A stretch of DNA of 64,000 nt from Ruminococcus sp. (lineage in GTDB: Bacteria; Bacillota; Clostridia; Oscillospirales; Ruminococcaceae), in NCBI GenBank assembly GCA_017484095.1, contig JAFUTU010000042.1:1-64000 (forward strand), given 5' to 3'. The position numbers and the translations under genes were made by a program. Position 1 is the stretch's first letter, and each line of letters opens with the position of its first letter. This document shows positions 1 through 64,000 of this stretch, piece by piece. A model generated the notes under the pieces. The model was not told where the DNA came from. It saw only the letters and a list, made by a program, of their open reading frames with translations, and ran no database searches.

Positions 1-9
1 AAAATGAAA

Positions 10-33
10 AGCCCCCGAAAAACATCGGGGGCT
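10..33 (-). terminator. Intrinsic terminator of the FMN riboswitch
   Basis: On the minus strand a nine-base perfect stem (AGCCCCCGA with TCGGGGGCT) closes a short loop and is followed by TTTTCATTTT. It lies about 20 bases after the FMN aptamer, the place expected of the expression platform. Ligand binding would favour this terminator over read-through into a gene beyond position 1. Confidence 0.85.
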
Positions 34-54
34 GTGATCCAAAATAGAACCGTC

Positions 55-178
55 GTTTCTTCCATCCGGACTGTACCGTCGGTTTCGGAATCTCACCGAA
101 TCAGCGCTCATAAAAGCGGTCGAGGACTTAATGCTTTCGCAGATCACCTCCGGTGTGGAATTTCACCACCCCTGAAAC
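55..178 (-). promoter_or_regulatory. FMN riboswitch (RFN element)
   Basis: Read on the minus strand, this stretch has the conserved core pieces of the RFN element in order: GGTGAAATTCC, ACCGGAGGTGAT, AGTCCTCGACC, GATTCGGTGAGATTCCG, and the terminal ACCGACGGTACAGTCCGGATG followed by GAAGAAAC. The closing P1 helix is GTTTC with GAAAC. FMN riboswitches control riboflavin synthesis (ribDEAH) or uptake (ribU) genes. The controlled gene is outside the window to the left, so transporter and biosynthesis remain equally possible. Confidence 0.93.
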
Positions 179-205
179 TTTGTTGTTTATTGTTTGTATT
201 ATTGA

Positions 206-222
206 AACGAGCAAAGCCCGTT
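206..222 (-). terminator. Weak hairpin after the CD1247-like gene
   Basis: A seven-base stem (AACGGGC with GCTCGTT) with a TTT loop is followed on the minus strand by TTCAATAAT. The T tract is poor, so this may be only a partial terminator between the upstream gene and the FMN riboswitch. Confidence 0.35.
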
Positions 223-286
223 CCGATCGTAATAAGTGAACACTTCAGAATGATGTCTTGCTCCGCGGCGTTCTTCGGCCGAGATA

Positions 287-727
287 TCAGTCCTCATCCT
301 CCAGCTCGGAAAAATCAAACTCCAGATTCTCACCGCAGTTTGGGCAATCGATAGAGCCTTCCTCTACCATACCCTCGCCGAGCATTATCGTATCACCGCA
401 GTTCGGGCAAACGCACTCGTACATCGGCTCATCTCCGAAGTCGTCCCAGTTGTCATCGGCATCAGCGCCGTCCTCCCAGGATTCCTCCTCCCAGTCATCA
501 TCAACTTCACCGTAAATGTCATCCTCAAGATCAGCGATCTCCTCAGCAACATCATCAAGCGTATCAACGACCATATCTACCTCATCCGAGATATCCTCTA
601 CAGCAACGGCAAGATCCTGAACAAGCTCTGCCATCGCTATGATTATCTTTCCTTCATCGGTCTCCTCGCTCAGCTTCAGTCCGTCGATGAGACCTTTCAG
701 GTATGCTGCTCTGTTAGTAAGCTCCAT
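287..727 (-). CDS. CD1247 N-terminal domain-type zinc-ribbon protein
   Basis: An acidic protein of 146 residues. The N-terminal part (MELTNRAAYLKGLIDGL...) matches the small family named after C. difficile CD1247, commonly found next to efp. The middle is a long Asp/Glu-rich stretch, and the C-terminal third has two CxxC pairs (CPNCGD and CPNCGE), a probable zinc ribbon. I chose the start at 727 because AGGAGG lies seven bases upstream; the ATG at 748 has no such site. It follows efp by 27 bases and is probably cotranscribed with it. Its function is unknown; a link with translation is suggested only by the neighbour. Confidence 0.75.
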   Translation of the reverse strand: MELTNRAAYLKGLIDGLKLSEETDEGKIIIAMAELVQDLAVAVEDISDEVDMVVDTLDDVAEEIADLEDDIYGEVDDDWEEESWEDGADADDNWDDFGDEPMYECVCPNCGDTIMLGEGMVEEGSIDCPNCGENLEFDFSELEDED

Positions 728-754
728 ATCAAAACCTCCTGTCATCAATAGGAG

Positions 755-1312
755 TTATGCACGCTCCATGTACTCGCAGGTACGTGTATCGATCCTGATC
801 CTGTCGCCTGTGTTTATGAAGAGAGGAACTCTGATCTCAGCACCTGTCTCAACAGTTGCGGGCTTTGTTGTGTTGGTAGCAGTATCGCCCTTGATGCCGG
901 GCTCTGTCTCTGTTACTTCAAGATCTACAAAGTAAGGAGGCTCAACACCGAACACTGTTCCCTTATAAGAAAGTATCTTACAAACCATATTCTCCTTAAC
1001 GAACTTGAAGTTGTCTGAAAGCTCAGACTTGTTAACAGGAACAAGCTCATAGCTCTCAGGGTCCATAAAGTAGTAAAGGTCACCGTCGTTGTAGGAATAT
1101 TCCATATCCTTTCTCTCAACATAAGCAGTCGGGAACTTTGCGGTAGGGTTATAGGTCTTCTCAACGACCGAGCCCGAAATAACATTTCTAACCTTTGCTC
1201 TTACGAATGCAGCACCCTTACCGGGCTTAACGTGCTGGAATTCAACTATCTGCATTACATTTCCGTCTTCCTCAAAAGTCATTCCGTTTCTGAAATCGCC
1301 TGCAGTTACCAT
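755..1312 (-). CDS. efp: Elongation factor P
   Basis: EF-P binds between the P and E sites of stalled ribosomes and promotes peptide bond formation at proline stretches. The product has 185 residues, the family norm, with the KOW-like N-terminal domain, the loop VKPGKGAAF carrying Lys32 at the position modified in many species, and two OB domains ending in [20 protein letters not shown] lies just upstream of the ATG. No dedicated modification gene (epmA, epmB, earP) is visible nearby. A TTGCAA-17-TAAAAT promoter lies about 60 bases upstream. Confidence 0.97.
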
Positions 1313-1367
1313 TATTTTATACCTCCGTTATTTTCTTAAACCAATAAGCACACACGCTTACACATAT

Positions 1368-1396
1368 ATTTTAACATATATCTTCCCACATTGCAA
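1368..1396 (-). promoter_or_regulatory. Promoter of efp
   Basis: TTGCAA and TAAAAT are separated by 17 bases on the minus strand, in an AT-rich 120-base gap between the M24 peptidase gene and efp. No terminator is obvious in the same gap. Confidence 0.7.
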
Positions 1397-1432
1397 GGCT
1401 TTTGACATAATTTTTTTAAGTTTCAAAAAAAT

Positions 1433-2497
1433 TTACAGACAGATAAGCTCCTTAGGGGCTTCTGTCATATTGATACAGCCGTCAGAAGTCACGATAACAA
1501 AATCCTCTATCCTCACGCCGAACTTCCCTTCCAGATAGATCCCGGGTTCAACTGTCACTACTGCGCCTTCATTTATTATATCTGCGACAGAGGGCGATGC
1601 ATAGGGGCTCTCGTGTATCTCCATACCTACCCCGTGACCAAGAGAATGTCCGAAATAACCGCCGTAGCCGTTATCCGCGATGATCTTTCTTGATACAGCG
1701 TCGAGCTCCTTTCCGCTGATGCCTGCCTTAACAGCATCAATGCCTGCAAGCTGAGCTTTTAGTACTATATCATACACCTTTCGCATTTCATCGGTCGGCT
1801 CACCGACGCAGAACGTCCTTGTCATATCGCTGTGCCAGCCGTCTACCACCGCACCGAAATCAAGCAAAACGAGATCTCCCTTTTCTACCTTCTTATCCGA
1901 AGGCACACCGTGAGGAAGAGAAGTGTTCGCACCCGAAAGAGCTATAGTATCGAACGAGAGCGCCTCTGCTCCGTGTGAGAGCATATAGTAATCAAGCTCC
2001 AGCTGTATCTCTTTCTCTGTCCTTCCTGCCTCAACGAAATCGAACATATGAGAAAGCCCTGCCTCTGCGATACGCTGTGCTTCTATCATTTTATCAAGCT
2101 CCTCGTGGGACTTGACTATCCTGAGAGAAGAAATAAGCCTTGAAAGAGTATCGTCCGAGGCTATCTGCGTATCAAGCCTTTTTGACAGCACAGCCAGCTG
2201 CTCCACAGTGCATACAGAGCTGTCTATCATAAGGGTCGGTGAACCATGCCTTTTGATAAGCTCAGATATCTGCGCATAAAGCCTGCCCTGAAGGATCACC
2301 TCACATGTCTTGACAGTCTTTCTCGCCTTTTCGATATAGCGAAAATCAATTATGAAATATGCAGCATCTTTAAAAACCAGAAGTGTTCCCGCGCTTGACT
2401 TCATACCCGTGAAGTATCTCCTGTTCACCTCACTGTCGATAATTGCGCAGGTGTTCTCCTGCATCAGCTGCTGCAAGCTTTCGATATGAGTCATCAT
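1433..2497 (-). CDS. M24 family Xaa-Pro aminopeptidase
   Basis: A metallopeptidase of 354 residues, expected to remove N-terminal residues preceding proline. The creatinase-like N-terminal domain covers about residues 1-130. The pita-bread domain follows with the metal ligands in order: the two Asp in LDFGAVVDGWHSDMTR, the His in HSLGHGVGMEIHE, and the two Glu in TVEPGIYL and GVRIEDF. It overlaps the aroQ stop by four bases (ATGATGA), indicating translational coupling. AAGGAG precedes the tandem ATGs. The order aroQ-peptidase-efp is common in Firmicutes. YqhT-like and PepP-like subtypes cannot be told apart by eye. Confidence 0.93.
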   Translation of the reverse strand: MMTHIESLQQLMQENTCAIIDSEVNRRYFTGMKSSAGTLLVFKDAAYFIIDFRYIEKARKTVKTCEVILQGRLYAQISELIKRHGSPTLMIDSSVCTVEQLAVLSKRLDTQIASDDTLSRLISSLRIVKSHEELDKMIEAQRIAEAGLSHMFDFVEAGRTEKEIQLELDYYMLSHGAEALSFDTIALSGANTSLPHGVPSDKKVEKGDLVLLDFGAVVDGWHSDMTRTFCVGEPTDEMRKVYDIVLKAQLAGIDAVKAGISGKELDAVSRKIIADNGYGGYFGHSLGHGVGMEIHESPYASPSVADIINEGAVVTVEPGIYLEGKFGVRIEDFVIVTSDGCINMTEAPKELICL

Positions 2498-2937
2498 GCT
2501 TCTCCTTCTATGATGTATTTAAGCGCCTCAAGACCGAGCAGATATGAATTTTTCCCAAATCCTGCTATCACTCCCCTGCACACAGGAGAGATCACAGATG
2601 TGTGTCTGAACTCATCGCGCGAGTGTACATTTGAGATATGTACCTCTATAACAGGTATCTTTACCGCAGTGATCGCGTCTCTTATAGCATAGCTGTAATG
2701 AGTGTACGCACCTGCGTTCAGAACAACACCTGCACAGTCAAGGCGTGCTGCATGGAGCTTATCTATGAGAGCGCCCTCACTGTTTGACTGGAACACCTCG
2801 CACTCAAAGCCGAGCTCATTCGCCCTTGCTGATACCTCAGCATTGATGCTCTCAAACGTATCAGTTCCGTATACCCCGGGTTCTCTTTCTCCAAGAAGGT
2901 TGAGATTAGGGCCGTGCATTACAAGAATTTTTTTCAT
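2494..2937 (-). CDS. aroQ: Type II 3-dehydroquinate dehydratase
   Basis: Third step of the shikimate pathway: dehydration of 3-dehydroquinate to 3-dehydroshikimate. The 147-residue length fits the type II dodecameric enzyme. Diagnostic motifs are the N-terminal HGPNLNLLGEREPGVYG (active-site Tyr and lid Arg), LNAGAYTHYSYAIRDAI, EVHISNVHSRDEFRHTS with the catalytic His, and a C-terminal G-Y-L-L-rich helix. It overlaps the peptidase start and lies four bases after yqeG, so the three are probably one operon. Confidence 0.97.
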   Translation of the reverse strand: MKKILVMHGPNLNLLGEREPGVYGTDTFESINAEVSARANELGFECEVFQSNSEGALIDKLHAARLDCAGVVLNAGAYTHYSYAIRDAITAVKIPVIEVHISNVHSRDEFRHTSVISPVCRGVIAGFGKNSYLLGLEALKYIIEGEA

Positions 2938-2941
2938 AGTA

Positions 2942-3448
2942 TCACTCCTTATCGGTGTTTGTTATCGGTCTTTTCGGCAGGAGAGGTCTCTCAACTGCCC
3001 TTTTGAAACGAAACGGCAGGCTGGTCTCAGGCTGTATCGGAAACACAAAGAAAGACCTTATCCCACAGAGGTTCGAGCCCAGGATATCGGTAAATATCTG
3101 GTCTCCGACCGCTGCCACATTCGCCTTGTCGAGAGCCATTTTTCTTACCGCCATGTTATATCCGAAGGTAAGCGGTTTCTTTCCCTCGCAGACAAACTCC
3201 AGATCGAGCTGCTCAGCAAAAGGCTCTACCCTTGGCGCATGGTTGTTTGAAACTATCATCAGCTTTATACCTGCTGCCTTCATTTCTGACACCCACTCCA
3301 GACTGCTCTTCGGCACCACGGGATTATTGTGGGTAGTCAGGGTATTGTCAAGATCAAGTATCAGACCCTTGACCCTTTTTTGCCTCAGGATATCAGGTGT
3401 TATATCAGTGATCTTATCAAATACATAGGTCGGCTCAAAAATAAACAT
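2942..3448 (-). CDS. YqeG family HAD-IIIA phosphatase
   Basis: A cytosolic HAD-superfamily phosphatase of 168 residues. Motif I is LILDLDNTLTTHNN (DxDxT nucleophile), motif II lies in MIVSNN, and the late motif AVGDQIFTDILGSNLCG carries the metal-binding Asp residues. The family includes B. subtilis YqeG and is related to the phosphatidylglycerophosphate phosphatase Gep4; the bacterial substrate is not settled. TAGGAG precedes the start. A strong terminator separates it from rpsU upstream, so its own promoter or read-through must drive it. Confidence 0.9.
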   Translation of the reverse strand: MFIFEPTYVFDKITDITPDILRQKRVKGLILDLDNTLTTHNNPVVPKSSLEWVSEMKAAGIKLMIVSNNHAPRVEPFAEQLDLEFVCEGKKPLTFGYNMAVRKMALDKANVAAVGDQIFTDILGSNLCGIRSFFVFPIQPETSLPFRFKRAVERPLLPKRPITNTDKE

Positions 3449-3466
3449 ATAACTCTCCTAAAACAA

Positions 3467-3494
3467 AAAGCGGACATAAAAAAATGCCCGCTTT
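3467..3494 (-). terminator. Terminator after rpsU
   Basis: An eleven-base stem (AAAGCGGGCAT with ATGTCCGCTTT, one G-T pair) closes a T-rich loop and runs into TTTTGTTTTAG on the minus strand, immediately after the rpsU stop. Confidence 0.88.
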
Positions 3495-3501
3495 GATGAA
3501 A

Positions 3502-3675
3502 TCAATATTTACGCTTACGAGCAGCTTCGGACTTCTTCTTGCGCTTTACCGAAGGCTTTTCGTAGTGTTCTCTCTTACGAACCTCAGCGATAACGCCGTC
3601 TCTTGCGCAGGATCTCTTGAAACGCTTGAGTGCCGTATCCAGGGTCTCGTTCTTACCAACACGGATTTCTGCCAA
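3502..3675 (-). CDS. rpsU: Small ribosomal subunit protein bS21
   Basis: A 57-residue basic protein. The translation starts [19 protein letters not shown] and ends [14 protein letters not shown], typical of bS21, which sits on the 30S platform near the anti-Shine-Dalgarno region. The start codon is TTG; GGGAGG lies eight bases upstream and no in-frame ATG exists nearby. It is a single-gene unit with its own promoter at 3850-3878, a structured leader of about 165 bases and a terminator at 3467-3494. Confidence 0.96.
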
Positions 3676-3780
3676 AATTATTCCCTCCCTTTGCCACCTT
3701 ATGACAGAGGTAATCGCAGGTCAACTGTGTGAACTCGGTGATAGTGAAGGCAATGCCACTCTTATAAAAAGCGGTCCCCA

Positions 3781-3799
3781 ACTGCGCTGTCAGCGCAGT
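3781..3799 (-). promoter_or_regulatory. Perfect hairpin in the rpsU leader
   Basis: ACTGCGCT and AGCGCAGT form a perfect eight-base stem with a three-base loop, in the middle of the untranslated leader of about 165 bases between the rpsU promoter and its TTG start. The leader is long for a single ribosomal protein gene, so a regulatory role is possible but unproved. Confidence 0.45.
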
Positions 3800-3849
3800 A
3801 TCTCTGTCTTTAGATCACAAAGCCATAAAACCAAAACAATTACAAATAG

Positions 3850-3878
3850 AGTATATCACATTTATACAAAAAAGTCAA
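3850..3878 (-). promoter_or_regulatory. Promoter of rpsU
   Basis: TTGACT-17-TATACT on the minus strand, directly after the leuS terminator hairpin. It is a near-consensus vegetative promoter pointing at rpsU. Confidence 0.85.
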
Positions 3879-3918
3879 TAGCATTTCTTGGTTTTTAACA
3901 AATTATTTTCCAAAGCAA

Positions 3919-3947
3919 CTGCTCCTCTGCACAAGGCAAAGGAGCAG
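3919..3947 (-). terminator. Hairpin after leuS
   Basis: CTGCTCCT and AGGAGCAG form an eight-base stem 15 bases after the leuS stop, followed by TTGCTTTGG on the minus strand. The T tract is interrupted. Confidence 0.6.
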
Positions 3948-3961
3948 CAAGCGTTGATATC

Positions 3962-6370
3962 TTATTTTACAACTATATTTACGAGCTTACCGGGAACATA
4001 TATCTCTTTGACTACTGTCTTGTCACCAACAGCCTTGACGATATTTTCGTCAGCTCTTGCAAGAGCAAGAACATCGTCCTTGGCTGCATCAGCGGCTATC
4101 ATGAGCTTTGCTCTGAGCTTGCCGTTTATCTGAACAACTATCTCGATAGTTTTGTCTATGCACAGCGCTTCATCAAAGCTTACCCACTCCTGGTGGCTGA
4201 GTATTCCCTCGCAGCCGATCAGCTGAAAGAGCTCCTCAGTGACATGCGGTGCAAAAGGATAGAGGATAATGAGGAAGTCCCTGAACTCCTTCTTTGTGAT
4301 TGTGCCTGCAGCATATATCTCGTTGAGCAAGCTCATCATTGCAGCGATAGCAGTGTTGAACTTCATCGCCTCGATGTCCTCTGTTACCTTCTTGATAGTC
4401 TTATGCATCGAGCTTCTGAGGGCATCACTGTAATCATCACCTTCAGTGACCTTATCCTGCAAAGCCCATACACGGTCAACAAATCTCTTACAGCCCTTAA
4501 CGCTGTTCTCGCTCCAAGGCGCTGCCTTTTCATAGTCGCCCATGAATAGAACATAAAGCCTGAGCACATCTGCACCGAACTCATCAACTACGTCATTAGG
4601 ATCAACAACGTTTCCTCTTGACTTTGACATTTTCTCGCCGTCGGTACCAAGGATAAGCCCCTGAGCCGTTCTCTTGGCATAGGGCTCAGAAGTAGGTACA
4701 AGACCGAGGTCATAGAGGAACTTATGCCAGAAGCGAGAGTAGATCATATGACGGGTAACGTGCTCCATACCGCCATTGTACCAGTCAACAGGAAGCCAGT
4801 ATTTGAGCTCCTCCTGAGATGCGAACTCTTCATTGTTGTGCGGATCACAGTACCTAAGGAAGTACCACGAAGAACCTGCCCACTGAGGCATTGTGTCTGT
4901 CTCACGTCTTGCGTCCTTGCCGCACTTGGGGCACTTGCACTTTACAAAGCTCTCTATCCTTGCAAGAGGCGACTCACCGTCTGTACCCGGCTTGAAATCG
5001 TCAACAGGAGGAAGTCTCAAAGGCAGCTCATCATAAGGCACAGCTACCATTCCGCAGTCATCACAGTGAACTATCGGTATAGGCTCGCCCCAGTATCTCT
5101 GTCTGTTGAAAGCCCAGTCCTTCATCTTATACTGAACGCCTGCTTCACCGCAGCCAAGCTTTCCTATCACCTTGAGCATTTTTTCGATAGCGTCCTTCTT
5201 ATTCTTTATGCCGTTGAGCTCGCCCGAATTCACCATTTCGCCGTCGCCTGTATAAGCTTCAACGCTGATGTCTCCGCCCTTGATAACTTCGATAATATCG
5301 ATGCCGAACTTTTTAGCAAACTCATAGTCTCTTGTATCGTGAGCAGGCACCGCCATGATAGCGCCCGTGCCGTAGCCCATCATTACATAATCGGAGATGT
5401 ATATAGGTATTTCTTTGCCTGTTACAGGGTTCACAGCCGTGAAGCCGTCGATCTTGACGCCCGTCTTGTCCTTAACGAGCTGTGTTCTCTCGAACTCGCT
5501 CTTCTTAGCGCACTCTGCCTTGTAAGCATCGAGCTCAGCTATGTTCCTGATGCTGTCTCTGTACTTGTCTATAAGAGGATGCTCGGGAGCCATTACCATG
5601 AATGTAACACCGTAGAGAGTGTCAGGTCTGGTGGTGTATATCTTCATCTGCTCGCCGTTTTCCTTAATAGTGAAGTTTACGAAAGCACCTGTTGATTTGC
5701 CTATCCAGTTCTCCTGCTGGAGCTTGATATTGGGCAGATAATCTACCTCTTTAAGACCCTCAAGGAGCTTGTCAGCATACTCGGTTATCCTGAGGTACCA
5801 TACCTCCTTGGTCTTCTGAACGATATCACTGTGGCAGATATCGCACTTACCGCCCTGAGAATCCTCATTTGAAAGGACCACCTTACAGCTCGGGCAATAG
5901 TTAACAAGGGTCTTGTCTCTGAAAACAAGGCCGTTTTCAAACATTTTGAGGAATATCCACTGTGTCCACTTGTAGTAGTTCTCATCTGTTGTATCGACAA
6001 CTCTTGACCAGTCAAACGAGAAGCCTACCCTTTTGAGCTGACCTGTAAATTTCTCTATATTCTCATCTGTGATCTGTCTTGGGTGAACACCGAACTTAAT
6101 AGCGGAGTTCTCGGTAGGCAGACCGTAAGCATCAAACCCTGTCGGGAAGAGCACATTGTAGCCCTGGAGCCTTCTCTTTCGTGATACGACCTCAAGACCT
6201 GAATAAGCCTTAATGTGACCAACGTGCATACCGTGGCCCGAAGGATACGGGAACTCTACAAGCCCGTAGAATTTTTTCTTGGTATGATCGTTTGACGCGC
6301 GGAAGGTCTCGTCCTCGTCCCAGAACTGCTGCCACTTTGCTTCAACAGCTTTAAAATCGTAATTGTTCAT
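3962..6370 (-). CDS. leuS: Leucyl-tRNA synthetase
   Basis: Charges tRNA-Leu. The class Ia enzyme has 802 residues, the bacterial norm. The HIGH motif is HVGH at residues 49-52, after PYPSGHG. A zinc-knuckle pair (CPSCK...CDICH) follows, then the CP1 editing domain with the threonine-rich TTRPDTLYGVTFMV and the Asp of AHDTRDYEF, and the KMSKS motif GEKMSKSRGN before the anticodon-binding helical domain. I chose MNNYDF at 6370, with AAGGA upstream, rather than an upstream in-frame start that would add 20 unusual residues. Confidence 0.97.
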   Translation of the reverse strand: MNNYDFKAVEAKWQQFWDEDETFRASNDHTKKKFYGLVEFPYPSGHGMHVGHIKAYSGLEVVSRKRRLQGYNVLFPTGFDAYGLPTENSAIKFGVHPRQITDENIEKFTGQLKRVGFSFDWSRVVDTTDENYYKWTQWIFLKMFENGLVFRDKTLVNYCPSCKVVLSNEDSQGGKCDICHSDIVQKTKEVWYLRITEYADKLLEGLKEVDYLPNIKLQQENWIGKSTGAFVNFTIKENGEQMKIYTTRPDTLYGVTFMVMAPEHPLIDKYRDSIRNIAELDAYKAECAKKSEFERTQLVKDKTGVKIDGFTAVNPVTGKEIPIYISDYVMMGYGTGAIMAVPAHDTRDYEFAKKFGIDIIEVIKGGDISVEAYTGDGEMVNSGELNGIKNKKDAIEKMLKVIGKLGCGEAGVQYKMKDWAFNRQRYWGEPIPIVHCDDCGMVAVPYDELPLRLPPVDDFKPGTDGESPLARIESFVKCKCPKCGKDARRETDTMPQWAGSSWYFLRYCDPHNNEEFASQEELKYWLPVDWYNGGMEHVTRHMIYSRFWHKFLYDLGLVPTSEPYAKRTAQGLILGTDGEKMSKSRGNVVDPNDVVDEFGADVLRLYVLFMGDYEKAAPWSENSVKGCKRFVDRVWALQDKVTEGDDYSDALRSSMHKTIKKVTEDIEAMKFNTAIAAMMSLLNEIYAAGTITKKEFRDFLIILYPFAPHVTEELFQLIGCEGILSHQEWVSFDEALCIDKTIEIVVQINGKLRAKLMIAADAAKDDVLALARADENIVKAVGDKTVVKEIYVPGKLVNIVVK

Positions 6371-6419
6371 TTCTATCAATCCTTTATAAATAATTATTAT
6401 ATCAAGCCTGAACATCAGG

Positions 6420-6761
6420 TCAGAACTCATTATTAAAATATGCCCTTACCTGCTTCGGCACTACCAGAACTGCTATACTGAGTGCGTCAACTACCGCCTC
6501 CAGCAGATATAAGATACGCGCATTCGTCAGATTGTCCCACAGATGCATAAGAACGATCACCGCAAGCAGCACGGCAGTAACGATATTCATATACGATCTT
6601 TTGGTTATCAGTGTATATCCAAGCGCTATTGCCACAACGAGCATAACGACATTCTCAGCCGAAAAGCCGATGATCAGATTTATCAGACTTTTTAACACCA
6701 TCCAGCAGCTTACCGCCTCAGAGACCTTTTTCGGTTCTGCCTTTTCAAAAAGGTCTTTCAT
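6420..6761 (-). CDS. Small membrane protein, unknown function
   Basis: A protein of about 113 residues with a charged N-terminus (MKDLFEKAEPKKVSEAV) and three to four hydrophobic segments (about residues 20-55, 60-80 and 85-103). I do not recognise a family. It lies between rsfS, whose stop it nearly touches, and leuS, and is probably in their transcript. GGGAG lies nine bases before the ATG at 6761; an ATG nine bases further upstream is possible but too close to that site. Confidence 0.7.
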   Translation of the reverse strand: MKDLFEKAEPKKVSEAVSCWMVLKSLINLIIGFSAENVVMLVVAIALGYTLITKRSYMNIVTAVLLAVIVLMHLWDNLTNARILYLLEAVVDALSIAVLVVPKQVRAYFNNEF

Positions 6762-6762
6762 A

Positions 6763-7131
6763 TCATTCATCTCCCAGATACTTTGAAATGTCTATCTCCT
6801 TGCCGTCAGCCCAGAGCCTTTCAAGATTGTACTGGTCTCTTGTTTCCTTATTGAAAACATGAACCACTATATCACTGTAGTCGAGAAGTATCCAGTTATT
6901 AGGGCCATAGCCCTCAGTGTGGTGAGGCTCTATGCCAAGCTGCGTAAGCCTGAACTCGACCTCCTCAGCCAGTGCCTTTGTCTGGGTCGTTGATGATGCG
7001 CCTGCAATAACAAAGCTGTCCGCAACTATAGTCAGGTCTTTTATCTCAATTACCTTGATATCCTCGCCCCTCTTTGAATCGAGAGCCTTAAGAATGGTCT
7101 TTAATTTTTCCTCATAAGTGATGTTTCCCAT
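6763..7131 (-). CDS. rsfS: Ribosomal silencing factor RsfS
   Basis: Binds uL14 on the 50S subunit and blocks subunit joining in poor conditions. The 122 residues include the family motifs VIEIKDLTIVADSFVIAGASS, GYGPNNWILLDYSDIVVHVF and the C-terminal YNLERLWADGKEIDI. It ends the run yhbY-nadD-yqeK-rsfS, the usual Firmicutes order. AAGGAG precedes the start. Confidence 0.96.
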   Translation of the reverse strand: MGNITYEEKLKTILKALDSKRGEDIKVIEIKDLTIVADSFVIAGASSTTQTKALAEEVEFRLTQLGIEPHHTEGYGPNNWILLDYSDIVVHVFNKETRDQYNLERLWADGKEIDISKYLGDE

Positions 7132-7152
7132 ATTAACTCCTTTATCCGTATA

Positions 7153-7749
7153 TCATTCCCTCTCGGGTGAACGTTTCATTATCGCCGCAAATTCGTTATA
7201 GGCATCGAATGTAGACTTAGGGATAAGGTTTCCCTTTTCCGCGGAATCCTTTATCGAGAACCTGAACGCTTCAAACATAGCCTTATCCAGACTCTGCACT
7301 GCATATTTGCGCATTTTCTTTACGTCCTTGTAATCTCTGTCCTCGGAGATAAGGTCTGCCAGATACACTATCTGCGAAAGCAGGCTCATACTGCCGCAGC
7401 CGACAGTATGATATCTTATCGCCAGTATTATATCGGGATCCTTGATATCAAGCGCTGCCCTGACTATCTCGGCACCTGCTATAGCGTGATAAAGCGGCGT
7501 TGCTTTAGTCTCTATATCGTCAACATCCAGCTGAGAGTGCTTTACCAGAGCTAGCTGCTCCTCTATCGGCATCTCCTTGGCACAGTCGTGAAGAAGGCCT
7601 GCTATATAAGCCTTGTCCTCATCGGCACCGTAACGCCTTGCAAGCTCCAGAGCGGCATTCGCTACATTTATCGAATGTGTATACCGCTTTTTTGAGAGCT
7701 TTTCTTTTATGTAAGTTTTATACTTTCCGATAAGCTTTTTATCCGTCAT
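7153..7749 (-). CDS. yqeK: YqeK-type HD domain hydrolase (Ap4A hydrolase)
   Basis: A 198-residue HD-domain phosphohydrolase. The metal-binding residues are the His in RYTHSINVA, the HD pair in LLHDCAKEM, the His in LYHAIAGAEI and the Asp in YLADLIS. Members hydrolyse diadenosine tetraphosphate symmetrically to two ADP, as known from the B. subtilis and staphylococcal homologues. The ATG directly follows the nadD stop, indicating coupled translation; nadD-yqeK is a conserved pair and sometimes a fusion. Confidence 0.94.
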   Translation of the reverse strand: MTDKKLIGKYKTYIKEKLSKKRYTHSINVANAALELARRYGADEDKAYIAGLLHDCAKEMPIEEQLALVKHSQLDVDDIETKATPLYHAIAGAEIVRAALDIKDPDIILAIRYHTVGCGSMSLLSQIVYLADLISEDRDYKDVKKMRKYAVQSLDKAMFEAFRFSIKDSAEKGNLIPKSTFDAYNEFAAIMKRSPERE

Positions 7750-8355
7750 TCAAACCCCTCTGCCATACAAATTATTGTCCGTAATATATTTTACTACATT
7801 TTCGTCCAAATAGCAAGAGCAATCCTCATTTTTTCTTATCATATCCCTGAGCTGTGTAGATGAGACCTCAAACGGCTCAACAGGAACGATGATGACCTCT
7901 CCCCCGAAATGTCTCAGGCTTTCGGCACAAGGCTCTAACTTCCCGGTGTCCTCATCACACCTTGAAACGCAGATGAGAGTACACAGAGATAGTATCTCCT
8001 CCCAGCAATACCATTTGCTGAAGGTAAGGAGCATATCGCTGCCCATTATAAAAAACAGCTTGTCCTTCGGCAAGGTCTCACTAAAATGCCTGAGAGTTAT
8101 GACCGAATAGCTTTTGCCCTCACGTTTCAGTTCATAGTCAGATATCTCTGTCTGAGGCACATCAGAAAATGTAAGCTCCAGCATCGCGAGCCTGTCCTTT
8201 TCGGCAGCCAGCTCCTTTACCGCCTTATGGGGAGGTATCCTGTCAGGAAGTACTATCACGCGGTCAAGCTCTACCGCCTCAAAAACTCTTTTCACGGCAT
8301 TTTTATGACCCAGATGAACAGGGTTGAATGTGCCGCCGAATATCGCCGTTCTCAA
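7750..8355 (-). CDS. nadD: Nicotinate-nucleotide adenylyltransferase
   Basis: Makes deamido-NAD from nicotinate mononucleotide and ATP. It has 201 residues, with the nucleotidyltransferase signature GGTFNPVHLGH (HxGH) at the N-terminus, the RIPPHK loop, GSDMLLTFSKWY and the C-terminal VSSTQLRDMIRK (ISSTxIR-type). The start is TTG and overlaps the yhbY stop (TTGA). No ATG is available in frame before the conserved domain, which begins at once, so TTG is the likely start. Confidence 0.96.
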   Translation of the reverse strand: MRTAIFGGTFNPVHLGHKNAVKRVFEAVELDRVIVLPDRIPPHKAVKELAAEKDRLAMLELTFSDVPQTEISDYELKREGKSYSVITLRHFSETLPKDKLFFIMGSDMLLTFSKWYCWEEILSLCTLICVSRCDEDTGKLEPCAESLRHFGGEVIIVPVEPFEVSSTQLRDMIRKNEDCSCYLDENVVKYITDNNLYGRGV

Positions 8356-8642
8356 AGCTTTATAACAGGCTTCTTGACGTTTCTCTTGAAGAGCACCGCC
8401 TTTGAACCTATCGTCTGAACAACAACTGCGTCAATTCTTGCTGCAATGTCCTCGGCTGCCTCTCCGGCAGTCAGCATAGAATTATCGAGCACCTTTATCT
8501 TTACTATCTCATGCACTCTGAGATAATCATCTATCTGCGCCACCTGAGCGTCATTCACGCCTACCTTTCCTATCTGGAAGGCAGGCTGTATCCCTGCGCC
8601 GATAGATTTAAGCTTTGCTCTTTGCTTGGTAGTTATATCCAT
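8352..8642 (-). CDS. yhbY: YhbY-type RNA-binding protein (CRM domain)
   Basis: A 96-residue CRS1-YhbY domain protein linked to assembly of the large ribosomal subunit. Visible features are the N-terminal TTKQRAKLKSIGAGIQPAFQ, the GxxG-like IGKVGV loop, the helix DDYLRVHEIVKIKVL and the end LFKRNVKKPVIKL. It overlaps the TTG start of nadD by four bases and starts two bases from the rdgB stop. Confidence 0.92.
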   Translation of the reverse strand: MDITTKQRAKLKSIGAGIQPAFQIGKVGVNDAQVAQIDDYLRVHEIVKIKVLDNSMLTAGEAAEDIAARIDAVVVQTIGSKAVLFKRNVKKPVIKL

Positions 8643-8643
8643 A

Positions 8644-9222
8644 TTATCTTTCCTTCAATTTCTTTTCAAGCTCTCTCAGCGCATTAGCCCTGTGAGACAC
8701 ATCGTTTTTCTCCTCTGCACTAAGCTGTGCAAAGCTTCTGTCACCGTACATAAATACAGGGTCATAGCCAAAGCCGTTCTCTCCGATCGGCTCATAGCCT
8801 ATCTTTCCGAACACCTTGCCCTCGGCGGTTATAGTCTTACCGTTTTCATCAATAAAACAGATAGTGCAGGTAAAGTGTGCACCTCTTTTTTCATCGGGAA
8901 CATCTTTAAGCTTTTCCAGCACCAGAGCTGTTCTCTCCTGCTCTGTCTCAAGGCCGCCGTATCTGGCTGAGTATACACCCGGCTCACCGCCAAGAGCGTC
9001 TATCTCGATACCGCTGTCATCTGCAAGAACAGCGCAGCCAAGTCTCTCAAATATGGCATTCGCTTTCAGTGCAGAGTTTTCGGCAAATGTTGTGCCTGTT
9101 TCCTCGACCTCGATATCAAGGCCTGCCTCTCTCTGAGAGATAACCTCATAGCCCAGAGGCTCCAATATCTGTTTGTATTCTCTTATTTTTCCTTTGTTAT
9201 TGCTTGCGATTATCAGCTTCAT
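8644..9222 (-). CDS. rdgB: RdgB/HAM1 family XTP/dITP pyrophosphatase
   Basis: Cleans the nucleotide pool by hydrolysing XTP, ITP and dITP to monophosphates. About 192 residues. Motifs are the N-terminal IIASNNKGKIREYK, the metal-binding TTFAENSALKA, VLADDSGIEIDALGGEPGVYSARY, and the C-terminal GFGYDPVF and VSHRANALREL. The start at 9222 is favoured because the family begins KLIIASNN; an upstream in-frame start would add six residues overlapping the previous gene. Confidence 0.95.
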   Translation of the reverse strand: MKLIIASNNKGKIREYKQILEPLGYEVISQREAGLDIEVEETGTTFAENSALKANAIFERLGCAVLADDSGIEIDALGGEPGVYSARYGGLETEQERTALVLEKLKDVPDEKRGAHFTCTICFIDENGKTITAEGKVFGKIGYEPIGENGFGYDPVFMYGDRSFAQLSAEEKNDVSHRANALRELEKKLKER

Positions 9223-9226
9223 ATTA

Positions 9227-9739
9227 TCAGTCCCGCACATCGAAGGTGCTTGTCATTCTGGTCTTTCTTATCTTCTCACGGCATTTCATAGCCTTATCGT
9301 TCTGAACAGTTCCGATAGCAGGTTCACAGAAAATGATCTTCAGATCACAGTCCTCCGTCGCTCCTATAGCTGTGAACCCGACAGAACCTCCGCCGTCAAC
9401 TCCGACGATCTCAAGCTCTTTGATGCCTCTTGCCCTGACGAATTCAAAAATCACGTCCGATGAAAAAGCATCGGGCTTGTTTTTCTCAAAAATGTGCTTT
9501 GATACGACCTTCAGATTTATCACAAAGTCTGCCTCTGCAGTGCCTGCTTTGGGCATTGCACCACCGAAAAGACCTTTCTTGATGCTCTTAACATAGATGA
9601 CCGCTTCGGGATCGTATGCTGCGATCCTGGCGTTGACATTGCTGATAAGTATATCAACGGGATAAGAGAAAACATTCTTGTCCCTTCCAGCACCGACATA
9701 CATCTCCTGCATATCCAATACCATTAAGGCTTTTTCCAT
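9227..9739 (-). CDS. Isochorismatase-like protein with catalytic Cys replaced by Ser
   Basis: A 170-residue protein of the cysteine hydrolase/isochorismatase fold. Asp9 (MVLDMQEMY) and Lys86 (FEKNKPDAF) match the Asp-Lys part of the family triad. The stretch IVGVDGGGSVGFTAIGA aligns with the usual GVATDxCVxxTAxDA, placing Ser119 where the nucleophilic Cys is expected. The enzyme may therefore be inactive or changed in function. It lies between ftsY and rdgB in the same direction and has a GGGGG ribosome binding site. The substrate is unknown. Confidence 0.8.
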   Translation of the reverse strand: MEKALMVLDMQEMYVGAGRDKNVFSYPVDILISNVNARIAAYDPEAVIYVKSIKKGLFGGAMPKAGTAEADFVINLKVVSKHIFEKNKPDAFSSDVIFEFVRARGIKELEIVGVDGGGSVGFTAIGATEDCDLKIIFCEPAIGTVQNDKAMKCREKIRKTRMTSTFDVRD

Positions 9740-9775
9740 TTGTACTACCCCCGTAATTACCCTACAAGTATTTAG

Positions 9776-10681
9776 TTATTCAAAAAGTGCTTCTACAAAA
9801 TCTCTTGCAACAAACGGCTGCAGATCGTCTATCTGCTCACCGACAGTCACCAGCTTCACAGGCACTTTAAGATCATCGGTTATACTTATTATTATACCAC
9901 CTTTTGCCGTTCCGTCAAGCTTTGTGAGGATTATTCCCGTAATGTCGGCAGCCTCATTGAACTGCTTTGCCTGATTTACGGCATTCTGACCTGTTGTTGC
10001 ATCAAGTGCCAGCAGCACCTCAAGAGCACAGCCCTCAGCCTGCTGATGAACTATCCGTGATATCTTTTTTAGCTCATCCATAAGGTTTTTCTTATTGTGG
10101 AGCCTGCCTGCCGTATCACAGATGACAACATCGGCATTTCTTGCCTTTGCTGCCTGCATAGCGTCGAACACTACAGATGCAGGGTCAGAGCCCTCATTAT
10201 GCTTTATTATATCTACGCCGGCTCTCTGCGTCCAAACCTCCAGCTGATCTATGGCCGCAGCACGGAACGTATCCGCAGCTGCAACAATGACCTTCTTGCC
10301 CTCGTTATGAAGGCTGTTAGCAAGCTTGCCGATGGTAGTTGTCTTGCCGACACCGTTTACACCTATCACAAGTATTACGGAAGGCGTTGTGGACATATCG
10401 AGCGGCTGATCTTCACCAAGCATATCGGTGATAACTTCTTTCAGAAGATCCTTGATAGCCTCGGGATCCTTGACGCCCTCTTTCTTCACACGCTCTCTGA
10501 GAAGATCGCATATCTTCACTGAGGTGTTGACTCCGATATCGCAAAGGATAAGTGTTTCCTCCAGCTCTTCAAAAAGGTCTTCATCTATCTTTGTAAAGGA
10601 GTGGAGCAGAGCCTCTATCCTGCCCATCATAGAATTTTTGGTCTTTGCCAGACCGTTTTTAAGCTTTTCAAATAATCCCAT
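9776..10681 (-). CDS. ftsY: Signal recognition particle receptor FtsY
   Basis: The SRP GTPase receptor that hands nascent membrane proteins to the translocon. The 301 residues have a helical N domain (about 1-95) and a G domain with G1 GVNGVGKTTTIGKLA, the insertion-box DTFRAAAIDQLEVW, G3 DTAGRLHNKKNLM, G4 TKLDGTAKGG and the closing GEQIDDLQPF. The acidic A domain of Gram-negative FtsY is absent, normal for Firmicutes. It follows smc by 24 bases; rnc-smc-ftsY is a conserved operon. Confidence 0.97.
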   Translation of the reverse strand: MGLFEKLKNGLAKTKNSMMGRIEALLHSFTKIDEDLFEELEETLILCDIGVNTSVKICDLLRERVKKEGVKDPEAIKDLLKEVITDMLGEDQPLDMSTTPSVILVIGVNGVGKTTTIGKLANSLHNEGKKVIVAAADTFRAAAIDQLEVWTQRAGVDIIKHNEGSDPASVVFDAMQAAKARNADVVICDTAGRLHNKKNLMDELKKISRIVHQQAEGCALEVLLALDATTGQNAVNQAKQFNEAADITGIILTKLDGTAKGGIIISITDDLKVPVKLVTVGEQIDDLQPFVARDFVEALFE

Positions 10682-10705
10682 AGTATCTCTCCAAACTATA
10701 TCCTG

Positions 10706-13700
10706 TCAGACTGCCGCAGTGCTGAGACTGTCGGAAGTATCCATTTTTAAAAGCTTTGATATTCCCTTTTCCTGCATCGTTACTCCGTAGAGAACGTCTG
10801 CTTCCTCCATAGTGCCGCGCCTGTGGGTTATGGCAATGAACTGAGTTTTATCGGTCAGCCTGTGAAGGTACTGAGCATATCTTGTTACGTTAACATCATC
10901 GAGAGCCGCTTCGATCTCATCGAGCAGACAGAACGGTGACGGTGAATTTTTAAGTATCGCAAAGTAGATAGCTATAGCCACCAGTGACTGTTCTCCTCCC
11001 GAAAGGGACATAAGGTTGGTTATCACCTTTCCCGGCGGCTGAACGTTTATCTCTATGCCGCAGCTGAGAACATTGTCTGGGTCTGAAAGTGTAAGCTCTC
11101 CCTTGCCTCCGCCGAAAAGCTCGGTGAAGATCTTTTTGAAGTTCTCATTTATGCTGTCAAAGGTCTGAATAAACATCGACTTCATATTTTCGGTCAGGTC
11201 ACGGATAAGCTCCTCCAGCTCTGCCTTTGAGGTGTTCACATCGGAAAGCTGTGCGTTTATGAACTCATACCGTTCGGATACCTCTTTGAATTCCTCTATC
11301 GCATCAAGGTTTATGCTGCCAAGGTTCCTTATCTTGTTTCTGAGGGAAACAAGTCTCTTGTCAGCCTCCGAGAAATCCTCTATCTCCTCTGCCATTGCAG
11401 AAGCATCAGTTCTTGTCAGCTCATACTCATCCCAAAGCTGACCTGCAAGCTTATCAAACTGTGCCTGAACATTGTTCTGCTGCTCCTCAGTTCTTGAGAT
11501 CGAAGCATAGAGGTTTTCTTTTTCTGTCAGCTTGCCCTTCTGGCTGTTGCGAAGAAGATTTGCTTCATTTTCAAACCTGATCTTTTCGGCAAGCGCCTGC
11601 TCTGCTTCGCGCTCTATCCTTTTTATTTCAGCGGAAGCATCGCTCTGACCAAGTCTTATGCGGCCTATCTCCTCAGTTTTATCAGAGATTGTTTTCCTGT
11701 TTGCCTGCACCGACTGTGCCAGCTTTTCGCTTTCTTCGCCGCCGCTTTCGATAGTTTTATCAAGCTGCTCTATCGAAGATACACACGCTTGTATATCTTT
11801 TGCAAGCTCAGCTGACGCTATCCTTGCTGCCGAGAGCTTTTCGCCGAGCTGTTCACGCTCATGCCTGAGCTTTGCCTGCTCATTCTGAGACTCGGAGAGC
11901 CGCGCTTCTGTCTCGATTATCTCGCGGTCGGTCTTTTCCATTTCGGCAGTCTGTATATCTATCTCATTGCGGGCAGCTTCAAGCTTTTTGCCAAGCTCCT
12001 CTATAAATTCACCAGTCTGCTCAAGGCGTTCCTCATAGCCGTTCTTGAATTCAGCCACTCTTTTTATCTCCAGCTCGAACCTTACCAGGTCCTCATTTGT
12101 CTGAGCTGCATCTGCCTTCAAAGCTTCGAGGTCAGCCTCAAGCTTTGCATTCTCCTGAACAAGACGTTCTCTTACGGCTTTGAGCTCTGAATACTTGTCG
12201 GAAAGCTTCTGCTTTTTTTGTTCAAGCGCTTCGATCTCGTTCTTTCTTGAAAGGATACCTGTCTTCCTGGCTGCACTTCCTCCCGTAAAGGAACCGCCTG
12301 CATTTATTATCTGTCCGTCAAGAGTTACGATCCTGAACTTATATTTATACTTTTTTGCAGCCGCTGCTGCAAGGTCTATATCCTCAAAAACTGTGATCCG
12401 CCCGAGAAGGCTGTCGATGACCGGTCTTATCCTTGTATCGCACCTGGCAAGCTCACTCGCATTCGAGACAAAGCCCTCCTCGTCCTCGATACCGTCGATC
12501 TCCAGTCTGCCGCCCTTTACAGAGGTTATCGGCAGGAAGGTCGCCCTGCCCGCATTGCTCTCTTTAAGAAGCCTTATGCCGCGCTTTGCGGTCTCCTCAT
12601 TCTCCACCACTATATTCTGCAAAGCACCGCCGAGAGCCGTCTCTATTGCAAGAGAGTATTCAGGCTTAACGTTTATAAGCTGTGCTACCGTTCCAAGCAC
12701 TCCTCCGAGCCTGCCCTGCTTTGAAGCCTTGATAATGTGCTTTACGCTGTAGGCAAAGCCCTCCATTGAGTTTTCAAGGTCTTTGAGCAAGCCCAGTTTA
12801 GAATCAGTCTCCCTGAGAGATGCGTCTGTATCTGCAAAGTCAGCGCTGCTTTTATCAAGCTTCTGCTTTTTTGAAGCAAGCAGTTTTTCCATTCCGCCAA
12901 CTCGGTTCAGAGAATCCTGTCTTTTTTCATCGGCAGCATTTCTGGCTTCTCTCAGCTCTTTAAGCTCAGCCGCTGCATCATCTATATGAGCGCTCAGCTC
13001 ATTCTTTCTCTCTACCGCCTGAGAAAGCTCGTCCTCGCACTCGGCGATCTCGTTTTTTGCGTTCTCCATCGCAAAGCTTATCTTTGACTTTTTAACATAG
13101 ACCGAACTGATGAGGTCATTCGTTTCACTGAGGCTCTTGTCGGTCTCATCGGTCTTTTCCTCCAGCTGCCTTAATGAACGTTCCAGCTCATCAGCCTCAG
13201 CCACAGAGTTTTTTTCCTTTTGTCTCAGGTCATCGAGCTCCTGCTCCTGCTGCTTTTTCTGCTGAGCCAGATACTCTGCCGATTCCTTCGCCTGAGCTAT
13301 CTGCTCTTCCAGCTGACTGATATTGTCATTCAGGTGCTCGATGTCATTTTCAAGCACAGCGATATCTGAATCAGACTTTGAGCTCCTGAGCTGTGTATCA
13401 TGTATCTTCTGCCTGAGAGCCTCAGCCTCCTCAGCCTTCTGAGCGCTCATCTCAAAGCTGTCGCTTATCTGTTTTTCAACGTCTTTAAGCTCCTCAGAGA
13501 GCTCAGCGTACTGACTCTTTACCGATCCAAGCTTTTGTTCAAGCTCTCGGCTCTTTTCCATATATTCATCAAGTCTTCTTACCCAGATAGATACTTCAAG
13601 TCTTCTCTTCTCTTCATCAAGAACTCTGAATTTCTTAGCCTTTTCTGACTGCTGTCTCAAAGGCTCTATACGAGATGCGAGCTCTCCGAGTATATCACCG

Positions 13701-14272
13701 AGACGCGCAATGTTGTCCTCCGCTGCGAGCAGCTTTCTTTCAGCTTCCTCTTTTTTATAGCGGAATTTTGAAATGCCTGCTGCTTCTTCAAATATCTCAC
13801 GGCGTTCATTTGAACGCTCATTAACAATATCTGCAACTCTTCCCTGCCCGATTATGGAATAACCGTCCCTTCCGAGACCAGTATCCATAAACAGCTCAAC
13901 AACGTCTTTAAGTCTCACCTGCTGAGAATTTATCATATACTCGCTGTCGCCGTTGCGGTAAAGCTTTCTAGATATGCTCACAGTATCGCTCTCATAGCCA
14001 AGCTCTCTGTCAGAGTCATCAATAGTTATAGTTACCTGAGCAAATGATGCTTTCGGACGGGAGAGCGTTCCGTGGAAGATGACACCCTGCATTTTTTCTC
14101 CTCTGAGCTGCTTTGATGACTGCTCGCCCATTACCCAGCGCATAGCATCGCCGATATTGCTCTTACCTGAGCCGTTGGGTCCTACAACAGCTGTGATGCC
14201 TTTATCAAATCTCAGCTCTATCTTGTCAGGGAATGATTTAAAGCCATGCATTTCCAGACTTTTCAGATACAC
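10706..14272 (-). CDS. smc: Chromosome segregation ATPase SMC
   Basis: The condensin ATPase that, with ScpA and ScpB (not in this window), extrudes loops and helps segregate chromosomes. It has 1188 residues: Walker A VGPNGSGKSNIGDAMRW near residue 32, a first coiled coil to about 500, a glycine-rich hinge (about 505-665, with GGVLGTVAQLI and NAGGSFTGGS), a second coiled coil, then the ABC signature LSGGEQSLVAIA and Walker B FCLLDEIEAALDD. The start is GTG with a near-perfect AGGAGGTGA; it overlaps the preceding gene by ten bases. Confidence 0.97.
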   Translation of the reverse strand: MYLKSLEMHGFKSFPDKIELRFDKGITAVVGPNGSGKSNIGDAMRWVMGEQSSKQLRGEKMQGVIFHGTLSRPKASFAQVTITIDDSDRELGYESDTVSISRKLYRNGDSEYMINSQQVRLKDVVELFMDTGLGRDGYSIIGQGRVADIVNERSNERREIFEEAAGISKFRYKKEEAERKLLAAEDNIARLGDILGELASRIEPLRQQSEKAKKFRVLDEEKRRLEVSIWVRRLDEYMEKSRELEQKLGSVKSQYAELSEELKDVEKQISDSFEMSAQKAEEAEALRQKIHDTQLRSSKSDSDIAVLENDIEHLNDNISQLEEQIAQAKESAEYLAQQKKQQEQELDDLRQKEKNSVAEADELERSLRQLEEKTDETDKSLSETNDLISSVYVKKSKISFAMENAKNEIAECEDELSQAVERKNELSAHIDDAAAELKELREARNAADEKRQDSLNRVGGMEKLLASKKQKLDKSSADFADTDASLRETDSKLGLLKDLENSMEGFAYSVKHIIKASKQGRLGGVLGTVAQLINVKPEYSLAIETALGGALQNIVVENEETAKRGIRLLKESNAGRATFLPITSVKGGRLEIDGIEDEEGFVSNASELARCDTRIRPVIDSLLGRITVFEDIDLAAAAAKKYKYKFRIVTLDGQIINAGGSFTGGSAARKTGILSRKNEIEALEQKKQKLSDKYSELKAVRERLVQENAKLEADLEALKADAAQTNEDLVRFELEIKRVAEFKNGYEERLEQTGEFIEELGKKLEAARNEIDIQTAEMEKTDREIIETEARLSESQNEQAKLRHEREQLGEKLSAARIASAELAKDIQACVSSIEQLDKTIESGGEESEKLAQSVQANRKTISDKTEEIGRIRLGQSDASAEIKRIEREAEQALAEKIRFENEANLLRNSQKGKLTEKENLYASISRTEEQQNNVQAQFDKLAGQLWDEYELTRTDASAMAEEIEDFSEADKRLVSLRNKIRNLGSINLDAIEEFKEVSERYEFINAQLSDVNTSKAELEELIRDLTENMKSMFIQTFDSINENFKKIFTELFGGGKGELTLSDPDNVLSCGIEINVQPPGKVITNLMSLSGGEQSLVAIAIYFAILKNSPSPFCLLDEIEAALDDVNVTRYAQYLHRLTDKTQFIAITHRRGTMEEADVLYGVTMQEKGISKLLKMDTSDSLSTAAV

Positions 14273-15285
14273 GCTCTCACCTCCTTTAGTTCACATTTAT
14301 ATTTCGGGATACTCTTATCCCCGATTATTTTCAGCTCGGTACCGAGCCTTTTGAAATACTCGTAATTTGATCTCCTGTGCCCGAGAGCCTTGCTTATGCA
14401 CGCCGAATTGACAGCTATCACTGCCAGGCGGCGCTCGGCACCATCTTTATCTGTACAAAAAAGTGTACTGTTTATCTCTTTTCTGTATATCTCAGTCTCG
14501 CAGAGCTCTCTGAACGCGGGGTGATAATAACCGCCCACCATATCGCGCTCTACGAACTCGCTTGCGTGAAGGCCGCATTTCAAGACCTTTATCCCAGCAT
14601 TCTCAAACAAGAGAAGCATCTCACTGCAAATATCAACTACCCTGTCAAACGGGAGCGTTTTATATTCACCCGAAAGATAAAGCTCAGCAAGCTTGGTGCC
14701 CCTGAGTATCACAACAGGGTATATCCTTACAGCCGACGGCTTTATCTCAAGCACCTTTCTCATATTCATGAGCTCGGTCTCTTCATCAGACTTATAAAGC
14801 CCCACCATAAGCTGCAGCCCAAGCTCAAAGCCGTATTCCTTGATGAGCTTACCTGCATTGATTATATCCTGCGCGGAGTGGCCCCTCTCATTCGCTTCGA
14901 GCACTTTATCGTCAAGCGACTGTGCCCCGAGTTCAACAGCAGTAACACCGTACCTTTTGAGAATGTCCAGGACCTCACGGTCAATGTAGTCGGGTCTGGT
15001 AGAAAGCCTTATCCCCTTGAACCTGCCCTCACCGACAAACTCATGCGCCGCCTCTAAAAGCTCAGTCATATAGCTGCGCTCTATCGCCGTAAAGCTTCCT
15101 CCGAAGAAGGCTATCTCGGTATCCTCCGGAGAGGTTATAACGCCGAGCTGCTCGGAGCATATCCTCCTCACATCATCACCTGTAGGCAGATCAGCGGTGC
15201 CTGTTATCGTTCTCTGGTCGCAGAATGCACACAGGTGCGGACAGCCGACGTGTGTCACAAAAATCGAAATATTGCTGTGAGCCAT
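14263..15285 (-). CDS. Elp3-related radical SAM protein
   Basis: A 340-residue radical SAM protein. The cluster motif is CPHLCAFC near residues 15-22, followed by EIAFFGGSFTAIE, the Elp3-like STRPDYIDREVLDILKRYGVTAVELGAQS and LMVGLYKSDEET. It lacks a C-terminal acetyltransferase domain. It belongs to the short Elp3/YhcC-related group often found between rnc and smc in clostridia; its substrate is not established. The start codon overlaps the rnc stop (TAATG) and the end overlaps smc, so the three are tightly coupled. Confidence 0.85.
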   Translation of the reverse strand: MAHSNISIFVTHVGCPHLCAFCDQRTITGTADLPTGDDVRRICSEQLGVITSPEDTEIAFFGGSFTAIERSYMTELLEAAHEFVGEGRFKGIRLSTRPDYIDREVLDILKRYGVTAVELGAQSLDDKVLEANERGHSAQDIINAGKLIKEYGFELGLQLMVGLYKSDEETELMNMRKVLEIKPSAVRIYPVVILRGTKLAELYLSGEYKTLPFDRVVDICSEMLLLFENAGIKVLKCGLHASEFVERDMVGGYYHPAFRELCETEIYRKEINSTLFCTDKDGAERRLAVIAVNSACISKALGHRRSNYEYFKRLGTELKIIGDKSIPKYKCELKEVRACI

Positions 15286-15983
15286 TACTTGATATCCAGT
15301 CCCATAAGGCTGAGCGCTTCCTTAGCTGCAAGCTGCTCGGCAGTCTTTTTCGATCGCCCTGTGCCCTCGCCGATAACATTGCTGTTGAGCAGCACCTGCA
15401 CGGTAAACTGCTTATTGTGGTCAGGTCCGGATTCACTCTTTAAATGATACTCTATCCTCTCTTCGGGATTTTTCTGGATCACTTCCTGCAGTGCGGTTTT
15501 ATAATCATGGAAAACTGAGAAATCAGGTGTGATATTATCGGGCAGGAACGAAAGAATGTACTTTGAAACTATCTCCATACCGCCGTCAAGATAGATAGCT
15601 GCGATCACTGCTTCAAAAGCGTCTGAAACTATCGAAGGACGTGTTCTACCTCCCGTGAGCTCCTCGCCCTTTCCAAGAAATATGTATGAGCCGAGATCGA
15701 TCTTCTTTGAAAACTCAAACAGTGCCTTCTCGCAGACTAAGCTTGCCCTCATCTTCGTCAGGTCTCCCTCGGGCATATGCTTATAGTGCTCAAAAATATG
15801 ATCCGATACCACTATAGACAAAACAGAGTCGCCTAAAAACTCAAGTCTTTCATTGCTGTTTCTGGTCTTCTTGTTCTCATTTGCGTAGGAAGAATGCGAA
15901 AGCGCCTCATAAAGCAGAGCTTCATTCTTGAAGTGGTATCCTATCTTCTCCTGAAACTCCTTTATTGCTGTCTGTTCGTTCAT
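15285..15983 (-). CDS. rnc: Ribonuclease III
   Basis: A double-strand-specific endoribonuclease for rRNA and mRNA processing. In its 232 residues the RNase III domain carries the signature NERLEFLGDSVLSI and the catalytic SDAFEAVIAAIYLDGG; a C-terminal dsRNA-binding domain (about 155-228) ends in GRSKKTAEQLAAKEALSLMG. The ATG overlaps the plsX stop by four bases, and the stop overlaps the radical SAM start. Confidence 0.97.
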   Translation of the reverse strand: MNEQTAIKEFQEKIGYHFKNEALLYEALSHSSYANENKKTRNSNERLEFLGDSVLSIVVSDHIFEHYKHMPEGDLTKMRASLVCEKALFEFSKKIDLGSYIFLGKGEELTGGRTRPSIVSDAFEAVIAAIYLDGGMEIVSKYILSFLPDNITPDFSVFHDYKTALQEVIQKNPEERIEYHLKSESGPDHNKQFTVQVLLNSNVIGEGTGRSKKTAEQLAAKEALSLMGLDIK

Positions 15984-16996
15984 TTTTCAGCATCTCCGTT
16001 ATTATTCTTCATAGCCTCAAGAGCCAATGTTATTTCATCAATAACGTTTCTCTCGCAGAAAAGCTTTGCCTGCCTTATAGCATTGTAGAAAGCCTTTGCA
16101 TTGGACGATCCGTGTGCCTTTATAACAGGTCTTGCCGTACCGAGAAGCGGAGCTCCGCCGTACTCGGAGTAATCAACTCTCTTTCTGAAAGCTTTGATGC
16201 TCTTCATTAGCATCAGAGCAGCTATCTTGCTCTTTGCACTCTCTGTGAGCATTCCTTTCAGCTCTCCCGAGAAAAACTTTGCCATACCCTCATAGAGCTT
16301 TAAAAGCATATTTCCACTGAAACCGTCTGCTACACAAACATCACAGTCACCCATCGGCAGCTGTCTTGCCTCCAGATTGCCTATGAAATTCACGGGTGCC
16401 TTTTGCAGCTGATGATAAGCCTCTCGGTCAAGGTCTCTTCCCTTTGACTCCTCTGCGCCGATGTTTGCAAGCGCAACTCTCGGTTTTTCGACACCTATTA
16501 TCTTGTTCATATAAGCCGAACCCATTATTCCGAACTGCACCAGCATCTCAGGGCGGCAGTCAGCATTCGCACCGCAGTCGAGAAGCATCGTTGGGTCTCC
16601 CGCAGTCGGCAAAACCGTAGCAAGGGCAGGTCTCTTTATGCCCTTTATCCTCTTGACGATGAACGTTGCGCCCACGACAAGCGCACCCGTCGAGCCTGCC
16701 GAAACAAAAGCATCGCCCTCACCGTCAGCGAGCATTTTAAGTCCCACAGCCATCGAGCAGTCCTTCTTGCCCTTGATGACCTCTGTAGGCTCCTCGCAAA
16801 TATCTATTACAGTATCCGCATGGCGTATTTTCAGTGCTGTGATATCCAGTCCGTTATCTAAGGCGCACTTTTTTATCTTCTCTTCATCACCGACCAGCGT
16901 TACATCAACACCGAAATCATTATGGGCATCTATCGAACCCTTTAATACCTCTATCGGGGCATTGTCGCCGCCGAATGCATCGATCACTATGTTCAT
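15980..16996 (-). CDS. plsX: Phosphate acyltransferase PlsX
   Basis: Converts acyl-ACP and phosphate to acyl-phosphate, the donor for PlsY in phospholipid synthesis. The 338 residues include the N-terminal IVIDAFGGDNAP, CSMAVGLKMLADGEGDAFVSAGSTGALV, LLDCGANADCRPEML and VCVADGFSGNMLLK. GGAGG precedes the ATG. In many Firmicutes an acpP follows plsX; here rnc follows directly. Confidence 0.96.
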   Translation of the reverse strand: MNIVIDAFGGDNAPIEVLKGSIDAHNDFGVDVTLVGDEEKIKKCALDNGLDITALKIRHADTVIDICEEPTEVIKGKKDCSMAVGLKMLADGEGDAFVSAGSTGALVVGATFIVKRIKGIKRPALATVLPTAGDPTMLLDCGANADCRPEMLVQFGIMGSAYMNKIIGVEKPRVALANIGAEESKGRDLDREAYHQLQKAPVNFIGNLEARQLPMGDCDVCVADGFSGNMLLKLYEGMAKFFSGELKGMLTESAKSKIAALMLMKSIKAFRKRVDYSEYGGAPLLGTARPVIKAHGSSNAKAFYNAIRQAKLFCERNVIDEITLALEAMKNNNGDAEK

Positions 16997-17020
16997 ATTT
17001 TTCCTCCTTTATGTCACATC

Positions 17021-17072
17021 AAGGTCGGACGTAAGAGGCAAAAACACCTTTCAGCATCTTACCTCAGACCTT
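17021..17072. repeat. Nested inverted repeats upstream of plsX
   Basis: An outer pair (AAGGTC with GACCTT, 17021-17026 and 17067-17072) encloses an inner pair (GTAAGA with TCTTAC, 17031-17036 and 17057-17062). They fill the 79-base gap before plsX. The arrangement could fold as a leader hairpin or serve as an operator; no known FapR-type site is evident. Confidence 0.45.
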
Positions 17073-17075
17073 ATA

Positions 17076-17600
17076 TCAAACCAGACTGAAAACCGATATG
17101 GCTTTGCAGATACATAAAACTCCAAAGAATATGTATATCACCGACATCAGCAGGTTGATAACTCCCAATACCGCAGTGCCGTCCTCATACTGCTTTTTCC
17201 TGACGACAGACCTCACGCCGATGAATATCATTGCAGCAGCTGTCAGTACAAAGAATATCGAACCCAGCAGCGCCGCTTGCTTTTCGGCAAGCGCTGCACA
17301 GCTGTCAGCTCGGTCCCGGAGATCTGCTGCCTTGTCACTTTCCGGATCAAGCGCATTTGCCTTTCTTGTGTAAAGCTGAGCCGCTATCAGATTTGCCCAC
17401 GGCACACAATCCGTTACGAACCATATTGCTGCTGTAGTGCCATGGATTATGCCCCATATCATTCGCTCTCTTTTGCCGCTGCGCTTGCCCTTGCTCATCA
17501 TAATGATGGCCAGCGCCGCAAGAATGAACACGCCGAACCAGTTATATACAGCGAACGTATACTTGTTCATAAACTGCGATATATCCAGCCGCCCCAGCAT
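17076..17600 (-). CDS. Membrane protein, unknown function
   Basis: 174 residues with about four membrane segments (near 18-36, 48-66, 110-130 and 145-168) and a polar central stretch rich in Ala, Asp and Lys (residues 78-108), likely an extracytoplasmic or cytoplasmic loop. I do not recognise the family. AGGAGGTG precedes the ATG. It lies 16 bases after the trmFO stop and 80 bases before plsX, all on the same strand. Confidence 0.75.
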   Translation of the reverse strand: MLGRLDISQFMNKYTFAVYNWFGVFILAALAIIMMSKGKRSGKRERMIWGIIHGTTAAIWFVTDCVPWANLIAAQLYTRKANALDPESDKAADLRDRADSCAALAEKQAALLGSIFFVLTAAAMIFIGVRSVVRKKQYEDGTAVLGVINLLMSVIYIFFGVLCICKAISVFSLV

Positions 17601-17616
17601 ATCCTGACACCTCCTG

Positions 17617-18933
17617 TCAGAGTTCCTCTATGACCTTATCAAGCTTTTCAAGACCTCTTTGTGCAAATGATTCATATTTCAGCTTTTTGTCTCTTATCCT
17701 TTCGCCGAGCTCAGGCAGTATGCCCATATTGCAGCCCATTGGCTGAAATGCTTCGACCGTCGGATCGCTCACATATGCTGCAAGTGAACCCAGCATCGTC
17801 TCCCTCGGCAGCGTAACAGCGCTCTTTCCCGAGAGCTTTCGCGCTAAGCTAAGCCCTGCAAAAATACCGCTTGCAGCCGACTCTATATACCCCTCAACTC
17901 CCGTTATCTGCCCTGCAAAACAGGTGAGCGGTCTTTCCCTCATCTCAAACTGAGGTGTCAGCAGCTTTGGAGAATTGATAAAGGTGTTCCTGTGCATAAC
18001 GCCATACCTGACGATCTCAGCATTCTCAAGCCCCGGTATAAGCGAGAACACCCTTTTCTGCTCGCCGAATTTCAGGTTTGTCTGAAATCCTACAAGATTA
18101 TACATCGTGCCCTCTGCGTTCTCGGCTCTCAGCTGTACCACAGCATATGGTCTTTTGTCTGTTCTCGGATCTCTGAGTCCAACAGGCTTCAGAGGTCCAA
18201 AGCGCATAGTGTCCTCACCCCTTTTGGCGAGAGCCTCTATCGGCATACAGCCCTCATAGACCTTAAACCCGATTTTTGAGAAATGCTCCCTGTCAAACTC
18301 GTGCAGCGGAGCAGACTCAGCGTTTATGAGCTCGCTGTAAAACCTCTCATATTCATCCTTATCCATAGGGCAGTTGATATAGTCAGCCTCGCCCCTGTCG
18401 TAACGGGATGCAAAAAACGCCTTATCCATATCAATGCTCTCGGCAGTCACTATCGGTGCAGCCGCATCGTGAAAGTACAGATACTCTCCGCAGATATTTT
18501 TTATACTCTCTGCCAGAGCATCACTTGTCAGCGGACCCGTTGCGATAACGCAAGCTCCCTCAGGGATCGCCGTTACCTCTTCACTTATCAGCTCGATGTT
18601 CGGCTCAGTCTTTATGATCTCAGTCACTGTGTCTGAAAACTTATACCTGTCTACCGCAAGAGCTCCGCCTGCGCTGACTCTTGACATCTGCGCTGCCTTC
18701 ATAGTGACGGAACCTAAACGGCGCATCTCTTCTTTGAGCATACCTGCCGCCGAGCCTATCCTCCCAGCCTTCAGCGAATTAGAGCACACCAGCTCAGCCA
18801 GGCCCTCATACTTATGCGCAGGAGAAAACTTCTTGGGCTTCATCTCAAACAGTCTTACCTGCACGCCGGCCTTTGCCAGCTGCATTGCAGCCTCACAGCC
18901 TGCAAGCCCTGCGCCGATAACGTCAGCTCTCAT
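17617..18933 (-). CDS. trmFO: FADH2-oxidising tRNA m5U54 methyltransferase TrmFO
   Basis: Methylates U54 in the tRNA T loop using methylenetetrahydrofolate and FADH2, the Firmicutes alternative to TrmA. The 438 residues start with the FAD-binding VIGAGLAGCEAAMQLAKAG, then LAELVCSNSLK, and have the C-terminal GQITGVEGYIESAASG and QPMGCNMGILP typical of the family. The start overlaps the topA end. GAGG lies ten bases before the ATG at 18933; a GTG one codon upstream has better spacing and is an equal candidate. Confidence 0.96.
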   Translation of the reverse strand: MRADVIGAGLAGCEAAMQLAKAGVQVRLFEMKPKKFSPAHKYEGLAELVCSNSLKAGRIGSAAGMLKEEMRRLGSVTMKAAQMSRVSAGGALAVDRYKFSDTVTEIIKTEPNIELISEEVTAIPEGACVIATGPLTSDALAESIKNICGEYLYFHDAAAPIVTAESIDMDKAFFASRYDRGEADYINCPMDKDEYERFYSELINAESAPLHEFDREHFSKIGFKVYEGCMPIEALAKRGEDTMRFGPLKPVGLRDPRTDKRPYAVVQLRAENAEGTMYNLVGFQTNLKFGEQKRVFSLIPGLENAEIVRYGVMHRNTFINSPKLLTPQFEMRERPLTCFAGQITGVEGYIESAASGIFAGLSLARKLSGKSAVTLPRETMLGSLAAYVSDPTVEAFQPMGCNMGILPELGERIRDKKLKYESFAQRGLEKLDKVIEEL

Positions 18934-21010
18934 CACTTAGTGACCTCTCATAACCGCAGTCCTGCTTATGACAGATAAGTATTCCGTTCTTGCCGCCCTT
19001 TCTGAACAAAGTCGAGCCGCACTTCGGACACTTCTCCTCGGTAGGTACATCCCACGTCATAAACGAGCAGTTCGGGTTGTCCTCACAGCCGTAATACTTT
19101 TTGCCCCTCTTTGATTTTTTGAGCAGCACTCTCTTTCCGCAGAACGGGCAGTTCCCGCCTGTTTCGGTAACTATCCTCTTAGTATTTCTGCAATCGGGAA
19201 ACCCCGAGCAAGCCATAAACTTGCCGAACTTCCCTATCTTTATGACCATAGGCTTTCCGCATACCTCGCAGACCTCGTCCGTTGCCTCATCAGGCACCCT
19301 TACGCGCTTGCCGTCCATATCCTCCTCTGCCTTTACAAGCTCTTTGTCGAACTCTCCGTAAAAGTCGTGCAGAGTTTTTGTCCAGCTTTTTTTGCCGCTT
19401 TCTATCGCATCGAGTGAATTCTCCATATTTGCAGTGAACTTCACATCAACTATCTTATCGAAGCATTTGCTCATAAGATCGTTAGTCACCTCTCCCAGAG
19501 AGGTCGGCTTCAATGATTTTCCCTCACGCTCAACATAGCTCCTGTTGAGGATAGTGGTGATAGTCGGCACATAGGTAGAGGGTCTGCCTATGCCGGTCTC
19601 TTCAAACGCTTTGACTAATGAAGCCTCGGTATATCTTGCAGGCGGCTGAGTAAAATGCTGATTGCCCGAAAGGTCGCGCAGCTTCAGCTCATCGCCCTTC
19701 TTTATATCGGGGATAACGTTCTTTTTCTCCTCATCATCGTTCTTTTCTTCATAAAGCACGGTAAATCCGTCAAATTTCACGGTATTTCCCGTTGCCCTGA
19801 AAATGCAGCCGTTAGCTTCAATATCAGCCGACACTGTATTTAGCAGGCAGTTAGACATCTGCGATGCTATGAACCTCTCCCAGATGAGCTTATAGAGCTT
19901 ATACTGGTCTGTTGTAACGCCGCTTGCCTTCACCTTATCGGGAGTAAGCTCAGGGTGTGTCGGTCTGATTGCTTCGTGAGCGTCCTGCGCGCTTCCCTTA
20001 GATCTGTATACCCTCGGCTTCTCGGGAATATACTTCTCACCGTAGTTTTTGTTTATAAATTCATATGCCGCAGCCCTTGCCTCATCGGATATCCTCTGGC
20101 TGTCAGTACGCATATATGTGATAAGACCAGTAGGTCCCATACCCTTTATCTCAACGCCCTCATAAAGCTCCTGAGCTGCCTTCATCGTTCTTCTTCCCTG
20201 AAAGCTCAGTCTCTTTGAAGCCTCCTGCTGAAGAGTAGAAGTTGTGAACGGTGCCGCAGGTGATTTTCTGTGAACGCTCTTTTTCACATTTGCGACCGTA
20301 TACTTTGCGCCCTCAAGCTTAGCGAGCACCACGTCGGTCTGCTCCTTGTCGGAAAGCTCAGCCTTTTCGCCGTCAACAAGTGCAAGCTTTGCCGAGAACA
20401 TCTTTCTCTCGCCGTGAGCAGAAAGCTTCGCATCTATCGACCAGTATTCCTGCGGCTTGAAGTTCCTTATCTCCTCTTCCCTGTCACAGATCATCTTCAC
20501 CGCAACAGACTGCACCCTTCCTGCCGAAAGACCTCTTCTGATCTTTCTCCACAGAAACGGAGAAAGCTTATAGCCAACTATCCTGTCAAGGATACGTCTC
20601 GTCTGCTGGGCGTTCACGAGGTTAAGGTCTATCTTTCTCGGGTGGCTCATTCCTGCCTTGATACCGCTTTCAGTGATCTCATTGAAAGTAACTCTGTTTT
20701 CCTCATTCATATCAAGATCAAGCAGCTGCGCCAGATGCCAGGAGATAGCCTCTCCCTCACGGTCAGGGTCTCCTGCAAGGTAAACGTGGTCAGCCTTTTT
20801 AGCCTTTTTCTTTATATCCTTTATCAGAGCTTCCTTGTCCTTGATGTTCACATACTGCGGAGCAAAGTCCTTCTCAATATCCACTCCGAGCTTTGATTTC
20901 GGCAGATCTCTAAGGTGCCCCATAGACGCTACCACATCATACTTTCCGCTCAGATATCTTTTTATCGTTCTCACCTTTGTGGGAGACTCAACTATAATAA
21001 GATCAGCCAT
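18923..21010 (-). CDS. topA: DNA topoisomerase I
   Basis: The type IA topoisomerase that relaxes negative supercoils. It has 695 residues: a Toprim domain from residue 3 (LIIVESPTKVRTIKRYL, with acidic residues in LAGDPDREGEAISWHL), the catalytic Tyr in GPTGLITYMRTDSQRIS, the FTQPPARYTEASLVKAFEE region, and three C-terminal four-Cys zinc fingers (CEVCGKP, CPFCGKR, CPKCGST). GGAGG precedes the ATG. dprA-topA-trmFO is a common Firmicutes order and is conserved here. Confidence 0.97.
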   Translation of the reverse strand: MADLIIVESPTKVRTIKRYLSGKYDVVASMGHLRDLPKSKLGVDIEKDFAPQYVNIKDKEALIKDIKKKAKKADHVYLAGDPDREGEAISWHLAQLLDLDMNEENRVTFNEITESGIKAGMSHPRKIDLNLVNAQQTRRILDRIVGYKLSPFLWRKIRRGLSAGRVQSVAVKMICDREEEIRNFKPQEYWSIDAKLSAHGERKMFSAKLALVDGEKAELSDKEQTDVVLAKLEGAKYTVANVKKSVHRKSPAAPFTTSTLQQEASKRLSFQGRRTMKAAQELYEGVEIKGMGPTGLITYMRTDSQRISDEARAAAYEFINKNYGEKYIPEKPRVYRSKGSAQDAHEAIRPTHPELTPDKVKASGVTTDQYKLYKLIWERFIASQMSNCLLNTVSADIEANGCIFRATGNTVKFDGFTVLYEEKNDDEEKKNVIPDIKKGDELKLRDLSGNQHFTQPPARYTEASLVKAFEETGIGRPSTYVPTITTILNRSYVEREGKSLKPTSLGEVTNDLMSKCFDKIVDVKFTANMENSLDAIESGKKSWTKTLHDFYGEFDKELVKAEEDMDGKRVRVPDEATDEVCEVCGKPMVIKIGKFGKFMACSGFPDCRNTKRIVTETGGNCPFCGKRVLLKKSKRGKKYYGCEDNPNCSFMTWDVPTEEKCPKCGSTLFRKGGKNGILICHKQDCGYERSLSDES

Positions 21011-21059
21011 GCCGATCCTCCTTCCAATGTATGAGCTTATACTGTTTATACAGCGTCGG

Positions 21060-22238
21060 TCAGCTCAGACCGTAATTTTTTCCTGCCTTGGAGACAACTA
21101 TACCTGCCATTTCAAGCTCGGTAAGCTCCATAAACACATCTGCAATGTCAGCCTGAAGCCTGACCGCAAGCTCGTCTACCAGCATATCTCCGCCGCCGAG
21201 AAGTTCGCATATTTTAGCCTGTATTTCAGACAGTCCCGAAACATCAACCTTTTTTGGCTCGCTTCTTTTCTTCTCGGTGTCCGTATGCTTTTTAGCTGCC
21301 GTGCCTCTCGGTCTGTCCTTCACGATATATTTATACTCACTTTCTTCAGTGCTATGAATAAGATCTCTCCTGCCCAGCACCGCAAGTATATCATCAGCAG
21401 AATTTACCGTCTTGCAGCCGTTTTTTATAAGCATCGCCTGTCCGCTGTATCTCTTGTCAAAAATATCTCTTGGCGGCACAACGAACACCTGTTTTCCCTG
21501 TGAAACTGCCTTGTCATAATTATCGAGCCCCTTGCTCGTCTCGGCGCACTGGATAAACAGCACCGCATCGGACATACCTACCATGATCCTGTTACGTTCG
21601 ATGAATGCCCTCATGCCCGCTTTGCACCCCGGGTAATACTCGGTTATCACAGCGCCCTTTTCACTGATCCGATCTATCAGCTCGCGCTCCTGCTCGCCCT
21701 GACACTCCTCAAACGCCTTGGAATACACCGCCGCTGCAATGTTCCCGTTTTCAACAGCGTTTTTAAGCACCAGCTGATCTATTCCCTTTGCCATGCCGGC
21801 AGCAGGCACAACGCCTTTCTTTGAGAGCTCGGCACAAAACTGAACACATACCTCCTGTGAGTATTCAGACGGTTCTCTCGCACCGACCACAGTCAGCACG
21901 TCATTATCGTTCAAAAAGTCAAGGTTACCTCTTGCGAACAACACCGCAGGCGGATTTGCCGTATCCAGCAGCCTTGCAGGGTAGCCCTCACTTCCATAAC
22001 AATATAATTTTGAGCCGCTCTCACATACAGCCTCATATACTTTTACCGTATCTGCAGAAGTAGTTCTGGCGGCACGCTCTCGTTCCTTGTCGCTCACACC
22101 TGCGACCCTGTTCTTTCTGAGCTCTCTGATAAACTCCTCAACGCCGCTGTAGTTTGCCGACAATTCCCACAACCTTCTGTTGGCAGGTCCGAACACCATA
22201 GTCACCCAGAGCCACATAAGCTGTTCATTTATCCTCAT
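21060..22238 (-). CDS. dprA: DNA-processing protein DprA
   Basis: Binds incoming single-stranded DNA in natural transformation and loads RecA. The 392 residues hold an N-terminal SAM-like helical region, the Rossmann core (LTVVGAREPSEYSQEV, AAGMAKGIDQLVLKNAV, ERNRIMVGMSDAVLFIQ, VFVVPPRDIF) and, after a Lys-rich linker around residues 300-325, a winged-helix domain. The core motif AAGMAKGID differs slightly from the usual SGLARGID. It overlaps the upstream methyltransferase gene by four bases. No other competence gene is in the window. Confidence 0.93.
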   Translation of the reverse strand: MRINEQLMWLWVTMVFGPANRRLWELSANYSGVEEFIRELRKNRVAGVSDKERERAARTTSADTVKVYEAVCESGSKLYCYGSEGYPARLLDTANPPAVLFARGNLDFLNDNDVLTVVGAREPSEYSQEVCVQFCAELSKKGVVPAAGMAKGIDQLVLKNAVENGNIAAAVYSKAFEECQGEQERELIDRISEKGAVITEYYPGCKAGMRAFIERNRIMVGMSDAVLFIQCAETSKGLDNYDKAVSQGKQVFVVPPRDIFDKRYSGQAMLIKNGCKTVNSADDILAVLGRRDLIHSTEESEYKYIVKDRPRGTAAKKHTDTEKKRSEPKKVDVSGLSEIQAKICELLGGGDMLVDELAVRLQADIADVFMELTELEMAGIVVSKAGKNYGLS

Positions 22239-23047
22239 AGCAGATCACCTCTGAGCATCTCCCACATGATGATACTTCCGGCCGAAGCCGCGTTAAGTGA
22301 CTCAGCATTTCCCTGCATCGTTATCGTTACCCTTCCGCTGCAAAGCGCTGCGTCCTCCTCAGACAAGCCCCTTGCCTCGTTGCCGATAACGACCGCGCAC
22401 TTCTCGCCGAAACAAAAACCGGGTACGCTCTCACCGTCTCTAACAATGGCAGCACAAGTCATAACGCCTCGCTCATCAAGTGCTTTTATCACAGCCGAAA
22501 AATCATTCTCGATGTAAAGCTCCAGTCTTGGCAGGCTTCCCATAGCGCTCCTGACCACCTTCGGGCTGTAAACATCAGCACATTCTTTGCTCATAACAGC
22601 TGCCTTTATGCCGACAGCGTCCGCAGTTCTCAGAAGTGTCCCGAGATTTCCCGGGTCCTTCACTGCATTCAGCACAAGTATCTTCGGCGTTCTTTCCGCA
22701 TCAATATCGGCAATGTCCCTCACCTGCCTTTTAGCAGTGATAAACACCCCCTGTGAGCTCTTTGTCTCACTCACTCTGGCAGCAAGCCCGTCAGCCAGCT
22801 CGAACCTCAGCTCCTCAGGAACAGCCTCAAACACCTCTCTCGGCACATAGCCGTTTTCCGAAAGCGCAGAGCTCTCGTAAAAAAACGCAGTTATCTCAAG
22901 CAGACCCTGCTCATAGCTCTTGACAGCATCAGAACAGTTTCTCAGACCCTCAATCACAAAGGCGCCCTCGCTTCTCCTGAAGCTGCTGCTTTTGTAAAGC
23001 CTTGCGAGCCTTTTCAGCCGCGGATTTTCTCTGCCCGAGATAAGCAT
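22235..23047 (-). CDS. SpoU/TrmH family RNA 2'-O-methyltransferase
   Basis: A 270-residue SPOUT methyltransferase with a short N-terminal substrate-binding domain (LISGRENPRLKRLARL) and the three knot motifs: NAVKDPGNLGTLLRTADAVG, VVIGNEARGLSEE and TITMQGNAESLNAASAGSII. The target is probably 23S rRNA or tRNA, but motifs alone do not fix it. It overlaps dprA and lies 150 bases downstream of the rplT terminator. Confidence 0.92.
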   Translation of the reverse strand: MLISGRENPRLKRLARLYKSSSFRRSEGAFVIEGLRNCSDAVKSYEQGLLEITAFFYESSALSENGYVPREVFEAVPEELRFELADGLAARVSETKSSQGVFITAKRQVRDIADIDAERTPKILVLNAVKDPGNLGTLLRTADAVGIKAAVMSKECADVYSPKVVRSAMGSLPRLELYIENDFSAVIKALDERGVMTCAAIVRDGESVPGFCFGEKCAVVIGNEARGLSEEDAALCSGRVTITMQGNAESLNAASAGSIIMWEMLRGDLL

Positions 23048-23161
23048 TTTTTCACCTCATCCGTCAAAATGATACCTTTATAAAGGCGCCATTTATTTTA
23101 CATAATTTTACAGATATGCCATGTTACGAGCCTGTCACAACAGGTCTGTAAAGACAACAAA

Positions 23162-23189
23162 ACACGCATGCTTATAAAAACCTGCGTGT
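23162..23189 (-). terminator. Terminator after rplT
   Basis: ACACGCA and TGCGTGT form a seven-base stem with a T-rich loop, followed by TTTTGTTGTCTTT on the minus strand, ten bases after the rplT stop. It closes the infC-rpmI-rplT unit. Confidence 0.85.
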
Positions 23190-23198
23190 CAGTTGTTA

Positions 23199-23552
23199 TT
23201 AAAGAGCAGCCTTTGCCTTCTCAACGATAGCAGTAAAGCCTGCAGGGTCGTTGATAGCGATCTCGGAGAGCATCTTTCTGTTGAGGTCGATGCCAGCCTT
23301 CTTGAGACCGTTCATAAACTGCGAGTAGTTGATACCGTTAAGCTTGCAGCCTGCCGATATTCTTGTGATCCAGAGTCTTCTGAAATCTCTCTTTCTCTGC
23401 TTTCTTCCGATGTATGCATACTGTCCTGACTTCATTACGGCCTGCTTAGCCATCTTGAAGTGCTTGCTCTTTGCGCCGAAATAGCCCTTTGCAAGCTTCA
23501 GAGTCTTGTTTCTCCTCTTACGAGTCATCATTGCTCCCTTTACACGAGCCAT
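23199..23552 (-). CDS. rplT: Large ribosomal subunit protein bL20
   Basis: The 117-residue, strongly basic bL20, needed early in 50S assembly. It starts [26 protein letters not shown] and contains [21 protein letters not shown] and [20 protein letters not shown], all highly conserved. It is the last gene of infC-rpmI-rplT. In Firmicutes bL20 is known to repress this operon through a leader RNA, a candidate for which is seen upstream of infC. Confidence 0.98.
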
Positions 23553-23600
23553 AGTTAATTACCTCCTGAAAAATATTGTTGAAATGTCCCTACAACTCGT

Positions 23601-23798
23601 TTATTTGTAAGGGATAAGAGCCTTTACGTTCTTGATGTTTGAATCATCAGCATAAGCTGCGCCCCTGAGGATCCTCTTACGCTTGTGGTCCTTCTGGGTG
23701 AGCCTGTGTCTCTTGTTGATGTGCTGGAATTTTACCTTTCCGCTGCCCGTTACCTTAAAACGCTTCTTGGCACCGGAATGTGTCTTGATCTTTGGCAT
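23601..23798 (-). CDS. rpmI: Large ribosomal subunit protein bL35
   Basis: 65 residues, with the family start MPKIKTHSGAKKRFKVTGSGKVK, the central HINKRHRLTQKDHKRKR and a short C-terminal KNVKALIPYK. The middle gene of the infC operon, preceded by AAGGAGG. The 107-base spacer to infC contains GC-rich hairpins. Confidence 0.98.
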   Translation of the reverse strand: MPKIKTHSGAKKRFKVTGSGKVKFQHINKRHRLTQKDHKRKRILRGAAYADDSNIKNVKALIPYK

Positions 23799-23906
23799 TT
23801 GATTTATCCTCCTTAAAAATTTCTAAGCTGACCGCACTGCCCCGCCTAAGCGGAGCCCCTGCCGACTGCACAGACAGTCTGCTTCGATTGCTCTAGCCTG
23901 CTCTGT
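23799..23906 (-). promoter_or_regulatory. Structured infC-rpmI spacer
   Basis: The spacer is GC-rich compared with other gaps and can form GCTCCGC-TTA-GGCGGGGC just upstream of rpmI, plus a small CAGAC-T-GTCTG inverted repeat further up. It could be a processing site or a second bL20-responsive structure. This is inference from pairing only. Confidence 0.35.
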
Positions 23907-24425
23907 TTACTTGTTTGGCTTCGGAGAAACGAACATCACTAAGCTTCGTCCCTCCATTTTGGACGGCTTGTCAACTACACCGACCTCGGAAACAGCCTCC
24001 TTGAATTTGTTCAGAAGCTCCTCACCGAACTGAGGATGAGCCACAGTTCTCTTGCGGAACCTTACCGACACCTTCAGCTTGTCTCCTCCGTTAAGGAATT
24101 TAACAGCCTGATTGACCTTTACGTTAAAATCATGAGTGTCTATCGTTGATGACATCCTGATCTCCTTGATGTCGATGACTCTCTGATTCTTTCTCGCTTC
24201 CTTTTCGCGTTTCGTCTGTTCAAAAATGTACTTGCCGTAATCCATTATGCGGCATACAGGCGGAGTCGCCTGCGGAGCGATCTTGACAAGGTCAAGGTCC
24301 TTTTCATACGCTATCTTGAGAGCCTCATCAGCACTCATGATGCCAAGCTGTTCCCCGTCAACGCCGATAACACGCAGCTGCTTGTCGCGGATATCTTCGT
24401 TGATCTCATGTTCCTTTTTGCTTAT
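23907..24425 (-). CDS. infC: Translation initiation factor IF-3, probable AUA start
   Basis: IF-3 keeps 30S subunits free and checks the start codon. The conserved frame runs upstream of the first ATG (24338): KKEHEINEDIRDKQLRVIGVDGEQLGI precedes MSADEAL, and IF-3 normally includes this N-terminal domain. No ATG, GTG or TTG occurs in frame there. The best start is ATA at 24425, seven bases after GGGGGTG, giving 172 residues. Rare start codons are the known basis of IF-3 autocontrol (AUU in E. coli). An ATC just before AACGAAGAT, with AAAGGA upstream, is the alternative. First gene of infC-rpmI-rplT. Confidence 0.93.
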   Translation of the reverse strand: MSKKEHEINEDIRDKQLRVIGVDGEQLGIMSADEALKIAYEKDLDLVKIAPQATPPVCRIMDYGKYIFEQTKREKEARKNQRVIDIKEIRMSSTIDTHDFNVKVNQAVKFLNGGDKLKVSVRFRKRTVAHPQFGEELLNKFKEAVSEVGVVDKPSKMEGRSLVMFVSPKPNK

Positions 24426-24590
24426 GACACAGCACCCCCATCGTTTGCTATAAATAAAAAACGGATACGCATAATGACCCGTACCCGCAATAACACCGCA
24501 AAAAAAGCGACAATATTGACCTCTTCACTGCATTACAGCATTGCTGCAAGCGCCTAAGGTGAGAACGGATCATGTTCTGCTTTGTTTTAC
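24426..24590 (-). promoter_or_regulatory. L20-leader-like attenuator region of infC
   Basis: The leader of about 165 bases between the infC promoter and the AUA start ends in an intrinsic terminator at 24461-24488. This layout matches the Firmicutes L20 leader, where bL20 binding causes premature termination of infC-rpmI-rplT. I cannot confirm the bL20-binding fold by eye, so the family assignment rests on position, length and the terminator. Confidence 0.7.
24461..24488 (-). terminator. Attenuator terminator before infC
   Basis: GCGGGTACG pairs with CGTATCCGT over about nine bases, with a ten-base loop, followed by TTTTTATTTATAG on the minus strand. It ends about 20 bases before the infC ribosome binding site, so it must be bypassed for infC to be expressed. 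Confidence 0.8.
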
Positions 24591-24596
24591 CAACGT

Positions 24597-24625
24597 ATTA
24601 TAACACATTCTTTTTGGTTTGTCAA
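24597..24625 (-). promoter_or_regulatory. Promoter of infC-rpmI-rplT
   Basis: A perfect consensus on the minus strand: TTGACA, 17 bases, TATAAT. Confidence 0.93.
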
Positions 24626-24650
24626 GCACTTTTTCGAGATATTTTTGTTA

Positions 24651-24693
24651 ACAGTTCAGAAACCATTTATTCACCAAATAGCTTCTGAACTGT
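24651..24693 (-). terminator. Long hairpin after pepF
   Basis: ACAGTTCAGAA and TTCTGAACTGT form an eleven-base perfect stem 18 bases after the pepF stop; the loop can pair further (ATTT with AAAT). There is no clean T tract on the minus side, so it may stabilise the 3' end rather than terminate alone. Confidence 0.5.
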
Positions 24694-24710
24694 CACTGTT
24701 TTTGACCTCA

Positions 24711-26510
24711 TCATTTCATGAGCTGTTTCATTTCCTCTATCAGCTCACCGAACATTTTCAGAGCGTCTGCTATCGGCTTCGTTGTGCCCATATCAACGCC
24801 TGCTCCCTTCAGCAGAGAGATCGGATCCTTTGAGCAGCCACCGCTGAGGAAGCCCATATAATCCTTAACAGCGCTTTCGCCCTCATTCAATATCCGCTGA
24901 GACAAGGCTATAGCCGCACTGTAGCCCGTAGCATACTGATAAACATAGTAGTCATAGTAAAAATGCGGTATACGCGCCCATTCAAGCTTTATCTCATCGT
25001 CCGGAACTATGCCGTCGCCAAAGTACAGCTTATTGAGCTCACCGTATATCTCAGACATATTCTCGGCAGTAAGCGGTTCTCCGTTCTGAGTCATCTCGTT
25101 TATTTTTAACTCGAACTCAGCGAACATAGTCTGTCTGTAAAGTGTCGTTCTGAACTGCTCCAGGAAATAATTTATTAGGTATGCTCTTTGTTTTTTATCC
25201 TCAGTATTCTTCAGCAGATACTGCATAAGCAGCGCCTCATTGCAGGTGGAGGCTACCTCAGCTACAAAGATAGAATAATCCGCATAGGCAACAGGCTGGG
25301 TCTTGTTCGACAGATATGAATGGACAGAATGACCCATCTCATGTATAAGAGTGAACATACAATTAAGAGTATCCTTGTGGTTAAGAAGGACATACGGATG
25401 TACTCTTGCGCCTGCCGAATAGGCTCCGCTGGTCTTACCCTCGTTCTCATACACGTCTATCCAGCGGTTTTGAAAGCCCTCACGGATTATTCTAAGATAA
25501 TCCTCTCCCATAGGCTCAAGAGCTTTGAGAACAGTCTCTTTAGCCTCCTCAAAGGTTATCTTCATATCCACATCAGACACCACAGGAACATACAGATCGT
25601 AAAAATGCAGTTCATCAACGCCGAGGAGCTCTTTTCTCAGCTTGACATAATCATACATATACTGCATATTCTCGTGTACAGCCTTTATCAGATTGGTATA
25701 TACCTCTGTAGGTATCTCATTGTTTTCAAGTGATGCCTCCAGAGCGCTGCTGTAATGCCGTGCCTTTGAATAGAAATTCACGGACTTTGTCTGAGCCGAC
25801 AGTGTAGCCGCAACAGTGTTCTTGAATTTATCATAGGTGTGGTACATCGCCTGAAAAGCATTTTTTCTAAGAACTCTGTCAGGAGACTTCATAAGAGGAA
25901 CATAGCTTCCGTCAGTGACCTGATGCTTAACTCCGTCCTTATCCTCAGCATCGGGATATCTGAGGTCAGCATCGGAGAACATAGAGAAAATGTTCTCGGG
26001 CGTTCTTCCAAGCTCACCCGAAAGAGCAAGTATTCTTTCCTCAGCTTCGGAAAGAATGTGCTTTCTCTGCTTTCTCATGCGATCAAAATTCAGCCTGTAA
26101 AGCTCCAGCTCAGGAACAGACTTATAAAAGCCCTCAAAGGTCTCATCATCAACAGACAGTATCTCAGGGGTGGCAAAGCTTGAAGCGGAATTGACCTCAG
26201 TATATACGCTCATCAGCTGACCTATAAGCCCCTGATAGAATGAGTTTGCAGTATCCTCATCCGAACGTCTCTGAGCATAGTTGCCCAAGCTGTCAGCAAG
26301 AATTGTCAGCTCATCGGTAAGGTTCTGAAATTCAAGCAGAGCTTTTGGGTCTGAACTGATCTTACCCTTGAAAGACGCTATCCTCTCAGGAAAAGCTTTC
26401 AGCCTTTCAAGATCCTCAGCCCATTTTTCATCACTCTCGTAAATATCTTCAAGCGCCCATTTATATTCCTCGGGCACCTCACTTCTCTTAGGAATTCTTT
26501 CTTCGTTCAT
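24711..26510 (-). CDS. pepF: Oligoendopeptidase F (M3B)
   Basis: A cytosolic zinc metallopeptidase that degrades oligopeptides. 599 residues, the family norm. The zinc motif is TLIHEMGHSVHSYLS (HExxH) with the downstream Glu in FVAEVASTCNEALL; the C-terminal half has HFYYDYYVYQYATG, typical of PepF. I chose MNEERIPKRSEV at 26510, with AAAGG upstream, over an in-frame start whose extra 30 residues would lie upstream of the transcription start predicted from TTTACT-17-TATACT. Confidence 0.95.
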   Translation of the reverse strand: MNEERIPKRSEVPEEYKWALEDIYESDEKWAEDLERLKAFPERIASFKGKISSDPKALLEFQNLTDELTILADSLGNYAQRRSDEDTANSFYQGLIGQLMSVYTEVNSASSFATPEILSVDDETFEGFYKSVPELELYRLNFDRMRKQRKHILSEAEERILALSGELGRTPENIFSMFSDADLRYPDAEDKDGVKHQVTDGSYVPLMKSPDRVLRKNAFQAMYHTYDKFKNTVAATLSAQTKSVNFYSKARHYSSALEASLENNEIPTEVYTNLIKAVHENMQYMYDYVKLRKELLGVDELHFYDLYVPVVSDVDMKITFEEAKETVLKALEPMGEDYLRIIREGFQNRWIDVYENEGKTSGAYSAGARVHPYVLLNHKDTLNCMFTLIHEMGHSVHSYLSNKTQPVAYADYSIFVAEVASTCNEALLMQYLLKNTEDKKQRAYLINYFLEQFRTTLYRQTMFAEFELKINEMTQNGEPLTAENMSEIYGELNKLYFGDGIVPDDEIKLEWARIPHFYYDYYVYQYATGYSAAIALSQRILNEGESAVKDYMGFLSGGCSKDPISLLKGAGVDMGTTKPIADALKMFGELIEEMKQLMK

Positions 26511-26558
26511 ATTATCGACCTTTCTATACGGGCGTGTGCCCGAAATATTATCGCTGTT

Positions 26559-26587
26559 AGTATACCACATTTTTCTCGAAAAGTAAA
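26559..26587 (-). promoter_or_regulatory. Promoter of pepF
   Basis: TTTACT-17-TATACT on the minus strand, about 50 bases before the pepF start and directly after a terminator of the upstream gene. Confidence 0.75.
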
Positions 26588-26603
26588 CCCACCTGAACAA
26601 AAA

Positions 26604-26630
26604 AACATCCCCTGATAACCAAGGGATGTT
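26604..26630 (-). terminator. Terminator after the WG-repeat lipoprotein gene
   Basis: An eight-base stem (AACATCCC with GGGATGTT) followed by seven T on the minus strand, just after the lipoprotein stop codon. Confidence 0.9.
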
Positions 26631-26638
26631 GATATCTT

Positions 26639-27949
26639 TTATTCCGCAGGTACCTCCTGCTGAGGCACGTCAGGCACCACAGGCTCGACCGGTACATCGG
26701 GCTGCGGCTCAACAGGCACATCAGGCTCTGTCGGCTCAACAGGTATCTCTGTTCCGGTATCGGGAAGGAGAGTATCCGAAGTCGAGAGAGTGGTCTCGGT
26801 CGGCGATGTTGTGAGCTCTGTCAGTGAAGATTCCGTGGTGGAAACAGACGAAGCTGACGTAGTAGTCGTTGTGGTGGAGGTGGTGGTCGTTGTGGTCGTG
26901 GTAACTATAGGCTCTACATATTCGCCAAGCTGTATAACTCCCCATAAGCCGTTCGATCTTACCCAAGCCCTGCCGTTGTGGACAGGTCTTGCCTGCTCGA
27001 ACTCGCCGGGGGTCACGGAACGCTCACCTTCAATGCTGTAGTAGCCGTAGAACGAATCTACCAGCACAGGTACAAAGTCAGCCGAGAAAAGATACGGATG
27101 TACCTTTTCAAGATCGTCTATCACTTCACCGCAGTAGGCGTTAAGGTCTCCTCCGCAAATAAAGTCAACTATCGTCTTTCCGTCAGAGCCCACATAGCCC
27201 CATTTGCCTTCACTGTTGCGGAAGGCTATAGCAGTCTTTCCTGCGCCCTTATATGCAGGCGCATAATAGTCAGCGTATTTAAGCTCTATTATCAGTTCAT
27301 CATTCTTAGCCAGTCCGTAAAGAGTGCTCTCCTTCGGGGTTATCTCGTAGCTGTCTCCGCCTGCCTCGCTGATATCTGCCTCTCCGACAACAACAGCCTT
27401 CTTGCCTGTATACTTGCTGCCGTAGTCCTCATTCTTGTGCTTTACATATATCTGGCTCTCAGCATCGTTCCAGAAATACTCGGGAGCGTTATCTGTATGA
27501 TCGCTCACATAGTCAACTATCTGGTTCGAGCTGTCCAGCGTGCAGTATTCATAGTAATCATTTTTCTCATCGACAACATTGAAAAGAACTATCTCTCCGC
27601 ACCAGCAAGCGTAATAGTCGTCATAGTTTGGCTGAACGATTATATTTCCGCCGTAATCTATAAGACCGTACTTTCCGCCTCTTCTGATAACCGAATAATT
27701 CTCACACATAGCGCTTTTCTCATTATCGGGATCGACCTGGCTCGCATCAAAGGTTATAATGTTGTCAGCATCTATTGATGGCTCCAGAAGCCACTTATAT
27801 GCCTGTTCCTTCTCAGTGGTGTTAGCATCGTAGGAATAGCCAGACATTGTGGTGTCTTCTTCCTCTTTTTTTGCAAAGGGATTTGCACATCCTGCCAGAA
27901 ATGCACACGCGCACACAGCCGAGATCGCAGAACAAAGTATCTTGTTCAT
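26639..27949 (-). CDS. WG-repeat lipoprotein with Thr-rich linker
   Basis: 436 residues, exported and lipid-anchored: MNKILCSAISAVCACAFLAGC ends in a lipobox with Cys21. The body carries WG/KWG-type beta repeats (RRGGKYGLIDYGGNIIV, EGKWGYVGSDGKTIV, SNGLWGVI). A threonine run of about 15 residues and a Ser/Thr-rich segment follow, then a tail of Pro-Glu-Val repeats (EPTEPDVPVEPQPDVPVEPV). Such low-complexity tails often span the wall. AGGAGG precedes the ATG at 27949; an upstream in-frame extension would start within 10 bases of the promoter's -10 box and has no signal peptide at its front. The role of WG repeats is not well defined. Confidence 0.85.
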   Translation of the reverse strand: MNKILCSAISAVCACAFLAGCANPFAKKEEEDTTMSGYSYDANTTEKEQAYKWLLEPSIDADNIITFDASQVDPDNEKSAMCENYSVIRRGGKYGLIDYGGNIIVQPNYDDYYACWCGEIVLFNVVDEKNDYYEYCTLDSSNQIVDYVSDHTDNAPEYFWNDAESQIYVKHKNEDYGSKYTGKKAVVVGEADISEAGGDSYEITPKESTLYGLAKNDELIIELKYADYYAPAYKGAGKTAIAFRNSEGKWGYVGSDGKTIVDFICGGDLNAYCGEVIDDLEKVHPYLFSADFVPVLVDSFYGYYSIEGERSVTPGEFEQARPVHNGRAWVRSNGLWGVIQLGEYVEPIVTTTTTTTTSTTTTTTSASSVSTTESSLTELTTSPTETTLSTSDTLLPDTGTEIPVEPTEPDVPVEPQPDVPVEPVVPDVPQQEVPAE

Positions 27950-28029
27950 AGGGTTCCTCCTGTCAAATTTTGTCTCTTTTCTTTTTTCTTTCTTTTTTAA
28001 CAGGCAAGCTCGCCTGTCCATACGTAGTT

Positions 28030-28058
28030 ATTATATACTATTCGCGCATTTCTGTCAA
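28030..28058 (-). promoter_or_regulatory. Promoter of the WG-repeat lipoprotein gene
   Basis: Perfect consensus TTGACA-17-TATAAT on the minus strand, about 80 bases before the start codon. Confidence 0.93.
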
Positions 28059-28147
28059 TAGCACAAACGCCAAAAGAGCGTTCAACTTTAGCAAAAAATC
28101 GTATATTATGCCTCTAAAAAACAGACAATTCCGAAACGATCAGAAAA

Positions 28148-28176
28148 AAACGCTCCGCTTTGAACGCAGAACGCTT
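28148..28176 (-). terminator. Upstream copy of a duplicated terminator-like hairpin
   Basis: AAGCGTTCTGC pairs with GCGGAGCGTTT (with wobble pairs) and runs into T residues on the minus strand. It shares the 14-base arm GAACGCAGAACGCT (plus-strand reading) with the hairpin at 28304-28332. No annotated gene lies between the two. Confidence 0.6.
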
Positions 28177-28303
28177 CGCTCTATTAATAAAGTTAGAAAT
28201 ATATACCCGAAGGGGGGTGGGGGCGACCGGAAAGCCCCCAAGACAAGGTAACGAGCTATCTCTAGTTTAAATCACATTTGAATGTTCATTTTTTCAACAA
28301 AAA
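28177..28303. other. Intergenic GC-rich structured island, no gene seen
   Basis: In an otherwise AT-rich gap of about 316 bases, 28205-28239 forms two adjacent hairpins: ACCC-GAAGGG-GGGT and GGGGGC-GACCGGAAA-GCCCCC. Similar terminator hairpins flank the stretch on both sides. A weak TTGAAC-16-TATTAA lies at its left edge on the plus strand. I find no open reading frame of note and no riboswitch family I recognise. Confidence 0.4.
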
Positions 28304-28332
28304 AAGCGCTCTGTTTTGAACGCAGAACGCTT
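28304..28332 (-). terminator. Terminator after the AlkZ-related-like gene
   Basis: A ten-base stem (AAGCGTTCTG with CAGAGCGCTT, one G-T) followed by TTTTTGTTG on the minus strand, a few bases after the stop of the 28338 gene. Near duplicate of 28148-28176. Confidence 0.85.
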
Positions 28333-28337
28333 ATAGA

Positions 28338-29009
28338 TCATTTTAACATACGTTTTATGTCTCTCTCATCGGCATGGGGAAGTATCCGCCGCAGATGATC
28401 GAATACAAGCTCGTAGGACTCCTCGGGTTCATGCCTGTAAACTCTATCGGTAAAATCATCACCGATGAACCGCTCTGGAGTGGAATACTCCGCAACGCCC
28501 CAGCCATACTCTCTGCCGAATCTGTCCTGCATATATACAAAGTTGCTTATCACCACATAGCACTGCTCCTGAAGCCTGACAGCAGAGCTGTCAAAGCCCT
28601 TGTTTCCGCCCTTGCGGTAATTGCCGAGCTTTTTTAGCTGTTTTGAGATAACAGGCTCGTTCTCGGCTATGAGGTCGTAAAGGGTCTTGTCAGCTCTTTT
28701 GGCAAGGCCGTCATCATAAAGAGCGTCAAAGTCATAACCGTTTCGCCTGTAATTTGCAAGCTCGGGAAACCATTCACGGCTGACATAAACCGCCTTTCTT
28801 TCAAAGAACTTGCCGTATGCACAGCCTGTGCTCCTGATAACGGGGCCCTTCCATTCCCATGCGCCCTCCTCTGCCGAGAACCAGAAGCGCGGGTCAATAT
28901 GCTCCTCTATCGAAAAGCCCTCTATACTGTTTCTGAAATACGGCAGGAAGCCATACTCTTCAACAGCTTTTTCAAGGTCAGCCTGCGAGCTTATATAAAG
29001 GTCTTTCAT
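28338..29009 (-). CDS. Conserved hypothetical, possibly AlkZ-related
   Basis: 223 residues starting MKDLYISSQADLEKAVEEYGF. Aromatic-rich motifs such as FWFSAEEGAWEWKGPVIR and AYGKFFERKAVYVSREWFPE resemble the AlkZ-related family of small proteins distantly linked to winged-helix DNA glycosylases; I hold this as a likely match, not a certain one. The C-terminal half is charged and helical, with no signal peptide. The start at 29009 has GGAG upstream and fits the TTTACT-17-TATATT promoter at 29029-29057; longer in-frame starts lie before that promoter. It is flanked by terminators on both sides, so it is monocistronic. Confidence 0.8.
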   Translation of the reverse strand: MKDLYISSQADLEKAVEEYGFLPYFRNSIEGFSIEEHIDPRFWFSAEEGAWEWKGPVIRSTGCAYGKFFERKAVYVSREWFPELANYRRNGYDFDALYDDGLAKRADKTLYDLIAENEPVISKQLKKLGNYRKGGNKGFDSSAVRLQEQCYVVISNFVYMQDRFGREYGWGVAEYSTPERFIGDDFTDRVYRHEPEESYELVFDHLRRILPHADERDIKRMLK

Positions 29010-29028
29010 AAGTATCATCTCCGATAAT

Positions 29029-29057
29029 AATATAGCACAAAAGTGCAGAAAAGTAAA
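29029..29057 (-). promoter_or_regulatory. Promoter of the AlkZ-related-like gene
   Basis: TTTACT-17-TATATT on the minus strand, about 20 bases upstream of the start codon at 29009. Confidence 0.7.
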
Positions 29058-29066
29058 GACGCAAAA

Positions 29067-29097
29067 GCAGAGAACAGGAGATCTTCCTGCCCTCTGC
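29067..29097 (-). terminator. Terminator after the VWA remnant
   Basis: A 13-base stem (GCAGAGGGCAGGA with TCCTGTTCTCTGC, two G-T pairs) followed by TTTTGCG on the minus strand. It directly follows the stop of the truncated VWA gene. Confidence 0.85.
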
Positions 29098-29103
29098 CGA
29101 TAA

Positions 29104-29430
29104 TTACCTGTTGTTGAAGTCCTCGTCTGTCTGCTCACGCCATGCCATATTTTCAGAGCCCAGACCCCTGCTGTACACCTCGGAAACCGCAGCACATACC
29201 GCCTCATACATCACGGATGTGCCGTTGCGGTCAGCATTGTAATTTACTGCTCTGCTCTCGTCGATACCAAAGGAGCGTGCTGTCTCTATAGATTCGATGT
29301 TAGCGCCCAGGAAGATGAATTCCCAGCCGTATTTTTCCTGCTGGCGTGATATCATCGACCTTACCTTTGATGCGCTGTATTTCCTGCCGGAGTTCTCGAG
29401 TCCGTCAGTAGTGATAACAAAGAGCGTATG
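29104..29430 (-). pseudogene. Truncated VWA-domain protein remnant
   Basis: The open frame preserves LFVITTDGLENSGRKYSASK, SRQQEKYGWEFIFLGANI and the C-terminal tail typical of the last part of a bacterial von Willebrand factor A protein. Upstream a TAA at 29431-29433 closes the frame, and the first part of the domain with the MIDAS DxSxS motif is missing. The 3' terminator is intact. It looks like the 3' end of a gene whose front was lost, with uraA now adjacent. Confidence 0.75.
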
Positions 29431-29470
29431 TTATGTCGTTTCTGACTATACAGAAAGGCATATAAAAATA

Positions 29471-30850
29471 TCAGTCGTTGTTCTTGGCGTCTGCCTTATC
29501 CGAGCGTGAGAGCATAAGGTTTGTCAGTATCCCGAGGATAAGAGCCACGGCAATATTTGTGAGAGTGACCTCGCCAAAGCTTATGCTGAGACCGCCTATA
29601 CCGCAGATAAGGATGACCGATGCGACAAAAAGGTTCCTGTTCTTGTCAAGGTCAACGTGCTTGAACATTTTAAGACCCGACACAGCTATAAAGCCGTAAA
29701 GAGCTATACAAACTCCGCCCATAACGCAGGAGGGTATAGAGTTAACATAAGCGACAAACGGAGTTATGAACGAAAGAAGCATACAGCCGACTGCTGCTGC
29801 TGCAATGGTTATCACAGAGGCATTACCCGTGATAGCTACACAGGCTACCGATTCACCGTAGGTGGTGTTGGGACAGCCGCCGAAGAATGCGCCGGCTACA
29901 GAGCCGATACCGTCACCGAGCAGTGTTGCGGAAAGACCGGGCTCTTTCAGAAGATCTCTGCCGATGACAGAGGAGAGGTTTTTATGGTCGGCAATGTGCT
30001 CTGCAAACACAACGAAAGCAACAGGCACATAAGCGATAAGTATAGTAAGAACATATGAAGCGCTTAGCTCTCCCGTGCCCTTGAATGCTTCTACAAAGGT
30101 AAAATCGGGCACGCTTATAAATGTCTGCAATGAAACTCCGTCCTTGAACATATAGTCTTTGAAAACATCAAAATTGATTATCTTGAAAGCATCAATGTCA
30201 GCCGCAAAGCCTATAACCGTGAATATCGAAGCTGCGATATATCCGACTATTATTCCGCATACGAACGGAACGAGCTTCAATCTCTTTCCTCCGTAGGTCG
30301 AGCAAAGCATTGTTACCGCAAGAGTTATAAGGCCGCACACAAGTGCCACATAAACAGAGTTCTTGTCTGCGGCACCGCTGGCAACACTGCTCTTCTGAAG
30401 ATCGCTTACTGCATTGCCTGCAAGAGAAAGACCTATGATTGCAACTGTCGGTCCTATTACCACGGGCGGCATAAGCTTGTCTATCCAGCCGACGCCCACA
30501 GCCTTGACGACTATACTTATCACCACATATACAAGGCCTGCCGAAAGCGCACCTATCAGAAGACCCAGCATACCGAGCTGCATAGAAACGCCGCCGGCAA
30601 AGGCAGTTACCATAGAACCGATGAATGCAAACGATGAGCCCAGAAACACAGGGCTTTTTCTTCTTGTGAAAAGGATATATACAAGCGTTCCAACACCTGC
30701 ACCGAACATAGCTGCGGCAGGCGTCAGGCCGTTGCCGATGATGAGCGGCACCGCTATCGTAGCCGCGAGTATGGCGAGCATCTGCTGATAGGCAAATATC
30801 AGCACGCTCGAGGGCTTCGGCTTGTCTTGTACATCGTAAATAATATTCAT
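29471..30850 (-). CDS. uraA: Uracil permease (NCS2 family)
   Basis: A proton-linked nucleobase transporter of the cytoplasmic membrane. 459 residues, with about 14 hydrophobic segments and family motifs: QQMLAILAATIAVPLIIG near the start, SSFAFIGSM, PPVVIGPTVAIIGLSLAG, VFAEHIADHKNLS with the substrate-site Glu, and GGCPNTTYGES (the NCS2 signature). Preceded by GGGGG and a perfect TTGACA-17-TATACT promoter. The 50-base leader has no obvious PyrR or riboswitch fold. No pyrimidine genes lie beside it. Confidence 0.94.
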   Translation of the reverse strand: MNIIYDVQDKPKPSSVLIFAYQQMLAILAATIAVPLIIGNGLTPAAAMFGAGVGTLVYILFTRRKSPVFLGSSFAFIGSMVTAFAGGVSMQLGMLGLLIGALSAGLVYVVISIVVKAVGVGWIDKLMPPVVIGPTVAIIGLSLAGNAVSDLQKSSVASGAADKNSVYVALVCGLITLAVTMLCSTYGGKRLKLVPFVCGIIVGYIAASIFTVIGFAADIDAFKIINFDVFKDYMFKDGVSLQTFISVPDFTFVEAFKGTGELSASYVLTILIAYVPVAFVVFAEHIADHKNLSSVIGRDLLKEPGLSATLLGDGIGSVAGAFFGGCPNTTYGESVACVAITGNASVITIAAAAVGCMLLSFITPFVAYVNSIPSCVMGGVCIALYGFIAVSGLKMFKHVDLDKNRNLFVASVILICGIGGLSISFGEVTLTNIAVALILGILTNLMLSRSDKADAKNND

Positions 30851-30899
30851 ATGATTACCCCCGACATATTTTGTAGTTTTTTGTGATTATGCCGTTTTG

Positions 30900-30928
30900 A
30901 GTATACCATATATAGTACTTATTGTCAA
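30900..30928 (-). promoter_or_regulatory. Promoter of uraA
   Basis: TTGACA-17-TATACT on the minus strand. Confidence 0.88.
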
Positions 30929-30986
30929 GGTCAAAAATCCTGTCAGAGTATAGTTATTAACAAAATTAAAACTCTTCAAAAGGGTA

Positions 30987-31015
30987 TTGATTTTTCTGTG
31001 TCACTGCTGTAAAAT
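30987..31015 (+). promoter_or_regulatory. Promoter of abfA
   Basis: TTGATT-17-TAAAAT on the plus strand, 25 bases before the start codon; CAGGAGG lies in between. It is divergent from uraA. Confidence 0.8.
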
Positions 31016-31019
31016 ATAG

Positions 31020-32513
<1,494 letters not shown>

Positions 32514-32536
32514 ATATCTGGCTTTATAACAGCTTT

Positions 32537-32564
32537 AAAGGCAGCCCAAAAATGGACTGCCTTT
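32537..32564. terminator. Shared terminator of abfA and the nitrogenase-like operon
   Basis: AAAGGCAG and CTGCCTTT form an eight-base stem. On the plus strand it is followed by TGTTTTATAC after a run of T and ends abfA; its symmetry and place four bases from the opposing stop suit a bidirectional terminator. Confidence 0.8.
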
Positions 32565-32568
32565 TGTT

Positions 32569-32907
32569 TTATACTGTCAAATCATACCTTTCTGCCAGAA
32601 CAGGCAGCACCTTGTCTATAAGACCGCTCACCTCGAACACTCTTACTCCCCTTTCGATAAGATATGCTGCTGCGCCCTCTCCTATCCTGTTGACGAGGAC
32701 TGCATCGCAGTCAGAAAGAAGCTCTATTATCTTATCAAAACGAGTGGTATCGTGCCCCAAAGCATGCTGACAGGCAGCTACGACATCACGCACCTCTGAC
32801 AGTTCAAAGGCATCGTTCTCCCTTGTATAGATATGAAAAAACTTAGCATGGCCGAAATGTTCATTAACGGTCAATCCGTCTGTTGTTGCAACAGCTAAAG
32901 TCGGCAT
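32569..32907 (-). CDS. NifX/NafY-like cofactor-binding protein (distal)
   Basis: 112 residues of the dinitrogenase iron-molybdenum cofactor biosynthesis fold (NifX, NafY, NifB C-terminus). It shows LAVATTDGLTVNEHFGHAKFF at the start, CQHALGHD in the middle and CDAVLVNRIGEGAAAYLIERGV. Such proteins carry iron-sulfur cofactor precursors between NifB and the reductase. It is the last gene of the eight-gene operon, 15 bases after the NifK-like gene. The start at 32907 has GGGAG at nine bases. A second, divergent copy lies at 37535-37906. Confidence 0.9.
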   Translation of the reverse strand: MPTLAVATTDGLTVNEHFGHAKFFHIYTRENDAFELSEVRDVVAACQHALGHDTTRFDKIIELLSDCDAVLVNRIGEGAAAYLIERGVRVFEVSGLIDKVLPVLAERYDLTV

Positions 32908-32922
32908 ATCTGTCACTCCCTG

Positions 32923-34263
32923 CTATTTGTATTGAACGAGCGCCGTATTATAAATGTCCTCTATAACTCTCAGGCCGCCTGTATAGCCTACATAGTTAGT
33001 GGTAAGCACTATCCTGTAGGGTGTCGGGCAAGCTATAGAAAGGAAGTCAGCATCTATCTCCTCAGCAAGCTCCTTGTCCCAGCCGCTGCCGATGATTATT
33101 CCCTTTCCCTTATGCGAGAGCCCTCTTATAACGTCCTGCATCGCACCTGCATCGGGATCGAAATAAACAGGGATATCTCTCTTGTCAGATGTTGACTTGA
33201 TGTTCTCAGCTATCTTCTCCTGATACTTCAGAGGAACATTATCAACTATGAACTGCTCCTTGGGAACAAGACCTGTCTCGTGCAGCAGGAAGCGTGTAAG
33301 CCCCGTAACATAGCCTGCATCATGCAGTATGTGTGCATAGCTCGGCAGACCGTAACGGAATTCGAGCAAGAAGGTAGCAAGATTGTCAAGCTCCTCATAA
33401 TATGCCTTCTCTTCCTCTGCGATAAATGCTCTTGCTTTCTTCTCATCTATCTCTGCGCCCTGCTCCAGTGCGAAATCTACAACGCCGTTCAAAAACTTAG
33501 TCGTCTCATTTGCGCCTATCGGCAGGTAGCCGAACTGATAGTAAGGCTGACCGTAGCGCCTCTCCAGATTCTTCACTATCGGCTCACCGTACCACGGAGA
33601 AACGAACACATTGAAGTTAGCCTTCGGTATGGTCTGCCACTCCTTTACACCTCCGCTGTGAGGTCCGAAAAGTATATTCACTTTAAGTCCCAGTCCCTCG
33701 AGCAGTCTCTTGTATTCTTTGAGATTGCCCTTCCAGAACTGATCCTGATAGGGGATCGAGGCAATAACGTTCACTAGGTTTTTCTCGCTTCTTGAAGGGT
33801 TTTCCTCTTCAAAGCGGCTCACATACTGGTCTATTATAGCATTGACCACCGCAGAATGTGAAACATAGTTGCTTGATTTGAATCCCGAGGTCTCAACGTG
33901 CACTATCGGTCTGTCCTCTTCATAGAGGAACTCATCAGTAACGCTTGCAACGTCATCACCGACGATACCTGCCGTACAGCCCGTAACTACGACCTGCAGA
34001 TCTGTATCAAGCACCTTATAGGTGTTTTTTATTATGCTCCTGAGCCTGTCAGTGCCGCCGAACACTACCTCACGTTCACTGAAATTCGTACATGGTGCGG
34101 TCTCTCCGCCTGCATAGCCTGCCGAGCGCTCAAAAAAGCCCTTTATCATAACTCCGCAGCCGGGGCCCGAATGCAGTATCGGCACTGCCCTCGGTATAGC
34201 CACAACTGTTTGCAGCGCACCTATCGCACAGGTATAGCGCTCCTGTTCTATAAGTCCTGCCAT
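32923..34263 (-). CDS. Nitrogenase component 1-like subunit, NifK-type
   Basis: 446 residues of the nitrogenase component 1 family. Three Cys sit at positions matching the P-cluster ligands of NifK: Cys12 (RYTCAIGAL), Cys36 (HSGPGCG) and Cys96 (VTGCTAGIVGDD). Further family marks are GFKSSNYVSH, NILFGPHSGGVKEW and the C-terminal TNYVGYTGGLRVIEDI. It is shorter than NifK and lacks its long N-terminal extension. It overlaps the NifD-like stop (TGATG), so the pair is coupled and probably forms a heterotetramer. By context I favour an MarK-like role in cleaving organic sulfur compounds; activity is not proved by sequence. Confidence 0.88.
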   Translation of the reverse strand: MAGLIEQERYTCAIGALQTVVAIPRAVPILHSGPGCGVMIKGFFERSAGYAGGETAPCTNFSEREVVFGGTDRLRSIIKNTYKVLDTDLQVVVTGCTAGIVGDDVASVTDEFLYEEDRPIVHVETSGFKSSNYVSHSAVVNAIIDQYVSRFEEENPSRSEKNLVNVIASIPYQDQFWKGNLKEYKRLLEGLGLKVNILFGPHSGGVKEWQTIPKANFNVFVSPWYGEPIVKNLERRYGQPYYQFGYLPIGANETTKFLNGVVDFALEQGAEIDEKKARAFIAEEEKAYYEELDNLATFLLEFRYGLPSYAHILHDAGYVTGLTRFLLHETGLVPKEQFIVDNVPLKYQEKIAENIKSTSDKRDIPVYFDPDAGAMQDVIRGLSHKGKGIIIGSGWDKELAEEIDADFLSIACPTPYRIVLTTNYVGYTGGLRVIEDIYNTALVQYK

Positions 34264-35735
34264 CAGAAATTACCTCCTAAGAATGTGTAAGGCTCCTGCT
34301 CCAGCCACCATTTGGTATATGGGTTTGTCGAGTGCTTTGCAAGGTTCTTTACAAACTCATCGTTCTCTATAGTTTCAAGTATCCTCTCACCGTAAGCTAC
34401 AAGACCCTCATAGCCCATGCCGAAATGCTCATCACCTATAAGAAGTGACGGTATTCCGAGCTTTGCTCCCCAGAGGGTCATTCCGCCGTGACGAGCAAGA
34501 AGTATATCGGGCTTGATGCGGTTGAGCACATTCACAAGCTCAAACTCCTGCTTGTTACATACATTGTAGTTCGGCACATCGCCGTAATCCTCGACCGTAT
34601 GCTTCAAGGTATCTGCGCGCTCGTCCTCATTGTCATATTGCGGGTCATGGTGGAAGATAGCTGCGCCTTGCGGCTCCATGCCGAGCTCCTTCAGAAGTGC
34701 CAGCAGTGAATGTCCGTGTGATGCGCCTGCCGTTACGTAGGCGGTCTTGCCCTTCAGCTTTTCACGCAGAGCTTCTATCTTCGGGAGGTATTCCTCTTTC
34801 TTTCTTGCTAAGAAGTCCTCTACCTCTTTTTCCTTTCCTATTATCTGACCGAGCTCTCTGAACCAGCGGTCAGTCTGAGCTATGCCGTAGGGAGGCGAGT
34901 TCCTTATCTCTGGAACTCCGAATGACTGCTCCAAAGCAGCGCCCAGATATGAGCCCAGAGTTGAGCAAGCCTGAACAGTGAGAGCAGCCTCACTGGAATA
35001 GCTGAGTGAATCTACCGTTGCGAACGGAGTGATATAATTAGGCTCATAGCCAAACTCTCCGAACCACTCACGGAAGATGTCACTTCCCCAGAAGTTTATA
35101 ACATTTATGATATTTCTTTTCTGTCTTGCTGGCTTGATTATTTTTCTTGCTATGCCATGGTAGCCTGCATCAAAGCCTGAGGTCCACATCTTTGAACGGA
35201 AGCCCTCGCAGAACACTGCAACAACAGGTATCCCGAGCTCAGCCTCTGCCGCATTGGTAACGCTCTCAACGTCATCACCGATGATACCGGCGGCACAGGT
35301 AGTTATTACGAATATTGCGCTTGGCTTTGCCCTTTTATGTACCTCTCTGATTGCAGCTTCAAGCTTCTTGGCACCGCCGTAGATAGTATCTTTTTCCTCC
35401 AGATTTGTGGAGTAGATCTTTCTCTGCGTCGGATGATCCAGCTGTCTGAGATAAGCATTCACTCTGTAGGTAAAGGCAAACTCATGCAGACAGGTCGAGC
35501 AGCCCACAGGTCCGTGGCTGATTATAGCAGCGTCCTGGATAAGTGTCAGCGTACAGGCAGCATTAGATGTGCCGCAGCCAAGACACTGGCTGAATGAACG
35601 GTTCTTATCCTTTAGCTTGCCGCAGCCGGAGCACGCGCTCACAAGCTCTTTGGCTGTACCCTGAAATCCAGTTATCGAGCCGAGTCTTATCTCACGTATC
35701 TCGACTTCGGGTATATCTAAATTGACCTTGCTCAT
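34263..35735 (-). CDS. Nitrogenase component 1-like subunit, NifD-type
   Basis: 490 residues. P-cluster-type Cys ligands are Cys54 (or Cys51) in CLGCGTSNAAC, Cys79 in SHGPVGCSTC and Cys147 in TTCAAGIIGDD. Cys257 (TVQACSTLGSYLG) aligns with the FeMo-cofactor ligand Cys275 of NifD. The second cofactor ligand, His442 in HGxDG context, appears as Met440 in HFGMGYEGLVAYGE, with His437 three residues before. Retained cofactor-type Cys plus a NifB in the operon argue for a nitrogenase-type cluster rather than the simple 4Fe-4S sites of chlorophyllide-type reductases. Likely the catalytic subunit of a methylthio-alkane reductase-like enzyme. Confidence 0.88.
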   Translation of the reverse strand: MSKVNLDIPEVEIREIRLGSITGFQGTAKELVSACSGCGKLKDKNRSFSQCLGCGTSNAACTLTLIQDAAIISHGPVGCSTCLHEFAFTYRVNAYLRQLDHPTQRKIYSTNLEEKDTIYGGAKKLEAAIREVHKRAKPSAIFVITTCAAGIIGDDVESVTNAAEAELGIPVVAVFCEGFRSKMWTSGFDAGYHGIARKIIKPARQKRNIINVINFWGSDIFREWFGEFGYEPNYITPFATVDSLSYSSEAALTVQACSTLGSYLGAALEQSFGVPEIRNSPPYGIAQTDRWFRELGQIIGKEKEVEDFLARKKEEYLPKIEALREKLKGKTAYVTAGASHGHSLLALLKELGMEPQGAAIFHHDPQYDNEDERADTLKHTVEDYGDVPNYNVCNKQEFELVNVLNRIKPDILLARHGGMTLWGAKLGIPSLLIGDEHFGMGYEGLVAYGERILETIENDEFVKNLAKHSTNPYTKWWLEQEPYTFLGGNF

Positions 35736-35747
35736 CGTGACCCTCCT

Positions 35748-36672
<925 letters not shown>

Positions 36673-36677
36673 TGTAT

Positions 36678-37559
36678 TTATCCGTGCGAGAAAGTATCTT
36701 TCCTCGCGAGTTTTTGCAGATCTATATAGATCTGGCTGCCGTAATCCTTTCCTCCCGGTATGCCGACAGCGTCCGCTCTGCAGCGCTGACAGTGCCTGAA
36801 CACATCTATGTACTTCGATGCGCTCCTTATCGCCTGTTCGATCTCGGTGCAGTCGGGTTCGCGGCAGGTCTTCAGCTTGTGCTGAGGTATCAGCGGTATG
36901 ATATTATAAAGTGATGCGCCTGCCTCCGCAACGGTACGTGCTATCTGTTCTATATGGCCTGAATTGATATCTGGAACGAGCACGGTATTTATTTTCAGTG
37001 TCAGCCCGGCATCGCAGACAAGCTTTATGCCTTTGAGCTGCTGCTCGATAAGTATCTTTGCTGCTTCAACGCCTGTGTAGTGCTTGCCGTGCCATATGAT
37101 ACCGTCATTGAGCTGCGCCTCGATCTCAGGATCGACCGCATTCACCGTAACTGTGAGCGAATCTATACCTACATCTATTATCTCCTGTGCCTTTTCAGCC
37201 AGCAGAAGCCCGTTAGTGCTCATACATTTGATAAGATCAGGAAATTCCTTTTTTATCAGCCTGAAAGTCTCCAGCGCATAGGGGCTTGCGAGAGTATCTC
37301 CCGGGCCAGCTATGCCTGCTACCCTTATCTCGGGACAGACCTCCAGTGCGCGCCTTATAGCATCTATAGCTTCCTCAGGTCTGATAACTGTTCTGCTGAC
37401 GCCCGGGCGCACCTCATAGCTGTTGAAGCTTCTCTCACAGAATCTGCACTCAATGTTGCATGAGGGACTTATCGGAAGATGTATCCTTCCGTTTCTTTGC
37501 TCGGCGTTTCTGGCAAAGCAAGGGTGCTTATCGGTCAGCTCTTCGTATGATACTGCCAT
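36678..37559 (-). CDS. NifB-like radical SAM cofactor maturase
   Basis: 293 residues. The radical SAM motif is Cys34-x3-Cys38-x2-Cys41 (SPSCNIECRFCERSF); AGIAGPGDTLASP and CMSTNGLLL follow the NifB pattern, and the C-terminus has CQRCRADAVGIPGG, typical of NifB cluster binding. NifB fuses two 4Fe-4S clusters into the carbide-containing precursor of nitrogenase cofactors. The NifX-like C-terminal domain of many NifB proteins is missing, but two separate NifX-like proteins are encoded in the operon. It overlaps the preceding gene by 25 bases; GGAGGTG precedes the ATG. Confidence 0.92.
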   Translation of the reverse strand: MAVSYEELTDKHPCFARNAEQRNGRIHLPISPSCNIECRFCERSFNSYEVRPGVSRTVIRPEEAIDAIRRALEVCPEIRVAGIAGPGDTLASPYALETFRLIKKEFPDLIKCMSTNGLLLAEKAQEIIDVGIDSLTVTVNAVDPEIEAQLNDGIIWHGKHYTGVEAAKILIEQQLKGIKLVCDAGLTLKINTVLVPDINSGHIEQIARTVAEAGASLYNIIPLIPQHKLKTCREPDCTEIEQAIRSASKYIDVFRHCQRCRADAVGIPGGKDYGSQIYIDLQKLARKDTFSHG

Positions 37560-37906
37560 TTGTCCACCTCCCACGCCTTTTTCTCAAGCAAGGTACACAG
37601 CGCTTCCTCTATACCTGTCGGAAGGGTGTATATCCTTATGTCCTTCTCTGCGATAAATTTAGCAGCACCCGGTCCTACTCTCTGAGCCACTATCGCAGAT
37701 ACGTCGCTGAGCTCCTCAAGGACCTCCTCGAACGAGAGCACTGAATGTTCACCTCCGTGACACGGAGCTATTACACTTCTTGTCTCTTTGATGTCGTAAT
37801 CCTCTTTGTCGCTGTCAAGCTCTGCGATAACGAACTGATCTGCCTGACCGAAATGCCTGTCAACGCGTTCTCCGCCGCTGCTTGCAAATGCTATTTTATA
37901 GATCAT
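37535..37906 (-). CDS. NifX/NafY-like cofactor-binding protein (proximal)
   Basis: 123 residues of the same fold as the 32569 protein but divergent: KIAFASSGGERVDRHFGQADQF, then APCHGGEH and VSAIVAQRVGPGAAKFIAEKDI. It probably works with the NifB-like protein, whose start it overlaps, as a stand-alone version of the NifB C-terminal domain. The start has GGGAG. Expected in the cytosol, holding NifB product for transfer. Confidence 0.88.
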   Translation of the reverse strand: MIYKIAFASSGGERVDRHFGQADQFVIAELDSDKEDYDIKETRSVIAPCHGGEHSVLSFEEVLEELSDVSAIVAQRVGPGAAKFIAEKDIRIYTLPTGIEEALCTLLEKKAWEVDKWQYHTKS

Positions 37907-37916
37907 TATATCTCCC

Positions 37917-38825
37917 TCAGCCGAACAATCCCGTGCTGAAATACCGGTCTCCCCTGTCAGGGAAAACTACCACAATGTTGCCGCTTTCAAGCTTCTGAGA
38001 CAGCTTTATTGCTGCTGCCATTGCTGCTCCCGAAGACGAACCTGCGATGATACCTTCGTTTCTTGCAAGGTCTCGTACAGTTCTGAAAGCTTCCTCATCG
38101 TTCACCTTTACAACAGTGTCAACAAGACCGATATCCATTGTATCGGGAATAAAATCATTGCCTATGCCCTCAATGTTGTAGTCAAAATGCTCACCGCCGC
38201 CGATAGTCGAACCCTCGGGGTCTGCAAGCACACCCCGCACATCGGGGTTTTGCTCCTTCAGAAATTTTACTATTCCTGTATATGTGCCGCCGCTGCCTGC
38301 ACCTGCGATAAGGTGAGTTACAGTGCCGTTAGAATCCTCCCATATCTCTCTGCCCGTGGTCTCATAATGGGCAAGAGGATTGTTCGGATTTTTGAACTGC
38401 TCCAGCGATACGGAACCCTCGATCTGTGACCTCAGCTCATCAGCCTTTCTCACTGCACCGAGCATTCCCTCAGCACGCGGTGTGTTTATCACCTGTGCTC
38501 CCAGAGCTCTCATAAGCGCCTGCTTCTCTGCGGAGAACTTGGTCGGCACGGTGAAGATCACCTTGTAGCCTTTGCCAAGTGCTGCAAACGCAATACCTAA
38601 GCCTGTGTTGCCTGCGGTAGCCTCAATTATTGTGCCGCCCTTTTTAAGGACGCCTTCCTTTTCGGCAGCGCGTATCATATATTCGCCTATCCTGTCCTTA
38701 ACGCTGCCCGAAGGGTTATACATCTCCAGCTTTGCATAAATATTTATCTTGGGGGAGACCCCCATATTATTCAGCTTTACCAGCGGTGTGTGCCCTATCA
38801 GCGAATGCATACTGTCATACAGCAT
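37917..38825 (-). CDS. cysK: Cysteine synthase / cystathionine beta-synthase family enzyme
   Basis: A PLP enzyme of 302 residues. Lys43 in NPSGSVKDRIG binds PLP; EATAGNTGLGIAF is the phosphate and substrate loop; AGAGSGGTYTG and FPDRGDRYFSTGLFG complete the fold. The family includes O-acetylserine sulfhydrylase (CysK) and O-acetylserine-dependent cystathionine beta-synthase (MccA). Pairing with a gamma-family enzyme one base away recalls mccA-mccB of B. subtilis, which moves sulfur from homocysteine to cysteine. Sequence alone does not decide between the two activities. Second gene of the nitrogenase-like operon. Confidence 0.9.
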   Translation of the reverse strand: MLYDSMHSLIGHTPLVKLNNMGVSPKINIYAKLEMYNPSGSVKDRIGEYMIRAAEKEGVLKKGGTIIEATAGNTGLGIAFAALGKGYKVIFTVPTKFSAEKQALMRALGAQVINTPRAEGMLGAVRKADELRSQIEGSVSLEQFKNPNNPLAHYETTGREIWEDSNGTVTHLIAGAGSGGTYTGIVKFLKEQNPDVRGVLADPEGSTIGGGEHFDYNIEGIGNDFIPDTMDIGLVDTVVKVNDEEAFRTVRDLARNEGIIAGSSSGAAMAAAIKLSQKLESGNIVVVFPDRGDRYFSTGLFG

Positions 38826-38826
38826 A

Positions 38827-39984
38827 TTATTTTACCTCGCTTGCTTTTATTGCCTGTTCAAGATCTTCCAGAATGTCATCTATATCCTCAATACCGATAG
38901 AAAGGCGGATAAGGCCGTCTGTTATGCCAACCTTTTTTCTTATCTCCTCGGGGATAGCTGCGTGCGTCATCGTTGACGGGTGGCAGACGAGAGATTCAAC
39001 GCCGCCCAAGCTCTCTGCAAGGGTGATGAGCTTTAAGCTCTCATAGAAAACGTTAATATCATAATTGTCTTTAAGCTCGAACGATATCATAGCGCCGCCG
39101 TTTTTAGCCTGTCTCTTGTTCACCTCATACCCTTTGTCGGTCGGCAGCCCGGGGTAATGAACGCTCTTTACTGCAGGGTGATCTGAGAGTCTCTTTGCGG
39201 CTGCCTCTGCATTGGCTACGTGCCTGTCAAGCCTTACAGCTAGTGTCTTTATCCCTCTTATAAGGAGGAAGCTGTCAAACGGAGGAAGAACACCGCCCGT
39301 TGAATTCTGTATAAATGCTATCTTCTCAGCAAGATACTTTGTCTTCACCACTGCCAGACCTGCAACAACATCGCTGTGGCCGCCGAGATACTTAGTCGCA
39401 CTGTGTATAACTATATCTGCACCGAGGTCTATAGGCTTCTGCAGATAAGGTGTCATAAATGTGTTATCTACTATCACCAGTAGACCGTGTCTGTGTGCCG
39501 TCTCAGCCACCGCACGTATATCCGTGACCGTCATCAGCGGATTTGCAGGGCTTTCGATCAGAACAGCCTTGACGTCGGCGGTTATGTCTTTTTCAAAGCT
39601 TACTATATCCTCCGTATCGGATATAGTATAGTTTATATTGAAGTGGTCGAACACCTGGTTTAACAGCCTGAACGTACCGCCGTAAACATTTGAGGATATG
39701 AGCACCCTGTCTCCCGAGTGGAGAAGGCTCAGTACCGCTGTTTCTGCAGCCAGCCCCGATGCAAACGCAAACCCTGCGTAACCGCCTTCCAGCTCAGCTA
39801 TCAGTGCTTCAAGAGCCTCTCTGGTGGGGTTGCCTGTACGTGAATACTCATAACCGCGCATCTTGCCGAGACCGTCCTGCTTAAAGGTGGAGGTCTGGTA
39901 AATAGGTACGTTTACAGCGCCCGTGCGCTCATCTGTCGAGATGCCGCCGTGTATCAGCGCTGTATCAAATTTCTTGTAAGCCAT
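38827..39984 (-). CDS. Cys/Met metabolism PLP enzyme (cystathionine gamma-lyase/synthase)
   Basis: 385 residues of the trans-sulfuration family. PLP Lys198 lies in IHSATKYLGGHSDVVAG; YSRTGNPTREALE and ESPANPLMTVTDI are conserved. Cystathionine gamma-synthase, cystathionine gamma-lyase and homocysteine lyase cannot be separated safely by eye; next to a possible MccA, an MccB-like lyase is the better fit. It is the first gene of the eight-gene operon, about 30 bases after the promoter, with AAGGAAG upstream of the ATG. Confidence 0.92.
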   Translation of the reverse strand: MAYKKFDTALIHGGISTDERTGAVNVPIYQTSTFKQDGLGKMRGYEYSRTGNPTREALEALIAELEGGYAGFAFASGLAAETAVLSLLHSGDRVLISSNVYGGTFRLLNQVFDHFNINYTISDTEDIVSFEKDITADVKAVLIESPANPLMTVTDIRAVAETAHRHGLLVIVDNTFMTPYLQKPIDLGADIVIHSATKYLGGHSDVVAGLAVVKTKYLAEKIAFIQNSTGGVLPPFDSFLLIRGIKTLAVRLDRHVANAEAAAKRLSDHPAVKSVHYPGLPTDKGYEVNKRQAKNGGAMISFELKDNYDINVFYESLKLITLAESLGGVESLVCHPSTMTHAAIPEEIRKKVGITDGLIRLSIGIEDIDDILEDLEQAIKASEVK

Positions 39985-40023
39985 TGCGATCTTCCTTTCA
40001 TATTATTCCTACCTGTATTGTAG

Positions 40024-40052
40024 ATTTTATAACAAAATGAGTTAAACGTCAA
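40024..40052 (-). promoter_or_regulatory. Promoter of the nitrogenase-like sulfur operon
   Basis: TTGACG-17-TAAAAT on the minus strand. The palindromic operator at 40062-40078 begins nine bases upstream of the -35 box. Confidence 0.85.
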
Positions 40053-40061
40053 TCCTAAAAC

Positions 40062-40078
40062 GTGATAACGTTGTCAGC
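40062..40078. promoter_or_regulatory. LacI-type operator O1 of the nitrogenase-like operon
   Basis: GTGATAACGTTGTCAGC, a palindrome centred on AACGTT. Its centre is 17.5 bases upstream of the first base of the -35 box, the same distance as the operator of metY. The reverse complement recurs exactly at 40175-40191. Position just upstream of -35 suggests activation, or repression through looping. Confidence 0.8.
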
Positions 40079-40174
40079 ATTGCGTTACGTCGATAGACAT
40101 TTCCTGTTGTTTTCAAAGAAAATATCGACAACACATTTACAAATTTATGAACATTAGGTTAATACGCCCTCTTA

Positions 40175-40191
40175 GCTGACAACGTTATCAC
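40175..40191. promoter_or_regulatory. LacI-type operator O2 of the nitrogenase-like operon
   Basis: GCTGACAACGTTATCAC, the exact reverse complement of O1, with its centre 114 bases away. Two identical sites spaced near an integral number of helical turns suit a tetramer or two dimers joined by looping. Confidence 0.78.
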
Positions 40192-40205
40192 AAGGCGGAA
40201 AAAAA

Positions 40206-40234
40206 TACAGCTGCCTGTGTAGAAAGCAGCTGTA
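40206..40234 (-). terminator. Terminator after the LacI-family gene
   Basis: TACAGCTGC and GCAGCTGTA form a nine-base perfect stem followed by seven T on the minus strand, four bases after the lacI-type stop codon. Confidence 0.93.
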
Positions 40235-40238
40235 CATA

Positions 40239-41312
40239 TCATATGTAGTATTCAGGCTCTGAAAGCTCCCTGAACGGGCGGCAGCTCGCACGCTTTACCA
40301 ACGTGCCTTCAAGCTCTATCCTCGCAACAGCTTTATGTCCGCCGTTTATCCTGTCCAGCAGGAGCATAAGCGCAAATTTTACCATTTCATTCTTCGGCAG
40401 CGCTATAGTTGTGAGCATAGGCACCGTATACTGTGCCTCCTCGATATCATCACAAGAGATAACTGACGGTTCATAACCCCTGCTCCTGTGGCTGCGGAGA
40501 CATTTTAACATTCCCACCGCAAGTATATCATTAGCACAGTAGATACCTGTCGGCGGATCCGGAAGCCTGAGAAAATGCTCCATAGCCGCGTAACCGCTGC
40601 GCTCATTCGGGACAGTATCAAATATATAGTCTATATCAGGCGTGAGATGCCCCTTTACCATTGCAGACTGATATCCCGAAAAGCGAGCTTCATTGTGACA
40701 GTCACCAACATACCCTATCTTAGTGTGACCAAGCTTTTCAAGATAAGACACAGCACAGGCTGCCAACCTGCTTCCGTCGCAGATCACCTCATCTACCTCA
40801 TAATTGGTGGAGTTCCTGCTGATGACAATGAGGTTTTTCTCATGCTTTTTTAAGCTTCTCAAAGCCTTTGCAGTGCATTTACCGATGATGATGAGACCGT
40901 CAGAGCGCTGCTGTCTGTCAGCATAAAAGCCTGAAACAATAGTGTCAATGTCAGCAGAATACTTATCGTCTGAAAGCTCTGCCTGATGCCACACGCCGGA
41001 AACTATACAGCCCTTGCTGCGAAGCTCTTTCTCAGCTATCATCAGAAGCTCATCATAAAACGGATCGGCAGACTCTGAGCTGTAGCGCGTGAGAAGTATA
41101 TCAACCGAATATATCCTCTGTTCGTCCTTAACTCCGCTTTTAAGGCTCCTTGCAGCAGCGTTAGGTATGTAGTTGATCTCCCGTGCGGCAGCGAGCACCT
41201 TTTTGCGTGTTTCCTCATTGGCACACTTGTGCATAGGATCGCTGAGTATCCTGCCCACTGTCGATACAGACACACCCGTCATTTCCGCTATCTGTTTAAG
41301 CGACACTCTCAT
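40239..41312 (-). CDS. LacI-family transcriptional regulator
   Basis: About 357 residues. The N-terminal helix-turn-helix SLKQIAEMTGVSVSTVGRIL and hinge helix IPNAAARSLKSG are classic LacI; a periplasmic-binding-type sensor domain follows (VISRNSTNYEVDEVICDG, LGHTKIGYVGD, ANDILAVGMLK). The ligand is unknown. Start: the predicted -10 box (41331-41336) rules out the longer frame; ATG at 41312 or the GTG at 41306 is likely. It lies between metA and the nitrogenase-like operon, with operators on both sides of the cluster, so it probably controls that operon, metY and itself. Confidence 0.9.
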   Translation of the reverse strand: MRVSLKQIAEMTGVSVSTVGRILSDPMHKCANEETRKKVLAAAREINYIPNAAARSLKSGVKDEQRIYSVDILLTRYSSESADPFYDELLMIAEKELRSKGCIVSGVWHQAELSDDKYSADIDTIVSGFYADRQQRSDGLIIIGKCTAKALRSLKKHEKNLIVISRNSTNYEVDEVICDGSRLAACAVSYLEKLGHTKIGYVGDCHNEARFSGYQSAMVKGHLTPDIDYIFDTVPNERSGYAAMEHFLRLPDPPTGIYCANDILAVGMLKCLRSHRSRGYEPSVISCDDIEEAQYTVPMLTTIALPKNEMVKFALMLLLDRINGGHKAVARIELEGTLVKRASCRPFRELSEPEYYI

Positions 41313-41330
41313 CACCCTCTTTCTCGTTAC

Positions 41331-41359
41331 ATCATACAACGTTTTTACAAACATTTCAA
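41331..41359 (-). promoter_or_regulatory. Promoter of the LacI-family gene with embedded operator
   Basis: TTGAAA-17-TATGAT on the minus strand. The spacer contains GTAAAAACGTTGTATG, which keeps the AACGTTGT core of the operators near the sulfur genes. An operator between -35 and -10 would give autorepression. Confidence 0.65.
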
Positions 41360-41390
41360 TGACTATATTGTTAAATTCCTATTAATTCTA

Positions 41391-41419
41391 TTGACTTAGT
41401 ATGTTTTAAGTGTTATACT
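41391..41419 (+). promoter_or_regulatory. Promoter of metA
   Basis: TTGACT-17-TATACT on the plus strand. No AACGTT operator is seen here, unlike the other sulfur genes. The leader contains a ten-base hairpin (AAGGTGGGAA with TTCTCGCCTT, 41426-41464) before AAGGAGGAG. Confidence 0.85.
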
Positions 41420-41496
41420 CTTGAAAAGGTGGGAAAATACGTGTTTTTTTAATTCTCGCCTTAAAAGCTTATATCTAAATAAGGAGGAGATAAAGT

Positions 41497-42399
41497 ATGC
41501 CGCTGAGATTGAAAGAGGGGCTTCCCGTTATTGAAAAGCTGAAAAAGGAAAACATCTTTGCAATGACCGAGGAGCGCGCAGGACACCAGGACATCAGAGA
41601 GCTGAAGATCGGGGTGATAAACCTCATGCCTGACAAAGAAAACACTGAGCAGCAGCTGCTTCGTCTGCTCTCTAATTCACCGCTGCAGATAGAGGTCACA
41701 TTTATCAGGCTGGTCACTCACAAGTATAAGAACACTCCTGCATCGTATCTGCTGAAAAACTACAGACCGTTCTATCAGATAGAAGGAAAATACTTCGATG
41801 GACTGATAATAACGGGCGCACCTGTAGAAAAGCTGGAATATGAAGACGTTGACTACTGGGGAGAGCTTTCCTCTATAATGGAATGGTCACAGATACACGT
41901 AACGTCAACGCTGCATCTTTGCTGGGCAGCACAGGCAGGGCTCTACTACCACTACGGTGTGCCGAAATACGATCTTGACAAAAAGCTGTCGGGTGTTTTC
42001 AAGCACGTAGTTACCGAGCAGTGCTGTGAACTGACAAGGGGCTTTGACAAGTATTTTTATGCTCCCCATTCCAGACACACAGGCGTCAGGAGCGAGGACA
42101 TAAAAAAGGTAAATGAGCTTAAAATACTTGCTGAATCTGACGAGGCAGGCGCCTATATAGTTTCAGACGGAGGCAAGAACATATTTGTTAACGGTCACCC
42201 CGAGTATGATCTTTACCGCTTGGCAGAGGAGTACATCAGGGACACAGACAGAGGCTTAGACCCTGCGATACCGAAGAATTACTTCCCTGACGACGACCCT
42301 GACAAGGAGCCTGTGAGCAACTGGCTTGCGTGCTCGAGCCTGCTGTTCTCAAACTGGCTGAACTATTACGTTTACCAGATAACACCTTATAAGTTCTGA
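41497..42399 (+). CDS. metA: Homoserine O-acetyltransferase (MetA family)
   Basis: First committed step of methionine synthesis. 300 residues. Catalytic Cys142 in TSTLHLCWAAQAG, later His in VNGHPEYDLY with the Glu of the triad. Residue 111 is Glu (TGAPVEKLEYEDVDYW); in this family Glu111 goes with acetyl-CoA and Gly111 with succinyl-CoA, so the product should be O-acetylhomoserine, the substrate of the MetY-type enzyme at 42460. Its own promoter, AAGGAGGAG and a terminator shared with metY make it monocistronic and convergent with metY. Confidence 0.96.
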   Translation: MPLRLKEGLPVIEKLKKENIFAMTEERAGHQDIRELKIGVINLMPDKENTEQQLLRLLSNSPLQIEVTFIRLVTHKYKNTPASYLLKNYRPFYQIEGKYFDGLIITGAPVEKLEYEDVDYWGELSSIMEWSQIHVTSTLHLCWAAQAGLYYHYGVPKYDLDKKLSGVFKHVVTEQCCELTRGFDKYFYAPHSRHTGVRSEDIKKVNELKILAESDEAGAYIVSDGGKNIFVNGHPEYDLYRLAEEYIRDTDRGLDPAIPKNYFPDDDPDKEPVSNWLACSSLLFSNWLNYYVYQITPYKF

Positions 42400-42405
42400 C
42401 AAAAT

Positions 42406-42438
42406 AACAGCCGACCTGATATCGTAGGGTCGGCTGTT
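42406..42438. terminator. Bidirectional terminator between metA and metY
   Basis: AACAGCCGACC and GGTCGGCTGTT form an eleven-base perfect stem. TTGATTT follows on the plus strand and ATTTTG on the minus strand. It separates the convergent metA and metY. Confidence 0.85.
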
Positions 42439-42459
42439 TTGATTTATTGTATCGGAGTA

Positions 42460-43749
42460 TCAGATAAGTCCGGCTGCCTTGAATGCCTGTTCAAGATCGT
42501 CGATAAGATCATCGGCATCCTCAAGTCCTGCTGAGATACGGATAAGGTTAGACGGGATATCTGCCAGTACTTTTTCTTCTTCTGTAAGCTCACTGTGAGT
42601 TGTATTAGGTGAGTCAACTATGAGAGAACGGGCATCGCCTAAGTTAACATGATAGTGGAAGAGCTTGATATTATTGATAAAGGTCTCCTCCTGCTCTGCA
42701 GTGCCCTTTATCCCGAAGGCGAGAAGTCCTCCGCCGCCATTGGTGAGGTGCTTATCTGCAAGGGCTTTGAACTTATAGTCCTTAGCGCTTGGGTGACGTA
42801 CCCATTCAACGGCAGGTGAGCTCTCAAGATACTTGACCAGCTTCTCGGCATTTTTGGTCTGCTTTGCAACTCTTTCGGAGAGTGTTTCAAGCCCTATTAT
42901 ACCAAGGTAAGCGTCCTGCGGAGAGAGAGCTGCACCAAGAAGATTGAGATAAACAAGCGTAGCACGGAAGATAAAGAAGTTATCGGGGAAAATATCTGCC
43001 GTAGACTTGCCCTTCAGCATTACTATCGGTTCATAGAACTGAGGATAACGCTCCTTGGTGTAAAGGGACATATCACCGTTATCAAGAATAAGGCCGGCAA
43101 TGATATTTCCATGACCTGTGAGAGCCTTCGTTGCAGAATATACAACTATATCGGCACCATGTTCGAGAGGTCTGTACAGATAAGGAGTAGCAAGAGTGTT
43201 ATCAACAACTACAGGCACACCGTGCTTATGAGCTACCTCAGAGATCGCATCAATATCAAGAAGATATGCGTTAGGATTGGATATAGACTCAACATAGATA
43301 GCCTTTACATCATCGGTTATCTCCTCAGCAAGCTTTTCGGGATCAAGCACAGCATCAGTCAGCTTTATGTTAACACCGAGCTCCGGGAAGAGACGGTCAA
43401 AAGCGTCGATAGAGCCGCCGTAAAGGTAAGGAGATGCAAGGATCGTACCGCCCTTGGCTGCAAGGTTCAGCAGTGTATATGAGATAGCAGCCATACCTGA
43501 ACCAACAGCAACTGCGTTCTTAGCGCCGTCAAGAGCCTTCACCCTTTCAGAGAAGAAATTAACAGTTGGGTTGCCAACTCTTGTATAGAGGAAGCCTGCC
43601 TCCTTATAAGTAAACAGGTTCTGAGCGTGCTCAGTGTTTTTGAAGTCATACGCCGTCGTCTGGTAGATAGGCGGCGAGATCGCAAGGTTGTTCTGCAGAG
43701 GATCATAGCCTGCCTTGATCTTTTGGGTGTCAAATTTTAAGTTTGCCAT
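42460..43749 (-). CDS. metY: O-acetylhomoserine aminocarboxypropyltransferase (MetY)
   Basis: Joins O-acetylhomoserine with sulfide to homocysteine, or with methanethiol directly to methionine. 429 residues, PLP Lys208 in VYSATKALTGHGNIIAGLI; the long insertion MLKGKSTADIFPDNFFIFRATLVYL and the C-terminal DARSLIVDSPNTTHSELTEEEK are typical of MetY rather than MetB. AAAGGATG precedes the ATG at 43749. It carries the same operator arrangement as the nitrogenase-like operon, linking thiol release to methionine formation. Confidence 0.95.
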   Translation of the reverse strand: MANLKFDTQKIKAGYDPLQNNLAISPPIYQTTAYDFKNTEHAQNLFTYKEAGFLYTRVGNPTVNFFSERVKALDGAKNAVAVGSGMAAISYTLLNLAAKGGTILASPYLYGGSIDAFDRLFPELGVNIKLTDAVLDPEKLAEEITDDVKAIYVESISNPNAYLLDIDAISEVAHKHGVPVVVDNTLATPYLYRPLEHGADIVVYSATKALTGHGNIIAGLILDNGDMSLYTKERYPQFYEPIVMLKGKSTADIFPDNFFIFRATLVYLNLLGAALSPQDAYLGIIGLETLSERVAKQTKNAEKLVKYLESSPAVEWVRHPSAKDYKFKALADKHLTNGGGGLLAFGIKGTAEQEETFINNIKLFHYHVNLGDARSLIVDSPNTTHSELTEEEKVLADIPSNLIRISAGLEDADDLIDDLEQAFKAAGLI

Positions 43750-43798
43750 AATTTTCATCCTTTCGTTTCCGTGACTGGATCAATGTTTCGATGAGTAC

Positions 43799-43827
43799 AG
43801 TTTAAAACAAAAGGTGAAAAAGGTCAA
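43799..43827 (-). promoter_or_regulatory. Promoter of metY
   Basis: TTGACC-17-TAAACT on the minus strand, about 50 bases before the start codon. Confidence 0.82.
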
Positions 43828-43836
43828 CAATAAATC

Positions 43837-43852
43837 GTGACAACGTTAGCAC
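43837..43852. promoter_or_regulatory. LacI-type operator O1 of metY
   Basis: GTGACAACGTTAGCAC, nearly palindromic around AACGTT, with its centre 17.5 bases upstream of the -35 box, exactly as in the nitrogenase-like operon. Confidence 0.78.
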
Positions 43853-43940
43853 AAGCAAGCAAAAAGGGTCATCAAAGCCCTCCAAAACGATGTGTTTTCA
43901 TAGAAAAAACAAGAGAAAACAAGCAACAGCCGCCATATCC

Positions 43941-43956
43941 GTGCGAACGTTATCAC
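43941..43956. promoter_or_regulatory. LacI-type operator O2 of metY
   Basis: GTGCGAACGTTATCAC, centred 104 bases upstream of O1, one helical turn less than the O1-O2 distance of the sulfur operon. A weaker match, GATAACGCTGTCATC, lies at 44031-44045. Confidence 0.68.
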
Positions 43957-44088
43957 AATGTATCATCGCTGTTTCGGAGCATTTCGGATAAAGCGGCAGA
44001 CAAACACAAGTAAAACTGAGATAATTATGAGATAACGCTGTCATCATTTGATGGTATCAGGTATCTCACAGAATTAATAAACAAAAAC

Positions 44089-44115
44089 CCCACCGTGTAA
44101 GGGACACACGGTGGG
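44089..44115 (-). terminator. Terminator of the candidate small RNA
   Basis: CCCACCGTGT and ACACGGTGGG form a ten-base perfect stem with a seven-base loop, followed by GTTTTTGTTT on the minus strand. Confidence 0.92.
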
Positions 44116-44177
44116 AGAAAAGCCAGAAAAAAGGTTACGAACCCTCGGCTTGCAGTTTCGGAGCAAAGAATATTCGT
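44089..44177 (-). ncRNA. Candidate small RNA upstream of metY
   Basis: A self-contained unit: a consensus promoter at 44184-44212, about 85 bases of transcript without a convincing reading frame, and a strong terminator at 44089-44115. The transcript can pair CGAAC near its 5' end with GTTCG about 40 bases later. It ends 260 bases before the metY promoter. I find no match to a SAM riboswitch or T-box, so it is more likely a free small RNA than a metY leader. Confidence 0.5.
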
Positions 44178-44183
44178 TCGCGC

Positions 44184-44212
44184 TGTATATCATAACCTCT
44201 TGAAAGTGTCAA
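44184..44212 (-). promoter_or_regulatory. Promoter of the candidate small RNA
   Basis: TTGACA-17-TATACA on the minus strand, with no start codon and ribosome binding site downstream. Confidence 0.75.
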
Positions 44213-44259
44213 TTTTATGCAATTTTATAGCTCGCCTTGTAAGAACTTGATGAATGATT

Positions 44260-44388
44260 TTAAACTTCCTTGCCGTTTTCTTTATAGTTCCGTACCTTTG
44301 TTAAATTCTTATAGGCAATAAATCCAACTACAAGTATCAGAATTATGCCTATTGTAATGTATAACTTTGCGTTTGATTCTTTATTCAT
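44260..44388 (-). CDS. 42-residue single-span membrane peptide
   Basis: MNKESNAKLYITIGIILILVV... gives one hydrophobic span (about residues 9-26) and a basic cytoplasmic tail (YKNLTKVRNYKENGKEV). AGGAG lies about eight bases before the ATG, supporting translation. It follows the putative immunity gene, separated by a 16-base perfect hairpin, and is AT-rich like the toxin region. Function unknown; it may belong to the toxin cassette or be a stray small protein. Confidence 0.6.
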   Translation of the reverse strand: MNKESNAKLYITIGIILILVVGFIAYKNLTKVRNYKENGKEV

Positions 44389-44410
44389 AAAAATATCTCC
44401 TGCTATTTTA

Positions 44411-44446
44411 GAATTTAAGCAGTGGATTTCTCCACTGCTTAAATTC
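44411..44446. repeat. Perfect 16-base inverted repeat
   Basis: GAATTTAAGCAGTGGA and its exact complement are separated by four bases. It lies between the immunity-like gene and the small membrane peptide. On the plus strand AATATACTTTTTT follows; on the minus strand there is no T tract. It may be a terminator or processing hairpin. Confidence 0.8.
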
Positions 44447-44466
44447 AATATACTTTTTTAACCAAA

Positions 44467-45039
44467 CTAAACACTGAATCTAAAATCACAGCTTTCTGGT
44501 TCTCCAGCACCTATTGAAACAAATCTAACTTTATTATAGTATTTGTCTATTGCCTCCAAACCTATCCACCAACCACTATGTGCTTTAATAAAATTTTTTC
44601 TTATTTGCGACTTGAAGATTTTCATTAATTTATTAGTTGGATCATTATCACTGCATGTAGATATTTCCGCATGAATTAAACAGTCACCACTTTTAGATAA
44701 TCCTCCAAGTGATATTTTTATTAAAGCACTATTCTCTCTTTTATCGACATTCCACGGATCTACGGAAAAGACTGTCTTTCCATCTTTTAAAATTTTCTTA
44801 TCCGGGTTAGGAATTGCAGCTTTTTCAACTATATAGTAATTGTCTAGTCCCTGTGAATTCCCTGAAGAATAACCAATATTTGGAATATCGTTCAGCGAGT
44901 AATATTCATTGATAAATGGAATATCATAAAAACCACATCTGATATATTTTACATTAATATCTATTCTTTCATCATTTTCAAAAGCATTTACCATATCGGC
45001 AGCTGTTGCGAAGAACATAATTCTACGACCTTTATTCAC
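44467..45039 (-). CDS. Putative immunity protein of the Rhs/Hint toxin
   Basis: 190 residues, no signal peptide or membrane span, no family recognised. It starts six bases after the stop of the toxin tail and is AT-rich like it, the usual arrangement of a polymorphic toxin and its immunity gene. Aromatic-rich stretches (INEYYSLNDIPNIGY, AHSGWWIGLEAIDKYYN) and many Lys and Asn fit a small cytosolic binding protein. The immunity role is inferred from position only. Confidence 0.6.
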   Translation of the reverse strand: MNKGRRIMFFATAADMVNAFENDERIDINVKYIRCGFYDIPFINEYYSLNDIPNIGYSSGNSQGLDNYYIVEKAAIPNPDKKILKDGKTVFSVDPWNVDKRENSALIKISLGGLSKSGDCLIHAEISTCSDNDPTNKLMKIFKSQIRKNFIKAHSGWWIGLEAIDKYYNKVRFVSIGAGEPESCDFRFSV

Positions 45040-45045
45040 AAATAA

Positions 45046-45750
45046 TCACCTCACATCAAAGCCTCTAACTCTAAGCTGATCTAATAAATTTCCTATACCT
45101 TGTCCTTTGGGAATACAAATTAGTGTGGGTTCTCCATAAATTTTTTTATTTATTAGTTTTCTAGCATTTTCTTCTCTTGATGTAAGAGTTACTTTATCTG
45201 CTAAAGTATCAACCGTATTCACACGAACTTTAACTTTTTGACCATTAAGTTCTATTTCTCCAGTAATGTCGACATAATTACCACCTTTTCTTCCATTTCC
45301 GCTTATAGGCTTTAAGTATTCTTCTGAAATATACTTATCAGAATTCTTTGGATATCCTCCGCCACCAGTAATAGTAAACCCTTGATCGTCTAATGCTTCA
45401 GCTACTTCTCTATTTTGAGCCCTTGTTTCTTCTTTACCCAATCTACCGCCACACTCATTATGAACAAGAACACAATTCTCGCCCACAAAGTATGTATGGA
45501 AATCCTCAACCTCAAAGTTATAAACCTTGATAGGTGCTTCAAGAAGTTCATGCTGAACCCATTCAACCGTTACAAGCTCGCCGTTGGACAAGAATATTAT
45601 ACCACATTCACTTACGGAAAGCAACTCCCCATAGGGTCCGTAGTCGTAAGATTCTACTATTTCACCAGTTTCATCGGTTATTGCTTGTGTATTTCCTATA
45701 TTATTGAAGTGGTATGTCAGATATTCATCGCCGTGAAATACATAAGCCCC
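45046..45750 (-). pseudogene. 3' remnant of an Rhs/Hint polymorphic toxin gene
   Basis: The frame opens after a TGA at 45751-45753 and reads an Rhs-repeat end (GDEYLTYHFNNIGN, DETGEIVESYDYGPYGELLS), then the end of a pretoxin Hint domain (VYNFEVEDFHTYFVGENC then VLVHN), then a C-terminal toxin domain of about 130 residues with GGGGYPKNSDKYISEEYLKP and GGNYVDITGEIELNGQKV. The large N-terminal Rhs shell and any export signal are missing. I do not recognise the toxin fold. A start inside it (45624) is possible, but the product would lack delivery. Confidence 0.75.
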
Positions 45751-45753
45751 TCA

Positions 45754-45934
45754 CCGAAACTTTTGCCATGATCGCCAGCACAGCTGCAAAGACCAGTATA
45801 GCTATTCCTTTTCTTATGGCAGCAGATCTTGAAAACTCCGCAGGTGCGAGCTTTTTGTGGGTCTTGAAATATACCTCCTGCATCTCCGGCGGGTAGATAT
45901 GATTACAGATCGTTCTTGCTACCTGTGGTCGCAA
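45754..45934 (-). pseudogene. Membrane-protein fragment at the Rhs junction
   Basis: A short frame with PPEMQEVYFKTHKKLAP and one hydrophobic stretch (GIAILVFAAVLAIMAKVSV) runs into the Rhs remnant in another frame. It may be a small protein or the cut end of a membrane gene. It is not confidently coding. Confidence 0.3.
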
Positions 45935-45999
45935 AGCAAGCCGCTGTGAATATCGCCGAAAATACGAAAATTTTGACGATTATCACTGTAACATTAATT

Positions 46000-46698
46000 T
46001 TAGGTTTCTTCTTTTATGTACTCCTTTGGCATATCTGCATAAAACATAGTGAACATATACAGATGCCCGATGCTTATCGCTCCGGTGCCTATGCCGTTGC
46101 CGACGGCATTTTTGCCTATTGCCCAGGCAAGGACATAGCTCACCGCCACGCCTATCGCCATATTGTAAAGCGCTGCCCGCCTTTTGTAAGCAGTCTTTCC
46201 CTTGAAGATGACTATGGTCTGATAGATGAGAGCCGCAAACAGCAGCACACCGAATATAACCATTGACGGCATCATAAACCAGTTTGAGTAGCGCTCCGCA
46301 ACACTTGCTGCAAGCGCAGGATCTGTAGGGGCTATCCACTTGTAGAGCATAGGTATCACAGCGCAGGGCAAGTGTACACCCGCACCGCCAAGCACGGCAG
46401 TTGCGAACACTCCAAGCTTGTAGGCCGTGGGCATTATCCCACACAATGGTTTAAATAGCCTTTCATAAAGCTGATAATACCCAAGCGCAGTTATCGGAAT
46501 GCCGACAGCTCCCAGCATTCCGCCGAAGACCATTCTCAGCTCAGAGTTTCCTGCCGCATCAATGAACATATCCACCATTTGCGAGCCGGTGGTTATGTCT
46601 GAGGCAGGGTTGGCTCCGATGAGCAGATCACCAAGCAGGGTGAGTATCGCCCCAATTATTCCGAAAAGCATTCCGTTTCTGAATTTTTTGTTATCCAT
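46000..46698 (-). CDS. Polytopic membrane protein (DUF6796-like)
   Basis: 232 residues with about six membrane segments (near 9-28, 55-77, 90-112, 133-155, 172-195 and 200-222). It starts MDNKKFRNGMLFGIIGAILTLLGDLL, like DUF6796-type membrane proteins, a match I hold loosely. Last intact gene of the operon that begins at 49774; 13 bases after its neighbour. Function unknown. Confidence 0.75.
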   Translation of the reverse strand: MDNKKFRNGMLFGIIGAILTLLGDLLIGANPASDITTGSQMVDMFIDAAGNSELRMVFGGMLGAVGIPITALGYYQLYERLFKPLCGIMPTAYKLGVFATAVLGGAGVHLPCAVIPMLYKWIAPTDPALAASVAERYSNWFMMPSMVIFGVLLFAALIYQTIVIFKGKTAYKRRAALYNMAIGVAVSYVLAWAIGKNAVGNGIGTGAISIGHLYMFTMFYADMPKEYIKEET

Positions 46699-46711
46699 TG
46701 CAGTTACCTTA

Positions 46712-47164
46712 TTATGACTTTTCTATTGAAAGATACTTTATCCATTTCCTTTGCCTGTGAGAGTAAAAGCACTTTGCCCACAACCACACAAATACAGTTT
46801 TCCAGCCGGCACCGATCTCAACCTCGTCTGAGTACTCTGTTCTGCCGTTGGGCAATGACCTCAGCCTTATTCTGTGGTTCCAGATCGGCACATAGGTGTT
46901 GCTTTCGTGAGTGTAGATGTCCTGCTTTGAAAAGCTAATGACCCGAATAGTATGAACGCCGAAGGGAACAACACAAAACAGCCTGAACCTGAAAGCTGCC
47001 CTCTGCCCCTTCTCCCAGCGGATATTGCTGTCGCCGTCAACGGGTGTGAACGATGCGTAGGGCTTCGCGATATACTGTAGCATTTTCAGCTTCTTAAGGA
47101 GACGATATACTCGGTCAATATCGGCAGGAAATATGCTTTTTCGGTAAACTGTCAGCGTTTTCAT
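46712..47164 (-). CDS. SRPBCC-like small protein
   Basis: 150 residues resembling the SRPBCC/polyketide cyclase-like fold: an N-terminal strand and helix (TVYRKSIFPADIDRVYRLLKKL), FTPVDGDSNIRWEKGQ, WNHRIRLRSLPNGRTEYSDEVEIGAG and a C-terminal helix YSHRQRKWIKYLS. The start overlaps the GNAT stop by four bases. The ligand is unknown. Confidence 0.7.
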   Translation of the reverse strand: MKTLTVYRKSIFPADIDRVYRLLKKLKMLQYIAKPYASFTPVDGDSNIRWEKGQRAAFRFRLFCVVPFGVHTIRVISFSKQDIYTHESNTYVPIWNHRIRLRSLPNGRTEYSDEVEIGAGWKTVFVWLWAKCFYSHRQRKWIKYLSIEKS

Positions 47165-47799
47165 TCTTTCTCCTTTAATACTATTTTCTCAGGCTCAAAT
47201 ATCAGATCATATATCTTCGCACCCGCAGCAGTTCGTGTCTGCTCAAGCCTCATACCAAGGTGGACATATCTGTCGCACTTGCCCTTTGCGTCGGTATCAA
47301 GTATGCAGGGACAGTTCTTTTTCTGCGCCATTTTGAAAGCAAAAGTCATCAGCTTTCTCATATAGCCCTGCCCCTGATGCTCTTTAGTTACGATCAGCAT
47401 TTCCACCTTGACATACTTGCGTTTCTGCTTTTTCAGGCGCTGCTCCAGAGTCTCCTCGCCACCGTTTGCAGTCTTTAAAAATGCAAACAGCTTCCTCCAG
47501 CCGCCCATAGCATTTTTCATTCCCCGCGCCATTTTCACTATGCTGAAAAAACCGGGGTGGTTGCCTTCGGTATCTGTTATTAGGATATACCCCTCTCCGC
47601 CGTCTGTTCCGTAGAATGTGCCGCTCTCTATCCCTGCGACCACGAATGTGCGCATATAGTCTGACATCGCCTGCTTGCTCGGGAAGAATGGCTTTAGTCC
47701 GCCCTCGCCGTCCTCATACGGATAATCCCAGAAAGACTCGCCGATAAGTCCTGCGATCTCGTCGATTTTTTCCTTTGGCAGTGATTTTATTCTTTGCAT
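47161..47799 (-). CDS. GNAT family N-acetyltransferase
   Basis: 212 residues. The acetyl-CoA loop motif is LIVTKEHQGQGYMRKLMTFAFKMA; the following CPCILDTDAKGKCDRYVHLGM fits GNAT motif B. The N-terminal part (EIAGLIGESFWDYPYEDGEGG) is typical of small-molecule GNATs. Coupled to the next gene by overlap. The substrate is unknown. Confidence 0.85.
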   Translation of the reverse strand: MQRIKSLPKEKIDEIAGLIGESFWDYPYEDGEGGLKPFFPSKQAMSDYMRTFVVAGIESGTFYGTDGGEGYILITDTEGNHPGFFSIVKMARGMKNAMGGWRKLFAFLKTANGGEETLEQRLKKQKRKYVKVEMLIVTKEHQGQGYMRKLMTFAFKMAQKKNCPCILDTDAKGKCDRYVHLGMRLEQTRTAAGAKIYDLIFEPEKIVLKEKE

Positions 47800-47804
47800 A
47801 ATTA

Positions 47805-48737
47805 TTATCCCTTTCTTACCGCAAATCTGAACATATCCGCACCGAGTATCTTTACCCCTGTGCTGTCAGCGGTCTGCTCCAGAACTTTTATCTCCTTGTC
47901 GGTCAGATGGACATCCGCAGCCGCATCAAGGTCGGTTATCTGATAGGGCTTTCTGCACCCGCATATTGGCACTATCCCTTTTGACGAGCAGAATGCCATT
48001 GCCACCTGCGCCGCAGTGATCCCATGGCGCCTGCCAATAATATACATTTTCTTGTAAAGCGGCAGCAGTCTGCTTTGGCGGTTAAGATATATCAGCTTCA
48101 TCACAGACAGCTTGCTGCCCTTTTTCGGCGGAACCAGCAGACCCTCCTCAAGCACAGCCCACGCCCAGAACTGTATGCTATTTTCCTTGCACCAGTCCAC
48201 AAGGCCGTTTTTCTCCCATTCTCTCGCAATAATACTGTAGTGGTTCTGCACTCCAAAAAGCGGAACGCCTGCATCGTCGAGCAGTTTCTTGGCCCTTTTG
48301 CACTCATCAAGCGAGAAGTTCGATATGCCGATATTGCCTATCTTCCCTTCCTTATATAGCTCAATCATTTCCGAGAGATTCTGCTCTATAAAGTTCGGAA
48401 GATGAAGCCAGTAGATATCAACATGATCACGTCGAAAGTCCTTCAAGTCCTTTTCAAATGAACGTCTGACCTGACCCTCTGCATACTTTGTCCCGGGCGT
48501 ATATTTTGCCGAGATAAGCGCCTGCTTCGGGCAGAGCTCGCCTATCAGCTTCTGCCCCATACCGAGGCCGTAATCCTGCGCAGTATCGAAAATCGCAAGG
48601 CCCTTATCCATAGCTTCCCTGACTGTCTGACGCAGCGTTTCTTTGTCAACGCCGCTGCCGCGCAGCACCTTACCGTATGCCTTGCTGCCCCATGAATTAG
48701 TGCCGACTATTGCTCTGTAAATGTTTTTATCGCTCAT
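47805..48737 (-). CDS. Aldo/keto reductase
   Basis: An NADPH-dependent oxidoreductase of 310 residues. The AKR tetrad is visible: Asp in GLAIFDTAQDYGLGMG, Tyr in the same motif, Lys in ALISAKYTPG and His in DIYWLHLPN. The end has AAQVAMAFCSSKGIVPICGCRKPYQ, the nucleotide-binding region. It is the third gene of the 49774 operon. The substrate is unknown. Confidence 0.92.
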   Translation of the reverse strand: MSDKNIYRAIVGTNSWGSKAYGKVLRGSGVDKETLRQTVREAMDKGLAIFDTAQDYGLGMGQKLIGELCPKQALISAKYTPGTKYAEGQVRRSFEKDLKDFRRDHVDIYWLHLPNFIEQNLSEMIELYKEGKIGNIGISNFSLDECKRAKKLLDDAGVPLFGVQNHYSIIAREWEKNGLVDWCKENSIQFWAWAVLEEGLLVPPKKGSKLSVMKLIYLNRQSRLLPLYKKMYIIGRRHGITAAQVAMAFCSSKGIVPICGCRKPYQITDLDAAADVHLTDKEIKVLEQTADSTGVKILGADMFRFAVRKG

Positions 48738-48763
48738 ATATACTCACACTCTTTTCCAAAAAA

Positions 48764-49249
48764 TCATCTGAACAACATAAACACCCAGGACAGCAGTGCC
48801 GCAAGTGCAGGGTATAGCACTATCGTCATAACGAGCTTTCTTATCCACACCCTGCCGTTGATGTACGGCATCAGGTCTTCCGTTCCTTCGATCAGCCACG
48901 CCTTGGTGTGCCCAACCCAGTACCAGTCAATGAAGATGCGGTCAAACAGTCCGCATACCGCATACATAGCTGTCAGCTGTGCAAAGCCCTGTAAAAACGT
49001 CTCTGCGCCGTTTACACAGAATGCCATAACGGGCGCAAATATAAGCAGGGCTGCTGCAAACGGGATAAACGAAAGCATCTTGTTTCGCTTTATCTGCTCT
49101 GCCGAGATAGGCCCCAGTTCAACAACTCTCTCCTTGACGTCTCGTTCGTAATACTGCACGCCGCCAACTGCGCCGTTGCGGATATTGACGACGCAGACCA
49201 ACAGCAGTACAAATGAGAGCACAAAGCCCTCAATAACAGCCAGTATCAT
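48764..49249 (-). CDS. Small polytopic membrane protein, second of a pair
   Basis: 161 residues with four membrane segments (about 3-21, 60-83, 88-106 and 138-158). Its last segment, TIVLYPALAALLSWVFMLF, is like the end of the upstream neighbour (LVIFPAASALAAWVCTLF), and the two share length and layout, suggesting an old duplication. Family and function are unknown. Confidence 0.75.
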   Translation of the reverse strand: MILAVIEGFVLSFVLLLVCVVNIRNGAVGGVQYYERDVKERVVELGPISAEQIKRNKMLSFIPFAAALLIFAPVMAFCVNGAETFLQGFAQLTAMYAVCGLFDRIFIDWYWVGHTKAWLIEGTEDLMPYINGRVWIRKLVMTIVLYPALAALLSWVFMLFR

Positions 49250-49276
49250 ATCTAAGCCCTCCTTAAATGTAAAGAT

Positions 49277-49774
49277 TTAAAACAAAGTGCATACCCACGC
49301 AGCAAGCGCCGACGCTGCCGGGAAAATGACAAGAAGCTTTAGCAGCTGGCTTTTGATGTTATAACCGTATTTCCTGTTCGTATAGACCGGCGTTACCTCC
49401 GGGGTAAATGTCTGGAAAAATTGGAATTTGCAAAGCAGGAAATAATCGAAAAAGATCATGTCATAGACCTTGTATATCGTAAAGATCATGACAAATCTAA
49501 AGAAGAACTGCCAGAATGTGTAGTCGCTTCTGAAGCCGTCCCATATTGATACTGCACCGACTCCCAGTATCATTATCACGCTCATGATCATCAAGGTCCA
49601 GCCGATCCTGCGGGCGCCGTAGAATTCCTCCTGCTTCCGGTCTATTACCAGCTCCAGCGCCTCCTTTGGAGCGGAAGAAAACAGTCTTTTATCCTTGATA
49701 AAAACGACCGCCGAGAGCAGCATGATCGTTATCGCAGCGCAAAATACTATTGCCAGAAAAATTGTAAAAAGCAT
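49277..49774 (-). CDS. Small polytopic membrane protein, first of a pair
   Basis: 165 residues, four membrane segments (about 3-27, 58-77, 88-108 and 145-163). First gene of the minus-strand operon (membrane pair, aldo/keto reductase, GNAT, SRPBCC-like, membrane protein). AGGAGG precedes the ATG. A consensus promoter with an operator-like palindrome at its transcription start lies upstream. Confidence 0.75.
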   Translation of the reverse strand: MLFTIFLAIVFCAAITIMLLSAVVFIKDKRLFSSAPKEALELVIDRKQEEFYGARRIGWTLMIMSVIMILGVGAVSIWDGFRSDYTFWQFFFRFVMIFTIYKVYDMIFFDYFLLCKFQFFQTFTPEVTPVYTNRKYGYNIKSQLLKLLVIFPAASALAAWVCTLF

Positions 49775-49844
49775 GATGTTATCCTCCTGATAGTGATAAT
49801 TAAATATTCGCCTGAATATTTGCAGCTTATATCAACGCAAGCGC

Positions 49845-49860
49845 GTTAGCTATAACTAAC
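49845..49860. promoter_or_regulatory. Operator-like palindrome GTTAGCTATAACTAAC
   Basis: A nearly perfect 16-base palindrome directly downstream of the -10 box of the operon promoter, covering the likely transcription start. Such placement is typical of repressor sites (TetR, PadR or GntR classes). No regulator gene lies in the window beside it. Further down the leader, AATATTC-GCCT-GAATATT (49803-49820) is another inverted repeat. Confidence 0.65.
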
Positions 49861-49863
49861 TAC

Positions 49864-49892
49864 ATTATATCACACTCTTTTCAAAACGTCAA
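49864..49892 (-). promoter_or_regulatory. Promoter of the 49774 operon
   Basis: TTGACG-17-TATAAT on the minus strand. Confidence 0.88.
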
Positions 49893-49906
49893 TATTTAAA
49901 ATAAAA

Positions 49907-49928
49907 AGAAGCCGGTCTCCCGACTTCT
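49907..49928 (-). terminator. Terminator overlapping the end of the truncated DUF454 gene
   Basis: AGAAGTCGG and CCGGCTTCT form a nine-base stem with one G-T, followed by TTTTTATTTTAAA on the minus strand. The stop codon of the truncated gene lies at its base. Confidence 0.85.
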
Positions 49929-50058
49929 ATTTCGCAAAGCAAAAAGCAGTTGCCAGATATAACGGCACCGTCGACAGCACAGGCAGCACTACACCCACCG
50001 TTCCAAAGGCAAGGCAGATGCAACCGACAGTAACTGATATGATCTTTTTAATTGACAT
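49927..50058 (-). pseudogene. Truncated DUF454 (YbaN-like) membrane protein
   Basis: The 43-residue frame MSIKKIISVTVGCICLAFG continues VGVVLPVLSTVPLYLATAFCFAK and stops. This matches the N-terminal half of DUF454 proteins, which normally go on for 70 or more residues after AAFCFA. GGAG precedes the ATG. The rest of the gene is missing and a terminator sits at the break, so it is probably a relic, though a short membrane peptide could still be made. Confidence 0.65.
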
Positions 50059-50084
50059 TAAAACTCCAATTCTATGCTGATAAT

Positions 50085-50300
50085 TCAGCTCATTCTCCCG
50101 TTCTCAACGCTATATGCCACATCGCAGATACGCATAGTCGATGATCTGTGACTGACAAGCGCGACCGTTTTATCATCGTCCTCACCCAGCAGAGATTTGA
50201 GTATCACCGCTTCGTTCAGACTGTCAAGATTGCCGCTGGGCTTGTCAATCAGCTGAAGCGGGGCGAGAAATGCATAGAAAAGCTGCGGGACGAGGTGAGC
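50085..50300 (-). pseudogene. ABC transporter ATPase 3' remnant
   Basis: The frame keeps AFLAPLQLIDKPSGNLDSLNEAVILKSL, a decayed Walker B/D-loop region (LLLDEPTSNLDSLNE in intact relatives), and the H-loop VALVSHRSSTMRICD. The Walker A and signature parts are absent, and Walker B Glu is replaced (IDKPS). It follows the diguanylate cyclase gene directly. Clearly a non-functional 3' fragment. Confidence 0.75.
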
Positions 50301-50307
50301 GAGTTTC

Positions 50308-51642
50308 CTATTCTTTAAGCCGCTTTTTGTTCGAGTACATAAGCTCGTCAGCCCTCTCGAATACATCGGAAATGTTCTTGTCCCTTTCCGGGTCGAAGCT
50401 AGACATACCGCAGGCTATAACTGCCCCTCCTGTTTTAAGGGCAGCCTGATTGTGCTCCTGAATCTGCGTCATGAGCTCGTCCCTGCGGTCATAGTCGGCG
50501 CCGCTTGAGATAACAACAAACTCGTCACCGCCAATTCTGAAAACGGGGCTGTGGTCAAAGGTCTTACATATTACAGCGCACGCCTTTTTGATGAATTCAT
50601 CACCTGCTTTATGTCCCAGCGTGTCGTTGATCTGTTTCAGTCCGTTTACATCGCATACAATAATGGAGAACGGTTCTGCGCTTCCGTCGGCTATCTGCTG
50701 CTCCAGCCTTTCCTCAGCTTCGCTGAAAGCATGCTTGCTCTTTACGCCTGTAAGCTGGTCGCGGTAGGCTTTATCCTTTGCAGCGGACAGATTCCGTGCG
50801 TATTCGTACTCCCGCCGCATCTGCGCATCAATGTTGTTGACACCGATAATAAGATATCTGCCCTCATCGTCGGTCATAAGGGTGGCTTTCATGCTGACAT
50901 AGGTTGGGTTTTCGCCGAAGAGCAGACGATAATTGAACGTGAATATGCCGTTCTCTTCCAACTCCTTCATAAGATTTTCCTTAGTGAAAACGGAAAGCAG
51001 CATATCCCTGTCCTCGGGGTATATGACCTTCTGTATATTGCTGCGGCTGGTCTCAAAGAAATTTTCTCCGCCTTTTTCTATTCCGAGGGTGTCATACTCC
51101 TCGGTAGCGCTGTATTCCGAAAAGCGCTCGGTCTCGGGGTCTACCACATAAATGCTGAAATAGTCGCCCGCAAGCGCCTGTGCTATGCGTGAATAGGTAA
51201 GGCTTGCTTTCTTTGCTTTTTGGTACTCCTCCTGCGCCTTCATCTGATCGTCGATGTTGCTGACACCGATAACTATATGACAGTCGCTGCGGTCCTTCAT
51301 TCGGGTAGCCTTCATATGCACATAGGTGGGCGTATCACCGAACATAAGCCGGTATGTAAGGGTAAATGTAGGCTGCGTAAACAAGGCAGAGAGCACTTTT
51401 TCTTTTGTGAAACGCTCAAGGAAGAAATCCCGATCGTCAGGGTGAATGATACGCCGGATATTCTTTCTGCTGAGATTAAAGAAATCCTCTCCCTCGGTCT
51501 CTATGCCAAGCTCCTGATATTCAGACGATGCGCTGTATTCAATAAAGCGGTCGTTTTCGGTATTTACGTAATATATACTGAAATAGTCAGCCGCTAAAGC
51601 CTGTGCCACGCTTGCGATCGTTACGTTATGAAGATCATCCAT
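50308..51642 (-). CDS. Diguanylate cyclase with two tandem PAS-like domains
   Basis: Makes c-di-GMP. 444 residues, no membrane span. Two PAS-like domains (about 10-130 and 152-272) are close copies: ADYFSIYYVNTENDRFIEYS and GDYFSIYVVDPETERFSEYS. The GGDEF domain (about 290-444) has an intact RIGGDEF at 369-375 and the substrate Asp/Asn residues in CDVNGLKQINDTLGH. The inhibitory RxxD site is absent. Promoter TTGATA-16-TACAAT lies upstream. Confidence 0.93.
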   Translation of the reverse strand: MDDLHNVTIASVAQALAADYFSIYYVNTENDRFIEYSASSEYQELGIETEGEDFFNLSRKNIRRIIHPDDRDFFLERFTKEKVLSALFTQPTFTLTYRLMFGDTPTYVHMKATRMKDRSDCHIVIGVSNIDDQMKAQEEYQKAKKASLTYSRIAQALAGDYFSIYVVDPETERFSEYSATEEYDTLGIEKGGENFFETSRSNIQKVIYPEDRDMLLSVFTKENLMKELEENGIFTFNYRLLFGENPTYVSMKATLMTDDEGRYLIIGVNNIDAQMRREYEYARNLSAAKDKAYRDQLTGVKSKHAFSEAEERLEQQIADGSAEPFSIIVCDVNGLKQINDTLGHKAGDEFIKKACAVICKTFDHSPVFRIGGDEFVVISSGADYDRRDELMTQIQEHNQAALKTGGAVIACGMSSFDPERDKNISDVFERADELMYSNKKRLKE

Positions 51643-51679
51643 TTATCGTTCCTCCATTATACTGGATATTATCCATTTT

Positions 51680-51707
51680 ATTGTAATATATGTTTAAACA
51701 GTATCAA
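51680..51707 (-). promoter_or_regulatory. Promoter of the diguanylate cyclase gene
   Basis: TTGATA-16-TACAAT on the minus strand, about 40 bases before the start; AATGGAGG is the ribosome binding site. Confidence 0.65.
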
Positions 51708-51711
51708 TACT

Positions 51712-54249
51712 TTACTGTGAGATATACTTTGAAAGCGTTCTGAGCAGATCTTCTACCTCAAAGGGCTTTGTAACAAAATCATTCATGCCCGAATCAAAAG
51801 CGTTTTTCCGGTCATCTTCAAAGGTATTTGCCGTCATAGCAATTATCGGCAGCCCGGAATATTCTGCGCCAAGCGCACGTATAGCACGGCTTGCCTCGTA
51901 TCCGTTCATGATTGGCATTTGTATGTCCATGAGCACGATACGGTAAAATTCCGGACCCTTTTCGGCAAGCCTGTCTACGGCGAACCTGCCGTTTTCGCAC
52001 CTGTCTACCTCAAAGCCGTGTTCTTTCAGTACAAAGCCTGCTATCTGAGCGTTAATGTCGTTGTCCTCAACAAGCAGCAGCTTTACTCCGTCAAACGAGA
52101 CCTCGGACTGCTCATGGACTTCTTCCTTTACGCTGTCAGCTCTGCCGTTCTCGCAGTATGTAAGCGGCAGACTCACCACAAATTCCGTACCCTTGCCGGG
52201 TTCACTGCTTACAGTGATCTCTCCGCCCATAAGCTCAACAATGCGGCTTGAGATCGCCATACCAAGCCCAGTGCCTTGTATCTTGTCGACCGTAGATGTG
52301 CGTTCTCTGGTGAAGCTCTCGAACACATGAGGCAGATATTCCTTACTCATGCCTATGCCCGTATCTCTGATGCTGATCGAATACTCCGATACATTTAACC
52401 TGTCAGTTTGTTTCTCACATAGTTTTATCGTTATGTTTCCGCCGTCGGGGGTGTATTTTACTGCATTTCCTACAATGTTCAGGAGCACCTGATTAAGCCT
52501 TAGCTCGTCTGTCTTAACTGTCCTGTGCACAAGCCCGTCCGTATCAACGGTGAAATTAATGTGCTTTTCAAGTATCTGCGACTGTACCATATCCGCAAGG
52601 TCATCAAGCACCGCACAAAGATCATATTCTTCTATTTTAAGCTGTATCTTGCCGCTTTCTATCTTGGACATATCCAGAATGTCATTGATAAGCGACAAAA
52701 GATGTGAGCTGGAGGAGCCTATTTTTTCAAGGCAGTCGCTTACCTGAGCCGTATCGTCGATATGATTTCTGGCAATGCTTGTAAAGCCTATGATCGCATT
52801 CATAGGGGTCCTTATATCGTGAGACATACTGGACAGAAAATCGCTTTTTGCCCTATTGGCTCTTTCGGCTTCCTCGTATGCCTTTTTAAGCGCTTCCTGC
52901 TCCTGCAATTCTTTTTCACGCAGCTCTGTAACGTTTTGCCTTATTATCAGCATACGCTTTATCTGACCGCCGTCTTTTTCAAGAGCAATAAAGTTATAGG
53001 TGAACCACTCGTCGTCTTCAATAGGAGCATGAAGTCTGATAGTAAGCCTTTCCGCGCCCTTTGAGAAAATCTCCCGCAGGTTGTCGAGCTTCAGGAAATC
53101 CGAAGCTGTCTGTCTTTCGTCATCATTCTTTATCCTTGACAGCAGCATATGACAAAAATCCTCATACCTGCCGTGAGTATCCAGCGCCTTGTCATCGGGC
53201 ATACCGTAAATATAGTTGTATGTATCGTCTGTGAGATCCACAGTTTGGAACTTTTCAAACAGCTTTGATACTCCTGTGGATATATCGTTTGCATTTCTGC
53301 TTTCTTCAACGAGCCTTTTGCGCTGACGGATAAATCTCACCACAAGGAAAATTGCGTATGCCAGAAACAACGCCACCAGTATCAGCAGCAGCTCTACACC
53401 CTCTGTGTTAGCATTCCGAAGCATTTGAGTTGCTGCCTCGGCGGGGAATGAGCGTACCAGCACCCAGTCCGCCTGCTCTAAATTTGCAATATAGCCCGAA
53501 ACTGCTTCTTCGTTTTTCGTGTAGGTATAAAGCGTATTGCTTTTGGTACTGAATGCGTTTTTTATGTGCGACATTTCGCCCACGGTACAGCTGCCGCTTA
53601 TTTCAAGACTGTTTAAATAGTTTTCTTCCTTTTGAGATGCCGTAGTACCTATGACAGTTCCGTCAGAAAGACACAGCCATCCCTCGCCCTTATGACCAAA
53701 AAGCTCAAAGTCTATAAGCTCCTCGATAAACTGCTCCCCGTAGAAGCCTACCATTATCCCTATTATCTCATCATCGAAATACACAGGCGAATAAAAGCCT
53801 ATCTGCGTTTCATTGGTAACGCGGGAGTTGAGAACATAGGTCACTCCCGTATTTCCCTCCATACCGGATCTAAAATACTCCCTGTCAGCGACATTGGCGG
53901 CAAGTCCTTCGCTGGTATGATCGTTGCCCTCACTGTCAATAAAGCGCAGACGTTCAAAGCCCGTGCTCTGCTCAAAATATTTTAACAGAGCATAATCAGG
54001 AGCGGCGGATCCAATGGAAACGCCGTATAAAAAAGCGGTTGAACGTATGTAATTGACATTTTCAGCAAAGAGATTATCTATCATGACCGCTCTCTGAACA
54101 GTCAGGTCTTCAAGATATACCTCGTTCTGAGAGGTTATGCGTTTTCTGTTGTCATACATAAACCTGGCAAAGGCCGCAATGACCAGTATGCTCAAAAGCA
54201 GAAGCGGCAGAGCATTCTTTATATAATTGCGATAGGTGTTTTGCTTCAT
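51712..54249 (-). CDS. Membrane hybrid histidine kinase with Cache-type sensor
   Basis: 845 residues. One membrane span at 12-31, an extracellular dCache-like sensor (about 35-275), a second span at 284-305, a PAS-like region (about 330-445), HisKA with His477 in SSMSHDIRTPMN, HATPase with NAVKYT, RDTGIGMS and GTGLGMAIS, and a receiver domain with Asp775 (VLMDIQMPIMNG) and Lys828. It senses an external signal and passes phosphate to its own receiver and probably to an HPt such as the one at 58983. It follows the 54261 kinase by 11 bases in the same operon. Confidence 0.93.
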   Translation of the reverse strand: MKQNTYRNYIKNALPLLLLSILVIAAFARFMYDNRKRITSQNEVYLEDLTVQRAVMIDNLFAENVNYIRSTAFLYGVSIGSAAPDYALLKYFEQSTGFERLRFIDSEGNDHTSEGLAANVADREYFRSGMEGNTGVTYVLNSRVTNETQIGFYSPVYFDDEIIGIMVGFYGEQFIEELIDFELFGHKGEGWLCLSDGTVIGTTASQKEENYLNSLEISGSCTVGEMSHIKNAFSTKSNTLYTYTKNEEAVSGYIANLEQADWVLVRSFPAEAATQMLRNANTEGVELLLILVALFLAYAIFLVVRFIRQRKRLVEESRNANDISTGVSKLFEKFQTVDLTDDTYNYIYGMPDDKALDTHGRYEDFCHMLLSRIKNDDERQTASDFLKLDNLREIFSKGAERLTIRLHAPIEDDEWFTYNFIALEKDGGQIKRMLIIRQNVTELREKELQEQEALKKAYEEAERANRAKSDFLSSMSHDIRTPMNAIIGFTSIARNHIDDTAQVSDCLEKIGSSSSHLLSLINDILDMSKIESGKIQLKIEEYDLCAVLDDLADMVQSQILEKHINFTVDTDGLVHRTVKTDELRLNQVLLNIVGNAVKYTPDGGNITIKLCEKQTDRLNVSEYSISIRDTGIGMSKEYLPHVFESFTRERTSTVDKIQGTGLGMAISSRIVELMGGEITVSSEPGKGTEFVVSLPLTYCENGRADSVKEEVHEQSEVSFDGVKLLLVEDNDINAQIAGFVLKEHGFEVDRCENGRFAVDRLAEKGPEFYRIVLMDIQMPIMNGYEASRAIRALGAEYSGLPIIAMTANTFEDDRKNAFDSGMNDFVTKPFEVEDLLRTLSKYISQ

Positions 54250-54260
54250 ATAGCTCTCCT

Positions 54261-57080
54261 TTACGACTTTATAAGACTGCCCAGCGTCTCAAACAGCAGC
54301 TCAGGGTCTACCGGCTTGCTGAGATGTGCATCCATGCCGGCCTGCAATGAGCGCTGAACGTCCTCGTCGAAGGCGTTTGCTGTCATGGCTATTATCGGAA
54401 CGGTTTTTGCATCCCTCTTATCAAGCGCACGTATGGCTGCGGCAGCATCAAGACCGTCCATTACCGGCATACGCACGTCCATAAGCACTGCGTCATAATA
54501 ATACTCGGGATTGTCAAGAAACATCTGAAGCGCTATTTCGCCGTTTTCGGCAATATCTGCTGTCATCTTCTTCATCTCAAGCAGATGCTTCATTATCTGT
54601 GCGTTTATCTCTATATCCTCAGCAAGAAGTACACGCCTGCCCTCAAGCTCGGTGAGCTTCCTTTCAGCTGCCGCCTTGTCCTGCTTTTTGCGTATTGCCT
54701 GCGCAAAAAGCTCGAGAGCATTAGACGAGAACAGCGGCTTTGCCAAAAAGCTGTCAACTCCCGCTTCAATGGCTTCATCCATAACATCGTCCCAGCTATA
54801 GGCAGTCAGGATTATTACTGTAGTTTCGCTGCCTACCATCGCCCGTATCTTCCTTGTGACCTCTATGCCGTTCTGCTCCGGCATATGCAGGTCTACCAAA
54901 ATGAGGTTATACGGCTCGTGTCTAGCCTGCCTTATGCGGATAAGCTCCAGCGCTTCCTTTCCGCTGAGTGCAGCCTCTGAAGCCACACCGACTTCGCCGA
55001 GAACCAGCCTGGCATGGTCGCAGGCTATCGGGTCGTCATCTATTACGAGCACGTCCATATCCTGCGGTCTTACGCTGCCCGAGCTGCTGCCTGTCTTGCC
55101 TGAATTACCAAGAGTAACTGTAAAGGTAAATTCAGAGCCCTTGAACTTTTCGGACTTGACGGATATTGTGCCGTTCATCATCTCAACTATATTTTTTGTT
55201 ATTGCCAAACCAAGACCCGAGCCTCCGTAGCGGCTTGTGTTTGCGATATCCTCCTGAGTGAACGCATCGAAAAGACGAGGCAGGTAGTCCTTGTCTATGC
55301 CTATACCCGTGTCCTTTACGATAAAGCGCAGAGTTGTCTTGTCCTCATAATTCGCTGTGCGGTCCACCTGTAAAAGTATCTTACCCGGAGCAGGAGTGAA
55401 TTTCACTGCATTTCCGAGGATATTTATCAGCACCTGCTTAAGCTTTGTGTCATCGCCTATATAGTATTCGTCAAGCGTTCCGCTGAATACACAGTCATAT
55501 TCAAGCTGCTTATCTCTGCACTGACCGCTTATCATGGTGTTGATCTGTTCGATCATGCCACTGAACGAAAATTCTTCATTTTTCAGCACCATTTTGCCGC
55601 TTTCGATACGGCTCATATCTAATATATCGTTGATAAGTCCGAGCAAATGCCTTGCGCTCACGCCGATCTGTTCCAGATGCTCTCTTGTTTTTTCCGAGAT
55701 GCCCGGTTCATTGAGCGCTATGTTGTCAAGCCCGATGATAGCGTTCATGGGTGTTCTGATCTCATGGCTCATATTTGAAAGAAAAGCCGTCTTTGCAACA
55801 TTAGCCTGTCTTGCTTCTTCAAGGGCATTTTTCAGCTGTTCGTTTCTTGCCGCCTGTTCCTTCTGCAGCTCTGTATAGTCAGATTTCAGCAGGATATAGA
55901 ATCTCGCCACAGGATCAACCACATAGAATGTGAACCGCTTGTAGAAAATATCCCCGTCTATTTCACAGGTAACATCTACCGAATACGACTCCTCATGCTC
56001 AAGAACCTCCGATATAGTTTCAGGTGAAAGCGCCTTTTCGAGCTCTTCTTTATCATGCACTTCGGTATATGCGGCCGGAATGACCTGCTCGGTTATGTAA
56101 TCCATATACAGACCGTTCATTTGCTTAGGGAAAATGCTGCCCTTTGTAATTGCCGCAGGGTCTCCGATCACCACTCCGTAACTGCCGTCCACGATATAGC
56201 TTATCATATCGAACTGTCTTGCAAGTATCTTTTGATTCAGCAGCTCATTGACCTTTTCGGTGTTATACTCAGTCTCTATACCAAAAATTGTAGCCTTACC
56301 TGTTATAGGGTCTTTTCTCATATTCGCCGAATACTTTACAAAGCACTGTCTGCCGGACTGACGCTTTGAGAAGATGACCAAAGGCTCGATATCTGTACCC
56401 TGCTCGTAATATTCCAGAGTCTTCTTGATGTCAAAATGTTCAAGATACCTCTTTCTGTCGGCGGGATTGGGCATACTTTCAAGTCGACGCTCCAAAAGCA
56501 CCTGCATACTCTCGCCCACCCTGTCACAGTTGAAAAGGTCATTTCCGCTTATCTCCTCTACCACGCCGTCGGTCAGATTCGACCTTATTACCGCAAGTCG
56601 CTCGCTCGATAAAGACTGCACCTCACGATTAAGCTCGTCATACATTGCCTGACTGCGCTGTTCATTTTCTTTAAGTCCGGTTACGTCAAAATAATTACAG
56701 TAGGCATAATTATTTCCGTGATGAGTAAAGAAAGCGTAATGAAAATCGACCCATATTATATTGCCCTTCATAGTGCGCTTTCTGATAATGACATGTGTGC
56801 CGCCCTCACGGGTCTGTCCATGTGTCAGCAGATATGCGGCCGCTTCCCTGTCCTCGGGATAAACGGTAGACAGCGGCTCGTCCTTTTCGGCTGCAAGGAA
56901 TTCCTCGGGAGTACATTCCATCATCTCGGCAAATTCGCGTGAACAGCTTACCGGAATATATATACCGTCCTCGCTGCGCACCCTGAGTACGGTGTTGTTG
57001 TCCAGAGAGCCTATAAGCTCCTTGTAGAATTCGGGGTCATGATCCATCAGGCCCTTTGAGCTTTTTTCTGAGTTTGACAT
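54261..57080 (-). CDS. Soluble hybrid histidine kinase with two receiver domains
   Basis: 939 residues, no membrane span. PAS-like domains occupy the first 400 (EFAEMMECTPEEFLAAE, HYAFFTHHGNNYAY). HisKA has SNMSHEIRTPMN, HATPase has NAVKFT, KDTGIGID and GSGLGLAIT. Two receivers follow: LVIDDDPIACD with ILVDLHMPEQNG, and LLAEDIEINAQ with VLMDVRMPVMDG, both with intact Asp. It is a paralogue of the partial kinase at 61067. Its promoter faces away from the REC-GGDEF-EAL gene at 57283. Confidence 0.93.
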   Translation of the reverse strand: MSNSEKSSKGLMDHDPEFYKELIGSLDNNTVLRVRSEDGIYIPVSCSREFAEMMECTPEEFLAAEKDEPLSTVYPEDREAAAYLLTHGQTREGGTHVIIRKRTMKGNIIWVDFHYAFFTHHGNNYAYCNYFDVTGLKENEQRSQAMYDELNREVQSLSSERLAVIRSNLTDGVVEEISGNDLFNCDRVGESMQVLLERRLESMPNPADRKRYLEHFDIKKTLEYYEQGTDIEPLVIFSKRQSGRQCFVKYSANMRKDPITGKATIFGIETEYNTEKVNELLNQKILARQFDMISYIVDGSYGVVIGDPAAITKGSIFPKQMNGLYMDYITEQVIPAAYTEVHDKEELEKALSPETISEVLEHEESYSVDVTCEIDGDIFYKRFTFYVVDPVARFYILLKSDYTELQKEQAARNEQLKNALEEARQANVAKTAFLSNMSHEIRTPMNAIIGLDNIALNEPGISEKTREHLEQIGVSARHLLGLINDILDMSRIESGKMVLKNEEFSFSGMIEQINTMISGQCRDKQLEYDCVFSGTLDEYYIGDDTKLKQVLINILGNAVKFTPAPGKILLQVDRTANYEDKTTLRFIVKDTGIGIDKDYLPRLFDAFTQEDIANTSRYGGSGLGLAITKNIVEMMNGTISVKSEKFKGSEFTFTVTLGNSGKTGSSSGSVRPQDMDVLVIDDDPIACDHARLVLGEVGVASEAALSGKEALELIRIRQARHEPYNLILVDLHMPEQNGIEVTRKIRAMVGSETTVIILTAYSWDDVMDEAIEAGVDSFLAKPLFSSNALELFAQAIRKKQDKAAAERKLTELEGRRVLLAEDIEINAQIMKHLLEMKKMTADIAENGEIALQMFLDNPEYYYDAVLMDVRMPVMDGLDAAAAIRALDKRDAKTVPIIAMTANAFDEDVQRSLQAGMDAHLSKPVDPELLFETLGSLIKS

Positions 57081-57125
57081 ATATCAAACCTCCCACAGCA
57101 ATATATTACATAATTATCCAATATA

Positions 57126-57154
57126 ATTCTATCACAATTTGTACACTTTGTCAA
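57126..57154 (-). promoter_or_regulatory. Promoter of the kinase operon 57080-51712
   Basis: TTGACA-17-TAGAAT on the minus strand; GGGAGG precedes the start. Confidence 0.82.
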
Positions 57155-57206
57155 CGACTATATAATAAAACATACAACTTTGAAATTATTAACTTTTTGT
57201 ACTTAC

Positions 57207-57235
57207 TTGCAAAATAATTATATATGTGCTATAAT
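57207..57235 (+). promoter_or_regulatory. Promoter of the REC-GGDEF-EAL/HPt operon
   Basis: TTGCAA-17-TATAAT on the plus strand, 47 bases before the start codon; AAGGAG is the ribosome binding site. Confidence 0.85.
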
Positions 57236-57282
57236 ATGAACATATAAGTAAAAATCCCTTATATTTAAGGAGTTGATCTGTC

Positions 57283-58989
57283 ATGGAGAAAACCGCCAGA
57301 CGTGAAAAAAATATACGCAGGCAGGTACTTGTGGTAGACGACGAGCTTGTGAACCGCAGACTGCTGGGCTTTATCGTCAGTCGTGATTACGAGGTCATCT
57401 ATGCTGAAAACGGTATCCGTGCGCTTGAGCTTATCAGGAAAAATGAAAGATTGCTTTCTCTTATCCTGCTCGATCTGCTCATGCCTGAGATGGACGGTTA
57501 CGAGCTACTGGAGATACTTAAGGCAGACCCTGCTTTGAAGAGGATCCCAGTCATAGTGCTGACCTCCGAAAAAACTGCCGAGGTAAAAAGCCTGCAGCTG
57601 GGCGCAGCCGATTTTATACCGAAGCCCTATGATATGCCGGAGGTGATACTAGCAAGAGTTCGCCGCTCTATCGAGCTTGCCGAGGACAATATCATCATTC
57701 ATGAAACAGAAACAGACGTGCTGACGGGACTTTACACCAAGCAGTTTTTCTATCAGTACTGCAGACAGCACGACCGCTACTGCATTGATATGAAAATGGA
57801 TGCGCTGGTGCTGAACATAAACCGCTTTCATCTCGTCAATGAACTTCACGGCAGAGAGTACGGAAACCGGGTACTGATGCTTCTCGCAGATAATATACGT
57901 ACTCTTTTGAATGAAACAAACGGTCTTGCCTGCCGCTGTGAAGCTGATTCTTTCTTCATATATACGCCTCACCGTGACGATTACGGAGAGCTTCTTGCAG
58001 AATATGCTGAGAGGTTCAGGTCTGCGATTGAAAGCTCAAGGATCAGCTTTCGTCTTGGAATATACGAGAACGTTGATATGAGTATAGACATAGAGCAGCG
58101 TTTTGACAGAGCTAATCTTGCCTGCACAAACCGCAGGAGCACCTATACAAGCTCATATGCTGTCTATGACACCCAGCTCCATGAGCGTGAGCTTTATAAC
58201 GAAAAGCTCATAAGCGATATGGACAAGGCTCTTGAGGAAAAGCAGTTCAGGGTATTTTATCAGCCCAAGTACAATATTAAGGGGGACAAGCCGGTTCTTG
58301 CCAGCGCAGAGGCGCTGATCCGCTGGATACACCCCGAGCTTGGCATGGTCAGTCCTGGGGCATTCATACCGCTATTTGAGGAAAACGGACTTGTGCAGAA
58401 GCTGGATCACTTTGTATGGCGCGAGGCGGCGGCGCAAATAAAGCGCTGGAAGGACAAGTACGGCAGAACTGTTCCGGTATCTGTCAATGTATCGAGGATA
58501 GATATATATGACGCGCAGCTTGAAGAAAAGCTGCGCGAGATAGTAAGGTCGAACGGGCTTGAGCCGAACGAATATCTGCTTGAAATAACTGAATCGGCGT
58601 ACACCGATAACTCCGAGCAGATAATAGATAAGGTAAACCTTTTGAGAAAAGACGGATTCAGGGTAGAGATGGACGATTTCGGTTCGGGCTATTCATCGCT
58701 GAATATGCTTGCAGCGCTGCCCATTGACGCACTGAAGCTTGATATGCAGTTTATACGCACTATATGCAGCAGTGAAAAGGATCTTAAAATGGTAGAGCTT
58801 GTGATCGGGATCGCCCGGTTCTTGAATGTGCCGGTAATAGCCGAGGGAGTTGAGACCGAGGAGCAGTATTTACTTCTTAAAAAGATAGGCTGCGATATTA
58901 TTCAGGGCTACTATTTTTCAAAACCGGTATCACCCGAAGAATTCAATAAACTTATAGAAGCAGAACAGAAGGAGGAACTACTGTGCTGA
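57283..58989 (+). CDS. Response regulator with degenerate GGDEF and intact EAL
   Basis: 568 residues. Receiver domain (about 14-130) with Asp19-Asp20, Asp64 (LLDLLMPEMDG) and Lys114. The GGDEF domain (about 145-300) has EADSF at 220-224 in place of GGDEF, so cyclase activity is unlikely. The EAL domain (about 308-560) keeps Glu343 (SAEALIRW), DDFG at 464-467, Lys485 and Glu521 (EGVET), so c-di-GMP hydrolysis is expected. It probably takes phosphate from the hybrid kinases through the HPt protein encoded next, which it overlaps by seven bases. Confidence 0.94.
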   Translation: MEKTARREKNIRRQVLVVDDELVNRRLLGFIVSRDYEVIYAENGIRALELIRKNERLLSLILLDLLMPEMDGYELLEILKADPALKRIPVIVLTSEKTAEVKSLQLGAADFIPKPYDMPEVILARVRRSIELAEDNIIIHETETDVLTGLYTKQFFYQYCRQHDRYCIDMKMDALVLNINRFHLVNELHGREYGNRVLMLLADNIRTLLNETNGLACRCEADSFFIYTPHRDDYGELLAEYAERFRSAIESSRISFRLGIYENVDMSIDIEQRFDRANLACTNRRSTYTSSYAVYDTQLHERELYNEKLISDMDKALEEKQFRVFYQPKYNIKGDKPVLASAEALIRWIHPELGMVSPGAFIPLFEENGLVQKLDHFVWREAAAQIKRWKDKYGRTVPVSVNVSRIDIYDAQLEEKLREIVRSNGLEPNEYLLEITESAYTDNSEQIIDKVNLLRKDGFRVEMDDFGSGYSSLNMLAALPIDALKLDMQFIRTICSSEKDLKMVELVIGIARFLNVPVIAEGVETEEQYLLLKKIGCDIIQGYYFSKPVSPEEFNKLIEAEQKEELLC

Positions 58990-59318
58990 CAATAGATTCA
59001 CTGAGAGAATACGGTGCAGACGTTGACGACGGTATGAAGCGATGCCTTAACAACGAGGGCTTTTACCTTGATCTGGTCAAAAGCGTAATACCCGATACAC
59101 GTATCGCGGAACTCGAAGCCGCTATTGCCGATGGAGATCTTGACAAGGCTTTCGAGACAGCTCATGCGCTTAAAGGAATGTATTCTAATCTTGCGCTTAC
59201 GCCGCTGTCCGCTCCCGTTACCGAGATAACCGAGCTTTTAAGAAGCCGCACTCAGACCGATTATTCGGGGCTGATAGATACTATAAAGAAGAAAAAAGCG
59301 GAGCTTGACAGCCTGTAA
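58983..59318 (+). CDS. HPt phosphotransfer protein
   Basis: 111 residues, a four-helix HPt domain. The phospho-accepting His61 lies in FETAHALKGMYSNLAL, close to the usual HxLKGxxxxLG pattern. GTG start seven bases after AAGGAGG, overlapping the upstream stop, so the two are cotranslated. It is the only HPt in the window and could link the three hybrid kinases to the EAL regulator. Confidence 0.92.
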   Translation: MLTIDSLREYGADVDDGMKRCLNNEGFYLDLVKSVIPDTRIAELEAAIADGDLDKAFETAHALKGMYSNLALTPLSAPVTEITELLRSRTQTDYSGLIDTIKKKKAELDSL

Positions 59319-59335
59319 GCTGCAATACCCAGAAC

Positions 59336-59371
59336 AAAACCGAGCCGTGAGGATATTCACAGCCCGGTTTT
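59336..59371. terminator. Bidirectional terminator between convergent genes
   Basis: AAAACCGAGCCGTGA pairs with TCACAGCCCGGTTTT (two mismatches). On the plus strand it is followed by TTATTTTAC. It ends the HPt operon and probably also the opposing gene. Confidence 0.85.
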
Positions 59372-59379
59372 TTATTTTA

Positions 59380-61050
59380 CTACCTTTTTACTGTTTTGTC
59401 TGAATAGTATCTTTCAGCCAGTTCTTCAAAGGAAAGAGGTTTGGTAAAATACTTTCCTTGCATAGTCGTGATATGAAATTTCTCTGCAATATCACACAAT
59501 TCAGGCGTATCGATCCCCTTAACATTGATATGCTTGACATATCCTGCGGCTATCTGTGAAAGATGGTCTACCATGTTTCTTGCCTTTTCGTCCGCTTCAA
59601 TATCTCTGATAAAGGTACTGTCTATACTTACTGCGTCAATAGGTTCACTTTTCAGAAATCCTATTGAATCAGTTCCGCTGCCGAAATCCCCGATAACGGC
59701 TAAAATTCTGTGCTCATGCAGCTTTGTGATAATGCTCTTCAGTCGCTCCATACCAATAAAACGGCAATCACTGTTGAATTTCAGACTCAGCAGCTGCGTT
59801 GGAAAGCCTGTAACCGATAAATAGTGCATAAGGTTGTCAATAAAATAATTTGAATCGAGCTGTATGCGGTATACATTAAGACAAAGCAAAAATGCGGAAT
59901 CTCTTTCAAGCATTTTTACACCGTCGGAAAGTCCCCGCTCAAAAATAAAATCGCCTATTTCCTCAAAAATAAAATCGCGTTCCAGTATGGGCATAAAATC
60001 CTCCGGCTCAACTCTGCCGTATTGCTCGTCTTCCCAGAAAATAGTAGCCTCTGCGCCGTTGATCTTTTTGGTTTCAGCATCTATAACAGGGTGATATTCA
60101 AGCGAGAAGCCCCTGCAGCCCTCGGCAGCGCAGTCGCGTATGGTATTGATTAGCTCTAAAGACTTCGAGCCCTCATAATTTATGCTGCCGTTAAAGTCAA
60201 CAAGGTCTCCGTGCTTGCGCATCTTTGATTCCTCGTAAGCATAGTGCAGACAGGAATATATCGAATCTATGCCTACCTCTGTACCCTGACTGGATATCAA
60301 ACCGCCGTTTGCCGTAAGTATATTTTTGATACCGCCTACCTGAATGCCGCGCTGCAGCTGATAACGAATATGGTCGTATATGGCTGCAAGCTCGTCTCTC
60401 ACAAGCGTATCAGACAATATAATGAATGTTGCCCCGCTTGTCCGGTATACTGTTCCACGGTCCTTCGTTATCTCCTGTATTTGCCATGCGATCTCCTGCA
60501 GGACCCGGTTACCGTATGTATAGCCATATACTTCATTTATCTCGGCAAATCTGCTGATCCCCACCTGTAATGAAATGACATTTTTACCGTCATTAAGCAG
60601 CTTCATTAAATTTTCCTGATAGGCATTTTTGTTTGGAAGTACGGTGACAGGGTCTGTGTTTTCCATCAAACCCTGATTTACCATAACTCCGCCGATCAGA
60701 CTGGGCGCGCCGTCCTCATTGCGCAGTACGCTGCCAATGACCCTGAAATTACCGTACTCTCCGCTCTTGGTTCGTACACGATAGGTAAGATCATAGTTCT
60801 TTCTTTCACCATTCGTAAGCATCGTCATAACATCCATATAGCGTTTGCGGTCCTCCGGGTGTACAAAGTCTCCCCAGTCCATTGAACCGTTGGGTATATA
60901 CTCTCCGGAAAGTCCGAACAGTTCTACTGCCGCAGGCGACCAGCGGGTAGTATTTCCCTGGACGTGCATAAGTGATACTATTGCACCGTTTGAAAGCATG
61001 GTAAAGGCATCGAACACATCATCGAGCATTTGCTTTTGTAATATGTCCAT
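59380..61050 (-). CDS. PAS protein with degenerate GGDEF and EAL domains
   Basis: About 556 residues: PAS (about 10-120, HVQGNTTRWSPAAVELFGL), a GGDEF-like domain with SGATF instead of GGDEF, and an EAL-like domain with GAEATIFW for EAL, GDFGSGTDS for DDFGxG and VKGIDTPE for EGVET. Both catalytic centres have lost key acidic residues, so it is probably a c-di-GMP-binding or purely signalling protein. GGGAGG precedes the start at 61050; an in-frame earlier start overlaps the upstream gene. It follows the 61067 kinase by 16 bases. Confidence 0.88.
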   Translation of the reverse strand: MDILQKQMLDDVFDAFTMLSNGAIVSLMHVQGNTTRWSPAAVELFGLSGEYIPNGSMDWGDFVHPEDRKRYMDVMTMLTNGERKNYDLTYRVRTKSGEYGNFRVIGSVLRNEDGAPSLIGGVMVNQGLMENTDPVTVLPNKNAYQENLMKLLNDGKNVISLQVGISRFAEINEVYGYTYGNRVLQEIAWQIQEITKDRGTVYRTSGATFIILSDTLVRDELAAIYDHIRYQLQRGIQVGGIKNILTANGGLISSQGTEVGIDSIYSCLHYAYEESKMRKHGDLVDFNGSINYEGSKSLELINTIRDCAAEGCRGFSLEYHPVIDAETKKINGAEATIFWEDEQYGRVEPEDFMPILERDFIFEEIGDFIFERGLSDGVKMLERDSAFLLCLNVYRIQLDSNYFIDNLMHYLSVTGFPTQLLSLKFNSDCRFIGMERLKSIITKLHEHRILAVIGDFGSGTDSIGFLKSEPIDAVSIDSTFIRDIEADEKARNMVDHLSQIAAGYVKHINVKGIDTPELCDIAEKFHITTMQGKYFTKPLSFEELAERYYSDKTVKR

Positions 61051-61066
61051 ATATGTTTTCCTCCCT

Positions 61067-64000
61067 TTAGTCTGAAACTTCTGAGCTGTCATATATCAGC
61101 TCTCCGAGCGTTTCAAAAAGCCGCTCGGGGTCAACAGGCTTAGATAAGTGCGCATTCATACCCGCCTGTAAAGACAGCTGTACGTCTTCGTCAAAGGCAT
61201 TTGCTGTCATCGCGATGATCGGGATACTTTTAGCGTCTGTCCTGTTGAGTGAACGAATTGCTTTTGCAGCTCCGAGTCCGTCTAGCACAGGCATACGCAC
61301 GTCCATCAAGACGGCATCGTAATATCCGCGTTCACTTTTCAGAAATTTGTCTACTGCCATCTGCCCGTTTTCAGCGTGCTCGACCAGCATACCCTTCATG
61401 CCAAGAAGCTGCTTGACTATCTCAGCATTTATAAATAAGTCCTCTGCAAGGAGTATCCTGCGCCCGGTCAGTTCAGCCTTAGGGCGGTCTTTAACGGTGT
61501 TATTTCGTAAATCCATGACATTCCGAAATACAGAAATAACACTTGAAGCGAACAGCGGCTTTGACATGAAACTGTCTACGCCCGCTTCATAAGCATTCTC
61601 TTTTATGTCGTCCCAGCTGTATGCAGTCATTATTATTACCGCCGTCCCTGTGCCGATAATATCGCGTATCTCTCTTATAAGCTCTAAGCTGTTCTTATCA
61701 TCAAGCTTACTGTCGGCTACGATAAGATTGTACGCCTCGCGTCTGGCTGAGTTTAATTGTATCATTTCAATTGCTGTCTTTCCGCTATCTGCTGTATCAG
61801 CAGAGATGCCTACCTCAAGCATTACAGCCGCGGCGTGTTCTCTTGAAAAACTGTCTTCGTCAATGATGAGCGCTTTTATCTCATGCGGCTTGAAGTTTTC
61901 GAGAGCGGCGCTCTTGTGCTCGCTGCTGCGAAGCGTGATCGTTACTGTAAACTCCGTTCCTACGCCCTTTTCCGACGTAACAGATATATCGCCGTTCATA
62001 AGGTCAACAATATTCTTTGTAATAGCCATTCCCAGACCTGTTGAACCGGATTTATGTGCCTGATTTTCATTTTCCTGAGAAAAGGCATCGAATATTTTAG
62101 GCAGGTATTTTTCGTCCATGCCCGCGCCCGTGTCCTTTATGACAAAGCGCAATGTGCTCTGCCCTTCAAATTCCGCTATTTGTTCCACTAAAAAGCTGAC
62201 TTCTCCCGGTGCAGCTGTAAACTTTACCGCATTGCCCAATGTATTTATCAAGACCTGTTTGAGCTTCATTACATCGCCTATATAATGCTCATGTACATGG
62301 CCGCTTACTCTGCATTTATAGTTCAGCCCGTGTTCCTGACATTGCGAATCTATCATCGTGTTTATCTGTTCAAGCATTTCGGAAAACGAAAATTCCTCGT
62401 TCTTTAATGTCATACGCCCGCTTTCGATCCTGCTCATATCTAAAATATCATTGATAAGCTTTAGCAGATGATGTGTGCTGGCGTCGATTTTTTCAAGATA
62501 ACCGCGGATACGGTCTGGAAGCTCGGGGTCTTTCAAAGCTATGTTGTTTAAGCCGATTATAGCATTCATAGGAGTTCTTATCTCATGGCTCATGCTGGAA
62601 AGAAACGAGGTTTTTGCCGCATTTGCCTGATTTGCAGCTTCGAGCGCCATACGCAGGTGCTCATTAAGAGTCATATGCTCCTTCTGTATCTTGGTGGTAT
62701 CGCTTTTCAGCAGAATATAAAACTGTGCCTCTGGATCAATGCTGTAAAAATCGAACTGCTTGTAATATATCTCTCCTCCCATTTCGATAGCTATATTGAC
62801 AATATACGGTTCCTTGATCTTCAGCTGTTTTCCTACCGTTTCAAGGCTCAGAGCCTTTATCGCCTCTGATTTTTGCTCATCATCTCCCGAAAGCACCGGA
62901 AATATCTGATTGTCAAGATATGAACTGTAATCTCCGTGATTCGAGGTGGGAAAAATGCTGCCGTGTTTGACCTTAGCAGCTTCACCGATGGTGACGCCAT
63001 ACTGACCATCTACTAAATATGCGACCATATCAAATTTCTCGGCGAGTATCTTATCCGTCAGCGTGTCTTTTACCTTTTCACTGTTGCACTCCCGCTCTGT
63101 AATAAAAGCAACAACATCGCCATTCAGCGGATGACGGGTAATTGCCGCAGAAATATTTACAAAGCACGCTCTTCCGTCGCTGCGTATCGAATAAAGTATC
63201 TGCGATACATTAGTGACCCCTTCCAGATAGCCTGACTTTAGTCTTTCCTTATCAAAAAGCTTTAAGAACTGCGCCCGTTCCGAGGAGATAGGAAAATGAG
63301 CTGCCCTGAGCCGCACGGCTTCCGAATAGGAATGACTCGGAGAATCCGTATCAAACAGATCGTTTCCTTTTATCTCCTCAAAGCTGTTTTTGGTGAGATC
63401 GACCCGCATATTTGACAATGTTTTGTTGCTGAGCTGATAGAAGTTGTTTCCAAGGCTGGAATATGTACTTCTCAAGCGTTCCTCATGCTCCTTGAGAGCT
63501 GTCACATCATTATAGGTACAATATATATAGCTTTCGCCGAAATCGTCGATAAAAGCATAATGAACGTTACACCACACAGTATTACGCTTAGCCGTTATCT
63601 TCCGGATAGTCAATATGCTGCTGCCGTCGTATGCTACACGACGCTCCATCATACTTCTTACCAGAGGACGGTCCTCCGCGACCGTAGTCTTATAAAAGCC
63701 CATACCAGATATCATCGTCTTAGCCTGAAAGATCGAGCATTCCATCATCTTTGCAAAATCCTCAGACACAAACACAGGTTCAAATCTTCCGTTATCGTGC
63801 TTTTGAATAAGCACGGAATTATTCTTCATCTGGCGGATATTGCGAAAAAAATGCTCCTTTGCATCTCTCGAGGCGTAATTTGTGATGTTTGTCAGATAGA
63901 ATCCGGCATATGGTGCGGGCAGACCATAGATAGGCTCAAAATACAGATGAAGATTTACCATTGGCATATAGGTGACAAACGGGTAAGGCTCCTCCGTGAT
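61067..64000 (-). CDS. Hybrid histidine kinase with two receivers (5' end outside window)
   Basis: At least 977 residues; the frame runs open to base 64000, so the start lies beyond. PAS-like regions resemble those of the 54261 paralogue (DFAKMMECSIFQAK, HYAFIDDFGESYIY). HisKA has SSMSHEIRTPMN, HATPase has NAVKFT, KDTGAGMD and GSTGLGMAIT. Receiver 1 keeps Asp residues in LIIDEDSFS and LIVADSKLDDKNS but is divergent; receiver 2 is canonical (LLAEDLFINAE, VLMDVRMPVLDG). It lies in one unit with the degenerate GGDEF-EAL gene. Confidence 0.92.
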   Translation of the reverse strand: MTEEPYPFVTYMPMVNLHLYFEPIYGLPAPYAGFYLTNITNYASRDAKEHFFRNIRQMKNNSVLIQKHDNGRFEPVFVSEDFAKMMECSIFQAKTMISGMGFYKTTVAEDRPLVRSMMERRVAYDGSSILTIRKITAKRNTVWCNVHYAFIDDFGESYIYCTYNDVTALKEHEERLRSTYSSLGNNFYQLSNKTLSNMRVDLTKNSFEEIKGNDLFDTDSPSHSYSEAVRLRAAHFPISSERAQFLKLFDKERLKSGYLEGVTNVSQILYSIRSDGRACFVNISAAITRHPLNGDVVAFITERECNSEKVKDTLTDKILAEKFDMVAYLVDGQYGVTIGEAAKVKHGSIFPTSNHGDYSSYLDNQIFPVLSGDDEQKSEAIKALSLETVGKQLKIKEPYIVNIAIEMGGEIYYKQFDFYSIDPEAQFYILLKSDTTKIQKEHMTLNEHLRMALEAANQANAAKTSFLSSMSHEIRTPMNAIIGLNNIALKDPELPDRIRGYLEKIDASTHHLLKLINDILDMSRIESGRMTLKNEEFSFSEMLEQINTMIDSQCQEHGLNYKCRVSGHVHEHYIGDVMKLKQVLINTLGNAVKFTAAPGEVSFLVEQIAEFEGQSTLRFVIKDTGAGMDEKYLPKIFDAFSQENENQAHKSGSTGLGMAITKNIVDLMNGDISVTSEKGVGTEFTVTITLRSSEHKSAALENFKPHEIKALIIDEDSFSREHAAAVMLEVGISADTADSGKTAIEMIQLNSARREAYNLIVADSKLDDKNSLELIREIRDIIGTGTAVIIMTAYSWDDIKENAYEAGVDSFMSKPLFASSVISVFRNVMDLRNNTVKDRPKAELTGRRILLAEDLFINAEIVKQLLGMKGMLVEHAENGQMAVDKFLKSERGYYDAVLMDVRMPVLDGLGAAKAIRSLNRTDAKSIPIIAMTANAFDEDVQLSLQAGMNAHLSKPVDPERLFETLGELIYDSSEVSD

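Follow-up and report, generated by a model that had tools for sequence, protein, structure and literature searches.

What lies between two near-identical terminators that stand in a single intergenic gap, and how did the terminator come to be present twice? The question is raised by a locus in the window, the whole stretch of 64,000 nt of Ruminococcus sp. contig JAFUTU010000042.1 that was analysed. Two hairpins of 33 nt (28144-28176 and 28300-28332, start-to-start 156) are 91% identical there, and both combine a stable hairpin with a U-run, as intrinsic terminators do. A terminator scan of the window places the T-runs of both on the minus strand. The twin terminators described in the original prediction are thereby confirmed, and the GC-rich middle that it placed between them is found at 28207-28242; the interpretation given to this arrangement is partly supported. 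The locus consists of the following parts, listed in the direction of the minus strand:

28338-29207, minus strand: upstream gene, AlkZ-related protein (Pfam PF24741, E 5e-75)
28300-28332, minus strand: T1, the first (5') terminator copy, behind the gene at 28338-29207 (-13.2 kcal/mol, z -3.8)
28177-28299, minus strand: putatively inserted element between T1 and T2, 123 bp, absent from the relative G019
28144-28176, minus strand: T2, the second (3') terminator copy (-16.5 kcal/mol, z -2.9)
26639-28021, minus strand: downstream gene with WG repeat (PF14903)

The sole match of the window to Rfam 15 at the gathering threshold is an FMN riboswitch outside the element (window 50-183, minus strand; RF00050, 100 bits). 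Permissive Rfam 15 scans covering 27950-28500 as well as three viral loci give nothing at threshold. With zero Rfam 15 matches at threshold, a known riboswitch or other known RNA family was rejected for the middle element, in agreement with the earlier statement that no known riboswitch explains it.

The element is dispersed. A genome-wide search with the middle stretch, as had been proposed for the element at 28205-28239, shows that it is not unique, so that one half of the outcome named as refuting (an element both unique and untranscribed) falls away: the source genome holds 22 matches including the element itself, mostly around 28199-28248. An exact 17-mer of the element occurs 15 times in the source genome (0 for the reversed control). 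Of the 28 other genomes tested within the genus, 12 contain it; the 32 genomes tested from other genera do not, and the reversed pattern gives 0 hits. By covariance model, 14 of the 29 genomes in the genus hold between 3 and 48 copies each, and the remaining 15 yield none. The 17-mer is further contained in at least 119 genome-contig stretches, mostly of uncultured Clostridia and Ruminococcus, a number that includes chance coding matches in unrelated bacteria; two further lists hold at least 120 each. Carriers outside the genus are other uncultured gut and rumen Clostridia. Phages are carriers as well, with the 17-mer in 37 viral-contig stretches and with 12 different human-faecal phage records in a BLAST search with two copies. 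A class-wide scan of 391 genomes gave convincing copies in the source genome only, two other matches looking like chance, with tails that do not fit, and a plasmid search gave zero copies. Searches of open-access full texts, supplements apart (e.g. the 3161 candidates of PMC8040213), found no description of the element.

As judged from its sequence, the core of the element can fold into an H-type pseudoknot instead of two separate hairpins. The original prediction had named two stems, ACCC/GGGT and GGGGGC/GCCCCC. A plain nested fold of the middle does yield both, but with a z of only -0.9 (41 of 200 shuffles are equally good), and ACCC/GGGT is not kept in many copies outside the genus, whereas the pairing of loop with tail is. 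The parts of the pseudoknot in the window copy are:

28207-28242, minus strand: pseudoknot core, the single core in the window (covariance model R1, 41.8 bits, E 1.3e-7)
28234-28240, minus strand: stem 1, 5' strand TGGGGGC, partner 28218-28224; stem 1 covaries among copies
28227-28230, minus strand: stem 2, 5' strand CCGG, in the loop, partner 28207-28210
28218-28224, minus strand: stem 1, 3' strand GCCCCCA, partner 28234-28240; stem 1 covaries among copies
28211-28217, minus strand: loop 3, a C-run plus T, read from the sequence
28207-28210, minus strand: stem 2, 3' strand TCGG, partner 28227-28230; compensatory changes from CCG/CGG to GCG/CGC elsewhere

The aligned copies give the core consensus (stem)GGGGGC-TTTCCGGTC-GCCCCC(stem')-A/C run-TTCGG. 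Across copies, both stems covary. The sequence of stem 1 is variable and its pairing is kept. For stem 2, a loop that begins with G goes with a tail that ends in C: the tail matches in 16 of 17 copies with a GCGG loop and in the sole copy with a GCGA loop, and one copy with a CGCA loop has the tail UGCG. Loop variants are under-sampled, since most loci were collected for holding a CCGG loop. Stem 2 was evaluated in 194 copies with a stem 1 of at least 8 bp, unselected for stem 2 (tails were readable in 266 of 316 candidates, duplicates removed). Its outer pair is C-G in 160 of these and G-C in 15, with the remaining 19 unpaired; all three main pairs are formed in 174 (shuffles: mean 146, maximum 155, a statistic that ignores kinship among copies). 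The closing pair of stem 2 is G-U in 120 cases versus A-U in 51. A second, ungapped set comprises 36 sequences (32 distinct) out of 38 references, two being omitted without a principled reason, and is preselected for a matching stem 2 and one spacing; here, 98.6% of cells are paired and covariation is 0.415 versus 0.149 in shuffles. Two of the five measures in this set are not clearly above shuffles, namely pairs with two-sided change (6 versus 4.9; 145 of 500 shuffles as high) and further pair types (13 versus 10.8; 41 of 500 as high). The two interleaved stems and their compensatory changes are those of an H-type pseudoknot, with the two inner pairs of stem 2 nearly invariant. The small structured RNA that the original prediction had considered is thus supported with regard to its fold, by the covariation of the stems.

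Loop 3 follows stem 1 in composition. The C-run equals the G-run minus 1 in 184 of the 194 copies (shuffled maximum 97); the window copy, with six C in loop 3 versus five G in stem 1, breaks this rule. Compared position by position over distinct combinations, a G in stem 1 goes with a C in loop 3 in 243 of 246 cells, and for A the partner is A or T in 63 of 64. Contigs that by themselves hold different stems, each with its matching loop, also occur. Longer stems 1 do not go with longer loops 3 overall (109 distinct pairs from copies chosen for stem 2, r -0.35), whereas in CC-anchored stems the two lengths do rise together. In the geometry of an H-type pseudoknot, the joining loop lies alongside stem 1, in parallel orientation to the 5' strand of that stem. 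Because of this geometry, the G-C tracking may reflect base triples, and the link between stem 1 and joining loop would be the sequence trace of such possible triples in a pseudoknot. An alternative switch state with the C-run paired to the G-run of stem 1 was considered and may also occur, since G and C runs read alike both ways.

A stand-alone small RNA gene that uses T2 as its own terminator would agree with the window, where T2 is a terminator 3' of the pseudoknot in sense orientation. Such a gene is nevertheless highly improbable: a scan with the sigma-70 consensus only finds no promoter-like site from T1 to the core, the copies are dispersed in both orientations, and in many viral copies the next gene begins no more than about 35 nt further on. 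The downstream gene at 26639-28021 has a perfect sigma-70-type promoter match at 28058-28030 on the minus strand.

How the terminator came to be present twice is addressed by related genomes. At the window locus, G019 has one terminator and lacks the element, with flanks that are 84-88% identical. Two loci of G019, in turn, are filled between twins, and the source genome has there a single terminator that is reached by both flanks (77-92% identical). G019 is apparently RUG11219 (an uncultured Ruminococcus sp.), since at one site its sequence is identical to that of locus L036. Filled and empty sites thus pair at three loci, and the twin terminators look like the footprint of an insertion. The mobile repeat suggested at the outset is supported by these observations: it is dispersed, polymorphic between related species and accompanied by a duplicated terminator at all three loci. 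The two copies of the terminator can be very similar, as at L445 in G019, where 31 of 31 aligned bases are identical. The gene pair of the L017 locus is also present in G022 and G026, where it is accompanied by one terminator, a different one, and the element is absent.

Twin terminators accompany a part of the copies. Among 82 copies with full flanks from seven genomes, flanking direct repeats score at least 18 in 21 (0.14 expected from mismatched flanks), and in 18, from six of the seven genomes, each of the two repeats forms a hairpin with at least 9 pairs. The remaining 64 copies have no recognisable twin hairpins, including 9 of 9 in G017. Loci L445 and L021 are outside the 82 or below threshold and are known from separate comparisons. 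The interior of 14 twin loci measures 90-160 bp (median 135), and the 3' terminator copy begins 53-78 nt after the loop, a narrow range. The terminator seems to be supplied by the target and not by the element, since its sequence differs from one twin locus to the next. The element itself does not appear to bring a terminator along. By eye, the 5' interior ends are alike at L445, L513, L517 and L495 (about TTGCxGCAAA), as are the 3' interior ends at L461, L495, L513 and L517 (about ATCGACAGxC).

The twins might instead have arisen by ordinary slippage or unequal recombination, the element being inserted later or moved together with one copy. Loci L514 and L518 of G004 are in keeping with this, being tandem terminator-element-terminator-element-terminator arrays of closely similar units, and twins look homogenised within genomes. 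At L010, for instance, twins are more alike within a genome than between species, with unlike interiors, a pattern that fits repeated insertion and also gene conversion. At L021, the pseudoknot has opposite orientations in the two species; taken together, L010 and L021 could be explained by repeated insertion at the same position, by inversion or by gene conversion. We nevertheless regard slippage or recombination as improbable in view of the narrow twin-to-core distances and of the three filled sites, whose empty counterparts have a single terminator and are found in each of the two species compared. Also against it is a strict search of 959 kb for twin hairpin repeats, which found 15, 3 of them flagged with a core. 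The other 12 include core copies and other GC-rich repeats, and the scan serves as a rough control because its strictness misses the window's own pair.

In phages, the element is found at gene ends. In 26 of 81 viral copies it begins at -4 to +5 nt relative to a sense stop codon, compared with 0 of 81 on the antisense side, and 15 of 18 upstream proteins (tested out of 41) have matches to families of head, packaging or tail proteins, one match being weak; both counts rest on simple ORF rules. They are what would be expected if the pseudoknot were mainly an mRNA 3'-end element that blocks 3' exonucleases or ribosome run-on for differential expression of phage operons, with the chromosomal copies as by-products. 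Such a role is unlikely to be the main one. Among capsid orthologues, the element is located between the stop and the next start in 3 of 75, the query and two known copies (of the best 80 of 103 loci, 76 were used, four at contig ends being omitted, and one more was too short), and it is therefore not a conserved operon part. Chromosomal copies have no sense bias: both neighbours share the orientation of the copy in 11 cases and are both opposed to it in 24, counted by simple ORF rules and without the copies located in long ORFs (31 of 91 chromosomal, 39 of 79 viral). The window copy, moreover, sits behind a terminator.

The nine nearest capsid relatives without the element have an overlapping stop and start (TGATG or TAATG), and in the three capsid copies the next start is about 30-33 nt past the core. 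Given these overlaps and the 3 of 75 orthologues, the element looks like an insertion between two genes in phages too. That the stretch past the core is a copy of the junction is only weakly suggested, by a mean duplication score of z 2.8 over 36 junctions and by 7 of 39 junctions scoring at least 11 versus 2.9 expected. At L548, the capsid orthologue lacks the core, and the gap after its stop codon contains a strong hairpin of a different kind. The viral contig IMGVR_UViG_3300031867_000329 (L182 / L170) contains many cores with varied stems together with another repeat (CTCCCCTGAAAGGGGAGATG...CAGAGAGGTTT).

We consider it probable that the locus harbours a small (about 90-160 bp) non-autonomous mobile element that inserts at the ends of transcription units and duplicates its target. 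Chromosomal insertion would often occur at an intrinsic terminator, the whole of which, about 30-40 bp of target, would be duplicated to give the twins, and phage insertion would occur at the stop/start junction between genes. The duplication would arise at insertion, in the simplest integration model by staggered cuts at the base of the terminator hairpin and subsequent gap filling. Twin terminators would also provide a route to precise loss of the element and to the tandem arrays of G004. Copying of the whole terminator would explain how the element spreads without damage to neighbouring transcription. Chromosomal copies are present in both orientations without strand bias and may lie behind a terminator, as in the window. 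For this reason, we infer that a role in movement accounts better for the selection on the fold than a function in each adjacent mRNA would. The folded strand might be recognised by a mobilising enzyme and might be RNA instead of single-stranded DNA; the G-U closing pair and the UUCG tail lean towards RNA.

Carried further, a mobile element of this kind could be a bacterial counterpart of SINEs that moves via its pseudoknot RNA with the help of a trans-acting enzyme, which would cut at the base of the terminator hairpin, the terminator being rebuilt on both sides. This extension is doubtful. If true, it would mean that host transcription is left intact. The same core is carried at gene junctions by phages of the same hosts. 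How small structured bacterial repeats move is often obscure. The present family provides a strongly covarying fold, target duplications that are nearly identical, and sites that are filled in one of two related species and empty in the other, and because these are available, the enzyme, the intermediate and the target rule are open to test.

Candidate enzymes and mechanisms were searched for. Neither the Y1 transposase (PF01797) nor the IS110-family transposase (PF01548) has a match in the source genome or G019; PF01797 is present in the other carriers G004, G008, G009, G010, G013, G021 and G022. The zero matches of PF01548 in the two genomes led to the rejection of an IS110/IS1111-borne element. 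Copies acting as IS ends around a transposase were likewise rejected, as the 7 proteins between paired copies comprise 4 of host families (e.g. ThiC) and 3 without Pfam family. Strand-biased transposition of single-stranded DNA was rejected on GC skew, which is positive around 61 of 129 chromosomal copies and not around the other 68 (p 0.75), with p 0.71 for the 21 copies of the source genome. Terminal inverted repeats are absent from the 14 interiors, with a mean score of 5.2 versus 5.2 for mismatched ends. Membership among classical MITEs was rejected on this ground; the element does share target-site duplication with them, although the duplication is unusually long and variable in length.

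RAYT transposases are associated with the REP and BIME elements. These elements are short dispersed palindromes near gene ends (PMC3733652); the present element resembles them in being short, dispersed and near gene ends, but has a pseudoknot in place of their plain hairpin. REP tags are not above chance at the copies (GTAG beside 13 of 99 and CGTC beside 7 of 99, about 17 expected each), and REP/RAYT membership was rejected on the GTAG/CGTC tag and on the Y1 transposase in the source genome and G019.

The nearest parallel found, likened by description, is YPAL/RU-2 of Yersinia, an intergenic element of 168 bp with internal inverted repeats and variable duplications of 3-26 bp (PMC2229807). 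Its targets span or adjoin a dyad symmetry, and filled and empty sites are found between species (PMC2229807). Common to both are the small size, the intergenic location and inverted repeats that are internal and not terminal, and the present element similarly shows duplications of variable length at dyad-symmetric targets with filled and empty sites. The duplications here, in contrast, extend over about 23-50 bp and usually include the whole terminator, compared with 3-26 bp in YPAL/RU-2 (PMC2229807). YPAL/RU-2 belongs to different bacteria and its description in PMC2229807 mentions no pseudoknot, whereas the present element is additionally found at phage stop codons.

STAXI RNAs are repeated small pseudoknots with UUCG that are often located near genes for DNA-handling proteins (PMC2864571). 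Their copies are tandem and listed for Enterobacteriales (PMC2864571), whereas the element is dispersed in Clostridia, and the Rfam searches of the window, of 27950-28500 and of three viral loci gave no STAXI match. The pneumococcal BOX, RUP and SPRITE repeats are small, interspersed and structured, SPRITE being terminator-like, and enrichment near the 3' ends of convergent genes is reported for pneumococcal repeats (PMC3049150). Here, in contrast, the terminator belongs to the target and not to the repeat, and the available text on the pneumococcal repeats is without the word pseudoknot (PMC3049150).

The window has a single core, located between the AlkZ-related and the WG-repeat gene, and a type III antitoxin RNA was rejected on this basis. 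Such antitoxins are tandem pseudoknots beside a ToxN-like gene.

Several copies are accompanied by further repeats. In the source genome, a second repeat of ~90 bp (TTAGGTGCGACCACTA...GGCGAGCACCG) follows the core at L009, L013, L015, L020, L023 and L026, and at two of these, L009 and L013, a partial second core comes next. In other lineages, a GC-rich hairpin with a variable stem is located directly 5' of the core (L030, L033, L048, L049, L056, L147, L148, L158 and L175), for example TTTCGC..TGCGG..GCGA or GGGGCTTTGCCCC..GCCCC, as if the element were composite. Inverted tail-to-tail pairs of cores ~100 bp apart occur at L029, L035, L044 and L101 (SIG372) and at L039 and L065 (S12M_St_54). They recall the paired REPs contained in BIMEs.
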